This document shows positions 1 through 64,000 of a stretch of DNA of 64,000 nucleotides, piece by piece. The stretch's first letter is position 1. Every line of letters starts with the position of its first letter. Made by a program: the position numbers and the translations under genes. The stretch comes from Lunularia cruciata (lineage: Eukaryota; Streptophyta; Marchantiopsida; Lunulariales; Lunulariaceae), in assembly GCA_948567375.1 (NCBI GenBank), contig OX419762.1, forward strand, positions 12,158,001 through 12,222,000, written 5' to 3'. The notes beneath the pieces were generated by a model that was not told the DNA's origin, searched no databases, and saw only the letters and a program-made list of their open reading frames with translations.

Positions 1-1163
1 GTTAGATCCCAATGCCGAAACCAGGATACCAACACTTGGCCTTTTATGTATTTTTAAGTTCTAAGTATTTTTAAGTCTAAACGTTTCATGTGGATCACCT
101 TTTCATTTAATTTCAACTTGAATCATGGATGGAAAAAATCAACACTTCTAATTTGGCTAATTGATAGGACAAGAGCGAGTGAGGTACCGAGTACCGAAAA
201 GGTGAAGTACAAATATCCCGTTCATTGTTTATAGTATAAATATAACGAGGTTCAAAGTTCGTAACCGAAGAGTTTTCTAACAATACTTTATATATATATA
301 ATAATAAATATATAAATATAATAAATATATAATAAATAACATTCAGTTTTACTTGTTGGTCAATGGTCGGAAATAATTTAATATTCTTATTATATAAATT
401 TTAGGAAATTTACCATCTTTGAAAATAATAAAATATTTATATACAGATGCTAAGACGCGTATAGAATAGTTTCTTATCATATTCCTTGTGTTTCGAAGGA
501 TAGAATATATTAATAACTCTAATATTAAACCCTTGGTGACCTGGAGGACCGGTCTCCTTGCAATAGGCACCGGGACACCCTCATACACCAGGGTTTCAAG
601 TCAGCGACGGTAATTTGGAGGGAAATATGCTCCCTTCGAGCTTGGTGGTTCTATGAATGGGTTTTTGATGCTTCCGCGCCACGCAGTAAGACGCAATTTA
701 GTTTCAGCATCAGAGTGGTGAATCGGATCTGGTAAGCAGTTTTGAGGTCTGCAGGAATCGAAGAGTTGTTTGAATCGACCAGTCGAATTTTCAGGAGAAA
801 CAAAGAACGGCTGGCCGACTCTATTGCCGGTGAGGAGACCAAGCTCGAGTAATGGTTACGATTGCAAGAAGATTGTAAAACACGCTTGTGTTCGGTAGGC
901 GTTGAGGAGGTGCCATAACAACAGGAAGGCTGGTGTTTCTGGGTTCAAGCCGCGAAAAGTTGTCAAGCTTGGGTTTAGTGAAGACATATGACCTGAAAAC
1001 GAGCAATTCTTCGTAGGGTTTAACAGAGAGGTAGCGCAGCGGTGGTGGGAGCTGAAAGGCCGTGTTGCACGTGGATTATTGTCTTGACTGGTGGAATGTG
1101 AACTTGCTGAAGAATCGACGAGAGTTTGGGTATTATCTTCAGGTGTAGAGTGAGGCGATCGCC
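1..1163. other. Upstream region and 5' leader of SSRP1
   Basis: No gene is recognised here. The first 600 bases are AT-rich with runs of TA and ATAAATATA around 280-340. From about 600 the base composition rises to that of the gene, so the SSRP1 promoter and 5' untranslated region probably lie between about 600 and 1163. Short open frames on both strands have no recognisable content. Confidence 0.4.
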
Positions 1164-4100
1164 ATGGCGACTGACAGTAGTCTCCACCAGTTCGGCAACA
1201 TTTTACTGGGTGGACGTGGTGGCATGGTACCTTAATTATACTCCCGCTCATATTCTTAGCAAAGAGGAATTTGTGATTTATCAAAATTTGTTCAGCTTTC
1301 GGAGCCTCTATGAAGCTTCATTTCGTCTGTTTCTTTCGGGTTCTGTATTGAGTAACTAATCCGCCGCATAGGATAACAAGAAATAGTCATAAGAATAAAT
1401 ACAGAACAAAGATGTTGATCTATTAACATCTTTCTCCGTGATCACAAGGGAAAAAAGTCGATAATAGGTGAACATATTTACCTGTTCGGAACCATCGTCA
1501 TTCTTGACACGGGAAAGTTGACGACGCTTCCGTAGAGAGTGTTCCAAATTGATAAACGTAGCCGCCATTTTCCTTATCTAAGTGGTCACTCCATTCCATG
1601 GAGACTGTGAATGTCACTAGACGTTCTGTCGTGAACTACGAATTACCTATTACAGAGTGTTCCAAATTCGTAGACGTAGCCATTTTCTCTTTTTTGTTGA
1701 TCACTGCATTCCATGGAGACTGAATGTCTCGTCGACAAATCCATGGCACCACACCTTCTGCTGGGAACTACAAATTGCTTATTATTACCACTAAACAACC
1801 GATCGTTGGCAGCTAGCAACATCATCGAGGTCATCACCTCAATAACATAGCAGCAGTGGAAGAAAATTCCGAAGCCATATAGGATTAACCAAACAAACTG
1901 AGCCCAGTGGCACCATTCTATACTTAGTATCTACCTGTCAACCTACAACGTAAGAGCATTCTATCTTTTCTGAATCCCATACTCGTCTGTCTATCTATCT
2001 CAAGCTCCACCCCTATCAGGCATAATCGAGCTCCTCCACGGTTGAAGCTGGCCTTCCCTTTCTGCCAAACCTCCACACTGGCCTCGAGGAATAAGCAGCA
2101 GCACAAACAGGTGCTGCTGCCCTAAGTTCTAAATTCCACGTGAGAGCTTTCTCTGGTGTTGTCCGCGAGATAGCCACAAACCACAGGGGTGATTTCTGAC
2201 CAGAAATTTATTCGATATTGGTTATACAGGAGACGGGCGCCCCTAGCCTTTAGTTGCATGACTGTTCGTCATTGAAAGAAGGGAAATGTAGACAGCCAGC
2301 ACTAATCAACCGGCATACTTTTTTCTTCTTCAGTATCTGTAGAAGTCTTTTTGATTGAGAAACAATATAACGACGTCCATAATCATCATTCGACTGTTTC
2401 CTCTGCTTTTCACAGTTTTCAACCTAAACGTCTATACGGCATCTGGGCCTAATTTGCGGTGATGAATTTTATGAACAGAACCCTGGCCAACTCAAGGTTC
2501 ATCCAGGTGGTTTTGTATGGAAGAAAACGGGAGGTGGCAAGGTTGTGGATGTGGCGAAGGCGGACATTACTAGCTTAAGTTGGACGAGGCTACCGAAAGG
2601 TTATCAACTTGGTGTCAAAATGCGAGCTGGTTCAAATGTGAAGTTCAGCGGTTTTCGGGAACAGGTTTATTTCCATCTTTCACAGTTCACTCTTTACAAG
2701 AAGCATACGTGTTAGAAGTGATCCCAAATTGGAGGATTACTTTTAATATCCATGGTTTATCCACACAGGTTTGAATCGTAAGCATGGAAGAGTTTCATCT
2801 TAATTGAGTTACCATCAATGATGATCGGCTCCCCCGTGCTCTGGTTTCCTTGTTAGTCTGCTACCAGACAACAGGTGGTAGATGCCATGATCTCCTATGA
2901 TGATTTTTACAACCCCAGCTCGCTTGGAGTCCTTTCGGGGTCGCTGAAGAGAAATTGGTTCCAAAACGACAATATAACTGAGTGGATCATAGCCTATGAT
3001 TTGAAATAAAATATAATAAGCATGGATAGAGGCTATCGGTGTTTTGAAACCACGGGACTTTAATCCTTGTTTCCTTCTAAACATTGAAGTCCTGTTGCTG
3101 ACTGTAAACTTATTGGAGTCTTCCCGTCCAGAGTCTTTTTCTCAGAAGTCCCCGCTTCCATATGTGACAATTCCTAGAGCACTTTAAAGCTACTCAGTAC
3201 TGACAAGATGTCTACAAGAAGTCTCATTTTTAGACGCAGTACTTTTTTGAGCACGCAATTCATGTGCTAAATAGTGCACAGTTACGATGTTTTGTGCACA
3301 GGGAGTGTTTAGATGTTACAATAATTTTCTCATGCTTTCATAGTCTCATCAGCGTATTGACATTTGCATTATGCCCCTTTCCCTAGGATGTGGCGAGCTT
3401 GAATCCCTTTCTCAACGCGAACATGGGAATCAATCCAGACGACAAACCTTTAGCTATAAGTGGGCGCAATTGGGGGGAAGCAGAGCTAGAAGGTCTGTGA
3501 AGATCCATTCGCCTCACTTGATATTTCACAATGGAAGCTTTGGTTCTGTTGTTAAAGTCGATTATTACGTAGTGCGTGGGGTGAGATCTCTAAGACGACA
3601 AACTTGAAGCAAGTCTAGAGTAGGGTTTTTTCCCTTTCTCGAAGAAATTCGAGAGCGAGATTTTTGAAAACTAAGTGGGGAATTGGTTTGGTTATGCAGG
3701 GAACTTGCTTTCTTTTGTTGTCGGCGGGAAGCAAGCCTTTGAAGTGTCTATTTCAGATGTGAGCCAAACTCAGATGATGGGAAAGAATGACGTGGTGTTA
3801 GAGTTCCATGTGGATGACACCACCGGGGCAAATGAAGTACGTCTATTTTCAATGTTGGTTCTTCTTGTTGGGTGATTATGTCTTGCCCCCAAATGCCTGT
3901 CTAACTTACAAAGCTGATCTACAGAAAGATACATTGATGGAGCTCAGCTTTCACGTTCCCAGCACCAATAGTACTTACGTCGGTGACGAAGAGCGACCCT
4001 CAGCTCAGGTGTGTACTTTTATGCGAGTTATATAACTAAGCTGGTGATCTCCAGCAAACGTCTGTCATGCCTTTCCTTTCCAGAACTACGCGTTTTGCGG

Positions 4101-7100
4101 GGCAATCGCAAGATCAGGCAGATGCTAGAGCTGACAAGTTGGTGACCTCATACTTGGAAGCTGCAAGTAATGTTATTTTGCATCAGGGCTCATGCACGGT
4201 TTTGACTATGTGAGGGGTCTCAGGTGTTCTTTGAGAAGATTAAAGGGCTCGCAGATATTTCCACTCAAGGCACAGACGCAATTGCATTGTTTGAAGTGAT
4301 TACTGCGCTCACCCCAAGGTAAGTCTGATGTCTGCTTTTGATTTGTATTAATTGGTCTTCCAGCTCTCAATTGTCAGGTCTTCCGCGAGAAGATCCTGTC
4401 GATGGCGGACGTTGGGCCATCCGGTGCAGAAGCAATTTGTATGTTCGTTGAAGTTGGCATCCTTACACCAAGGTATACAAATTACGTATAGGGGTGCTAG
4501 TACAGTGAATCCTAAACACGAAAGCAGTATACCAATGTCTTGTTTGGCAGTGGAAGTGCTGACAAGGTGATTACATTGAATTTAGGTTCTATGATGGGAT
4601 TTTGGCTGATCTTGTTGCCATATGAGCATGTTTTGTCTGTTGCAGAGGACGATATAATGTGGAGCTGCATTTATCTTTTTTTCGTCTTCAAGGACAAGCG
4701 AATGACTTTAAGATTCAGTATAGCAGTGTAGTGCGGCTTTTTATTTTACCTAAGGTCAGTATTGTTGCCCTTATTCTTCGACCTACCTTGCTTCTTCAAG
4801 TCTTGCAACACATGTTAGCCCGAAGCTGGGACCGTATATTAGAAAAGGTCTTAAACCTTCTTCTAGTTTGTACTAAGATGGGGTTATGTTCGCCCTTAAA
4901 GAGAAGCAGAGACACACTTTGTTGTAGATTATCTTCAGAGGGATACTACGGTCTCTGCTTCCTCCATCGACGTGCACCTTTGCTGGAGTCCTGACCTAAC
5001 TAACGTATGACTTTGGTTTCCAGTCGAATCAACCCCATACTTTTGTGGTAATCACTTTGGACCCACCTATCCGGAAGGGTCAGACTTTTTATCCACACAT
5101 TGTTCTACAGGTAACACCTTCGTCCTGTCTAAATGGCTTACAATTTCCGTGTGACGTTTGGATGCAATATAGCGAGCTACGTGCAAGAAGTTTGTTGATG
5201 CACGCGGAAGGATGAACGTGCATAGGACCTTTTGGGTTTCCTTGTATTTTCCTTTGACTATGAGCAGTCATTATCTTCGTTTACTGACTTTGGCTTTGGG
5301 ATGTGCTGGATCAACAGTTCCCCTCTGAGGAAATAACCGAATGCAGTCTCTCAATGAACGAAGATCTTTTGAACACGAAGTACAAAGATCGACTGGAACC
5401 GTTCTACAAGGTTGGATCCAAACTCAACGTTTACTGCTATTTACCTTCTAAGAGAGCAATCGTAGCCTGAATTTAATTCTATATTGATTAACCTTTTTTG
5501 TTCACGCAGGACCTTTCACATGATGTATTTACTCAGATTCTCAAAGGACTCTCTGGTGCCAAAGTAACTGTACCAGGAAAATTCCGAAGCAGTCAGGATG
5601 GTGTTTCTGTAAGAGCATCATTAAAGGCAGAGGAAGGAACCTTATATCCACTGGAAAAAAGTTTCTTCTTCCTGCCCAAGCCTCCCACTCTTATTCTACA
5701 TGACGAGGTGCGAATTCAATAATGTTTTACGGATCTCTTTTGACCAGGTTTATGTGTCACCTGAGTGTTTGCAAGTACTGAAAGAATTGCCTGGAACCTA
5801 TACAAGCAGTCAATGGATCGTTTGTTGTGGACAAACTATATAGAGACAGAACAACCTCTAGCAAGTGTCAACCTCCTTTTCAAGTCTGTCACTGCTTGTG
5901 GGCATCACGGAGTTGTGACCAAAGTGTACTCCGGATTCATTGGTTGATTCATTTATTGATTGTGCAGATTGAGTATGTTGAGTTTGAAAGGCATGGTACG
6001 GCAGGAACAAGCAGTATATCGTCACACTATTTTGATCTCTTGATTCGCTTGAAGAGTGAACAAGAGCATCAATTCAGAAATATCCAGCGAAATGAATATC
6101 ATAATCTTTTCGATTTTATCAGGTAGTACGCAATGCCTTCCTTTCTGCTTTTCAGCTTGTGAAGTAAATTTTATCCTTTGCCGTTTCCCTATGCACTTTT
6201 GTTTTCGCACACTTGTCTGGGAAATCGTTATCATCAGTCACCGGGAGCACGGGAGTTCTTTCTTTGTTGAAACTGCCCAGGTTTTTATGCACTTTTAAAA
6301 ATTTATCAGCTTAGCTCTTGATGCGCTGGAAACGGCCATATCTAGCTTATGATGGCCTATTTAAATGAACAACAGTATTGCCATGTATGTTTCCATGTTA
6401 TATATCCGCACATTACGACAGAGATTAAGTCATGACCAGACAGATGATTCCAGTGTCAAGTCATCGTGGGTGACAGGAATCTGAAAGGGGTGGATACCAG
6501 ACTTAATACCATTATTTGTTATTATAAATAGTTTTACAATGTTACTCAAACGTGAGAGGCAGTCCGGTTAGACGTGGGTGTGGAGCCGGGTCCTATATTT
6601 TAAATTTTCGCATTGGAAATCATAACTTGGGTCGTTTATTGACTGTTCTTTCCTCCGACGTTTGGAATTGTTCTTTCAGTTCTAAAGGGTTGAAGATCTT
6701 AAATCTGGGCGACGCTCAAGGTGCAAGTGACGTTGCTGCTGCGTTGGCGGGCTCCGATGATGAAGGGGTAGATCCACATTTGAATCGCATCCGCAGTGCC
6801 AGAGGTGGAGGCGGAGGTGACGGTGGTGGTGAAGAAAGCGATGAAGAGGTAGTGTGGACACGATGTCTTGCTTATGTAAAAGTGATAGTTTCAAGACACG
6901 GGGCATGGAATGGATGCAAAGATGATTGTGAGTTTATTAGTATCTTGAGTCCAAATTCATTTCTTCACTTCCTTGGTACACCTCCGGCTGGCAAATGACA
7001 TAGGAAGTAAACGCAGATGTGAGATTAGTCAATAAAGTAGAGAGGGTTTATTTCTTAGAAAAGTTGAACTCATGGTATTAGTGGACAGACGCCGTTAAGG

Positions 7101-9245
7101 TTTGGTAATAGCATGACAACTTCGGGTAGTAAGAAATGATAGGTGGCCAGCTCAGCAGATCCGAGTTTAGGTATCGAATCTCTTCTGTTGTCATCCTGGT
7201 CAATGCGCAGATTTCGGCCTATAGAAGCTTGGTCTAGTCTCTTTAGCACGCGTAATCTTCGTCTAACCTCATATTGTGCGTGCAGGATGAGGACTTTGTG
7301 GCGGAGAAGGACGATGCAGGGTCCCCAACTGACGACTCTGAAGCTGAAGAACCCGATGCCAGTGATAGTGGTGGCGAAGAGGAGCCAGATGAAGAGGATG
7401 ACGAGGATGAGGCAATAATCACAGCCCAGTCTTTTCCAGAATACACTGCGTTCGTGTTATGTTGGAGCCACAAGATACAAGCATACACAACTAACACTAG
7501 ACGATGGTTCTTGTAGTGATGTTAGCATCGACAGTGGCTCCGTATGCAGCTAAATACTTGCACCTGTCAAACCGTAAACAAATTTAAGTTGTCCTTCGTG
7601 CTTTCGTTAAGCATGACTTCTAGCCTATCGTACCCAAACTGCATGAATATAGCACTTGAATTGAGAACAGGTATTTCATATAAGTAACTGTATACCTTTG
7701 TTAGCTCATCCTGAGGGGTTGACTGGTGTGATTCACAGGATGAAAGACCGGCTAAGAAGGAAAGAAAAAAGAGAGAGCCCGCCGCTGCCAAGGCTGGACG
7801 GAAGAGAAAGAGTAAAGATGAAGGGGAAGGAGGGAAGAAACAAAAGCGGAAGAAGAAGGACCCAAACGCCCCAAAACGTGGGCTATCAGGGTTCATGTAT
7901 TTCTCACAGTCAGAGAGAGAGGTACGAGATGATTTGTCATTGGTTTCGTTGAGGTAGTCTGCGTTTTGATCAGCTTCTTCTCTAATTTGCAGTCCCGATA
8001 TTCTGTCTTTCTGGAGTCTTCTGCCCCATCGGATGGGAATGATCGGAAATTAACGACTAAATGATATCGTATTATGCTAACAGAATTTGAAGAAAAGTCA
8101 ACCAGGACTGTCCTTTACCGACACAGGAAAGGTTCTCGGAGATAAATGGAAGAAGATGTCAGGTAATTGATTATATCTCGATTCACGAACCCATTTGTCG
8201 CTTTGCATCCGTTCTTGCCTGCATTTCCTTGCTTCCATCTGAATGTCTCCTGTTGGGACCGCTTCGGTCCTAAGTGGGTTTGGATCCTCCATTTTGCGGA
8301 GGGCTTCTGCTCCTATTACTCAAATACCTGGATTCACGAACTTTTTGCTACTCAGTCAAAGAAGATAATGAACACAAGTGTAGCGTAAGTCAAATGGATA
8401 TATCTTTACGGATTCATTTCCATTTCCTTAGATGCAATTCATTTCGTTCTGCACACGTTCATGCTTGCATTTCATATGCACGTTCTCCGTTCCATACTTA
8501 GTGGGTTCTGGATCCCCCGTTCCTCGAATGGCTTTTGCTCCCCTTTTATATCTTTACGGATTTACGGATTCGTTAGGTCGTCGTTTCCCAGTTAAGTTTT
8601 GTTTTTCTCTACATGCACTGTTTATCTGTTACCGTTTATTCGATGCATGCTATTGGTATACAAGTGTTGCTCTTTAATTGTTTCTAGATGGCATTTACTT
8701 CTGCTTACATTCGATCAATTGTTTCCATTTCATCTCCTTTCCCGGTTTTATACTAATTTCGTCTTGCACAGTTCTTGTATACATTACATATCATGCATCT
8801 CAGATTGCATTCAGTGAGTTCTGGATCCCCCGTTCGACGAACGGCTTCTGTCCTGTCTCAATATCTTTACCGATTCACTTGCTTAGCTCGCCTTCCTTTC
8901 ATTTTGAATGCCTTGATTGCTTGGATGCTTCCTTGATTGCATTTTTCATTTGCATGTCTATGGTTCGATCTTAAGTGGGTTCTGGATCCCCTGTTCGATC
9001 AACGGCTTCTGCGCCAATATCGTCACGAATAAAGCAAGTATAACAATTGCTTATTTGCAAGCCCTCCGTACTAGTCTTACCTAGCTGGATATATGGCTTG
9101 GACCTTGTGTGCAGTGGATGAAAAGGCACCCTATGAAGCTAAGGCTGCCGCTGACAAGGAAAGATACAAGCGTGACATGATAGAGTTCAACCGCGGTGGT
9201 GGTGGGGGCGGTGGTCCAGCAGACGATGGATCCGATGATGAATGA
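1164..9245 (+). CDS. SSRP1: FACT complex subunit SSRP1 (HMG-box histone chaperone), 16 coding exons
   Basis: SSRP1 pairs with SPT16 to form FACT, which loosens and rebuilds nucleosomes during transcription and replication in the nucleus. Coding exons by translation and splice sites: 1164-1226, 2479-2664, 3387-3492, 3700-3836, 3925-4008, exon 6 (4378-4472, or the alternative 4224-4318), 4646-4754, 5024-5110, 5318-5410, 5510-5707, 5968-6122, 6680-6848, 7286-7411, 7739-7921, 8084-8162, 9115-9245. All phases agree and give about 666 residues, close to Arabidopsis SSRP1. The ATG at 1164 sits in a good context (GCCATGG) and gives an N-terminus reading [11 protein letters not shown], as in plant SSRP1. 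The N-terminal and tandem PH-like middle domains fill residues 1 to about 440 ([36 protein letters not shown]). An acidic stretch follows (about 450-536), then a Lys/Arg-rich linker, an HMG box (about 577-645, DPNAPKRG to RYK) and a short Gly-rich acidic tail. Intron 13 appears to use a GC donor. Confidence 0.95.
1537..1790. repeat. Diverged 118-bp tandem duplication in SSRP1 intron 1
   Basis: Two head-to-tail copies start at 1537 and 1655. Both carry GAGTGTTCCAAATT, then ACGTAGCC, CATTCCATGGAGACTG and a closing GAACTAC-AATT block. They differ by substitutions and small indels, so the duplication is not recent. It lies in the 1252-bp first intron of SSRP1. Confidence 0.75.
4224..4318 (+). other. 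SSRP1 alternative exon 6a (divergent copy)
   Basis: This 95-bp exon is preceded by GGGTCTCAG and followed by the perfect donor AAG/GTAAGT. It encodes 32 residues beginning [11 protein letters not shown] and ending ALTPR. It is about 47% identical to the product of exon 6b (15 of 32 by eye) and has the same length and the same phases (0 in, 2 out). It can replace exon 6b without changing the frame. It has no stop codon, and it keeps the invariant LTPR that leads into the first PH strand. Its middle is less like other SSRP1 proteins than exon 6b. Confidence 0.75.
4378..4472 (+). other. SSRP1 exon 6b (canonical copy)
   Basis: This 95-bp exon has acceptor AATTGTCAG and donor CCAAG/GTATAC. It encodes [12 protein letters not shown] through VGILTPR, which resembles the same stretch of animal and plant SSRP1 (ILSxADV, then AICxF and LTPRGRY) more closely than exon 6a does. 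The 59 bases between 6a and 6b (4319-4377) would make a very short plant intron, so joining 6a to 6b is probably sterically blocked. Confidence 0.85.
7412..7738 (+). other. SSRP1 intron 13 with a likely GC-AG boundary
   Basis: The acidic exon 13 reads in frame to GATGAG at 7411 and the next bases are GCAATA. No GT donor nearby keeps the frame. The acceptor ATTCACAG at 7738 joins in phase 0 to the Lys/Arg-rich exon 14. A GC-AG intron is the simplest reading. Retaining the intron instead would end the protein at about 7514 and lose the HMG box. Confidence 0.65.
8255..9015. repeat. Four-copy degenerate repeat in SSRP1 intron 15
   Basis: A conserved core of about 40 bases (AGTGGGTTCTGGATCCCC, then about 9 bases, then ACGGCTTCTG) occurs near 8272, 8499, 8815 and 8972. 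The flanks, rich in CATTT and CTTGC motifs, are repeated more loosely. In the copy near 8815 the core holds the near-perfect palindrome CCGTTCGACGAACGG. Another hairpin, GGACCGCTTCGGTCC, lies at about 8256-8270. All of it is inside the 952-bp intron between the two halves of the HMG box. Confidence 0.7.
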
Positions 9246-10536
9246 GATGTTGAAGTCCTGCCTTTGGAGCTCTTGGTGGATCCGAATGAGAATGATATAC
9301 AGGTTGCTTGGGTGGGATCATGACACAACTCAGACTAGGCTGAGCAATGCCGAACTGAAGAATTACGGAGCAACTTAGCAGAGATGTGGACTTGAAGTCA
9401 GCTCTTGACTTACATTATCCATTCAAATCCATCTCTACATCCATTCAAATCCGCGGCCGGCCTGAAATGACTGGTTTCCCTAGAATGTAGAGAGTTCTTA
9501 CATGATGTTACAATTCGGCACGATTGCACGCAAATACCATGACACGGACGCATTCTGCTGCATTCTGTGGTGTCATGTCCAGACGTATCTCATTAGGAGC
9601 AAAGAGCTCCGGGAGGAGCGAGAGAGTTGGAACTTGAGAGTCCGCCCTCGAAAGAGACTTTCAAAACAGCTGGAGGAAAAGAATTTCGATGATCGCTTGT
9701 TAGGTCTCACGCATCGAGTAACCGACCCACTATTCTATAATTCTCGTAGTGTCGTTACCGTCTAGATATAGGTGGTTCGGTTGCTGAAGATCAGGCGCAA
9801 TGCTAGTGATGGAGTCACTCATTCTTGTAACACCACTTGTAAATTTCTTAAACAATTTTTGTGGACTTTATTTCTTTCTTGTGAAACACGAGCAGCACTT
9901 CATCTCTCCTGGTATGACCGGAACTAATTCCTTTCAAGCGTCTCATTGGCCCCGTTAAACATATTAACTGAGAAGGAAATCATTGTTTTATCATCTGCAT
10001 GCAAGTTCGAATCTAGCCATATTCTCGGGTTAAGCTGCAGCATGTAGATTGAGCCTGTCGCTGGCATGTGGGAGCCGCTAGATGGTCTGTGGCAATGGTT
10101 ACTTGGAGTTGTGGGCTTTTCGGCTGCGAGCCTCGAGGAATAAATTGGGAATAATCCCACTGACTTGCCTATCTTCCTTCCCCTTCCCCCCCAGGCTTAA
10201 TTTTCATGCGGCACAAGTTCCCTCTATGAGCAGTTCTTGAATATGTGCCTATTAGAGTGCACGGAGTCTGAACTCACTACCATTGGACATCGCAGTGGTT
10301 CGGGCGGTTTTGGGAAGATAACAGAAAATTGATTTTGATCTCGATAACAATTCCGCTTATATTCACTTTTTGAGTATCATGCTAGTGAGATACTGTATTA
10401 AAACACGCGAGGTCGAAGACAAACCTAGTATACTTAACAAATCACGTCAGAAGTGTCTCAAGATCACCTTCATAGAATAGTCAGATTGAGCTTGCTCGGA
10501 AATGTCTCCAGAAACTCCCCCAGCAGCAAGCTGTTC
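9246..10536. other. Intergenic region between SSRP1 and the coiled-coil gene
   Basis: It holds the SSRP1 3' untranslated region and, because the genes converge, that of the minus-strand gene at 10537-11820. I see no clear polyadenylation signal. A 264-bp open frame at 9502-9765 (+) has no recognisable content and is probably chance. Confidence 0.4.
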
Positions 10537-11820
10537 TTATCTCTTAATTACATAGTTTCTCCCATGTCCGAAACAAGGACTTCCATCGTACTTCAAGAAG
10601 GGGATGGGCTCCAGCACACCTCGTGGTGGCTTGCTGTTGCCAAGGCTCTTGCTGTAAGGAAGGCCGATATTCTTTGGAAGTGGAGCAAGATCTTTTCGTT
10701 TGGACTTTCTGGCTTTTGGTTTCTTAACAAGGAGTTGTTTCCTCTTCTCCTCCTCCAGTCTATTGTATAGGTAAGTCATGCCCTCTTTCTGATCTGCACA
10801 TAGGGGTGTTCTTTTTGCATGACTGGCTCCCCTCTTGCCTCTAATGCTCTTTTCTTTCTCCCTTCTCTCTGTCTTGCCATCATAACTGTCGTGAGAATTC
10901 AGGTCATCCAGAGTGCCTACAGATTCAGCATCATCGACCAGATTTGCCAGCGCAGTTGCTTTCTGCATCAACTTATGGAGATCGTCCTCCAAAGTCCTGC
11001 ATTGACGCTCTTCTTGGTATCGCTTGTATCTAGCATGCTGGGCTTCTCTTCTACTCTCTTCTTCTAGCTCTTGTTGCGACCTCTCCAGGATGCAGAGTTG
11101 ATCTTGCTGGTTTTCTTTGCTAGTCTCTTCCTCGTCACTCTGGTGCCAGAATTCAGTTGTGAACGTGGGGCTTCCATCCTCGTCCTCGCTATCAGACGAA
11201 TCTCCGACTCTGGCTGCTCTTAGTTTGCCATTCTTTTCTGTTCTTCCTGTTCCTTTGAAGGCCAACTCTTTCGACATTCTCATGACTTCTTCAACTCGCT
11301 GCCTCTGGCTTTCAAGTTTCACTTGGTCGTCGATTGTGACCTTACACCTCTCTTCTTTGCATCTTCTGTTGTACTCTTCTCGTCGCCACCTACTTATCTC
11401 CTCGTCTATCCGCCTTTGCTCATCTTGGTCTCTTTGTTCCTCCGCGAGCTGTTTCTTTAAATCCCGCCTTGACTTTTCGTCCTCACGTACCTTTGCTGCC
11501 TCTTGTAGTTTCTTCTTGGTTACTTCCTTTTTCCTCCTCTCGTTTTCCTGAAATCTCCTATCCCTTTCTTCCTTGACTTTCTCTTGTGCTTTTTTGAGTT
11601 CCTCGAGCTTTTGCCTGTTAAGCTCTTTTACCTTCCTCTCTTCAAGCTGCATATGTTTCTTCTCTTCCTCTTGAGCCAATTTTATTTCCTCAAGTTTCTG
11701 CCTTTGCAGCTCGCGTAATCTCCTCTCCTCGTTTATCTTCTTTTGGTTCATTTTTAATATCTCCTGATTCCACTTCTTCATAGCCTCCTGCTTCCGTTCT
11801 CTATCTTGCCTGGTTATCAT
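10537..11820 (-). CDS. Coiled-coil protein of unknown function, 427 aa, single exon
   Basis: I do not recognise the family. The protein is very rich in Glu, Lys, Arg and Gln. Residues 1 to about 190 are a long charged coiled coil. It contains a 29-residue internal repeat: ELQRQKLEEIKLAQEE near residue 37 and ELNRQKLEELKKAQEK near residue 66. An acidic Ser/Asp patch (DSSDSEDEDG) follows at about 207-216, then a second coiled coil (about 240-290) and a basic C-terminal third ending in a Gly/Tyr/Arg-containing tail. There is no signal peptide or membrane segment. The Met at 11820 is the first after an upstream in-frame stop, but CTATTTGTTTCGAG just upstream could be a splice acceptor, so 5' exons cannot be excluded. 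The unbroken 1284-bp frame with biased composition argues for a real gene. A cytoskeletal, centrosomal or ciliary role would suit the architecture but is only a guess. Confidence 0.75.
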   Translation of the reverse strand: MITRQDRERKQEAMKKWNQEILKMNQKKINEERRLRELQRQKLEEIKLAQEEEKKHMQLEERKVKELNRQKLEELKKAQEKVKEERDRRFQENERRKKEVTKKKLQEAAKVREDEKSRRDLKKQLAEEQRDQDEQRRIDEEISRWRREEYNRRCKEERCKVTIDDQVKLESQRQRVEEVMRMSKELAFKGTGRTEKNGKLRAARVGDSSDSEDEDGSPTFTTEFWHQSDEEETSKENQQDQLCILERSQQELEEESRREAQHARYKRYQEERQCRTLEDDLHKLMQKATALANLVDDAESVGTLDDLNSHDSYDGKTERREKEKSIRGKRGASHAKRTPLCADQKEGMTYLYNRLEEEKRKQLLVKKPKARKSKRKDLAPLPKNIGLPYSKSLGNSKPPRGVLEPIPFLKYDGSPCFGHGRNYVIKR

Positions 11821-14794
11821 TAAGCTCGAAACAAATAGATGTGGTCAGCCGTGGTATTGATTCAGAAAGCATCTACTTCCCTTGGGGTAACCTAAATCAT
11901 GTGGCAGTGGACATGTCTTAGCCGGTTAAACTACTCTCAGCGGGAACAATAAGTGCCAAAAATCGACATAAATCTTCAGGCAAAGTTGGATCTGATGTTA
12001 AAAGTTCCTTTCTTCAGCGTCCTATGTCACGCAATTTTTCGATCTGCTTGAGTTTCTTCTAGGTTATCCAGGTCCCATAATCCAGCATCTCTAAGAACGT
12101 TTAGCTCCCATGATCAAGTTGCAAAATAGCATGGGCTGCCTGAGGAGCACATACCGCGCTGATTAGTGAAGTCGGTCAATTCTGCAGAACTCATACCATT
12201 TAATAGACACTACTTTTGATACAGCTAAAAGAGACAGACTTAATGGCTGATCTGATGGCACTAAACTAAGATTAACTCTGCATCATACTGACATGCACCG
12301 ACGGTGGAGACCCCATGAGTCACTCTGTGGCAAAATGCACTTAAGGTTGATGGGAAAGAGGGCGCGAAACTGCAAGAAATGTATCCAAACCGCAACTATC
12401 TTGCTCGAAGCACGGTTGGCCATCAAAGTCGTCGAAGTATTGCGACTGTTTCTACTTCAAAAATTCTTTGGTTTGCACGCAGGTGGTGGTACCCTTCATC
12501 AGCTGCAATAAAAGTGTCGTGTTCTTGCATCAGTTTCACCACGCAGAAACCCGTAATTTAATTTTAGCATGCCAGCGACTTTAGGTCACATGCCTGAAGT
12601 GATCATATCAGAAGGACGAAGTTTCAAGAAAACCCAAAACAAAAAAGGTAACTGTTTCACTTTTGGCTAACGGCACCCAAGTGTGGACAAGTTGCGAGTT
12701 CACGAGGTGAAGCGCACTTTAACAACTCGCAAGGGAAATGGGCTGTACAGAGCAAGCAATTTGAGCAAGACAAGAACAATTGAACTTTTCAAATTCTAGT
12801 AGGTTTGCTGCTGGTGATCGAGGTCATCAAAATTAAAGGGGTGATCACCTGCAGCAGGCTTAGAATTAGTTCACTCGTGTGGAGATGAGCCCTTTCCCCA
12901 AATTGAGCAGGACGAAACAACGCCTGTTCTTATCTCTCTCTCATCTTGGGGTGGATGCAACAACAATGAGATTCAGCAATTACCCCTGCTGCACTTAACA
13001 CTCACACGTTTCCTGCCGAGTTCTCGATATGGAAGGTGTCTAGCGAGACGGCTGTTCAGGCTTTGATGAGGCAGACGATGATGATGCGTGGGATGAGAAA
13101 TGATGTGCTCCTCGTCAATATCAGCAAACTCATCTACTAGTAACGCCGTTTCTTCAGTTTGCACGTGAAGAAGGTGGAGAAGAGGTGGAGCTCGAGAAAC
13201 ACAGCTAGAGAAAGGGAAGAATGGTTGCTGCAAGTGATCAAGAACTTTGTGTGCATTCTGAATGAACAGCGCAAACACAGCTTCTCGTTCCCGCTCTCTG
13301 CCTGCCTCCATCTCTCACTATCCAACCATTTTCCATCCACAACCCCAAGCCCAATTCCTTCGCCTCTGCTGACTTCTACTAAGGTCCTGAAGCTTCATTC
13401 CTCTCTTCCTCCTTTCAGAGAAATACAATGCCTGAATCCTGAGTGCCAGGAATCCGACCTATTCCTTCACCCTCATAAACCCACAACAAATCACAAAAAT
13501 CCTGAGGCTTCAATTGTACCAATTACCAATGCGAACATAAAGCTCCTCCTCCTGCACCCCTCAGATAAATTCACTGCCTGATTATGCACCAAACAAAATG
13601 GAACCCTCTTCCCCCTGTTCCTTCACACTCATAGACTGCTATCTTCTTCTTCTATCTTCTTCACCAATTCGACCCAAATCATGAAGCTTCGATTTATATC
13701 TTAACTCACTTGCGAACAGAAAATACAAACCAATTGATTCAGTAAACAATCCTCTCGTGCTCCTATCTTTCATAGAGATTCATTTCATTGAAATTCCTTG
13801 AAGGGAAATCTGTAACCTCCTCCTGTTCCTTCTCACTGCTGGACTGCATACTTATCCAAATCAGAATCAGACGGAGAGGCTACCGGTTGCTCCTCGTGAA
13901 GCTGCTTTATTGTGACGACCACAAACCACTATCTGATCTGATGGAAAATGGCCCAAATCTGCAAAACGCCAATGAAATTTCTATTTCTCCGTTTCTCGTC
14001 TAACTGACTCCAAAGGCCACGGTCTGAAAGCACTGGCAAGAAGAATGGGTGCTACTGCGACGGTCAACGGCCCAAGATCCAGCTGCCGTCGCAGTGCCGG
14101 GAACCTGCCACCTCCGGATAAACATCGGACTAAACGGATTTTACTCCCCATTCGAGGCGCGTGTCTGAAATGTTTACAGCAAGTAATCTAACCTGGCCGG
14201 TGGTCCGGGTGTCTAAAGAGGTTCTGTCGTGTGTACTTTCTGGAGCTTTCCCGAAGATAGAAAAAGATTCTTGAAATATGCCCGTAAGAATGGTAATACC
14301 CAGTGGTTTCATTTCTCCCCCGGGACTGGACGGCTTCCGATGAGCATCACTAAACATTTCCTAAACTCCGGAAATATCCAAAATCCGCCGGCAAAAACTA
14401 CACCAGATGCCGGATCTTAACAGGCACTGCTGAGCTGCCATGCTGACAACAAGACGAAGACGGATAAGTACTGAAGATTCCCCTTCTGCCGTCATCTGAT
14501 CGACTGCGCTATTGTGGCTCCGTCGCTTCGTCGACATATCTTGGAAGAAGCTTGCGAGCGAAGAAAAAAGGCTTTGGGGTTTCGGGCCGAGACTAGAATG
14601 TCCCACAGATTTCCCATCGGGGATCGGAATTGGAGTCCGTGTAGAATATAGGTGGGCTAGGGTTCATATTCGTGCATGTCTTGTGCTTAGATCGTCTGAT
14701 CTGAAGGGGAATTGCAGATTTCATCGGTGGATTGACTGATTTGAGGGCAATTCTTCGGGAATTGGGAGTTTGGTTGTTCGATTGAGTGAAATTT
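11821..14794. other. Divergent intergenic region, no gene recognised
   Basis: This is the shared upstream region of the minus-strand coiled-coil gene and the plus-strand DNL zinc-finger gene. Its composition is gene-like rather than AT-rich. Open frames at 12973-13311 (-), 13159-13581 (+) and 14593-14898 (-) have no recognisable content. The last few hundred bases before 14795 are probably the 5' untranslated region of the DNL gene. Confidence 0.4.
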
Positions 14795-17087
14795 ATGATG
14801 GCGAACTCGGTAGCTTTGGGACCGTGCGTGCTCTCGTCCTCAGGGTTGGGAACATGTCCTCCCCCGGTTGCCTCGTTATCGCCTTCTTCTTGTTCCACTT
14901 CTTCTCCGCAGATGGTTCCGCTCCATAGAGCGAGACCTGTTGTGATTCGATCGCAATATAGTGATAACGGGGGGCTGAATTACTTTAGGTTTCTAAGAAC
15001 GCAGCAGCAATCTTCAGGGTCCGTTGCTAAAGCTGCAAGGCAATCGTCGGATTGGATGGACGATTCTACTGCTGCAAACGGTTCGTGAAATTGCGTTATT
15101 ATTTCTCTTTACTATTGTCAATTGTGTTGTTGGGTTGGTTGATGGTAGCGTCTAAGTGGAGTGTTGAAGATGTTTATGGCTTATGACTTTTGAATTACGA
15201 TTGTAGGAACTGATACTACGGAGGAGGATGTGATCACTCCTATGATTTGGGACGAGGCTTCTGAGAAGCAGCAGGAAGGGATCGTTCCGTTTGGGAGGAC
15301 TTCCTTCTTATCCCTGTCCCAGGTTTTGGCCTTTTCCACCCCTGCGACAGCGCCAATTCTGTGCATTTAATGTGTCCTTTCATGTGTACTGCTTGCGCAT
15401 TGTACAATTGTCATGAACCTGGTGGGGCAATTGAGTTAACAGCTTTGGCGTTGTGATGCTCTTTCGCTTTTGTCCATCATATCTCTAAGAAGGCTTCAGC
15501 CACTTGACTTGAATGAAGGTTTTGTAACTATCAATATTCAGATAACCTCGATATTAGATTGGTGTTCTCTTTGGTGGACAGTAGCTATGCTCCATGAATG
15601 TAGCAGATCGCTAAAATAGCTTTGGGAATCATGCGAGTACAACCGAACAATTCAGGGCAACTCTTGCCAACTCAAACTGCCTGCACGGCTTCTTGGCAGC
15701 TAGCTGATTTGATATGTCTGAGTTTACTGCTCCCTCTCGCCTAGAGCCGGGCTATCCAAAAGCCAATGGCCTTGATGACGGATTGCGAAAATGAATTGAA
15801 AGCAATCTTTAATTCCACTCAGGAGCATGTGATGCCAGTGGTTGATAGCAACTAAGAGAGGATACCAATTCAGTTCAGGCAGAATCGCACTGGTCTTCGA
15901 ACCGGATGTTTTAACCAGTTTTGAAGATTGGGTTAGCACTTGCAACGAAGATTAACAATGAAACAATGAAACAAGGAAGAACTCAAGGAATAAAGTAGAT
16001 GGTTTGCAATACTTTAAACAAAGATAAGAAAGTTGATTATGGACGTCAGGATTAGGAATCTCTTCATACCTTTTCGGTTTTCTTGGTGAATTAGAGAATG
16101 TGAAGCACGTCTTCGGCGATTATTGAAATGGTTGTCTGGTGTTTAGATAGAGTGGAGGTAGTAGGATAAAAGTTCGGTGCGTAGGAGTACTCTTCGGACG
16201 GTTCGTTCGGACTTCTAAGCTTTACCAAATTGAACGTTCCAATCTGCAAGGGACCTCAAGTGCGCCATCTTCGCGCATGCCGGGAGTTGTCTCAGTTTCA
16301 TGTATTCCTAAAGTGCTCGTCGTGGTAATTTAAGCTTTGGAGATATTCCATTGATACCAAGTTTTGTGGCAGAAGCTTCCATGAACTCGAGGATCGAAAT
16401 CGAGGCTAAAATGTTAAATCCACTGAAATGGTGTGCAGGACGTTGCTATGGGATTGGTGTTGCAAGCAGCAACAGCTACTGGGTGGACAACTGGCTCTGG
16501 TCTCGAGGGTCCAGCGATACCAAAAGAGGAGGATGCCGCCGAAGAAGACAAATTGAAGTTCCCTTATTTGAGCAAGTCGCCAAGGAGGAAGATGAGAGTA
16601 GCATTCACCTGCAATGTATGTGGTGAGCGGACGACTAGAGCTATCAATCCTCATGCCTATTCGGATGGCACGGTATTTGTACAGGTAATAATCAACGCAA
16701 TAGAAGATAGAAGGTTATGATAATAAATCAAGTGCTGAATCTCCTCTGCTCTATAGTGTAAGTTTCAGCTGGACGACTCGAAGTCGGCAGAAAAATAGGT
16801 CGGAACATTTCGATTCGGTTATAGAGTGCACCTAATTGCTAAGTCAGAATCGTGAAAGCTATATGTTGGAGCATATATTGTTAGCCGGGCCTAATTCCTG
16901 ACTGTTGTCAATGCAGTGCAAGGGTTGTGATGTCTTTCACAAGCTGGTTGACAATCTGAAATTGTTCCATGAGATGAATGGAAAGATCTACCGCGGTTAT
17001 GATACTCCTTGGTATGCGAATGATCAGCCATACGATTTCTTCAGTAGAGGACAGTACCCTGATGATGATCATTTCCCCGGGTTGTAG
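14795..17087 (+). CDS. Organellar DNL-type zinc-finger protein (Zim17/Tim15/Hsp70-escort family)
   Basis: Four exons fit by phase: 14795-15080, 15207-15322, 16439-16684 and 16917-17087, giving about 272 residues. DNL proteins bind mitochondrial or plastid Hsp70 and keep it soluble during protein import and folding. Exons 3 and 4 encode the domain: CNVC (residues about 192-195), then RAINPHAYSDGTVFVQ, CKGC (217-220), and the signature HKLVDNLKLF containing the DNL tripeptide (228-230). The four Cys would bind one zinc. The N-terminal 95 residues are Ser/Pro/Ala-rich with few acids and Arg further on, as in a transit peptide; the target could be plastid or mitochondrion. Start choice: an in-frame stop lies at 14783, and ATGs at 14795 and 14798 are adjacent, the second with the better context (ATGGCG). 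The 1116-bp intron 2 holds nothing recognisable. Confidence 0.93.
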
Positions 17088-18111
17088 GGTCGTTGTCAAA
17101 AGTTGGTTGTAAATCTAGACTGCAGACGTTTTAGCCACTAACAAAGATTGTAGAAATTGTCTGCGGAGTATCTCTGGACACTGAATGGTATGAGCTCAAA
17201 CTCCACCTGGAGCTCGTAGCCCAAGACTGTGTTAGACTGCCGGGCTGGAACTGATGATATCGTTACCAAAAAGACAACGTCAGCAGCAGATTTTTAAGTA
17301 CCTAGTTAGAGTTAGATGTGAATGTTGTATATACTTAGCGTTCCTTTGGGGAGACTTGACTTCTTCTCCTGGCCTCAAATCCTGGAGTATAGTCTCAAAT
17401 GGATCTTCCGATCGTAGGAACTGGAAAGACTGGTTTGCAATGTAGATCTTGATGATATCAAATGATATCTACCAGCAACGTTTGCGTTCAGGGACAACTT
17501 CAGATCGTATATGTAATTTGTAATTTATAATTGTCGTGTTGGAACCCTGAAATCAGTGGTCTTTCCTCTGTGGACCGAACTAGTCGTTGTAAGCTTACTG
17601 AGAAAGCTGATCACTTGTGTAAGCGTCCATACGATCTGATGTTTAAACAACAGCCCTTGGAATGGACTTGCCGTCGCTTTACCACCCGCTTCTGTCACAG
17701 TTTGTTGTATCTATTGAGTCCAGTGAAATACAGTTCTGTGGATCTAGAATTTGCTCACTGCTTTGAAAGATTCGGAAGAAATACATCTAGCATATTAGCA
17801 GAGAACTTACAGGGCGTAGATTCATCTCGGTGAATCTGTGAAACATTTTGTTGCGATTATCGATGTGGACTCGAGGTAAACTACAAACATTTCACTTGCA
17901 GGAATTTCGTACAGTAGTTACATTTAGCTCGGATTCAGAAGTTACGTTTACACTTGGTAGTTTCTTCATGCTTTGCGGCATTCATGAACGAGACAGGTTA
18001 AGGTAAAAATATTTCAACACAGTTATATCTGTGTATCCTTAATATCAATTTCGACCCAATATGTGCGTTACTGCTTTAATATATGATCTTGGCCGTAACC
18101 AATGACTATCA
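17088..18111. other. Region downstream of the DNL gene
   Basis: It contains the 3' untranslated region and ordinary spacer. Open frames at 17254-17445 and 17531-17833 have no recognisable content. Base composition begins to fall toward the AT-rich block that follows. Confidence 0.35.
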
Positions 18112-18341
18112 AGAAAATTAGGAACGTGTCATAATTTAATCCAGAAACTCAAAAAGAACTTAGAATACCTTTTCAATTCGACGTGTATGCTTATTGGAGT
18201 GTAGACAGAAAACGATGGTCACCTATAAAATGAACAATCGAGAATTAACAAATGTATGATGATTAAGTCCTGAAACTCAAGAATAATCTGGAATCGCTTT
18301 TTTAGTTCGACATATATGCTTATTGGAAGATGAGACAGAAA
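18112..18341. repeat. Diverged 128-bp tandem duplication
   Basis: Two copies start near 18112 and 18240. Shared landmarks are GAAACTCAA, TTCGAC-T-TATGCTTATTGGA and GACAGAAA, offset by 128 bases. The copies differ at many sites. Confidence 0.6.
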
Positions 18342-18630
18342 CTATCAGGAAATGAGTCAGTGCAAGTGCATTGATTGATATGATATGTTTGAGAAAATGG
18401 AAATGGAAACCAATTCGAAAATATTTATATATGGAGAAGTCAATATTAAATAAATTAGGGTACTTTACTAAATGGGCAGTATATCCCTTCAATCCACAGA
18501 TGGGAATGAGTGATCAAATCTTCTCCAGTCAGTTATATTCCATGAAATTCAGCTATAGTGAGTGATTAGATCTCCTCTCCAGTTACATTACCAACTCTTA
18601 GCATGTGTCCATTGTCCAACTCTTAGCAAT

Positions 18631-18880
18631 GTGTCTATTGTTCTACAAAGTGCAGTGGTTGATGCAATTCATAGGAGAACAATCACATTAGAAGATATTT
18701 TTTTGTATGTTCTAGTTATTTATAGATTGTAAGACTTGCATAACTGAGATCTCCTAAGTGCAATAGGGAAGATTTCTCATTTCTACCCTATTGGAACTTA
18801 GCTCTATTCTACCTATTTTGTCTTACCTTAGTACGGCTTGATGGGGTCTTCCCATCCTTTGCGGTCGGCTTACACATTTG
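18631..18880 (+). pseudogene. Truncated 3' tail of the reverse transcriptase element (copy 1)
   Basis: The segment matches the tail of the longer element at 34268-34510. Shared stretches are GTGTC-ATTG, GCAGTGG-TG-TGCAAT-CATAGGAGA, GATTTCTCAT and CGGCTTGATGGGGTCTTCCCA. Only the end of the coding region and the 3' tail are present, the usual result of 5'-truncated insertion by a non-LTR element. Confidence 0.7.
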
Positions 18881-21800
18881 AACTTTTCACTAAATTTATT
18901 CATAGTAGGCAAGGGAGCGATATGCTTCTAGTTGATAGAGAACTAATTTAAGATTTTTATTTCGAAAATTATTTGGTATTACATATTACAAGCGTAATAG
19001 TTTTCATATTAATATTGGTCGAATAGATTTTACTCAAATTGTGAGTTATTATATTCACTTAGATTTAATTACGTTTCGCATGTGAGTTCAACTTGCTTAA
19101 GAATAGGATCGTTGTAAAACTTGGTTAGTATATATTCTTTGCATAAAATATTTATTTACTGATTGTAATATTAAAACTCAATTTAAATATACGTGACACT
19201 CCATTGGATAATTGGGAGCAGTTTCATCTCAACCATAGAATATATCAATTTAAATCTAGATTATATCTACTTTCTATTTTGCTTCCGTATTGAGATTATT
19301 TAACTTGATGAAATATATGATAAATTAATAAAATTTATGATCTTAAATTGAAAAGCAAGCTATAGGAAATATATTTTGCTCATCACTTTTGCTTAGTCAT
19401 AATGAAATAAAACAAAGATATCAATAGTACAATAAAGTACTGGATAATTAAACCTCTTATTAAATTAGAATTAACTTGGTAAAAAACTTAAATAAAAGAC
19501 ACTTTGGATATCATATAATTTCAGCTTTAAGATGATTTGTAGGTAGGTTAGTAAATTTATTGTGTACACTATCAACCCAATTATTATACTCTAAAAGAAG
19601 AATGATTTACTTTAAGGTTTACCTTCAAATAGCTGAAAAAACTAAATGGACTTTATATACGTTCTGCATTTAAAAATACATTTATGGTTCATTTGTTAAA
19701 GTCTCTTACGCTTGCAAGTCTTGACTACAAACAAGAATTCAATAAAATCTTGAAATTTAAATTTATATATTAATTTTCTACAATAAAAATTTGAAACTCC
19801 ATGAGATAGGTTAGATTATTAAAAATAAGACTTTAATAACGGTGTAACCTATCAAACATATCATTCGTCATCTGATGGATTTATATACTCAAATTATGTG
19901 AGAATATCAAAAAAAATTACAAGTATACTGTTATATCAATATTCGGTTACTTCTCATTGTCAAGATTCAATTCTTTTCAATTCAAATAAAAGAATAATCA
20001 CATCAAATTACTTCAGAACCCGAATTTTTTATTCTAATATTTTCTAGAAACATAGTATACGTTTGGTTTCTTGGTTACAGGTCATATATTTTAGTTTTTC
20101 CCGTATAAATTTAACCCTAGTTATTTTGGTTATGTTCCTCACATTATGTTAAACCATTTCTTGAAGAATTCTAGAATTTACTTTCAGTTGTTCAACTTCA
20201 GAATTTTAGATAGGAAAATTAATTTATGAAATAAGAATAATTTTTAAATACTTCATGAATGAAATGAATCTCACATAGTACATTATCTATACGGTTTATG
20301 TTAGTATTATAAATAAGTATGAGAAGGAGAGAAACCAGTTAAAAACATTTAGGCACATTTTATTATTATTTTGGTGATATTCTTTGTACACTAAGGTGGC
20401 AACAAGGATTAACTCTATTTCACAATTTTTCATAATATTTCACAATTAACATATTATCTTTGCCTTATTTCATATGCATTTATATTTAGGAAATTTGGAG
20501 TTCAATTTTATAGATTTTTTTTATAAAATGGAGTATCATTAATTTTTATGTAAATACAAGCTGTGATAAATTAACTAGATTATGGATAATTTATAATATA
20601 ATATAATATAATATAAATTATAATTTAACTAGGAAAATTAATAGAATAAATGATAAATAATAGCTATAAATAATATTATTATGATTCATAATATGACAAA
20701 AGATTTAGGTGAAAGAATTCATTTAAATAAAAACTGAAAAAACTATATACTATATAGCATAGTTATAATTTACTACTACCCCAATTAACATTTAATGTAT
20801 ACGTCTCATGAACTTGATCATACAGAAAATCATACATAATTTTTTACTATACCACTGTACTGCAAAAAATAGTAAATCATACTTAAATTTCAATATACCA
20901 TAATAAGGAGTCTACTACCCATCATATTGAAAATTGACAGTCTCAATATTATCGGTCCAGTATCCGCATATTTGATTATAATCCAATGTAAGTCCAGATT
21001 TATCCAACATAACCAAGAGTTTCAGAATATGAGTTCCACTTTAATTTAATCTGAGAACGTATACTTACAGTTATTGAAGGTAAGAGTTGTGAAGATCGAA
21101 CAACTTAGGATAAATTATTTTTAACATGGCTTAGTCTAAAAGTATCTACACAAGCAACCACATAACCCTCTAGAAATATAATAAAACAAATGACCTTCAC
21201 TTCTCTTTATCTTAGATCAATATTTATTCGAGGAAACTAGACTCGTTTTTAAACACCGTAAATAATTCCATAATTCCACATTCTTATACAAAGCCTATTC
21301 CCAAAAAGAAAATTCTCAGGATTCACTTCAAAGATATACATGGTTTTATTTCTGATATCATTATTCAAGTTCTATCCCCGTATGCACGTAGTTTGGGTTT
21401 TCTTATTCCCCACATGAAACCCAAATTATCTAAAAACTTTCTATTTCTTGTACTATTTCACTTTTTAAATCCTGTATCAAAGTTTAACTATACTGAATAA
21501 CTTAGTACCCTTTGTAACAATGGATATCATTTATCTATGTAGAGATAATGTAAATAGCATTTGCTCATAAAATGAATGGCCTTAATTTGAAGTTTATCCT
21601 AACAAGGAGAATTCAGACTATCTTGTAGTAATAGATGCTTTTAGCATGTTCTTTAATGGAGTTGTACCTTCTCTTATGACACTAATGTTCATTATTATCA
21701 ACATTAAGAGCATTAACTTGAAATCTACTCTGGTAAGGAAGACGTTCAAAATTTCAAATCTACTTTCAATTGTTTCTTAATCTTCTCTTAAAAGTATAGG

Positions 21801-23207
21801 AATAGTGTTTTAACATCTACTCACATAGACAAGACCTATCTATTCTTCTATAGGGTCGTCAATTAGCCACATCATACGTGACATAAGGATAACTAATTGT
21901 CCCTAGTTAAAGAATCTTTCATAATAGTACAAATCAAATCGTGGATTACTCTTGGCGTAATATGGTTATCAATCATACGAGGATCAAGGTAAAATATCGA
22001 CAAAGTTATAATAGTAAATGGATCCAATTAATTTGAAATTAAGTGGTATTCCCAATCATTGTATGAATGAGTTGAGGCTAGTAAGCAGAGTACTATGCCT
22101 AATACAGACATAAGATTGATTGTTTGTACTAAAAGCTAAAAAAATAGTGTCTTTCTTATCATAAGTTAATCCCATTAAGCGATTATCTGTTCATACTTAA
22201 AGTTGCTAACTTTGCATATTATATAACAAAATATAAACAAGCCACTTGATATTTTAATCTAAGGATTAGTTCCCTAAACTGAAAGAGCGTCGTAAGTCAG
22301 CATTGAGATTCTGAGCCGGTGCACTAATTTATTACTCTATTAGAAAGTGCTGGATATCGTTGAATTTCTTGGATCTTTGCTTGATGAGGCATTTTCTTTA
22401 ATTATGGGCGAGAATACGCTCAATACGCCAGAAAATACAGATAGAAAAAAATTTAGTTCTCCTCAAAGTTATTATTGTAGTCTAGATGTTTTTTTCCACA
22501 TTTTCATTCGTAATGCGAAACTTGGTTTTATGGACGGATGATTCTCCTCATTCGAATGTAACATGTATTACGTAATTACAGATTTCTAATTTATTTTTTC
22601 AAATGCTTTTAAAACTCTTTTACGATAAAAGAGGCTGATCTTTTGATGGGTACTATATTGTTTGTATGGATTATGGCTTCATCTCCCCCCTATTTTTGAG
22701 AAGATATAATCTTATAGAGAAAGTTCATATAGTAGCTTTTTACTATGTAAAGAGGAATTGATGATACCCTTAAATTCTAGAAGCATCATCGAACCCCGCA
22801 AGGAAGACAATCTATCAAAAACTTAGTCAACTACAAACTGAATAATATAAACATTTAGTCTGGCTTACTTGAGGATCACTTATCCAAATGAACGTAACTT
22901 TTATTCTTTTATACTTTTACTTTAGGAGAATCTCTACTGCAGCACTTTCTTTTATTTGCAATCTACACCTATCAAACTTTGGTGGAGAAGACCCATACAA
23001 TAAAACGCTTTAAAAGGCCACTGTCGAAGTTTTACCCATTGGCTAGAGTGCACTAGGTAAGTAGTCTCATGATCTCACTTTCCATGTTCTCAGCAACGGA
23101 GAACAACACCATGTGCGCTCGAAACCAACTTGAAGAAAACAACAAAGTGCTGAAGAAAAACACAAGTCAAATAATTTACCCAAGGGAAAGCATGCTGTTG
23201 AGAGAGA
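18881..23207. other. AT-rich repeat-derived block without recognisable genes
   Basis: Base composition drops sharply, with long A/T runs and no frame longer than about 65 codons. A short ATAAT microsatellite lies at about 20586-20613. One short frame near 21605 reads DYLVVIDAF, faintly like an integrase core, but nothing around it supports this. It is most likely very old, deaminated repeat DNA. Confidence 0.4.
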
Positions 23208-23459
23208 AAAGGGCGACCACATAGAACACATGAAAGATGGGAAGACCCCATAAAGGAAGAGACAAAAGAGGTAGAAGGTGGCTAAGTCACAATAGTATAG
23301 ATATGAGAAATTTGCTCTACCACACCTAAGATATACTAACTATGCAAGTCATACGATCTATAAATTGTTGGAGCATCTAAAGAAGCATAGTCTAGAGTGA
23401 TTGCTCTCTTCTGGATTGCACCAGCCAATCCTCTCTAGATCTCTAGAACAATGGACACA
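23208..23459 (-). pseudogene. Truncated 3' tail of the reverse transcriptase element (copy 2, inverted)
   Basis: Read on the minus strand, this matches the tails at 18631-18880 and 34268-34510: GTGTCCATTG, GGCTGGTGCAATCC, ACTTGCATAG, ATTTCTCATAT, TGGGGTCTTCCCATC and GGTCGCCCTTT. It faces copy 1 tail to tail across 4.3 kb of AT-rich DNA. Confidence 0.7.
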
Positions 23460-23603
23460 CGCAGTCTGTGGTGGGAGAGATATTCACTGCACACAAAGAG
23501 CTTCATATATAGGTTTTATGAAGATTCTCTCAGATGTCGTTTGAAGGGAAAACTTAGCGACTTGGTAGAGTTAGGATCATGTAAAATAGTTATTGTCTGG
23601 CTA

Positions 23604-23662
23604 CATCGTTGGACTTCTACACATAATGAAAGTAACATTATGTGTAGGAGTTCCACGATGCT
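23604..23662. repeat. Inverted repeat with about 25-bp arms
   Basis: The left arm reads CATCGTTGGACTTC followed by TACACATAATG. The right arm is its reverse complement with about three mismatches, ending GAGTTCCACGATG. Fewer than ten bases separate the arms, so the transcript would fold into a hairpin. Confidence 0.65.
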
Positions 23663-23960
23663 TTGTCCATTGGTGCCTTACATTTGATAAGTGTTGTTTA
23701 TAAGGTCCAGGCCTCATGGAAAATGTTTAAAACTTATACAAATAAAGATTTTGATCAGTTATATATTTACGTGATAATTATTCTTGTTAACATATAGGTG
23801 AATGTAACATTATGCACAGAAGTTTTCAGGGCCTTTCGCCCATTGATGCCTTGTACTAAGTGTTATTAGACGGTCCAGGCCCAATGGCAAATCTTAAAAC
23901 TTCTGACGATAAAGATTTTTCGACCTGTTTTTTAGTTAATTGATAATTATTCTCTTTGAT
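23632..23960. repeat. Diverged tandem repeat of about 167 bp
   Basis: Copies starting near 23635 and 23802 share GTAACATTATG, CCATTG-TGCCTT, AAGTGTT, GGTCCAGGCC, TTAAAACTT, AAAGATTTT and TGATAATTATTCT in the same order. Confidence 0.65.
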
Positions 23961-25200
23961 ATTTGTAATACAGATGATTTCTCTTGTTCGACTGCATGGT
24001 GTTTATTTGGTTATTGCCATGTAGCCACTTATTCTCAAATTATCAGAAAACCGTGATTCATCTCACCATGATCCTGTAGAATAATTTTCGTTTTGAGAAT
24101 CTATGTCGAAATATTCTCAATTTTGACGGGTATGCAAACTCTTCTTATTACCAAGCCTAACTAACTCTATGCCAAATGGGAATTCGAGTTGGGTAAAGGC
24201 CCGATACATTCGTTTTTTACAATGGGCTTCATATCCTGTTTAGATCCTGCAGTTATTGAGAATTTCAATAAAGATTTTATAGTATCTATTTGTGCATTCC
24301 ACATGATAGTCTAAACTAAGAACAAAGAAGTGAGTGACAAGCCACTCATCTCTTTGGAAGCTGAAAGTTGCTTGAATGGCTTCAATATATCCCATTAAAT
24401 AAGTGATGGAGCCTCCAAGGTAAATATTGAAGGGCCCTTTTAATCTTATTTTTTGTTGGGACAGAATTACAATAAAGTTTAATTCTTATCTTCAGATATG
24501 CTCAAACAGTGCTGATTGATCGTTACATTCTCGGTTTTAATAAACCATGGAGCAATATTTTGATTTTTGGTCGCATTGTTCGGAAGAGAATATCGTGTGA
24601 AAAGCTTTAAGACTCCCAAACTCTTGAAGAAGAGTAGTTTCTGGCACATTGTCTCAAAGTAAATCTCCTATTAAATAAACTTCACAAAAACTTGAATAAC
24701 AAATTTCTGTCCCAAGTATTATATCATTATCATGTAGTGTCGCAGTTAGTTTACTAGTATTCTGGAATTATTATCTTGGTCATAATTGTCTTACTAACTG
24801 TTGATAGGTTGCTTAATAGTGCTAAAAGTTTCTTTAGATATCATTGAAATCATCCTTTAGTTTGGTTTGCTAGTTCGGTTGGGTTTTCTGGTCTCTTCAG
24901 GTAGGTCAAAGTGTAATTTTAGAGAGTTCAAATTCAAAAAATCTATACTGAGTCTCTTTGGCTATGGTGGAAGAAGCTAACCGATATAACTTGAATTTTC
25001 TGGTACTAGATTTTTTTTGGGTTTTTGGTTTTGACTAAGTGTAATAACCTATTAAAAGATATAAATGTGATTCTGATTTGTAATTACATCAGACACTATA
25101 GAGTCATTGATAATTATTTAATTGTGACTTTTTATTATAGTCAGTGGTAACTGTTATGTTAAGTAGCAATGTATACACAAATGATATCATACAACAACTA
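23960..25200. other. AT-rich spacer, nothing recognised
   Basis: There is no open frame of note and no structured repeat that I can see. The composition continues that of the block to its left. Confidence 0.35.
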
Positions 25201-26340
25201 TTGCTTCACTTCATGTTGTTTAAACAGCAAAGAAAGATATGACAACTCGCAACCAACGAACCGCCAATGTAACTTTCGACCAAATCAACGCCGTTGAAAA
25301 GAGGAAATGAAATCTGGATGTGAATACTTATAAAATTCACCACACATTTATGTCCTGGGTATGGAGTAGCTCGAAACATCGTCGGTTCTTTGTATCCTAA
25401 CAAACTTGAGCTTTACTGGTCACATCCACATGAGTCCTTTATCGCTGCACCTGAATATCTACCTCTGTTGTCGAAGACACGAACAGTGTTCATGAATGTC
25501 ACCAAAGTTCGGTCGAACTGGAATCACCATGATCTGATCCCGTGGTTACTCAAGTCACCTGATCTCAGCATATCGATCGTCCAGTAAAAGACCCATGTCT
25601 CTCCATGTCCTCGATTCGCTGTCAAAGGATGTCCGCTTTCCTGTATATTTCGGACCATGTTGAACATTGTATGAAGGATAAGCAAGCGGGAATCCCATTC
25701 AGTCAGTGCTCTTCCCTCAGGGTTGGACAATTTATATCTTTAGTGTGGATGGATCAATGTAGAAGAGTTGGAAGACAGAGAATGGAACAGCACATGAAGC
25801 GAATGTGACGAACATACTTTACATCTCATAAGACTGTCGTAATGTACCGGTATTCGCTCGGCGGTACTCTGACGCATGAACACACAACAGACATTATAAG
25901 CAGTCCGGACAACATGATGTAACCGAGTACATTTACATCAAACCAATCTGTACCAAACTCATCATAACGGTAAAGATCTGCCAATACGGCGACCAGTCCT
26001 GCCCTCAATGTTGCATGAATCCTAACGTGATAAGTCAGGTAACGTGTTCGGTGGACTTCCAGTTGACAAGGGACTTCACTTTTGTCTACGTCGACCGCCT
26101 CTTTCCAGAAAGAATCAGTCAAGCTAGATCATGGATACCATTCAAGTGAAGGAGGTAGGAAACAGCTGTCCGCTTCATTCTGCCATACTGGGGGAAATGA
26201 ATGTGAAATTGAATGTATAAGCAGGCATCAAGTCGCTCTCCTCGAGTTTGTTCAGCATACCGTAGAATACCTGTTTAGGAGCTCTTCATTGCCCTTTAAA
26301 GGCAGTTCGTTCTATAGACTCTATTGAGGTTTATTTCCAT
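25200..26340. other. Coding-like segment of unknown identity
   Basis: Composition is clearly less AT-rich than on either side, and medium-length frames occur on both strands: minus 25826-26122, 25524-25730 and 25206-25403; plus 25390-25587 and 26082-26327. The minus-strand frame at 25826-26122 contains a hydrophobic run (GYIMLSGLLIMSVVC) that could span a membrane. I recognise no family. It could be a decayed gene or the upstream part of the reverse transcriptase element that starts by 26600. Confidence 0.3.
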
Positions 26341-28165
26341 TTTACCTTTTTCATCTCAATTTTGGGGGATAGTGGCGGATGATGATGTTGTGATTATAGA
26401 TTTCACATGTGATTCAATTTTCGAGGAACAACTAAACTCTCCAAGTACTTTAGGAGGAAACAACTAAACTTTCCAAGCACAAGGGTATATTGATAAGTCA
26501 CATATTTGACTTCTCTTTCCTTTGGACGAGTTAGTATGGTTCTTATTCCTCTTACTCTCTCGATAGTGTCTTCGTCGTGCTAAAGGAGGACGTGCGGGGC
26601 ATTGAGAGATGATTGCTAAATTTCATCGATTTCGAGTGGGGGAGTGTGCGGCTCTTCAGGAGGAGTCTTTAGGGTTACACAATTTAGGAGACAGGCATCG
26701 CCACAAGATACCACAGAGTCCACTCGATTATGACGGTGTAGTACATTGGGTCAGGCAAGAGAGTTTAGTAGAGCAGCACGAGTGCTACACCCTTTGTTTA
26801 TGTTGAGTCTTATTGATGAGACTATCTCTTCCTTACGCTCACTACATCCTATAGTAGTAGAGAGACTACCAATAGAGGTCTTAGATTATCAGCCTGAGCA
26901 GTCTTTATGTCTTGATAGGTCGCTATTTGCACAAGCATTGTGCACTACCCCTTGCTTTTCCTCAGGAGGCTTGTTAGGGATAGTTTATGAGCACCTTAGA
27001 GATTACTTCCAAGCAAATGATCCTTCTAGTGGTTTTACCGAGTTGTTTCATGTGGCTACAACAGTAGCGAGAGGAGACATTCCTTTGTCTGTTAGTCGGG
27101 TGTTAGGTGCTAGTCGACTTCTTGCAATAGAAAAGTGCACAAGGGGCATTAGACCGATTGCTATTTGAGAGATCTTTTTGCGTTTGGTCAATCGTACCAT
27201 TGTCCTTCAGCATTGTTCTCACTTTTGACAACACCTCAATCCACATCAGTTTGGAGTAGCTACACCTAGAAGATGTAAGGCTATATCTCTAGGCATTAGA
27301 GCACTCCTAGATATCCATCCGGAGTCGGTCGTCCTACATGTGGATGTTGAGAACACATTTAATAGCGTCTCACTGACATCCATCTTTAGAGAGCTTAGGG
27401 AAGCTGGTGGATCCTTGGCGAATCTCATTCCTTTTGTATGGTCTTTTTATGGCTCTCCTGCTTCCCTTTACTACCAACATGGTAGTTCACAGGAGGGAGT
27501 CACCGTCTTGGAGTCAACTGTTGGTACACGTCAGGGAGATCCTTTGGGGAGGCCCTTATTTGCCATGGCTCACTTTAGAGCTCTCCTATCTACTACTTTG
27601 GCCATGCCAAGTTGTGTATTTCCCTCCTTGGCAAATGATACACACATCATAGGCCTTGTAGATCAAATTAGGTAGACCTTTGACTACTTGACCACCGAGC
27701 TACATCTAGTAGGCTTGAGAGTCAAGGTGTCTAAGTGTAGGGCATGATTCCCTTTAGGTATCCCTTCCCACCTTGAGCTTTCAAAGGGGTGTATCACATC
27801 CACAGATGGACTTCATGTTCTTGGAGTGCCAGTAGGATCGGAGGATTTTGTCACACGCTTCTTAGACGCTACCCTTGTAGAGGATGTTCTCCATGTGGAT
27901 GACCTTCCATTACTAGGAGATCCGTAGGTAGTATTTGTTATACTCTCTTCTAGTAATGCTCGTCGACCATCCTACCTCATCCGTACAGTTCTCCCTCACC
28001 GTTCTTCTTATCACGTCTGAGAGCATTTGATAGGAGGATTATGGGAGTCTTTGGTGATATTATTGGACCAAGGACTTTTGAGTGTGTGAGAGGGGATTTG
28101 GCACATAGATAGATAGCTTTGCCAATCTCATAAGGTGGGGTTGGCTTGCTATCTATGAAGGAGAC

Positions 28166-28567
28166 TGTAACAATATGGAGTTTAGCAACGAAGTTAGTTG
28201 GGCTTACGAATTAGCACATAAGACAAAGTAGCCTAGAATATTCCGGAAGTATCTAGGAAGCTTAACTTGCACCTCAAGTAAGTAGCTTCTAGAAGGAAGC
28301 TTCTAGAAGCTTCCAACTAGCTTAGATTGCACGCCAAGTAGGCGGCTTCGAGAAGGAAGCTTCTTGAGACGCTTCCTAGTTAACTTGGCTTGCACTCTAA
28401 GAAAGCGGCTTGAGGAAGCTTCTTGAGAAGCTTCTCAAGGGCCTTGTATGCTACCTATAAATACCAAAGCCAAAGCTCATGCTAGGCATTTGGAGTTTTC
28501 CCTCATTCAAGTGTTCCAATGTGAGTTTCCATTCTCCTATTTCTCTCTTCGGATTCTATCTTTTACA
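28166..28567 (+). repeat. 5' LTR of chromovirus A
   Basis: The LTR carries a TATA-like CTATAAATA near 28455 and several GAAGCTTC and TTCTAGAA palindromes. The best array is at 28287-28313, where GAA and TTC blocks alternate at 5-bp spacing, the layout of plant heat-shock elements. Confidence 0.85.
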
Positions 28568-31500
28568 TTGGTATCAGAGCAAGAATGGGATGGATGGAAT
28601 TTATGAACCACCAAATCCACTTCCACCAAACCATTGGGATTTTTGCGTCCAAATACTACCCAAGTATCGTTTCACACAATTCATCACCTTGCACTTTGGA
28701 CGAGATTTTCTACATATGATCACCATATCGGAGGAACCCTTGGTGCTTCCGATTGTAACTTATGGAGAACGGTGGACGTGCTATTTCTATGTGTTAATAA
28801 ATTAGATAGATTGGGAGTGGTGTGATAGAGGAGCAACCATGGCGGCAATACCTGATGTTATCCTTGCTATGCAACAACAAATCGAGCACCTTACTTGATT
28901 GTTGGATGAACGAGATCTTCGATGACAAGAGCAGGTGGAGAGAGTACCAATTCGAGAAGGAGAAGATTGGATTAGATTCCCTAAACCCAAGGTATTTGAA
29001 GGCAAGAATCTCCCGGGTGCAGTGGAGAATTTTGTGTTTGATTGTGAATGTTATTTTGAAGCTACCAATCTACAAGATGAGCAAAAACAGATTCTCTTTG
29101 TTTCTAGCCAATTGGATGGAGTAGCAAAGCTATGGTGGAGATTCCGAGTGGAGCGAGCCAAATGACAAATGGTTGCACCGATCTTGACATGGGCAGAATT
29201 CAAGAGCACAATAATCAGTTGGTTCCAAGCTATAAATGCCACACAAGCTGCACGAGATAAGTTGGCAGAGTTGAAATAGATTGGCACTGTAAGAAGTTAC
29301 ATCACGCAGTTCCAAAACACCATCATGCAAATTCTAGATATTTTGGAGGGTGAAGCTCTGGATCAATTCACGAGGGGCTTGAAGGCAAGAACCAAATTAG
29401 AGGTAACAATGCAAGAAGTTTGATGATGGCGGATGGTAGAAAGGGTTGATGATGGCGGATGGTAGAAAGGGTTCTGCATTCCGCACCTCGCATCCTATTA
29501 CCTTCAAGATTGGGAAGGAGTATGAGGTTTGTAGTGGCATCTCTACACTATGATATCATTCTGGGTCTACCTTGGCTTGAACATCATAATGTTCAATTCG
29601 ATTGGACCCGACGCCAAATTCAAATACAACACCAAGGTAGGAATTTCCGATTAGGTTGTCTGGCACCTATGAGTAAGACACCTAAGAATAGTCAGTCCCA
29701 AGATGGGAAGTTTGTTGAGAAGGTAGCCATAGAGAAAATCTGGAAGGGAGATGAGTCCCAAGATGGGAAGTTTGCCAAGAAGGCAACCATGGAGCAAGCT
29801 TGGGAGAGAGATGAGTCCCTGGAAGGGAAGTTTGTTAATGAAGCAGCCATAGAGCAAGCTTTGGAGGAAGATAAGTCTATATTTGTGGTGTGGATCAAGC
29901 CAATTGCACAAGAACAATTCGAGGAGTGCCAAGAGCCTCATCAAGCAATGGTTGATTGGATAGTTCAAGAGTTTGCAGATGTGTTTCCGGATGATCTGTC
30001 AAAGGGATTATCCTCCGATCGAGGTATGCCCTTCAAGATCAAGTTATTGCTAGGGAGTACTCTAGTGAGTAGACCAATCTATCGGCTCTCACCAAAGGAG
30101 TTGGAGGAGTTGCGAACAACACTTACAAAGTTGTTGGAGAAGGATTTCATACAACATAGTACCTCTCCTTGGGGAGCACTGGTACTATTTGTTCTAAAGA
30201 AGGATGGAGGACTTCGTTTCTATATTGATTACCGTGGGCTCAATAAGCAAATTGTGAAGAATGCATATCCCTTGCCTCAGATCGATGACCTACTTGATCA
30301 ATTAAGTGGAGCACGCTACTTTTCCAAGCTGGATCTTTGTAGCGGCTATTGGCAAATTCCTATTGAAGGAGAGGATATGCAAAAGACTGCCTTTTACACA
30401 AGGTATGGACATTTTGAGTGGAGAGTTCTACCTTTTGGACTCACTAATGCTCTAGTAGTCTTCATGGATCATATGCATCGGGTGTTGGAGGGACTATTGG
30501 ATCGGTCCATGGTGGTGTTCTTAGATAATATCTTAATCTATAGCAGGACAGAGGTAGAACACATGAATCATGTACGAGAAGTCTTAAGCCGACTATGACA
30601 ATGGAAATTTTATTGCAAGAAGTCAAAGTGTGCTTTTTGACAAAAGGAGGTTACCTTTGTGGGTCATAAGATCTCATCAGAGGGGATCAAGATGGAAGAA
30701 GAGAAGATCAAGGCCATTACTGATTGGCCTACCCCGAAGGATGCTACAAAAGTATAAGCATTCAATGGATTGGCCAGTTTTTACCAATGGTTCATCCACT
30801 ATTATGCTCACGTGGCTGCACCATTGACTGACCTCTTGGGAAAGAACTTGAGCTTCCAATGGACCACCAAGCATGAAGAAGCATTCCAGAAGTTAAAGCA
30901 TATGGTGTCTTCAAGACCCATTCTTCAACCATATGATCCTCAACTACCTTGTGTGGTTGATTTTGATGCTTCTAACTTTGCAATTGGAGCTATGTTGCAA
31001 CAAGAATTTGCAAATGGACTACATCCTATTGCCTTTGTGTCTCACCCACTAAATACAGCTGAAAGAAATTACTCTACTTGAGATCGAGAACAACTTGCAA
31101 TGGTATATGCTACCAAGGTATGGAGGCATTATCTCTTGGAGAAACAAGTGATAATGCGAATTGATCACAAGCTATTGTTGCAGACCTTACACTTGGAGCA
31201 CATGAAGCGTCAACATCATCGATGGGAAGAGCAACTCCAATTTTTTGACATCAAACTTGAGTACAAACTAAGTCGGTTCCATATCATCCTTGATGCTATA
31301 TCACGACGACCTGATTTGAAGGCTCTTCCTCTTATCACAACGGCAATTACAACGGTGTCCATTGACCCTAAGGTCCATAATGAGTTTCAATCAGCTCTAC
31401 AACAAGATTCCTTCTTCCAAATGGTACACTGTCATTTGATAGCATGCAACAAGGCATACAACACCTTCTCCTTCAAGGAAGGCCTTTTATTCCATGCAGA

Positions 31501-32892
31501 CCAGATCTATGTTCCAGCCAAAGGTGATCTTTGACTTGTGCACCTTCAAGAAGCCCATGATTTACCAATATTTGGTCACATGGGAGTGGACAAGACCTTG
31601 GGCACCCTCCAACGCCAATGGTGGTGGCCCAACATGACACGAGATGTTTGAGACTTTGTCCAATCATGTGAGAGTTGCCAACGTAACAAGGCCAGCAACC
31701 AGAAGCCGAGTGGGCTCCTTCAACCACTTGCCATTCCATCCACTCATTGGGAGCATGTGAGCTTGGATCTCATCACATCCTTGCCAAAGACAAAACAAGG
31801 ACACACCGTAATTGTGGTGTTTGTCGATAAGCTTAGTAAGCAAATCCACTTGGCACCAACCTGTGATACCGTGGATGCTCCAACCTTAGCGCAAATCTAC
31901 TTCGACAATGTCTTCAAGCATCAAGGGGTGCCATGTGTCCTCATCTCTGACTGTGAATCCTTGATTTACCAAGAAGTTTTGGCAAGCACTCTTCCAGATA
32001 CTTGGCGCAAGCTTACTTTGTCCATGGCCTATCATCCTCAAACTAATGGACAAACCAAACGTGCAAATCGTACATTGGAGGATATGTTGCGGGCCTTTGT
32101 CAATGTCCACCATACCAACTGGGATGAATGTCTTGCAGCTACAGAATTTGCCTACAATAATTCCAAACAGGCAAGCATTGGATTGTCTTCCTTCTTTCTC
32201 AATTTTGGCCAAGATCTGCTTGTTCTAGATTCTCTTCTTGTTCCCCCTCCATCTCAAGTTCCTCATACTTCCACATTCTTGACCACTATATCCCAATTGC
32301 TCCAACAAGCCAAGTCTCACCTCCTTGTTGCTCAGAATCGCCAAAAACAATATGCGGACCACCATTGTCGTGATCTCACCTTTGAAGTTTAGGTTTTGAT
32401 AGGTAGGAAGTTTAGGTAGGAAGTTTTGATAAGGTCATGCTATCCTCAAGTAACCTGCCTCTCCCACTTGATACCCAAGTTTGTAAACTTGCCCCTAATT
32501 GGATAGGACTTTTTGATATCACCCAAATTGTCTCTCTTGTTGCTTATCGACTTGCCTTACCTTGTCACATGCGTATCCATCTTGTCTTTCATGTTTCCAA
32601 GTTGAAACCCTTTGTTCCTAACCCCTCTTCCTTTTCCTCTCGAGTCCAACCTCCCCCTCTTCCTGTCCTTAGCAATGATCATGAGGAGTACAAAGTTGAT
32701 TGTATCCTTGCACGTCGCCATATTCAACAAGGCCGTCGCCACCATACGGAGTACAAGGTCCTTTGGAAAGGGTATCCCCTTCATGATGCCACCTTGGAGC
32801 CTCTTTCTCACCTCCAGAGTGCAAAGATGGCCATCTAGGAATTTGAAGCTTCACTGTCGACGAAGACGTCACCAACTAGCGGCGGGGGAAGA

Positions 32893-33318
32893 TGTAACAA
32901 TATGGAGTTTAGCGATGAAGTTAGTCGGGCTTACAAAGTAGCACATAAGACAAAGTAGCCTAGAATATTCCGGAAGTATCTAGGAAGCTTCTTGGGAAGC
33001 TTCTTGGCTAGCTTAGCTTGCACCTCAAGTAAGTAGCTTCTAGAAGGAAGCTTCTAGAAGCTTCCAACTAGCTTAGCTTGCACGCCAAGTAGGCGGCTTT
33101 GAGAAGGAAGCTTCTTGAGAAGCTTCTTAGTTAACTTGGCTTGCACTCTAAGAAAGCAGCTTGAGGAAGCTTCTTGAGAAGCTTCTCAAGGGCCTTGTAT
33201 GCTACCTATAAATACCAAAGCCAAAGTTCATGCTAGGCATTCGAAGTTTTTCCTCATTCAAGTGTCCCAATGTGAGTTTCCATTCTCCTATTTCTCTCCT
33301 CGGATTTGGTCTTTTACA
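32893..33318 (+). repeat. 3' LTR of chromovirus A
   Basis: It is nearly the same as the 5' LTR and preserves the GAA/TTC array (33038-33064) and the TATA-like box. It is somewhat longer than the 5' copy. Confidence 0.85.
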
Positions 33319-34559
33319 AAGATGACACCTATAGCATTTTTGGGTAGTTAGGCTCTCTAGGCACCCCTACTTTCCTCTCATTTTGTGGTTATTGATAGGC
33401 TGGTTTTGGAGGTGACAGAGGTGGAGGGAGGATCCTTTTCTCTCTAGGTATTATTGCGGTAGACAAGAGATAGTTTATCCCCATGAGCACGAGAGGATTT
33501 TCCACCTTTTGCTTCACTATTGTTAGATTGGACTAGAGGTTTATAGTCTTCCTTGCTGGAGCAACAGTGTGAGCATACGCTACATTCTCTCTTAGTCAAC
33601 TCATCCATTCCTCAGGCTATTAGAGCATGTCTTTGGTCTTGCTCTGGCAAGGGTGCATGCTCTTGGATCCTAGCTCGACTGTGCATTAGGGCATTTCAAC
33701 TCGCACCAACTACTTTCTCTACAACGATGAGGTTTTACCAAGGTTTGGTCTACCCATATGCATCTTCATTACTTATTGTGAGTGTGTTTCTACACTAGAT
33801 GAAACAGCGGTCCACATGACATGATGTCCTTTTGGAGGACAGAAGATAGCTACCCATGATGCCATTAGGGACATAGTGTTTGCTATGGCACGAGAGAGTG
33901 GATACTTGGCTTGGATGGAGCGTTTGTATGCTTTGCAGACAACATGGGTCAGTGCAGACTTATACTTGGTCCGAGATGATCAGGTGATAGTAGCGGATGT
34001 CGTGATTATGGACCCTATGCGGGATACAATTTTGGAAGGAGTGATTACACATCCCCTGGATGGGCGGTGAGTGCAACAGCATGTCGCAAGGTCTCCAAGT
34101 ATAGGAGCATGCAGCGAGGTCACCTCTTTGTTCCTCTAGCCTTGGAGTTATATGGAGCGATGGACACGACACTTGACACATTTGTCAGGGAGTGCACAAG
34201 AGCTTATCATGTTAGGCATCAAGGAGTACCACTCTCACTCTCATACTTTGTAGCATATTTTAGATAGTGTGTGTCCATTGCTCTATAGAGGGCAGTGGCT
34301 GGTGCAATCCATAGGAGAGGTGATGTTTCTTCGGATGCTCTAGTTGTGTGTGGACCGTATAACTTGCATAGCTTGGATATCTTAGGTGCGGTAGGGCAGA
34401 TTTCTCATATAGACTCTATTGGGGCTTAACCCCATGTTACCTTTTTTGTCTCTCCCTTGTGCGGCTTGATGGGGTCTTCCCATCCTTCAGTTTTCCTTTG
34501 AGGTCGCCTACTTCTTTCTCTTTCCCATCCTTTGTGTTTTCTACGCGGTCGCCCTTTAC

Positions 34560-34810
34560 CTTTAGCTTTGGAGTTATGGAAGTAACTAAAGTTTCAAAGC
34601 ATAGCATAAGCAGGCTCAAAAAAGTCACCTCTTTTCTCCCTTTTGCTTTGGAGTTACAGAAATAATTATGGTTTGGAAACATAACATAAGGATGTTCAGA
34701 AAAGTCACCCCTCTATTCCTTTCACATTGAAATTATATAGAGTTATAAATACAATATTTAGGATGTTTAGCTTTGAAGTTATATAAAGTTATAGATACAG
34801 TATTTATTAT
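34560..34810. repeat. Degenerate tandem repeat downstream of the reverse transcriptase element
   Basis: Three to four units begin with GCTTTGGAGTTA, GCTTTGGAGTTAC, CATTGAAATTAT and GCTTTGAAGTTAT. The first two also share a CATAGCATAAG/CATAACATAAG and AAAAGTCACC block. Units are 45-85 bp. Confidence 0.6.
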
Positions 34811-35389
34811 GTTTGTTTGGTGGGGCCCGGTTACGCAAGAGCTTAAAGTACTAGTCAATAAAATGTCCTTTGCACTTTTAGCTTATTTTGTAGCTTAGTG
34901 GGTATCCATTCCTGTGAAAAGACAATAGGGGGTTTCAGAAATAGTTATACAAAGTTTCTTAACTTTTCATATAGATAGTTACAAAGCGTTGACTAAATGG
35001 GTACAGTGTGTGACCAGGGGTAGAAAAGGTACCATTACGGAGTTCATGCCAAGTTCCTTATTATTAGCACACTCCATATGAGGTGGTTCGTAGAAAATAA
35101 GGAATAAGGAATTTTTGGTTATCACTCCATAGTGCATTGATTACATATTAGGGTTAATAAAGTTTATCGTTTAGGGTTAGAGTGAAAGTGGTGGCCACCA
35201 AAGGGAACACACATGGTAATCCAAAGTTGACAAATTTATGCACTAGATGACCGAGGCCACCAAAGGGAGCATCCATGATGTTCAAGAATACCCATGGTAA
35301 TCAAAAGTTGACAAATTTATGCACTAGATGAGCGGGAACACGATTTATATGGGATTTAATATGTTAATTTAGGATAAAATGTGATTTTT

Positions 35390-35560
35390 CTTGTTGTTGC
35401 TCGTTGTTGCTCGTCGTTGCTTGTTGTTGCTCGTCATTGCTTGTTGTTGCTTGTTGCTGCTTGTTGTTGCTTGTTGCTGCTCGTTGTTGCTCGTTGCTGC
35501 TCGTTGTTGCTTGTTGTTGCTCGTTGTTGCTCGTTGTTGCTTGTCGCCGCCCGTAGGCAC
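35390..35560. repeat. 10-bp minisatellite, about 16 units
   Basis: The unit is TYGTTGTTGC with occasional CGTCGTTGC or TTGTTGCTGC variants, in perfect 10-bp register with no spacers. It is open in several frames on both strands (Gln/Asn/Thr-rich on the minus strand), which is a side effect of the repeat. Confidence 0.9.
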
Positions 35561-35589
35561 TCGATGGCACTCAAAGCTCAAATCTTGTT

Positions 35590-35740
35590 GGCGCCCGTAC
35601 ACGTTGGTTGCCGTTGGTTGACGCTGGTTGAAGCTGGTCAAATCTGGTTGATGCTGGTTGAATGACGCGCTGTCCTCTTACACGCTGGTTGCCGCTGGTT
35701 GACGCTGGTTGAATGACATGCTGTCCTCTTAAGAGGCTTG
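35590..35740. repeat. Short direct repeats of a GCTGGTTGA motif
   Basis: ACGCTGGTTG and close variants recur every 9-11 bases. A longer block, GCTGGTTGAATGAC followed by GCTGTCCTCTTA, occurs twice (near 35653 and 35706). Similar GCTGGT-GA words reappear near 36590-36640. Confidence 0.65.
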
Positions 35741-36235
35741 TAATATTTCAAATATGTTATCTCCTCTCTGTCGTCCCACGAGCTCAGAATCCTTCTATCT
35801 GTTGGGTTACAAACTTTCATTTGTGCTTTTTTCTCGGGGACTGACCATTGGTTAATGATTTGTCCATAAATTACTGATTTAACATACACAGCAAGTCTGA
35901 TGATCACATTCTTAGGATACTTAAATGTATTCTTTAGAAAATAATGGTTAATTCTTATGAAATTCCCTTGAAGTGCTTACATTCTCAAGAAATGCATGAT
36001 AGAACTCCATTGCAAACTTTCTTGACTTGGATGCTCTTGCATCCAAGTCCCTTAGCTATTACTAAGCTATGTTGTTGAAGATGCAATCTAAGTGGATGCA
36101 AAAGAGGACGGATAGCTTGAACTTGAAACCAACGCAAACTGCCTACGTATCGTGGACTACTAGAACTACCATCAAGAATTCGGTCCAATTGCATATCCTG
36201 TAGATCCCTAAGGTCCTTACAGTGGAATACTAACT

Positions 36236-36498
36236 TTACTTATACCACGATTTATTAGTACTTCCAAGGTCCTCCAATTTGGAAGTTCCCAGTCCCCATA
36301 ACTCCTCGAGGGTGTCTCTACGAGTTTCATCCATCAATCCATCGCCGCCCAAAATGTATTTTCCATCAGAATTCTGGAAATAGATACCATCATTTTCTGC
36401 TTTCCACATCACCATAAGCCGAGTTGGATAACCAAATATCTTGAGAGAGGAAATATGCTTTGGGTTTGCAGTTCCCCCCGTGTTGAAATCACAGATCT
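36236..36498 (-). pseudogene. Coding-like segment inside the TIR element, identity unknown
   Basis: On the minus strand 86 codons are open, with non-repetitive composition. They read TANPKHISSLKIFGYP, then MWKAENDGIYFQNSDGKY, ILGGDG and ETRRDTLEELWGLG. It looks like part of a former protein, possibly a host gene fragment captured by the element. I do not recognise the family. More coding-like but broken sequence continues on the same strand to about 35640 (for example 35985-36194). Confidence 0.4.
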
Positions 36499-37260
36499 AT
36501 TGCACGGGATTCTTTCCCAACCATGGGTCCCAAATCAAAGTTGCCTTTGGTTGGATCAAGACATTGACAGGTACATCAAGAGAGATAGTATGCCGCTGGT
36601 TGCCACTGGTAGATGATGGTAGATGCTAGTAGATGCTCATTGTCACGGGTAGTTGCTTGATAGCGCAAGGTGATTTTGCATCCAAATGTGAACCTACATT
36701 GTAATCAGGTTTTTGCTAAACTTTTGTTGCCCTTTTGGAGTAAAATTCTTTGATCTCCAATTAATTTCTTGGTTGCCGTAAGATGATGCAAATCATTTTC
36801 CATAACTCGCGCTATCTCCCTCACTACACTAATATATATGGATATGAACCAACACACCAATGCAAAACTACAAAACCTACCGGTTTAGTTTACTGACAAG
36901 AGCATTTGCACAACATTTGCATTTGCAGATGGTGAATTTGAATTTGAATAGTTGAGAGCAGCATTTTGGATCCGCCAAATTTTTTCATAAATGTCACTCT
37001 AAGAATCACCCACCAGAAAAGCATGGCAACTCTCTCAAGAAGCCACATCATCCCTTTTGACAATCATTTAGTTCACTACGGAACTCCTAAACATCTGTAG
37101 TATAGCGTCTGATATTTATAAATGAATGCAAATTGCATGTGATATACCGTATAATAATTTATGAAGCGTTCATTTATTAGCACCTCATCTCCCTCCAGAG
37201 TTCACTAAAAATAGTTACGAAGTTTGTTATTTATCCTGGAGACATCCGGCAAACCTATTT

Positions 37261-37372
37261 CTGAAACCCCCTAATGTCATAAAAAATAATCACACTATGT
37301 GAAGCTTGGATGGGATCTGAAACCCCCTAATGTCATAAAAAATAATCACACTATGTGAAGCTTGGATGGGAT
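37261..37372. repeat. Perfect 56-bp tandem duplication at the right TIR
   Basis: Bases 37261-37316 and 37317-37372 are identical. The unit starts in the middle of the right TIR (CTGAAACCCCCTA) and ends CTTGGATGGGAT. Perfect identity means it is recent or maintained. Confidence 0.95.
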
Positions 37373-37485
37373 GGAATATGCAACCGATTTAATCTGCATA
37401 CCTCTCTAACATATTAGATGCCGGAGGACAGATGTCTCCTCATGTAGTTCTAGAACTTGGACGACAGATTTTCTATTCTATAGTA

Positions 37486-37731
37486 TTAAAGCTTAGCCCA
37501 ATCTGAATCAATGGGGTCATCTATATCCTTCTTGCTATAGTATGAAGTACTGGGGTCTTCTGTATCCTTCTTGTTATAGTATGAATTAATGGGGTCCTCT
37601 ACGTCCCTCTTATTAGAATATATTCTTGCGTGTCGCCCCCTTTTGTTTTCACTATACCATGGCTTTCTTAGAAGTGTGCCTTCAATTTGAGTGTCTTTCA
37701 GCTTCGACTGGATCTCTTGCCTGTGTAACAT
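37486..37731 (-). CDS. Possible small ORF or decayed gene piece with three 13-residue repeats
   Basis: The 81-residue frame ends in three 39-bp units (37505-37543, 37544-37582, 37583-37621) that encode NKRDVEDPINSYY, NKKDTEDPSTSYY and SKKDIDDPIDSDW. The repeats keep the K-D-x-x-DP pattern, so they were probably translated once. An upstream frame at 37912-38154 (-) might belong to the same gene. There is no family match that I know, and no clear splice structure. Confidence 0.3.
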   Translation of the reverse strand: MLHRQEIQSKLKDTQIEGTLLRKPWYSENKRGRHARIYSNKRDVEDPINSYYNKKDTEDPSTSYYSKKDIDDPIDSDWAKL

Positions 37732-38154
37732 TGTTGAACTTTAGTAATCACGTCGATATCGACAACACCATGAAACTTAAGACTGTCCAAAATCGTAACT
37801 GTAGAACCTGTTGACAAAATCGTAGGTTTCATCATGGATTTTTCCATAGGTCAAAGTGCTGACCACTGTCGTCAGAGATCTGATTTTGCTTGAGAAGTAG
37901 CAATCGTAGCTTCAAGAGGCCGTTCGATGTGGAAAGCCAGCCAGTCCATGGGCAAGAGAACATGGCAACCTTGCCACAATTTGAAGCCTTTTCTCAACTG
38001 AGTCTCTCCTTCTGGTAAGTCTTCCCCGTCTGCAGCATGTCATAAGGGCAAAGAATTTCGGTTGAGACAAAGAATGTAAATGCTCTTGACTATGAAGTTG
38101 CTCTTCCTCGACAAAAGAATCAACTGCATTGCAAGCATAAAGACTAGGGTCCAA

Positions 38155-38772
38155 GACATCAATGCGATGAGAAAAGTGAAGCGTCCAAGCTACCTATCTA
38201 CCTATAATTTCCAGTCGCGTGCTCCAAACTATTTACACAGAGAAGACGGTCAAGTTCATTGACAGAGAGCTGTCGTGGAAATCCAGGAGTCCTGGTCAAT
38301 CCTGGAGGTTAAGCATCGCAGATTGAACAATGGAATTCTTTTACAGCCTCTGTTATCAACGGACAAAACATCGTAATATGAAAATATTCAGTTCGCTATT
38401 GCGAATATGCAAAGAAAGGCTTAATTGAAAACTTGTGGCAGCTAAGTTCACGAACACATAGGATTGTTTTTCCAAGTGCTCATAATGACGCCTAGGGTAG
38501 TTTTTCAAAGAAAACATTGCATTTAGTTCAGTAAATGTTTTTACTGGTTTTCTCGTATTTTACTGGGCAATGGGTCAGGGGTACTTCTAAAATTGGTGGG
38601 TGCTCCATCTGCAGCAATAAAGATTAGACGGGTGTTCTGTAAATCTTAATGATGCACTAATGAAGTAATTAATGAACTAAGATGGATTTCAAATTTGAAG
38701 AGTCGGACTACAAAAATGCAGCCGAATACTCACGGCAAGACAAGTATCTATTTCATTTCTTGCTCTATTAGT
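38155..38772. other. Spacer, nothing recognised
   Basis: There is no frame of note and no repeat that I can identify, only mixed composition between the small ORF region and the 1.4 kb duplication. Confidence 0.3.
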
Positions 38773-41463
38773 GCAATTGTACCGGTATTGTGTTATTTCA
38801 ATTGACATTGAGATGGACGTGACAATCCGGTGTCAGATGTACTAATGATATAAACAGTAAGAATATCATGTTCGCTAGAGGATACGAGTTGGAACTGACT
38901 AGAAATGAAGATCAAATGTCACCATGTCACTAGTTGTCTATTCTTGCCTGTTTAGCCTTTCGGTTTAGTTTAGCCTACACTCTTCTGGTGAAGTTGTGAA
39001 CGTCCAGAAGAGGGTTAGGATACCCATAGTGACATCCTACCGACCATTCAAATGAAAGATCTAATCTAACAAGCCCTTGATAGTGGTGGCCTCTTCCTTT
39101 AGAAGAACCTCTTTTACCTTGGCGGTTAGTCCTTTCACGTAGGTATATTTCACCTTGAAGATAAGTTTTCAGGCTGGAGGTGCTTTCAGCCCGACGGCCC
39201 AAAGCTTTGGGTCGAGCATACATACCTCTCTATTTTGGTTGAGAGGTAAAGCACCCTAATGCCGTCGGTGACCTTGAGTATCTCTACCCAGAAAACACAA
39301 TCCCCCAAAAATCCAAAATCAATTGTCTACTTGGCTTTTCTATCCCCTATTACTCTCAATGCTCCATTGTTCCCAAACCCCTTCCTCATATTGACTTGCT
39401 TGTTCAAAATGTCAAGGGTGACTTCCTTGCTAATGTGAAAATTTCTTGCTTAAGTACTCAAGCACTCATTCACGCTAAATGTCAAGGATAACTTCCTCAA
39501 TTTAGTGCAAATTTCATAAGTAGTTACTCAAACACACACCCTTACTGCAAGATTCCTCACCTTATACAATCAAAGATGTAAATGAAATCCATTCAACACA
39601 AAGACTCAAAAGAGATGTTTGAGCTTAATAATTTGTTCATGAAAGAAGTGGACATAGCTTTTTTGGATCACAACCCATATACACAATTTCCTACTCTGAG
39701 AGGAAGATGATAAACTATTAACAAAACTAGAAATCTTTCAATAATCCTACTCCACTTTCAATAATCCTACCTACTCATTTTATCCTAAGCATAGTTAAGT
39801 GATTGCACCACCGTCCTCAATCACAAGTACTCCTTATTGTTTATTGTACAAGTAATTACACTCTCACAATCATTAGCTACAAAATTAGTCCTAAATCAGA
39901 AAGCATTTTTGGGCAAAGATATATATCAAGATAAAGGTAGAGATAAAGGCCAAAAGAGATGTTCAAGCCAAGAAGGTGTTCTATACTTCACAAATTTCTG
40001 CCTATCTCTCTCAAGCTAATAACTATCTTCTTCCTAAAAATCACATGAGGAACTACTTTTGCCTTTACAAATTTTAATCAGCTAATCTGCCTATCCTTGA
40101 TACCTTGTGATTTCCACCAATAGCACTTTTGTGGCATCTTCAAATTTCTTTGAAGTGTAATCCATCAATTGTAATTGCAATTGTGATGGTAATGTGTTAT
40201 TTTAATTCACCTTGAGATGGATATGACAACCCCATATCAACATACTAATAGTATAAATAGTAAGAACATCATGTTTCCTAGAAGATACGAGTTGGAACTG
40301 ACTAGAAATGAAGATCAGTATCACAATGTCACTAGTTGTCTATTCTTCTTGTTTAGCCTCATGGGCAAAAACCACTCCTAAAAGAGGGTAGGGATACACA
40401 TAGTGGCATCCTATTGACCACTCAAACTAAAGATCTAATTTAACAAGCCCTTGATATGGTGGTGCACTTCACGCCAAAGGGTTCTTCCTCTTGAAGAGCC
40501 TCTTTTACCTTGGTGGTTAGGCCTTTCTTGTAGGTATATTTCACCCTGAAGGTAAGTTTTAGGCCAAAGGTTCTTCATCTTGATGCCGTCTGTCATTGTG
40601 AGCATCTCTTACCAAAAAAACTATCTCAAAAAATATCCAAAATCAATTAATTACTTGTCTTTTCTATTCCATGATACTCTCAATGCTCCATCATTCTTAG
40701 AATGTCAAGTATAACTTCCTTGATAATATGTGAATTTCTTGCTTAAGTACTCAAGCACTCACTCCCATTGAATGTCAAGGATAATATCCTTGATTTTGTG
40801 AAAATTTTATAAGCAAGTACTCAAAGGCACACCCCTAATGCAAGATTCCTCACCTCTATTTGACCAAGTATACAATCAAAGATGTAAATGAAATCCACTC
40901 AACACAAAGACACAAAAGAGATGTTTGAGTTGAACACTTTGTCCATGAAAGAAGTGGACATAACTTTTGTGGGTCACAACCCATATATACAGTTTTTTAA
41001 TCTAAGAAGAAGATGTTAAACCATTAACAAAACTAGAAATCTTCCAATTACACCTCCGCCACCTATCAATAATCCTACCTACTCATTTTATCCTAGATGC
41101 AATTAAGAAGCAATTGCACCACCATCACCAATCATAACTACTCCTTATCATTTATTGTACAAGTAATAACACTCATGTAATCATCTACTACAAAATTGAT
41201 CCTAAATCAAAAAGCATTTTTGGGCATAGATATTTATCAAAGGTAGAGATCAAGGCCAAAGAGAAGTTCAAGCCGAGAAGGTGTTCTATACTTAACAAAT
41301 TTTGCATATCTCTCTTGGACTAACTACTATCTTATTCCTATAATTTACTATGAGGAACTAACTTTGCCTTTACAAATTTTTAATTAGCAAATCTACCTAT
41401 TCTTGATACTTGTGATTTCCACCAATAGCACTTTTGTGGCATCTTTAAATTTCTTTGAAGTGT
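38773..41463. repeat. 1.4-kb tandem duplication of unknown sequence
   Basis: Copy 1 is about 38773-40176 and copy 2 about 40177-41463. Matching landmarks in order: GATACGAGTTGGAACTGACT, CACTAGTTGTCTATTCTT, CCTTTTACCTTGG-GGTTAG, TGTCAAGG-TAACTTCCT, CAACACAAAGAC, GAAGTGGACATA, TACTCCTTAT, AAGCATTTTTGGGCA, GAAGGTGTTCTATACTT and GCACTTTTGTGGCATCTT. The copies have diverged by substitutions and indels. On the minus strand both keep a short coding-like stretch KTYLQGEIYL (39165 region and its copy), but no gene is recognisable. Confidence 0.8.
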
Positions 41464-42680
41464 GTTCTATTAACATGTCTGCTAATTGCTACAATTGCTT
41501 GTTTGAGTAGCTCTTCATGGTCAGGGCATGCACTTGGGATCAGGAATCTCAAGCCTTTAGCTTCTCCAAGGAGACTTCTACTACCTCCTTTGTGATCTCT
41601 TTTTATATTCCATCTTTGCTAAAATGATTGTCCTCTTTATTTTGAATTGGTTTTGTTATTCTTTTAACTCAAATATAATTTCTTCCCAAATGGTTGCCTT
41701 CTCCTTCTTGCATTTGTCCTCCTTTTGCTTTAGGATCTCCATGAGATTATTTACCTAGATGTTGGCTACTTGCAACTCCTTTGATGCCAAACTTCTGCTG
41801 CCACAAGAGACACCCCTACTTTCTCTACTTCTCCCTTGCAGTATCAATCTCTTCCTCTTGGGCTTTTATCTATTCTTCTGTAATACCAGTAGCTAGATAG
41901 ATGATCTAGAGATGAAATTTGGTTTGGTAACATCTAGAAGAATTTTATACATGATGGACTAAGTAGATCATATAGAGGTATCACCAAAAGAGTACTTCTA
42001 CTAATAGACCAAAACCCAAAACATGCTTGGAAACTTTAAAATCAATAGCTAAGTATATGATCTAGAGGTGAAAATTGGGGTGTTGACATCCGGAAGGATG
42101 TTACACAAGATGAAGAACATAGATCAGATAGAGGTATCACCAAAAGAGCACTTGTACTAATAGGGTAGAAGCCAAAATAGGCTTGAAAACTTCAGAGGCA
42201 ATTTTGGAGGCCTAATGGATGAATTAGACATTGGAAATGTGCAAACCCCCCTTAATAAGAGAAAGGCTAGCCTTCTCTCTCCCTTGGGTTGTCTTGCTAA
42301 GAACTTTTTAATGGTACCTCACCCATGTGATTTTGAGATTCCTACAAGAAGATTCTCTAAAATATTCCCTCTGGTCAAAAGTCTATTTGACCAACCAGAT
42401 GGGACCAGGACTGACATGTCACCCATCCAAGAAAATAATCTAAGGGTAAAGCTTGCTGACAGGTCACCTATCCATGTACCTAATCCTACGGTGGAGTTTC
42501 ATTGGAGGAGATCTTCTTTGGTTATATACTAATGAGAAGGTGCTCCTTTGGGGCATTGAAGGATTGAGTGTGAATTCTGTGTTTTCTCTCTTGTATCTCT
42601 CTTCAAGAGTTTGATTATCCTTAGAGTATTAAACTACCTTTTGGAAGGGAGTTATTTGTGGAAAACAACTAATGGAGTGG
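41464..42680. other. Repeat-derived segment with a 156-bp tandem duplication
   Basis: Copies at about 41885-42040 and 42041-42200 share AGCTA-ATA-ATGATCTAGAG, the GAGGTATCACCAAAAGAG block and GCTTG-AAACTT. A 105-residue frame at 42215-42532 (+) is not recognised; it may be part of the gypsy element that follows. Confidence 0.55.
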
Positions 42681-43800
42681 CGAATCTCCACAATAGGTTG
42701 TGTGCAAGGAGGAGACAAGGAAGCTACTGAAGAGAGAATTCCATGAAAGCTTGTGGGCTAGCATAAATATCTCATAGGATATTTATGCTTCCTCTTCCAA
42801 GTTGAAGGAGAGGTATTGGTGGCATAATATGTACAAAGATGTAGTTCAATTTGTGGAGACATGTAAACGTTTCCAAACATACTTAAATATTCAACATAAA
42901 GATGGATTGCATCCTACCTATATGCTTGCAATGCATTTCAAGTGGGTTGTGGATATAGTTATTATGCCAGTTGGGATATAGTAAATGTGGTGCTTGGTTT
43001 TGGCACTAGACAATCTGTCTAACCAAGAGGAAGGACAAACCTTGAGGACCAAAACTAGCAAAGGAGTTTGGAAATTTGTGTTAGAGAATGGGGTTTCTAG
43101 ATATTAGTGTGTTGGAAAAATTATAGTAGATCAAGGAGAGCTTAATACATAAGAAGCCAAGGCTTTAAATGTGGAGTCAATTTGGCTCTTACTATAGCTT
43201 ACAACCCAAAGGGAAATGCCAAGAGTGAATGAGACCATCCTCCTATTGTGAAAGCCATTGTGAAAGTATGCCAAGGGAGTGTGAAAGAGTGGCCAAGGCT
43301 CTTGCCATTTTCTCTATGGGTAGATTGCATCACTCATAGTTTGGTAATTGGCTACATGTTGGTAGAGTTGATGCACGGGCAAAAAACAATTATACCAATT
43401 GAAGAGAAAATACCCACTTGGAGTGTTCTACCTTGGAAAGATCACATGTCTAGGGAGGAGCTTCTAGCACTCTAGATGTATCAATTGGAGAAAAGGCCAG
43501 AGGATGTTGATCTAGCAATTGAGAGGCTTAAGAAAGCATGCCTTGGTAATAAGGACAGATTTGACAAATACTATTGCTTGCGGCCAAGAGATATTCAAGA
43601 AGAAGATTAGGTGCTAGTCTACACTAGTAATCTAGATAACCAACATAATGCTATGAGGAAATCTCAAAATTTTGGTTTGGACCTTATGTGATTGTTAGTG
43701 TGCTTGATAATGCTATTTACTCTCTTCCAGAGTTGAACGGAAGCAAACTTAAGGTTCCAATTGCAGGCAATAGTATCAAGCCCTTAAAATGGTGAGACCA
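42680..43800 (+). mobile_element. Fragment of a second Ty3/gypsy family, integrase region, broken
   Basis: The segment encodes recognisable integrase pieces: KERYWWHNMYKDVVQFVETC in the zinc-binding and core start, HPTYMLAMHFKWVVDIV, LALDNLSNQEEGQ, and a C-terminal part with GYMLVELMHGQK and SREELLAL. It is clearly different from the chromovirus family here and resembles gypsy integrases I associate with moss and lycophyte genomes. No LTRs are visible. It is a fossil with many breaks and looks old. Confidence 0.75.
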
Positions 43801-46728
43801 AAGCAATGAGAAGAAACCTTGAACATAGAGGAAGTCAATAATGAGTTTGATCTCTTTCAATTCCAAGATGAAGATCAACTACTAAAGGATGATGAGTCTC
43901 AAAAATCAGATGAGGAGGTTGTATGGATCCAACCCAATGTGTGGTCCAATCAATTGGTGCATACTAAAGGATGCACAAGTTTAGGAGTGGATGCTGTGTT
44001 ATGGATTATGTAACTAGTGAAAAAGTAATTTAGTATGGTTTATCTTCACATTATTGGAGTAGATTGTAGGATTGATCCCACGGTTGAGCTATTGCCATGT
44101 GAGCAATCTATGTATATGTATACAATTGCCCATGTTGATTATAGTCTTATCTTCTTTGAGAGTTCTTTTGTATATAGGTGGTGGAGAGTTGATAGATGGT
44201 ATCTGTTTTAAGTTATAGGAGTCTTGAGTGGGATGATGACATGGAGAGTAGACTTGGGTTTGTAGAGCTCACAAGTTAGCCCAAGTTGGGTTTGATCCAT
44301 ATCTAGAGATTAAAGTTGGATTAACCCTTTAAAATTTATAGAGATTTAGACAAGAGCATACCCAACTATTATTCAAACAGTGGGTTGCTCAAGGTTTATA
44401 GATACTAAGAACTAAGCCAAAAAAATTTACTGAAAATACTATTATAAGCTCAATGAAGTATTTCTACCTTTATCAAAACTTTGAAGGCAAATTCTTCCAA
44501 ATGTGATCATGATTTAAGATCTTAGGTTTCTAGAACTTTTGTGATGATATTTTGTACTTTTGGGCCAAAAATCTAGAGAAGACTTGCCAAGAATCAAGAG
44601 CAACCTTCATTAGGGATTTCAAAATTAGGGTTGAAGCTACAAAAGTCTATGCAAGTTTGAGTTCTTGTCAAAGGAATTGTAGTAGTCAAATTGAGATTTG
44701 CTTTATATCATTAGAAAACTTGTCTCATAGGCTTTCTATTGGATCCAAAAATATCAAGATATAAATAGTATAAAAAATTTATTTTAATTTGAGTCTCACA
44801 TGGATTTCCCCATCAAAAGGCATAAAATTTCTCCACAAGGAATACAAATTTGATGCAACTTGGAATAGAAATTGGAATCAACTTGAGGAAAGAGCAAGGA
44901 GACTCTAAAGTTCATTTTTGCCAAAAAGCATAGAGAGTTGTTGCTAAATTCTTGTGTTTGGATACTCTTGTGCTTGTATTCTTGTTTGCATGCCAAGTAG
45001 GCTTGGATTGATGTGCAGGTATTGCGCTTAGGTTCTTTCCTTCTAGATGAGCTATGTATTTCTTTTTGGTAATGTTTGTAGTGATGACTTGTAGACTAGG
45101 AGTGTGTGTTATGATTACAGGTTAGGTTGCCCATTCCTTTGTTACCCAATTGAAGGAAAGCTAGAAAATGGATTAGAAGGTTCTAATGATTGGACAAACT
45201 ATCAAGCTCAAAATATTAGTGCTTGGTCTACATATGACCTCTTATCTATAAATTCCACATCTTGGCACCTTGTGTGCTCTCAAAGAGAGAAAAGAAAAGT
45301 ATGATAATGCTCTCTCTCAGATTGTTGAAATGTCCTTTAGGGAAGTATACTTCATCTTTTCTTTTGGGGTCAACAATCCCATGCCTAGGTAGAAATAGGA
45401 AACAAAGGAGGAAACTAGAATTACTCATCCCTCTTCATTCATTGACCTCATGAGTTCTATCATCCTTGCCTAAAACATCATGCACACTTCAAAAGTTTCC
45501 CTTGGTATAAATACTCAAAGAAAATGGCACGGGTATTATTCAAGTAGGTTATTCTTTGGATTTGAACAACTTCATGATTGACTCCACTAAGATCCTTTTC
45601 ATAGGATCCTTAATGTTGGGGACAGACTAACTATTGTTGGTCTTCTTGTCTTTAAAAGTGGCTTTGAATTTAGCTTTGAAGGTCAAGTTGGGCCAAGACC
45701 ACATGCTAACTAGAGTCATGTTGTATGGGGGTGAATGGTTAGACCCTAAACACTCTCTACCAATGTTCCTCTATCTAGGCAAAGGGGTTCTCTCTCAAAT
45801 TTACCAGCTCAAGTTCTTGGTTATCTTGAATCTCACGCACTATTGCATGATCATTCAATTCCCAATTCCACAACAAGAATTCAAGCTTCTTGATGTGGAT
45901 CAGTTCTTATCTATAGTACAAACCCCACTTAAACAATCTTGGAGACTTAATGATGAACTTTGGACCTTGTGCATCCTTCATGGCATATTTGGGGTAGCAT
46001 GTTCCTTTTCTTTCTATCCTCTCATCATTCTCCACTCTCATTTACTCTTTTTTCTTCCCTTGTCATAGCCACTCTCTCTAAAAATGCAATGGATTGAGCA
46101 AAAGTTTCTCATTAGGGGTCAAGGAAGCATAATTGAACTTGCCTAGATGAATTTTGAAAAAAGTGTAAAGGTTCTATGCCCTAGATGGATATTTATCATG
46201 TCAGCCCAATTATTATGATCTTTTGGTAAGGATACCTATTGGTGAGCTGTTGCTACTTGCACACGTGAGTTAGTACAATTTAATTTATCCATTGATGCCA
46301 TATTTATGCATGAATCTTCAAGCCAAGGGGCCCCTAGGGTGGATGATATTTCTAGCCAAAATCCTTCCTAAATAAAGGTCTTCAAAGGCAAAGGGTTTCC
46401 TTGCCAAAGGTTGTGCTGGTTGACCATCTTCCTCCTCATTTGCTAGGGTTCATGCTCTCAATCAAGATTTTTCTATCACTAATCCTTTTGTGACCCTTCC
46501 TTCTCCTTGAGAATCAGGTAATTGATCATCTTCCTCCCATCTTGTTTACTAAATGACTATTCTTATACTTTTGCTAGCTTGTTTCTACAAAATCACCAAA
46601 AAAATTGCGCTTCATGAAAAGGTGAGGCATCACAATGGACTAGTGCAATTTGATCCGGAGGCAAGTCAATTGAGACAAGAAATCAATTGATTGGGAAGCA
46701 ATGCTATGTACTAGTACCTTACTCTTAC
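43800..46728. other. Decayed repeat DNA, no gene recognised
   Basis: A frame at 43819-44013 (+), rich in Asp/Glu/Gln, may be the end of the gypsy fragment. The frame at 45634-46068 (+) is the longest but has no recognisable content. The rest is AT-rich with short frames only. Confidence 0.35.
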
Positions 46729-47154
46729 TATAACAATATAAAGTGTAGCGATGAAGTTAGTCAAGGCTTACAAAGTAGTGAAGAAGCCAAATTAGCATGG
46801 AATATCCAAGAAGTATCTAAGAAGCTTCTTGGAAAGCTTCCCATTAGCTTAGCTTGCACTCTAAGTAAATATTTTCTAGAAGAAAGTTTCTAGAAACTTC
46901 CAACCAGCTTAGCTTGCATGCCAAGTAGGTGGCTTCAAGAAAGAAGCTTCTTGAGAAATTGCCCGATTAACTTGGCTTGCACTCCAAGAAAGTGGCTCAA
47001 AGAAGCTTCTTGAGAAGCTTCATAAGAGCCTTGTATGCTCCCTATAACTATGATAACCAAAGCTCATGCTAGGCATTTGGAGGTTTTCCACATTCAAGTG
47101 TCCCAATGTGATCTTCCATTCTCCTATTTCTCTCCTCAGTCTTGGTCTTTTACA
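46729..47154 (+). repeat. 5' LTR of chromovirus B
   Basis: The LTR aligns over its whole length with those of copies A and C. The TTCTAGAA/GAAGCTTC motifs are still recognisable around 46872-46900 and near 47000-47020. Confidence 0.8.
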
Positions 47155-50100
47155 TTGGTACCAGAGTAGAAATGAGATGGATGGAAATTTATGGACCATC
47201 AAATCCACTTCCACCAAACCATTGGGATTTTTGTGTCCAATAGTACCCAAACATTGTTTCGTACAATTCATCACCTCACGCTTTGGACAAGATTTTCTAC
47301 ATATGATCACCATATTTGAGGAGCCTTGGTGCTTCAGGTTGTAACTTATGGAGAATGATGGACGTGTTGCTTCTATGTTTTAATAAATTAGATAGATTAG
47401 GGATAGTGTGATAAAGTAGCAACCATAGCGGCAATGCCCTAAGTTATCATTACTATGTAATAACAAATCAAACACCTTATTTGATTATTGGATGAATGCG
47501 ACCATCGACGACAAGAGAATGTAGAGAAGATACCAATTTGAGAAGGAGAAGAGTGAATCCAATTCTCTAAATCCAAGGTATTCAAAGGCAAGAATCTCTT
47601 GGGTGCAGTGGAGAATTTTGTGTTTGACGGTGAATGTTATTTTGAAGTTACCAATCTTCAAGATGAGCAAAAATAGATTCTCTTGGCTTCTAGCCAATTG
47701 GATAGAGTAACAAAACTATGGTGTTGATTCTAGGTGGAGCAAGCTGAATGACAAATTTTTGCACCAATCTCTACATGGACAGAATTCAAGGGTGCAATAA
47801 TTAATCAATTCCAAGCTATGAATGCCGTATGAGCTACATGGGATAGGTTGATAGAATTGAAACAGATAGGCTCTGTAAGAAGTTACATCACGCAATTCCA
47901 TAACACCATCATGCAAATTCTAGATACACTAGAAAGTGAAGCTCTGGATTGACTTGTGAGTGCCTTGAAGTCAAGAACCAAATTAGAGGTAACCATGCAA
48001 GAGCCACAATACTTGGAGGAAGCCATGTTGTTAGCCACACAATTTGGTTCCTTGGTTGCAACAACTTGGTCTTGACCTCAACCTCCATAGAACCTATCGA
48101 TACATTACACACGGATGGAAGAGTTGGCACCAATGGAGATTGATGCCATTCAATAGAGACCACTTGGCACTACACATAGACAATTTTTTTGACAAAATAG
48201 TGGTTGTTTTTATTGTCACCAATTGGGACATCACATTGCTGAATGTCCACTCAAGAATGGGCGATCTTGACAAGTCGCCTAGATGGAGTTTGTGGAACAG
48301 AATAATCAAGGAATGAGGAATCTCAATAGGAGATTTTGAGCCACTTATTGGGAACTTGATAAGTTCTAATGGGATTGAAGGCTTGACCTATGCAAGTTTG
48401 CTTCACTCTCAATGTATGATATTTAATTGGGGTTGTAGGATTTTGGTTAATTTTGAAAGTTCAGAGAATTATATGTCTAGGAAAATAGCAAAGGAATTGG
48501 GTATTCCTATCAAGCCAGTAATTGGAAGTAGATTGATGATGGCGGATGGTAGAAATGATTATGCATTCCATACCTTGCATCCTATTACCTTCAAGATTAG
48601 GAAGAATTATCTCGAGTATATGAGGTTTTTATTGGCACCTCTACATTATGATGTCATTCTAGGACTACCTTGGCTTGAACGTCATAGGGCTCAATTTGAT
48701 TGGAACCGACAAAAAATTTGAGTAGAACACCAAGGTAAGAATTTGATTAGGTTGTTTGGCACCTCTCAATAAGACACATAAGAATAATCAGTCTTGCAAT
48801 GGGAAGTTTGTCAAGAAGGTAGCCATAGAGCAAGCCTTGAAGGAATATGAATTCCGAGATGGGAAGTTTGCCAAGAAAGCAACCATGGAGCAAGCTTTGG
48901 AGAGAGATGAGTCCCTAGTGGGAAGTTTGTTAGTGAAGTAGCCATAGAGCAAGCTTTGGAGGAAGATAAGTCTATTTTTAGGTATGGATCAAACAGATTG
49001 CACAAGGACACTCTGAGGAGGGTCAAAAGCCTCATCAAACAATGGTTAATGAAATAGTTCAAGGGTTTGCAAACGTGTTTCCGGATGATCTGCCAAAGGG
49101 ATTACCCTCCAATTGTGATATGCCCTTCAAGATTGAGTTATTACCAAGGAGTACTCTAATGAGTAGACCAATCTATCGGCTCTCACCAAAGGAGTTGGAG
49201 GAGTTGCAAATAACACTTATGGAGTTGTTGGAAAAAGATTTTATATGACATAGTACCTCTTCTTGGGGAGTACCAATACTATTTGTTCCAAAGAAGGATG
49301 GAGGACTTCATTTTTGTATTGATTATTGTTGGATCAATAAGCAAATAATGAAGAATGCATATCCCTTGCCTTGGATCAATGACTTGCTTGATCAATTGAG
49401 TGGAGCACGATACTTCTCTAAGTTAGATCTTTGCAATGGTTATTGGCAAATCCTCATTGATAGGGAGGATGTGAAAAAGACTACCTTTTGCACAAGGTAT
49501 GGGCATTTCAAGTGGAGAGTTCTATCTTTTGGGCTCACTAATGCTCCAGTAGTCTTCATGGATCAGATGCATCTGGTATTGGATGGACTATTAGATTGGT
49601 ATGTGGTGGTGTTCTTGGATGATATCTTAATCTATAGTAAGATAGAGGCAAGACATATAAATCATGTGCAAGAAGTCCTAAGATGACTGCGATAGTGGAA
49701 CTTTACTGCAAGAAGTCAAAGTGTACTTTTTGGAAGAAGGAAGTTACCTTCTTGGGTCACAAGATCTTATCAGAGGAGATCAAGATGGAATTGGAGAAAA
49801 TCAAGGCCATTACTGATTGGTCTACTCCAAAGGATGCTACACAAGTATGGGAATTTAATGGATTGGCCAATTTTTTTGACGGTTTATCCACTATTATATT
49901 CATGTGGATGCACCATTGACTGACCTCTTGGGGAAGAACTTGAGCTTTTAGTGGACCACCAAGCACAAAAAAACATTCCAAAAGTTGAAATATAGGTGTC
50001 TTCAAGACCTATTCTTCAACCATATGATCCTCAACTACCTTGTGTGGTTGATTTTGATGCTTCTAACTTTGCAATTGGAGCCATGTTGCAATAGGAATTC

Positions 50101-51939
50101 CCAGATGGATTGCATCCCATTGTCTTTGTATCTCACCGACTAAATACAATTGGAAGAATTTACTTTGCTTGAAATTAGGAACAACTTGCAATGGTATATG
50201 CCACCAAGGTATGGAGGCATTACTTCTTGGGGAAACAAGTGATCATGCAAATTGATAATAAACTATTGTTGCAGACTTAATACTTAGAACACATGAAGAG
50301 TCAATTTCATTGATGGGAGGAGCAACTCCAATTATTTGAGATCAAACTTGAGTACACACTAGGTTTTTTCCATGTCAGCCTTGATACCCTATCATAACAA
50401 CCTGATTTGAAGTCTCTTCCTCTCATCCGGGTGGCAATTATGATAGTGTCAATTGATTCCAAGGTCAAAAACAAGTTTTGGTTAACTCTACAATAAGATC
50501 TCTTCTTCCATATGGTACATGGTCAACTTGCAGCATGCAACAAGGAAAAAAACACCTTCTCCTTCAAGGAAGGCCTTCTATTCCATGAGAACCAAATCTA
50601 TGTTCCAACTTGAGGTGATCTTTGACTTGTGCACCGTCAAGAAGCCCATGATTTACCAATTGTTGGTCACATGGATGTGGACAAGACCTTGGTACTCTCC
50701 AATACCAATGGTGGTGGCCCAACATGGCATGAGATGTTTGGGAGTTTGTTTGATCGTGTGAGGGTTGCCAACACAACTAGGGCAATAACCAAAAACCGAG
50801 TGGACTCCTTCAACCACTCCCCATTCTATCTAATTGGGACACTTGTTGGGAACATTTGAGCTTAGATCTCATCACCTCCTTACCCAAGACAAAGCAAGGT
50901 CACACAACAATTGTGGTGTTTATGGATCAGCTTAGTAAGCAAATCCATTTGCACCAATAGTTGGGATTGTGGATGCTCCAACCTTGGCACAGATCTACTT
51001 TGACAACATATTCAAGCATCATAGGATGTTGTGTGTACTCATCTTTGATAGTGATCCTTGTTTCATTGGAAAGTTTTGGCAAGCACTCTTTCAAATAATC
51101 AGCACCAAGCTTGCTTTGTCCATGGCATATCATCTTCAAACTGAACATGCAAATCATACCTTGGAAGATATGCTTTGTGCCTTTGCCTTCACCATATCAA
51201 TTGGGATGAATATCTTGCATTTGCGGAGTTTTCATACAATAATTCTAAATAGACAAGCACCAGACTCTCTCATTTCTTTCTCAATTTTGGCCAAGACCCA
51301 CTTGTTCCAAATTCCCTTCTTGCTCCTCCTCTATCTCATGTCCCTCATACTTCCACCTTCTTGACCACCAACTCCTAATCCCTCCAACAAGCCAAATCTC
51401 ATCTCCTTGTTGCTTAGAATCAACAAAAACAATATGCGGATCACCATTGTCATGATCACAACTTTCAAGTTGGTGCTAAGATCATTCTCTCATCCAATAA
51501 CCTCCTTCTCACACTTGATACCCAAGTTTGTAAACTTGCTCCTAATTGGATAAGACACTTTGATGTCACCCAAATTGTCTCTCGTATTGCTCATCAACTT
51601 GCCTTGCCTTATCATATGCGCATCCATTGTATCTTCCATGGTTCCCAGTTGAAACCCTTTGTTCCTAACCCATCTTCTTTTTCCTCTCAATTCCAACCTT
51701 CTCCTCTTCCTATCCCTATCAATGATCATGAGGAGTATGAAGTTGATCGTATCTTTGTGTGTCGCCACATTCAACGAGGTTGTCAACAAAATATAGAGTA
51801 CAAGGTCTTTTGGAAAGGGTATCCCATTCATGATGCCGCATGGGAATCTCTTTCTCATCTCCAAAATGCACAACTAGCCATCCAAGAGTTTGAAGCTTCA
51901 CTGGCAACGAGGATATCACCAACTAGCGGTGGGAGAATA

Positions 51940-52364
51940 TGTAACAATATGGAATTTAGCAATGAAGTAAGTCAAGGCTAATGAAGTAGAAGATAGTCCA
52001 AATTAGCATGGAATATCCTAGAAGTATCTAGAAAGCTTCTTGGGAAGCTTCCCACTAGCTTAGCTTGCATTCCAAGTAAATATTTTCTAGAAGGAAGCTT
52101 CTAGAAACTTCCAATCAGCTTAGCTTGCATGCCAAGTAGGCAGCTTCAAGAAGGATGCTTCTTGAGAAACTTCTTGGTTAACCTGGCTTGCACTTCAAGA
52201 AAATAGCTCAAGGAAGCTTCTTGAGAAGCTTGTCAAGAGCATTATATGCTCCTTATAAATACAAGAGCCAAAACTCATGCTAAGCCTTTGGAGTTTCCCA
52301 TATTCAATTATCCTAATAAGATCTTCCATTCTCCTATTTCTCTCCTTGGTCTTGGTCTTTTACA
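51940..52364 (+). repeat. 3' LTR of chromovirus B
   Basis: It starts TGTAACA and ends TTTTACA like the copy A LTRs. The GAA/TTC array at about 52084-52110 is better preserved than in the 5' LTR. Confidence 0.8.
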
Positions 52365-52730
52365 CCAACTCAATAAGAGAATAGTAAAGTGCATCCAAGA
52401 GAAAATGAGAAGCAACACTCAGGCTCAAGAATAGAGCTTCAACAATGAATGGAGTTTTGGAGTGGACGACTATTGGAGTGAATATGAAGAAGATAGTAGA
52501 GTTGAAATTTTGCCATAATGGTGTAATTCTACACACCATTCTTAGTATTTGCAACTTAGATTACAATGTATTAGGAGTGGTGAATTCATTTTGAAATTCT
52601 TTAGAGGTTAGATAGTAAAGCATTTACACATATGATACAAATAGATTTTTTTCTTATTCTAAGCATTGGTGGATGCTATAAAAGATCATCTTGTATTTAG
52701 AAATCAATAAAAAAGAATTCAAAAAAACAA

Positions 52731-53115
52731 ATGGTAATGGTGCTAGATAGGTTTGGGTATCATGGGAATGATGTGTCAATAGCTAGAGGGTTGAACATTT
52801 TGGGTATGAGTGCAAGATACACTATTAGATTTATTGAGCAAGTAATGATCACCATTGTATCAATATTAAGGAAGGAGGTGAAATGGCCCAATAGAGGGAA
52901 GAGAGAGCAGATTGTGGTAGTATTTCCATAGAAAGGTTTTCCGGGGTGTGTAGGATTAGTTGATGGTACTTTTTGCCCTTGGCTCAAAATCCATCTATCA
53001 ATACAGAAGTTTATTATCCACAAGTGATTATATTCCATAAACAAACATGTAGTATGTGATGATCAGAGGAGAATAATCCACTTTGCGGTATTAGGCATAA
53101 TATACTTCTCACTAG
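52731..53115 (+). pseudogene. PIF/Harbinger transposase fragment 1
   Basis: Frame 52731-52931 reads LDRFGYHGNDVSIARGLNI and ILRKEVKWPNRGKRE. After a stop it continues with GFPGCVGLVDGTFCPW, the first catalytic Asp motif of the DDE domain (VDGT near 52960), then in other frames YSINKHVVCDDQRRIIHF. This order (LxRFGxxGN, WP, GFPxCVGxxDGT, YSxNxQxVCDxxxRI) is diagnostic of the Harbinger DDE_4 family. Stops and frameshifts show it is dead; the rest of the domain is lost or unrecognisable, and I find no terminal repeats. Confidence 0.8.
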
Positions 53116-53539
53116 ACTTACTATTGACAGATAGTTAAACTTGGTGAAACTGAAATGAAATAAAAAAGGAAACAAGACACCATATGTGAAAACCTCTTGG
53201 AGCAAGCAAGGAAGGGAAAACACAAGATTGTGTACTCCTTCTGATTGTTTTTAGATATCCAATTTTGGCTCTTTTTTTGATTAAATATAGATGTCATGTT
53301 TGCTTCTTGAATTGGATATAGGTGTCCTTATTGTTATTTACTCTAGTGCTTGTTTGATATTGCAGTTAGTAGATACTGTTTAATGTTCTTGCTCAATAAT
53401 TTCCCTTGGGCATTCAAGATGAACAAGAAGGTGTCAGTGATGAATCAAATTTATCTTTGCTTACATGAGAGACTTTATAACAATTATTGTTAACAACTTT
53501 TAAGGTTTTAATCATGCATTATTGGTGGGTGGAAAAGAT

Positions 53540-54430
53540 CTTATTCAAACCATCAAGGTCCAATGTAAAAAAGGATCTTGTCACCAAGTTGATGAGCTCA
53601 TTGATTTTTGTTGCAACACTTTGTGCTATAAAGACTGAATAGCATTGAAGTAGCCCAAATCCAACATATTGGTGTTAGGGCTATTTGATAGTTGTTTTGT
53701 CATCAAGATTGCGTTCTTTTAATTTGGCAATAGCTTTACAAAAACTCATATTGTCTGGTTTGAAATGAGGCCCTACATTGTCTACCTGAATAAACACCTT
53801 CTACATAGTACCTTGAGTTCTACCACCTATTGCAGACCACTTGTTGTAAATGGCAACAAGCGCGTCGTCATGTACTTACAATAAACATGATGATCAATAG
53901 ACATAACTGCCTTAGGTACCAAACTACAATGGGGCAATTGTTGCTCATGTGCTTGGTAGGATCTTGGTAGATAAATAGGAAGAGCTTGAGTTTACCATCA
54001 AACAATTGGTTTTTTTTGTAATCATAATGAAGGAATTGGTTTTTTTTGTGATCATGATGAAGGGAAGCAACTAATGTCCAAAGTAATGCATCAAAAGTAA
54101 AAGATTCACTACCAAGGTAACGTTTCCTGTAGTAGTTGCTTTATTTCTTGTACATCATTTTACAAATCATGATCATGATGAAGGGAAGAAACTAATGATG
54201 AAGGGAAGCAACTAATGGCTCATCATTTGTAAAATGATACCAATGGTTCAGCTTTGTGATGTAGAACCACTTCTTGTTGATGTGAATGTGATTGTACATG
54301 TCATTAAACAATGCAAAGAAGTAGTTGCTGATCATTGGGTGATGGCTACAAATGGATTGGATGTAGGCTTTCTTGTTTCCCTTGGTAAAAATGGTTTGAA
54401 AGCAGATGAATGAGCTCAGATCTTGCATTC
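53540..54430 (-). pseudogene. Plant mariner-like (Tc1/mariner) transposase fragment
   Basis: On the minus strand, 54192-54428 reads TIFTKGNKKAY, then FNDMYNHIHINKKWFYITK, matching the plant mariner block DMYDxVHVDEKWFYxTK. The first catalytic Asp is Asn here (HIN). Further down, near 53800, QVDNVGPHFK matches the second motif QQDNARPH. Near 53650, in another frame, SPNTNMLDLGYFNAIQSL matches SPDxNxLDLGFFxAIQS, again with Asn for the catalytic Asp. This is the DD39D layout of plant mariners. It is broken by several stops and frameshifts, and short direct repeats (TGATGAAGGGAAG-AACTAATG) disrupt 54040-54220. Confidence 0.8.
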
Positions 54431-57400
54431 CTTAGGATTGGCTTGCATGAATCTATATGTTGCACCCAAAGCATGTGCCAAGGAATGAAGAAAAAATCAC
54501 TAATTGATTGGGATATTTTTCATCTTGTTGGTATCAATTTCATATTTTTCATAATAATAATATATTTCATAATCTTGTTGGCTTTATTGATGAGTAAAAA
54601 GGTTTCATGATTAGACCTCATAGCACATTTAAATTAGCGGGCTTATTTATTAGAGTTATATTGATACTTGATAGTGATGCACTTCCCTATTGTAGGAACC
54701 ATCCCCATGGTGCTATTCATCATACTTTTTTTATCCTCTACATACACATAGGACACACAACGCTTCCTCATTAGACCTCTTGGTAGCTCCTTTAGGTAGA
54801 TTTAGAAGAGACTATCATTCAATTATTACATTTTTGGTGGAGTGGACCTATATTAGACTTAGAGATTATAGTAATAATCCCTTCAAGAGTTTAGCATTGT
54901 GTTTCAAGATCCCACTCTACATCCCCAAGAAAGGATGTGGACATATAGTTCTTTTGTTCTACAACACAACTTGTATAGATGCTTTGAGGATGCATTAGGG
55001 CATTTTTCCATCATGCTTTATAAACATGGTCATTTTGTATAATCAAATCCATTGTATTTTTATATAGATACATTGACATTCATTTCTTATTATCATATCA
55101 TTTGTATTTATATACATATATACACTTTTGATGTATATTATTCCTTTGATATGTATATACAATTTTAAAATATTTTTTGATATTCTTATCTCAAGCGTTT
55201 GAGTGTCATAAGGAGAATTATTTGTTTGACATTCTTGGTTCATAGGATATGGTATGATAGTGTAGATTTTACAATCTATCATTGCATAGTAAAATACATA
55301 GGGTAGAGAATAATAGAAGTGTAGAATAATTCAACCTCTCTTCCAAATGCACTCATACACATCCTTAGAATTAGTGAACTCAATCATCAAAAAAGGAAAT
55401 AAAAAGGTTAAGGTGTTCAAGCATGATTTAGTTCATAAAGAGAAAGCAACCAAAGCTAAAAGTAGAAGAAGTAGACGAAATAGATACATCACTAAGTAAT
55501 AATATGTTTTGCTTTCAAAAAGCATACAAACATACTTTGGAACTTCTTTTTTTTCAAGAACTTCAAGAGATAATGTATGCATTGTATGCATGGGATGCAT
55601 ACAATGCATACTACTTTGAAGTGCCTACTTAGAATTTAGCAAGCAAGTTTTTGTAGGTTTCTTCTAGTTCCTTTCTATTTTGTTTTTTTTCTCCATGGGT
55701 TTGAGGGCAATAAACCAACATCCAGAGATATGCTTCTTGCACAAATGAATAAAAGCAAAGATTTTTTTTTTAGTTTATATAAAGATGGGGAACATTATCA
55801 TTTGAGTTATACTATCATATTGAATAAGAGACACACAAAAATTAGGCTATATATACAAAATGAGCAAAATGATTATAATTTTAGTTATCATCCTTAAAGG
55901 AACAAGAAGCAATTTTAAGCACCAACAATTTCAGAAATTAGATCCCAATGAATTATAAATGAAGCCATTTGCATTAACACTTTAAAAAAAATTGTGGTTT
56001 ACTTGTTGTAATCATCACTGTCATCATTTCCTAGAGTGTAGTTGGGCATTGGAAACTCAGGATTTCTTGTAAAGCTGTTACCATAAGAAGGTGGTTTTGA
56101 ATCTATCTTAGATAGGGTAGTAATTATGCTCTTTATTTCCTTTTGAGTGTCAAGTCTTTGCTAGCTCAAGAGTCACAGAGTGAAAGTATTTGGATTTTAC
56201 ATTTTGCTCTTAATTTGCAATGGTTCTCTACATTGCATCTATTTTCCTTGGATATCAATATAGTTGGCCTCAACTATAATTTTCTTTGCCTCAACAAGAT
56301 ATTAATGCTTTTCTATCTTTACAACATTTTGTGCTTCTCTTTTTGCCATTTTACATCTTCTTGAGCTTCCATGGGCTCCTTGTTCCATTTAGAAACTACA
56401 ATGCCTGATCTCATCTTTGAATTTGCTTTCAAGATTGTTCTATTCTTTCAAGATTCACCTTCTTCTTCTTCTTGGATTTTCTCTTCTACTCTTGCTTCTT
56501 GGATCTACTCTCTTCTGTTCGAGCTTCTCAAGCTTCCTTGGATAATATTGTATCAACTCTTTTTGTGCCTCTCCTAGATGGATTGACATCATTATGCCTT
56601 GATGGAAAACTCATAGATAGAACATCGTCATGTATTGGTGTAACATAATCAGAATTTACACAACTCTCTTCCTCAAGCAAATGAAAATGTTCTTGCCCTT
56701 GGCTATTTGGAACATTAAATGATTTTCTTTTTGAGAAGGCAAACATGGTAGAATCCTTGCTAAACTCTTGGATATCAAGGTGTATATTCCATTTTCTCCT
56801 TTAGATATTTCACTCTCTTCAAATGTATGATCCTCATCTCCAACACATGGTCCCAAAATATGAACCTTGTCACCCATCACAATAGTTACTAGTTTTGATG
56901 GCATAATATTTGCATGAACACTAAACATTCAATCCATCTAGTTTGAGAGTTTAGGGCCAAGAAACAAGTCATGATTAAAGATAAAATTGCCTTGTGAAAC
57001 TTCCAAAAGAAAGAGAGTTTGTTACAGGAAACCACAAACCCAAGTGTCATAAAATTCATGTTTGAAAATTGGGTAATACTCTGCTAAATTTGAGTTCAGG
57101 TCAGAAAAAGACTTCAGATTTGAATTTGAATCTATCTTTATCATGAGTAGGAGTAGAGGGAAAAGCAAGTGGATTTCCTCTCATCTATAGGAATTTAAAT
57201 TTGAGAGTTCAAAATGAGCTCTGATTTGAATTCAAATCCAACTTCTTTATAGTTTATAGGAGTTGAGAAAAAAGCCCTATGGTTTTTTTCTTTTCTCTTG
57301 GTTAGTAGGAGTCACACAAGGCGGGGGTTGAGAAGGGAAACTAGTGGGTTGTATTATCTAGATAATAAGAGTCATACATAGTAGGAGTTGAAAAAGAAAA

Positions 57401-57740
57401 CATTGTAAGAGAGTAGGAGTGGAGAAAAAAGAAGTAAAGAGCCTTGTTTGTTCTCTTGTTAATAGGAGCCAAATACAAAAGAATATAGATGGGACTCAAG
57501 AAGGTGTCTTGAAGTGGAAGTGTACTATGTGGAAGTGAACAGAAGGTGTGAGATCTATGATCTTTGCAAATATCTAAAACCAAGGAAATATTCATCTCCT
57601 AGGAGTGTGCTTTATTGTTACAATGGTGAATTTTCCACATACCTTTTGCTACTTGGTAGATAGAACCATTGCGGACTACCCTTGCAATTTTTTACTATGC
57701 TTTTCAAAAATCAAGATCCAATTCCTTTTAAAAATTGATG
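54430..57740. other. DNA-transposon graveyard, mostly unrecognised
   Basis: It is AT-rich with short frames. A minus-strand stretch around 56380-56930 (FHLLEEESCVNSDYV, then a Glu/Lys/Arg-rich run) resembles the C-terminal part of SANT/trihelix-type proteins that accompany Harbinger transposases, but the match is weak. The remainder shows nothing I can name. Confidence 0.35.
55575..55611. repeat. Perfect 17-bp palindrome with a 3-base centre
   Basis: GTATGCATTGTATGCAT, then GGG, then its exact reverse complement. A weaker outer pairing of CTTCAAGA with TTTGAAG could extend the stem. Confidence 0.9.
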
Positions 57741-57749
57741 CAGATGGAT

Positions 57750-58240
57750 GTGATATATCTTGTTGTGATATACCATTTTATACCTTGCTCCCACTAGTTA
57801 GAGATCATGAGGTATTCAAGGAAAGAAACTTGGGAAGGAATTAGAACTTATGGATCTAACTTGATGTTGCATTGGACCAATTTGGTCATAGTAGGAATGG
57901 TCAATGTATAGCTAGAGTTCAGTGGTATTAGGGCAACCACACAATTCACTAAGAGAGTTATCATAGGCATGATAGCAAATCTAGCAAAAGAGGTTGTCGG
58001 GCCTGATATGGAAGAAAGAGAAAATATTTTGTGAGTATTTGGAGCAAAAGGACTCTCTCAATATGTGAGATTGGTGAAGAAAAACCTTTTCCACTGCACA
58101 AGGAAAAAAAATTAATGGCAAAGCTTGTTTTAGTAAAAGAGGGTCTTATTCCATCAATGGACATATAATCTACAATGATGTGAGGTGGATAATATATTTC
58201 TAGAGTGGTAAGGATATTCCATTTATTTTGTATTAAGTAT
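57750..58240 (+). pseudogene. PIF/Harbinger transposase fragment 2
   Basis: Scattered over frames of the plus strand are LDQFGHSRNGQCIARV (near 57875), TTQFTKRVIIGMIANL, GPDMEERENI, and NGKACFSKRGSYSINGHII with YNDVRWIIYF (near 58110-58200). These match the Harbinger order RFGxxGN, GTVxxFTxRV, WPxxxER, RKGxYSxNxQIICNDxxRI. It differs from fragment 1, so two Harbinger lineages or two separate copies are present. It is dead, with several stops and frameshifts. Confidence 0.65.
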
Positions 58241-58301
58241 GTGCTTTTTTATCCATTTCCATTTCAAATTGCCATGCCTTGCCTCTTTACTTGTTAGTTC
58301 A

Positions 58302-58462
58302 TTGGGAATGCATTGACTTACTTCAATTGTATGTTTTTACTAAGTTCATGATATCTGGTGTTCCCTTGTGTTCAATCCATATGCTTGTATTGGAATGCAT
58401 TGACTTCAATTGTATGGTTCTACTAACTTCATGACATTTGGTGTTCCTTTGTGTTCAATACA
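58302..58462. repeat. Tandem duplication of about 85 bp
   Basis: Copies at 58302-58380 and 58389-58462 share GGAATGCATTGACTT, CTTCAATTGTATG, the TTCATGA-AT-TGGTGTTCC block and TGTGTTCAAT. Confidence 0.8.
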
Positions 58463-59998
58463 TAGCAGTGTAGACTGAATTCTCATTTACTGCACATTAT
58501 GCTAGTGTGTTGTGTTTACTAGTGTAGCTTCTCAATTTTCATTTTAGTTCACATGTTCACTAGATTTTTTCTTGTATTCTTTGGTCAGTTTACAATTTCA
58601 TGTGCAGTTTTGTATCATGGAAGCCCAAATATTGTTTTATTTCTTAGAAGTTTTTCATCTTATCATATGCAAGGATACCCAACTCTTGCCATGACATGAT
58701 GTGTCTAAAAAGTCAATTGTATGGAGGGAGTTGAATGAAAGAGGATCCAACAAGGCATTTGGGCACCATTAGTACCTGTTGGTTGATTTGGCCTCTATTT
58801 CCATGAGTCATTTGGTGCCTTCTTTTAAAGTGTAGTGGTCCCAAGATCAAATAGACTTCAATAAATATATGGCTTGTACTTGTGTTGTCAATGAGCACTA
58901 CATAAGGATATTAAAAGGTAGATGGCATTCCTTACGTGAATTGATGGTTCAGCTGAAAAGGAACCCAAGTAGAAATAGATATTTGTTACAATGGATTAGA
59001 GTATGCATTATTGTGTGCAATGTTTTGATACACTAACTAGACTTGTGGGAGGAAGAAGAGTACATCAAGCACAATTCTAAGGCAAACATTCAGAATATAT
59101 CTCAAAAAATATCTCTTAAAGATAAAGAAAGTTTCAAGAGAGGAAAAAAATCACTCTTATGAGTGGAAACATTTCCTTTAACCTACTTGTTGGGTTTTTG
59201 AAATCCTTATGCTAAATAATAAAAGTTCAACAAATGTTTATGTATCATTCACTAGAGACAATGGGATCATTTGAAGAGAGACATAAACTTTAACACATTG
59301 CATTTTGTATCATGTGTCTTGTAACTTTGTTGTATTGTTCTAATATTTTGACTTATTACCTTTTGTGTCTCTTGTTCCTTTTTTTGGGGGATAGGTTTGC
59401 ATTGTCTACACAAAATTGGAAGCAAGGAGTTTGTACTTGAAGTGTTTGAATGGAGGGAGAAGTTTGTCAAATTTTGATCCATTGGTTTCTATGCAAACCA
59501 ATTGGCACAAATTGGGCAATCATGGTTTGTGCAAACCACAATTGCTTGATTTTCACAATTCTGCATGGTTTGTGAAATTTATGCAAGTGCAATTTGTGTA
59601 GGTAAGTTTAGTAAGCTGCACAGTTAAGGTTTTATATTTTTCAATCTTCTTTATCTTCTCTTTCTGTTGAAGTGGAATTGCTTAGAACAAATTCTATTGA
59701 AGCTTAAATATCATGCAGTTTATCTTCCATTTCTCTTAATTTTAAATATTTCTCAATGTATTTACAAGGCTTCCAACAAAGGCATTTGCTGCCTTTAACA
59801 CCTCCCACTCCATGGTCACAAAAGAAATAATTGAGCCAAGAATAAACAACTTTATCAATATAGATTGATTCACATTGTACAATTGGTATCACCATGAGCA
59901 GCACCTATTTGAGGCTGTTAGGTCACATGTGTAGCAAAAGTACCAATGTTGTTCCATGAAGTTGCTACTTCTAGATGTAAAAGTATAGACTCTAGAGG
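58463..59998. other. Spacer of decayed repeats, nothing recognised
   Basis: Only short frames are present. Around 59480-59600 the words CAAACCA, CAATTG and GGTTTGTG recur without a regular period. Confidence 0.3.
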
Positions 59999-60420
59999 TG
60001 TAAAAGACCAAAACCGAGGAGAGAAATAGGAGAATGGAACTCACATTGGGACACTTGAATGAAGGAAAATTCCAAATGCCTAGCATGAGCTTCGGCCTTG
60101 GTATTTATAGGTAGCATAGAAGACCCTTGAAGCTTCTCAAGAAGCTTCCTTGAGCCATTTTCTTGGAGTGCAAGCCAAGTTTACTAGGAAGCTTCTCAAG
60201 AAGTTTTCTTCTAGAAGCCGCCTACTTGGTGTGCAAGTTAAGCTAGTTAGAAGCTTCTAGAAGCTTCCTTTTAGAAGTTACCTGCTTAGGGCGCAAGTTA
60301 ACTAGTTGGGAAGCTTCCCAAGAAGCTTCTTAGATGCTTCTAGAATATTCTAGGCTATTTTGTCTTATTCTCTACTTTGTAAGCCCAACTTACTTCATTG
60401 CTAAACTCCATATTGTTACA
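59999..60420 (-). repeat. 3' LTR of chromovirus C
   Basis: It is alignable end to end with the A and B LTRs. The GAA/TTC heat-shock-like array lies at about 60249-60290 (AGAAGCTTCTAGAAGCTTCC), and GTATTTATAGG on the plus strand marks the TATA-like box near 60100. Confidence 0.85.
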
Positions 60421-63400
60421 TATTCCCCCACCGCTAGTTGATGACGTCCTCATCGCTAGTGTGCTTCAAATTCCTTGATGGCCATCTATGCATTCTAGAG
60501 GTGGGAAGGAGGTTCCCATGTGGCATCATGAAGAGGATACCCTTTCCAAAGGACCTTGTACTCTAGATGTTGGCGACGGCCTCGTTGAATATAGAGACGC
60601 GCAAGGATACAATCAACTTTGTACTCCTCATGATCATTGATAGGGACAGGTAGAGGAGGAGGTTGGACTCAAGAGGAAAAGGAAGAAGGGTTAGGAACAA
60701 AGGGTTTCAACTTGGAAACATGAAAGATAGGATGGATACGCATGTGACAAGGCAAGGCAAGTCGATAAGCAATAGGAGAAACAATGTGGATGATATCAAA
60801 GGGTCCTATCCAATTAAGAGCAAGTTTACAAACTTGGGTATCAAGTGGGAGGGGGAGGTTACTAGAGGATAGCATGACTTTATCACCAACTTCAAAGGTA
60901 AGATCACGACGATGGTGGTCTGCATATTGTTTTTGGCAATTCTGAGCAACAAGGAGGTGAGACTTAGCTTGTTGGAGAGATTGGGATATAGTGGTCAAGA
61001 ATGTGGAAGTATGAGGAACCTGAGAGGGAGGGGGAGCAAGAAGAGAATCTGGAACAAGCGGATCTTGGCCAAAATTGAGAAAGAAGGGAGAAAATCCGGT
61101 GCTTGCTTGTTTGGAATTATTGTAGGCAAATTCTGCAACTGCAAGATATTTATCCCAGTTGGTATGGTGGACATTGACAAAGGCCCACAACATATCCTCC
61201 AATGTATGATTTGCACGTTTGAGTTGTCCATCAGTTTGAGGATGATAGGCCGTGGACAAAGCAAGCTTGGTGCCAAGTATCTGGAAGAGTGCTTGCCAAA
61301 ACTTCCCGGTAAATCAAAGATCACGGTCGGAGATGAGTACACGTGGCATCCCATGATGCTTGAAGACATTGTTGAAGTAGATTTGCGCTAAGGTTGTTGC
61401 ATCCACGATATCATAGGTTGGTGCCAAGTGGATTTGCTTACTAAGCTTATCCACAAACACCATGATTGCGGTGTGTCCTTGTTTTGTCTTTGGCAAGGAT
61501 GTGATGAGATCCAAGCTCACATGCTCCCTGTGGGCGGATGGAATGGCGAGTGGTTGAAGGAGTCCACTCGGCTTCTGGTTGCTGGCCTTGTTACATTGGC
61601 AACTCTCACATGATTGGATAAAGTCTCAAACATCTTGTGTCATGTTGGGCCACCACCATTGGCGTTGGAGGGTGCCCAAGGTCTTGTCCACTCCCATATG
61701 ACCAGCTATTGGTAAATCATGGGCTTCTTGAAGGTGCACAAGTCAAAGATCACCTTTAGCTAGAACATAGATCTGGTCTGCATGAAATAAAAGGTCTTCC
61801 TTGAAGGAGAAGGTGTTGTAGTCCTTGTCGCATGCTGTCAGACTGCTGTGTACCATTTGGAAGAAGGGATCTTGTTGTAGAGCTGATTGAAACTCAATAT
61901 AGATCTTAGGGTCAATGGACACCGTTGTAATTGCCGCCGTGATGAGATTGTGGTCCATAGGAAGCTCAAGTTCTCTCCCAAGAGGTCAGACAATGGTGCA
62001 GCCACGTGAGCATAATAGTGGATGAACCGTCGGTAAAAACTGGCCAATCCATTGAATGCTTGTACTTCTGTAGTATCCTTTGGGGTAGGCCAATTAGTAA
62101 TGGCCTTGATCTTGTCTTCTTCCATCTTGATCCCCTCTGATGAGATCTTATGACCCAAGAAGGTAACCTCCTTCTGCCAAAAAGCACACTTTGACTTCTT
62201 GAAGTAAAATTTCCACTATTGTAGTCGTATTAGGACTTCTCGCACATGATTCATGTGTTCTACCCTTGTCTTGCTATAGAATAAGATATCATCTAAGAAC
62301 ACTACCATGGACCAATCCAATAGTCCCTCCAACATCCGATGCATCTGATCCATGAAGACTACTGGAGCATTAGTGAGTCCGAAAGGTAGAACTCTCCACT
62401 CAAAATGTCCATACCTTGTGCGAAAGGGAGTCTTTTGCACGTCCTCTCCTTCAATAGGAATTTGCCAATAGCCGCTATGAAGATCCAGCTTGGAAAAGTA
62501 GCGTGCTCCACTTAGTTGATCAAGCAGGTCATCAATTCGAGGCAAGGGATATGCATTCTTCACGGTTTGCTTATTGAGCCCACGGTAATCAATATAGAAA
62601 CAAAGTCCTCCATCCTTCTTTGGAACAAATAGTACCGGTGCTTTCCAAGCAGAGGTACTATGTCGTATGAAATCCTTCTCCAACAACTTTGTAAGTGTTG
62701 TTCGCAACTCCTCCAACTCCTTTGGTAAGAGCTGATAGATTGGTCTACTCACTGGAGTACTCTCTAGCAATAACTCGATCTTCCTTTGCTACTTGCATAA
62801 ACATGCAATTCTCTAAACTTCTAGAATCCACCAAAATCCTACAACCCCGATTAGATATCGTACCTTGCAAGTGAAGTAAACTTGCATAGGTTGAGCCTTC
62901 AATCCCATTGGAACTAATCAAGCTCTCAATAGGTGGCTTGAAATCTCCTATTGGGATTCTTCATTTCCTTGATCCATCTGTTCCACAAACTTCATCTGGG
63001 CAACTTGTCAAGGTTGCCCATTCCTAAGTGGACACTGGGCAATGCAATGTCCAACTTGGCAACAATAAAAGCAACCTCTATTTTGTCGTAATCTTTCTCT
63101 ATCTATTGTGCCAAGTGATCTTTGTTGGATAGCATCAATCTCTATTGGTACCGGTTCTTCCACTCGTGCGTAGTGTATTGGTAGGCTTTGTGTAGGTCGA
63201 GGTCAAGACCAAGTTGTCACAACCAAGGAATCAAAATGCTCAGCCAATTGCATGGCTTCTTCTACGTTTTGTGGCTCCCGCATGGTCACCTCTAATTTAG
63301 TTTGTGACTTCAATCCTTGCACAAATCGATCTAGAACTTCACATTCTTGGATATTTGGAATTTGCATGATGACGTTCTGAAATTGTGTCATGTAGCTTCT

Positions 63401-64000
63401 TACTAAGCCAATCTGCCTCAACTCCGCCAATTTATCTCGTGCGGCTTGGGTGGCATTTATAGTTTGAAATTGACCAAGTATTGCATCTTTGAATTCTGCC
63501 CATGTCAAAATTGGTATAACAATTTGTTGTTTAGCTCTTTCTACTCGGAATTGCCACCAAAGTTTTGCCACATCATCCAATTGGCTAGAAGCCAAGAGAA
63601 TTTGTTTCCGCTCATCTTGAAGATTGGTGGCTTCAAAGTAACATTTGCAGTCAAACATAAAATTCTCCACTGTGCTTGGAAGATTCTTGCCTTCAAACAC
63701 CTTGGGTTTTGGAAATCAAATGCGATCTTCTCCATCTCGAAATGGTGCTCTGTTTATTTGTTCTTGTCATTGTTGGTCTTGTTCATCCAACAATCGAGTA
63801 AGATGCTCGATTTGTTGTTGCATTGCAAGGATAACATCTGGTATTGCAGCCATCGCTACTACTCTATTCCACTATCCTCAATTTATCTAATTGATTAACA
63901 CTAGATACAACACATCCACCATTCTCCATAAGTTACAACTGGAAGTATCAAGGGTTCCTCAGACACGGTGATCATATGTAGAAAATCTTGTCCAAAGCGC
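59999..64000 (-). mobile_element. Chromovirus C: same family, minus strand, runs off the right edge
   Basis: The 3' LTR is 59999-60420 (TGTAACA to TTTTACA on the minus strand), preceded by the purine-rich tract near 60421-60436. In minus-strand order from the right edge: gag (about 63850-63200), CCHC knuckle near 63070-63030, reverse transcriptase (62770-62216, with [11 protein letters not shown] and [16 protein letters not shown]), RNase H, integrase (about 61700-60850) and chromodomain (about 60660-60480). The primer site and 5' LTR lie beyond 64000. It is broken, by roughly ten changes, and its reading frames are about as well kept as those of copy A. Age cannot be set without the other LTR. 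Confidence 0.9.

Follow-up and report, generated by a model that had tools for sequence, protein, structure and literature searches.

The alternative use of homologous exons, one at a time, is a known phenomenon. In the alpha-tropomyosin gene, mutually exclusive use is enforced by the unusual, distant location of the branch point in an intervening intron of ordinary length, and in Dscam the exclusion of homologous exons is achieved by regulators or RNA structure. FACT is a core histone chaperone that is usually treated as one invariant complex, and in a core plant histone chaperone homologous mutually exclusive exons are unexpected. Exons 4a and 4b of OGDH derive from an ancient exon duplication and are mutually exclusive; exclusion is reported to be enforced by branch points close to the donor of the intron that separates them, which measures 118–131 nt in birds and mammals, and the swap changes calcium sensitivity (PMC7969005). 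Among plant genes, mutually exclusive exons of 19 and 15 residues are described in the Arabidopsis MADS factor FLM/MAF1, the 3′ exon being cryptic and likely of recent origin, with remnants only in MAF2 and MAF3 (PMC3266260). Mutually exclusive exons account for 11 of the 2442 splicing events counted in an Arabidopsis proteome study (PMC13136898). In rapeseed, 6.61% of events are placed under the heading of mutual exclusion; these are then subdivided into alternative exon ends and are therefore probably a different thing, and the SSRP1 orthologue is named among genes with line-specific splicing (PMC7548069). The passages of PMC4357127 that were consulted contain no SSRP1 exon pair, and no prior description of the pair reported here was found in open-licence full texts. 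A sequence-only reading of this DNA had known of no mutually exclusive pair in plant SSRP1.

The window, that is, the whole stretch of 64,000 nt of Lunularia cruciata DNA that was analysed, contains an SSRP1 gene with two adjacent versions of exon 6, designated 6a and 6b. Our interpretation, to which we assign a probability of roughly 0.8, is that they go back to an old tandem duplication of a single SSRP1 exon and are used as mutually exclusive alternatives. They very probably form a conserved, functional pair of homologous mutually exclusive exons, and the plant is probably able to build two versions of FACT from one SSRP1 gene. The features concerned, in window coordinates, are as follows:

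1164..9245, + strand: coding part of the SSRP1 gene; 16 coding exons per transcript, exon 6 in two alternative versions; 666 aa
3925..4008, + strand: exon 5, in both isoforms; donor CAG/GTGTGT
4009..4223, + strand: intron 5, 215 nt; acceptor ahead of 6a with 7/17 pyrimidines; a single YTRAY match in the final 60 nt, 18 nt from the acceptor
4224..4318, + strand: exon 6a, 95 nt; 31 residues and a split Arg codon; donor AAG/GTAAGT; 32/32 residues identical to P0003
4319..4377, + strand: intron between 6a and 6b, 59 nt; YTRAY matches at A10, A23 and A33
4378..4472, + strand: exon 6b, 95 nt; 31 residues and a split Arg codon; donor AAG/GTATAC; 31/32 residues identical to P0005
4473..4645, + strand: intron following 6b, 173 nt
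4646..4754, + strand: exon 7, in both isoforms; contributes its first base to the split Arg codon of 6a or 6b

The gene encodes the FACT subunit SSRP1. Pfam identified POB3_N, SSrecog, PH1_SSRP1-like and Rtt106-like middle domains, in this order, within the first 449 residues of both window isoforms, which is the part that Pfam covered, and the HMG box is seen in the relatives P0003 and P0005. The best PDB match of the window protein is the FACT complex subunit SSRP1 (E 2.8e-92). Among the 120 best of 746 matches, the closest protein is the hypothetical protein Mapa_013144 (P0003) of Marchantia paleacea, with 93% full-length identity to the 6b isoform and with 27 differences in 666 positions from the 6a isoform. 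Elsewhere in the gene, exon 13 apparently has a GC donor (GAG/GCAATA; window 7406–7420), which is non-canonical but belongs to the known GC-AG intron type, and intron 15 (window 8163–9114) contains dispersed, diverged repeats, 66 and 72 nt long, that are 61–77% identical to the reference copy and have a common GGATCC-containing core.

Exons 6a and 6b are each 95 nt long, are bordered by AG and GT, are entered in phase 0 and left in phase 2, and lie 59 nt apart. With either one alone, the spliced translation is open from ATG to TGA and yields the full 666-residue SSRP1. When 6a and 6b are joined, translation stops at codon 284, inside exon 7, and when neither is included it stops at codon 196, a TAA that is the fourth codon of exon 7. 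The sequence-only reading had proposed two adjacent 95-bp exons at these positions, with canonical splice sites, phases 0/2, open frames in both and a stop in exon 7 after either double inclusion or double skipping; its coordinates proved exact to the base, and the remaining points are borne out as well. An extra AG is found 9 nt upstream of the 6a acceptor (gtgag/gggtctcag; window 4213–4223), the use of which would add three in-frame residues, GSQ.

The two exons are identical at 15 of 32 residues (47%, close to the figure first estimated) and at 51 of 95 nucleotides. Their ungapped BLOSUM62 score is 74, and 20,000 base shuffles of 6a averaged −36 and never exceeded 20, which rules out chance similarity. 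Identities at codon positions 1, 2 and 3 number 18, 22 and 12 of 32; pN is 0.38 and pS 0.71, corresponding to a dN/dS of about 0.24 with dS near saturation, and Fisher's test, applied to rounded counts, gives p 0.008. An ungapped scan of both strands of window positions 3000–6000 identified no third copy of exon 6, the best non-exon score being 8. A second SSRP1 locus was considered as a possible source of 6a and found no support in this search: a query of exons 6b and 7 against the 566-Mb genome assembly (565,766,749 bases in 74 contigs) at E <= 0.001 matched only the window's own two exons, with three candidates scored and the counts being lower bounds.

Exon 6 encodes residues 193–224. In both isoforms, SSrecog occupies residues 109–178 and PH1_SSRP1-like residues 210–339, and the SSRP1 chain 5ums, which we take to be the human SSRP1 middle domain, matches residues 192 to 452 of the window protein. 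Exchange of the exons therefore replaces the linker after SSrecog together with the start of the first PH domain, in the middle domain, that is, at the join of the N-terminal and middle domains where the exon had been placed initially. The PH1_SSRP1-like score is 166.1 bits with 6a and 166.5 bits with 6b. Exon 6a departs from near-constant plant positions, for example by F in place of R195 (R occurs in 100 of the 119 aligned sequences) and by A in place of I220 (occupied by I or V in all 119), and retains D203, F215 and LTP, each found in all 119 aligned plant sequences. Identities with the human segment number 15 for 6b and 11 for 6a, and those with the yeast segment 12 and 13, respectively, 6b being the closer or equal version. 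FACT complexes that differ in residues 193–224 may differ functionally.

The intron between 6a and 6b is the shortest of the 16 intervals between exons of the gene, the next being 88 nt. It contains three YTRAY matches. Measured from the 6a donor they lie at 10, 23 and 33 nt, and measured from the 6b acceptor at 49, 36 and 26 nt, the third having the most favourable position; a looser match, CTCAA (A51), is 51 nt away from the donor and 8 nt from the acceptor. In human splicing, approximately 50 nt are needed between the 5′ splice site and the branch site, and assembly on an adenovirus E1A pre-mRNA was abolished when the distance was cut to 35 nt (PMC6692369). All YTRAY matches fall below this distance, and steric exclusion through the short intron is thus likely, where branch points are putative pattern matches and the threshold is taken from human splicing. 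It is not certain, because a paper on plant splice sites cites introns of 56 bp as validated and shorter ones as claimed in human (PMC6310983). A steric reason for exclusive choice had been suggested from the shortness of the gap; the position of the putative branch points strengthens the argument, and exclusion is the prediction.

The model we favour is that one SSRP1 exon was duplicated in tandem long ago to give 6a and 6b, separated by an intron that would be too short for splicing. Splicing of the 6a donor directly to the 6b acceptor would then be prevented, and both sites could still be joined to partners farther away. Exon 5 would join either 6a, the donor of which would skip over 6b to exon 7, or 6b, which would be followed by exon 7. 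Transcripts with both or neither version would undergo a frame shift and an early stop, and this frame rule is a second safeguard beside the predicted steric exclusion. As in alpha-tropomyosin, mutual exclusion would follow from an odd placement of the branch point, and as in OGDH old duplicated exons would be combined with branch points close to the upstream donor; in the SSRP1 gene these are predictions from sequence, whereas branch-point enforcement is reported for OGDH. The differences lie in the entire intron being 59 nt here, as opposed to an intron of ordinary length in alpha-tropomyosin and one of at least twice the length in OGDH, and in a chromatin factor being affected instead of an animal muscle protein. 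The FLM/MAF1 case, as described, is similar in that exclusive exons give a plant nuclear protein two isoforms with different interaction motifs, and dissimilar in that the liverwort SSRP1 pair is homologous, frame-matched and old.

The two stops in exon 7 would also be explained if the pair mainly tuned the level of SSRP1, one isoform being a by-product, since nonsense-mediated decay of the double-inclusion and double-skipping transcripts is probable. We consider such a role very unlikely, however, because a poison exon needs no coding sequence that is homologous and matched in frame, the PH1 domain accommodates 6a as well as it does 6b, 6a is identical in Marchantia paleacea, and double inclusion is itself unlikely given the short intron.

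The splice sites of the two exons are complementary in strength. The donor of 6a matches the consensus at 8 of 9 positions, joint best of the gene's 16 donors, and that of 6b at 5 of 9; on the other hand, the acceptor of 6b has 12 pyrimidines in 17 and that of 6a has 7. All of these values fall within the range of the gene, in which the donors of five other exons also score 5/9 and two acceptors, at 2479 (7/17) and 5318 (6/17), are no better than that of 6a. A better donor with a poorer acceptor in 6a, and the reverse in 6b, leaves room for regulation. Exclusion could accordingly be real and yet depend on regulatory proteins, or on RNA structures that compete with one another, instead of the short intron; this arrangement of sites and the precedent of Dscam speak for such control, and the RNA structure of the exon pair was represented by two single-sequence folds. 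It seems rather unlikely as the basis of exclusion, given that the short intron is in principle sufficient by itself.

The occurrence of each exon in another liverwort argues for the mutually exclusive pair. In the SSRP1 predicted for Marchantia paleacea (P0003), exon 6 is 6a and matches at all 32 residues; in the one predicted for the leafy liverwort Calypogeia fissa (P0005), it is 6b and matches at 31 of 32. Each of the two proteins has exactly one version of exon 6. The proposed check of 6a in relatives thus finds it intact in Marchantia paleacea, the one relative that could be examined by protein. Since the gene models of two other liverworts each use a different one of the window exons, selection on both is implied; this protein-level comparison, together with the dN/dS between the exons, suggests that both 6a and 6b have been kept by selection. 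Over the 635 residues that lie outside exon 6, the window protein and P0003 show 27 differences, so that the absence of changes in 6a is what a normally constrained SSRP1 exon would show: it is not exceptional against the gene average (P 0.25), though lower than expected from the variable exons 13, 14 and 16 at the C-terminal end (15 differences in 146; P 0.03). The Marchantia paleacea gene model may be partly ab initio. It is extremely improbable that 6a is a decayed pseudoexon that is open by chance, as its agreement with the predicted protein of another species is strongly contrary to decay and its splice sites are intact.

A replacement of one exon by the other has also to be considered, in which 6a would be the normal exon 6 of complex thalloid liverworts and 6b would survive here while being used little or not at all, or the roles would be exchanged. 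The sole Marchantia model examined has 6a only and 6a has the better donor, both of which would fit the former case. Yet the 6b of the window has a single difference in 32 residues from that of the distant Calypogeia and retains its AG and GT borders, which would not be expected of an unused exon, and 6a is intact to the same degree, so that replacement is improbable in either direction.

In order to survey the two types more widely, 209 fetched proteins, excluding the window pieces P0001 and P0002, were scanned without gaps. An exon-6-like segment with a score >= 60 was present in 123 of them and was absent or scored below 60 in the other 86; 120 segments were nearer to 6b, three were nearer to 6a and none was tied. 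P0003 is the only carrier of 6a among the 123. The other two, P0115 of Parasponia and P0117 of Trema, score 77 for 6a and 66 for 6b and were rejected as 6a carriers, being counted as divergent 6b because the second half of the segment is of the ordinary angiosperm 6b type. Its first half is unusual, reading VFCDGIKVVADVNTGG as against VFRDKIMSMADVGAGG in Morus P0086; this feature is common to both genera and is perhaps another exon variant or an effect of the gene models. A search on the 6a region retrieved one protein from six candidates, and a search with a 180-residue fragment at E <= 1e-10 retrieved 89 proteins from 136 candidates, none of which contained 6a. The protein database was clustered at 90% identity, so that isoforms of one species would be merged; the cluster of P0003 comprises five sequences, of which the other members are hidden. 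Among the matches listed (120 of 746), the moss, fern, lycophyte and seed-plant proteins include none of the 6a type. Other land-plant SSRP1 proteins have the same domain order and a 6b-type segment, as mosses, ferns and seed plants do among these matches, and differ from the window gene in lacking 6a there. The 6b exon of the window is identical to Sphagnum P0007 at 27 of 32 residues. Calypogeia fissa has two more partial SSRP1-like predictions beside P0005, namely P0139, with a 6b-type segment, and P0135, without an exon-6 segment.

With regard to the age of the duplication, 6a has L214 and E216, as mosses do, and both liverwort 6b exons have M and V at these positions. This is a hint that 6a may have originated before the split between Marchantia and Calypogeia, although a one-residue shift could explain E216. 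Trees were compared for 18 sequences chosen from those fetched, at 32 sites. Placing 6a as the sister of the window 6b gave AU p 0.039, p-KH 0.068 and p-SH 0.35; placing it as the sister of the liverwort 6b pair gave AU p 0.34, and placing it outside the other land plants gave AU p 0.28. The unconstrained tree was the best at these 32 sites, yet it misplaces the alga Mesotaenium. The split between Lunularia and Marchantia is put at some 220 Ma in one source, in a sentence that can be read in more than one way (PMC9985172). Judging by the complete match to Marchantia paleacea, the protein sequence of 6a appears unchanged since these lineages separated. It is also tempting to speculate, tentatively, that complex thalloid liverworts have kept a steric SSRP1 switch for about 200 million years and use two kinds of FACT across tissues, sexes or life stages.

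If the mutually exclusive pair operates as proposed, some plants would make two FACT versions from one gene. On the more speculative view of a long-kept steric switch, the pair would amount to a built-in chromatin switch replacing a second SSRP1 gene, with isoforms that diverge where the middle domain, which binds histones and DNA, begins, and would also represent a plant case of exclusion enforced purely by a too-short intron. Because Marchantia is a tractable genetic model, the exons could be removed singly to learn what the linker and the opening part of the middle domain do in nucleosome handling.

Two further observations concern the remainder of the window. A gene at 14799–17085 contains, as read by eye, a zinc-finger segment, CNVCGERTTRAINPHAYSDGTVFVQ, followed by CKGCDVFHKLVDN in the next exon, which is presumably of the Zim17/DNL type. 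Retrotransposon reading frames are located at 29459–32392 (+ strand) and at 60669–63700 (mostly − strand), and we take them to be Ty3/Gypsy elements from their appearance. The Lunularia cruciata assembly is given as 580 Mb with a large excess of Ty3/Gypsy, and Marchantia assemblies as 223–238 Mb (PMC9985172).
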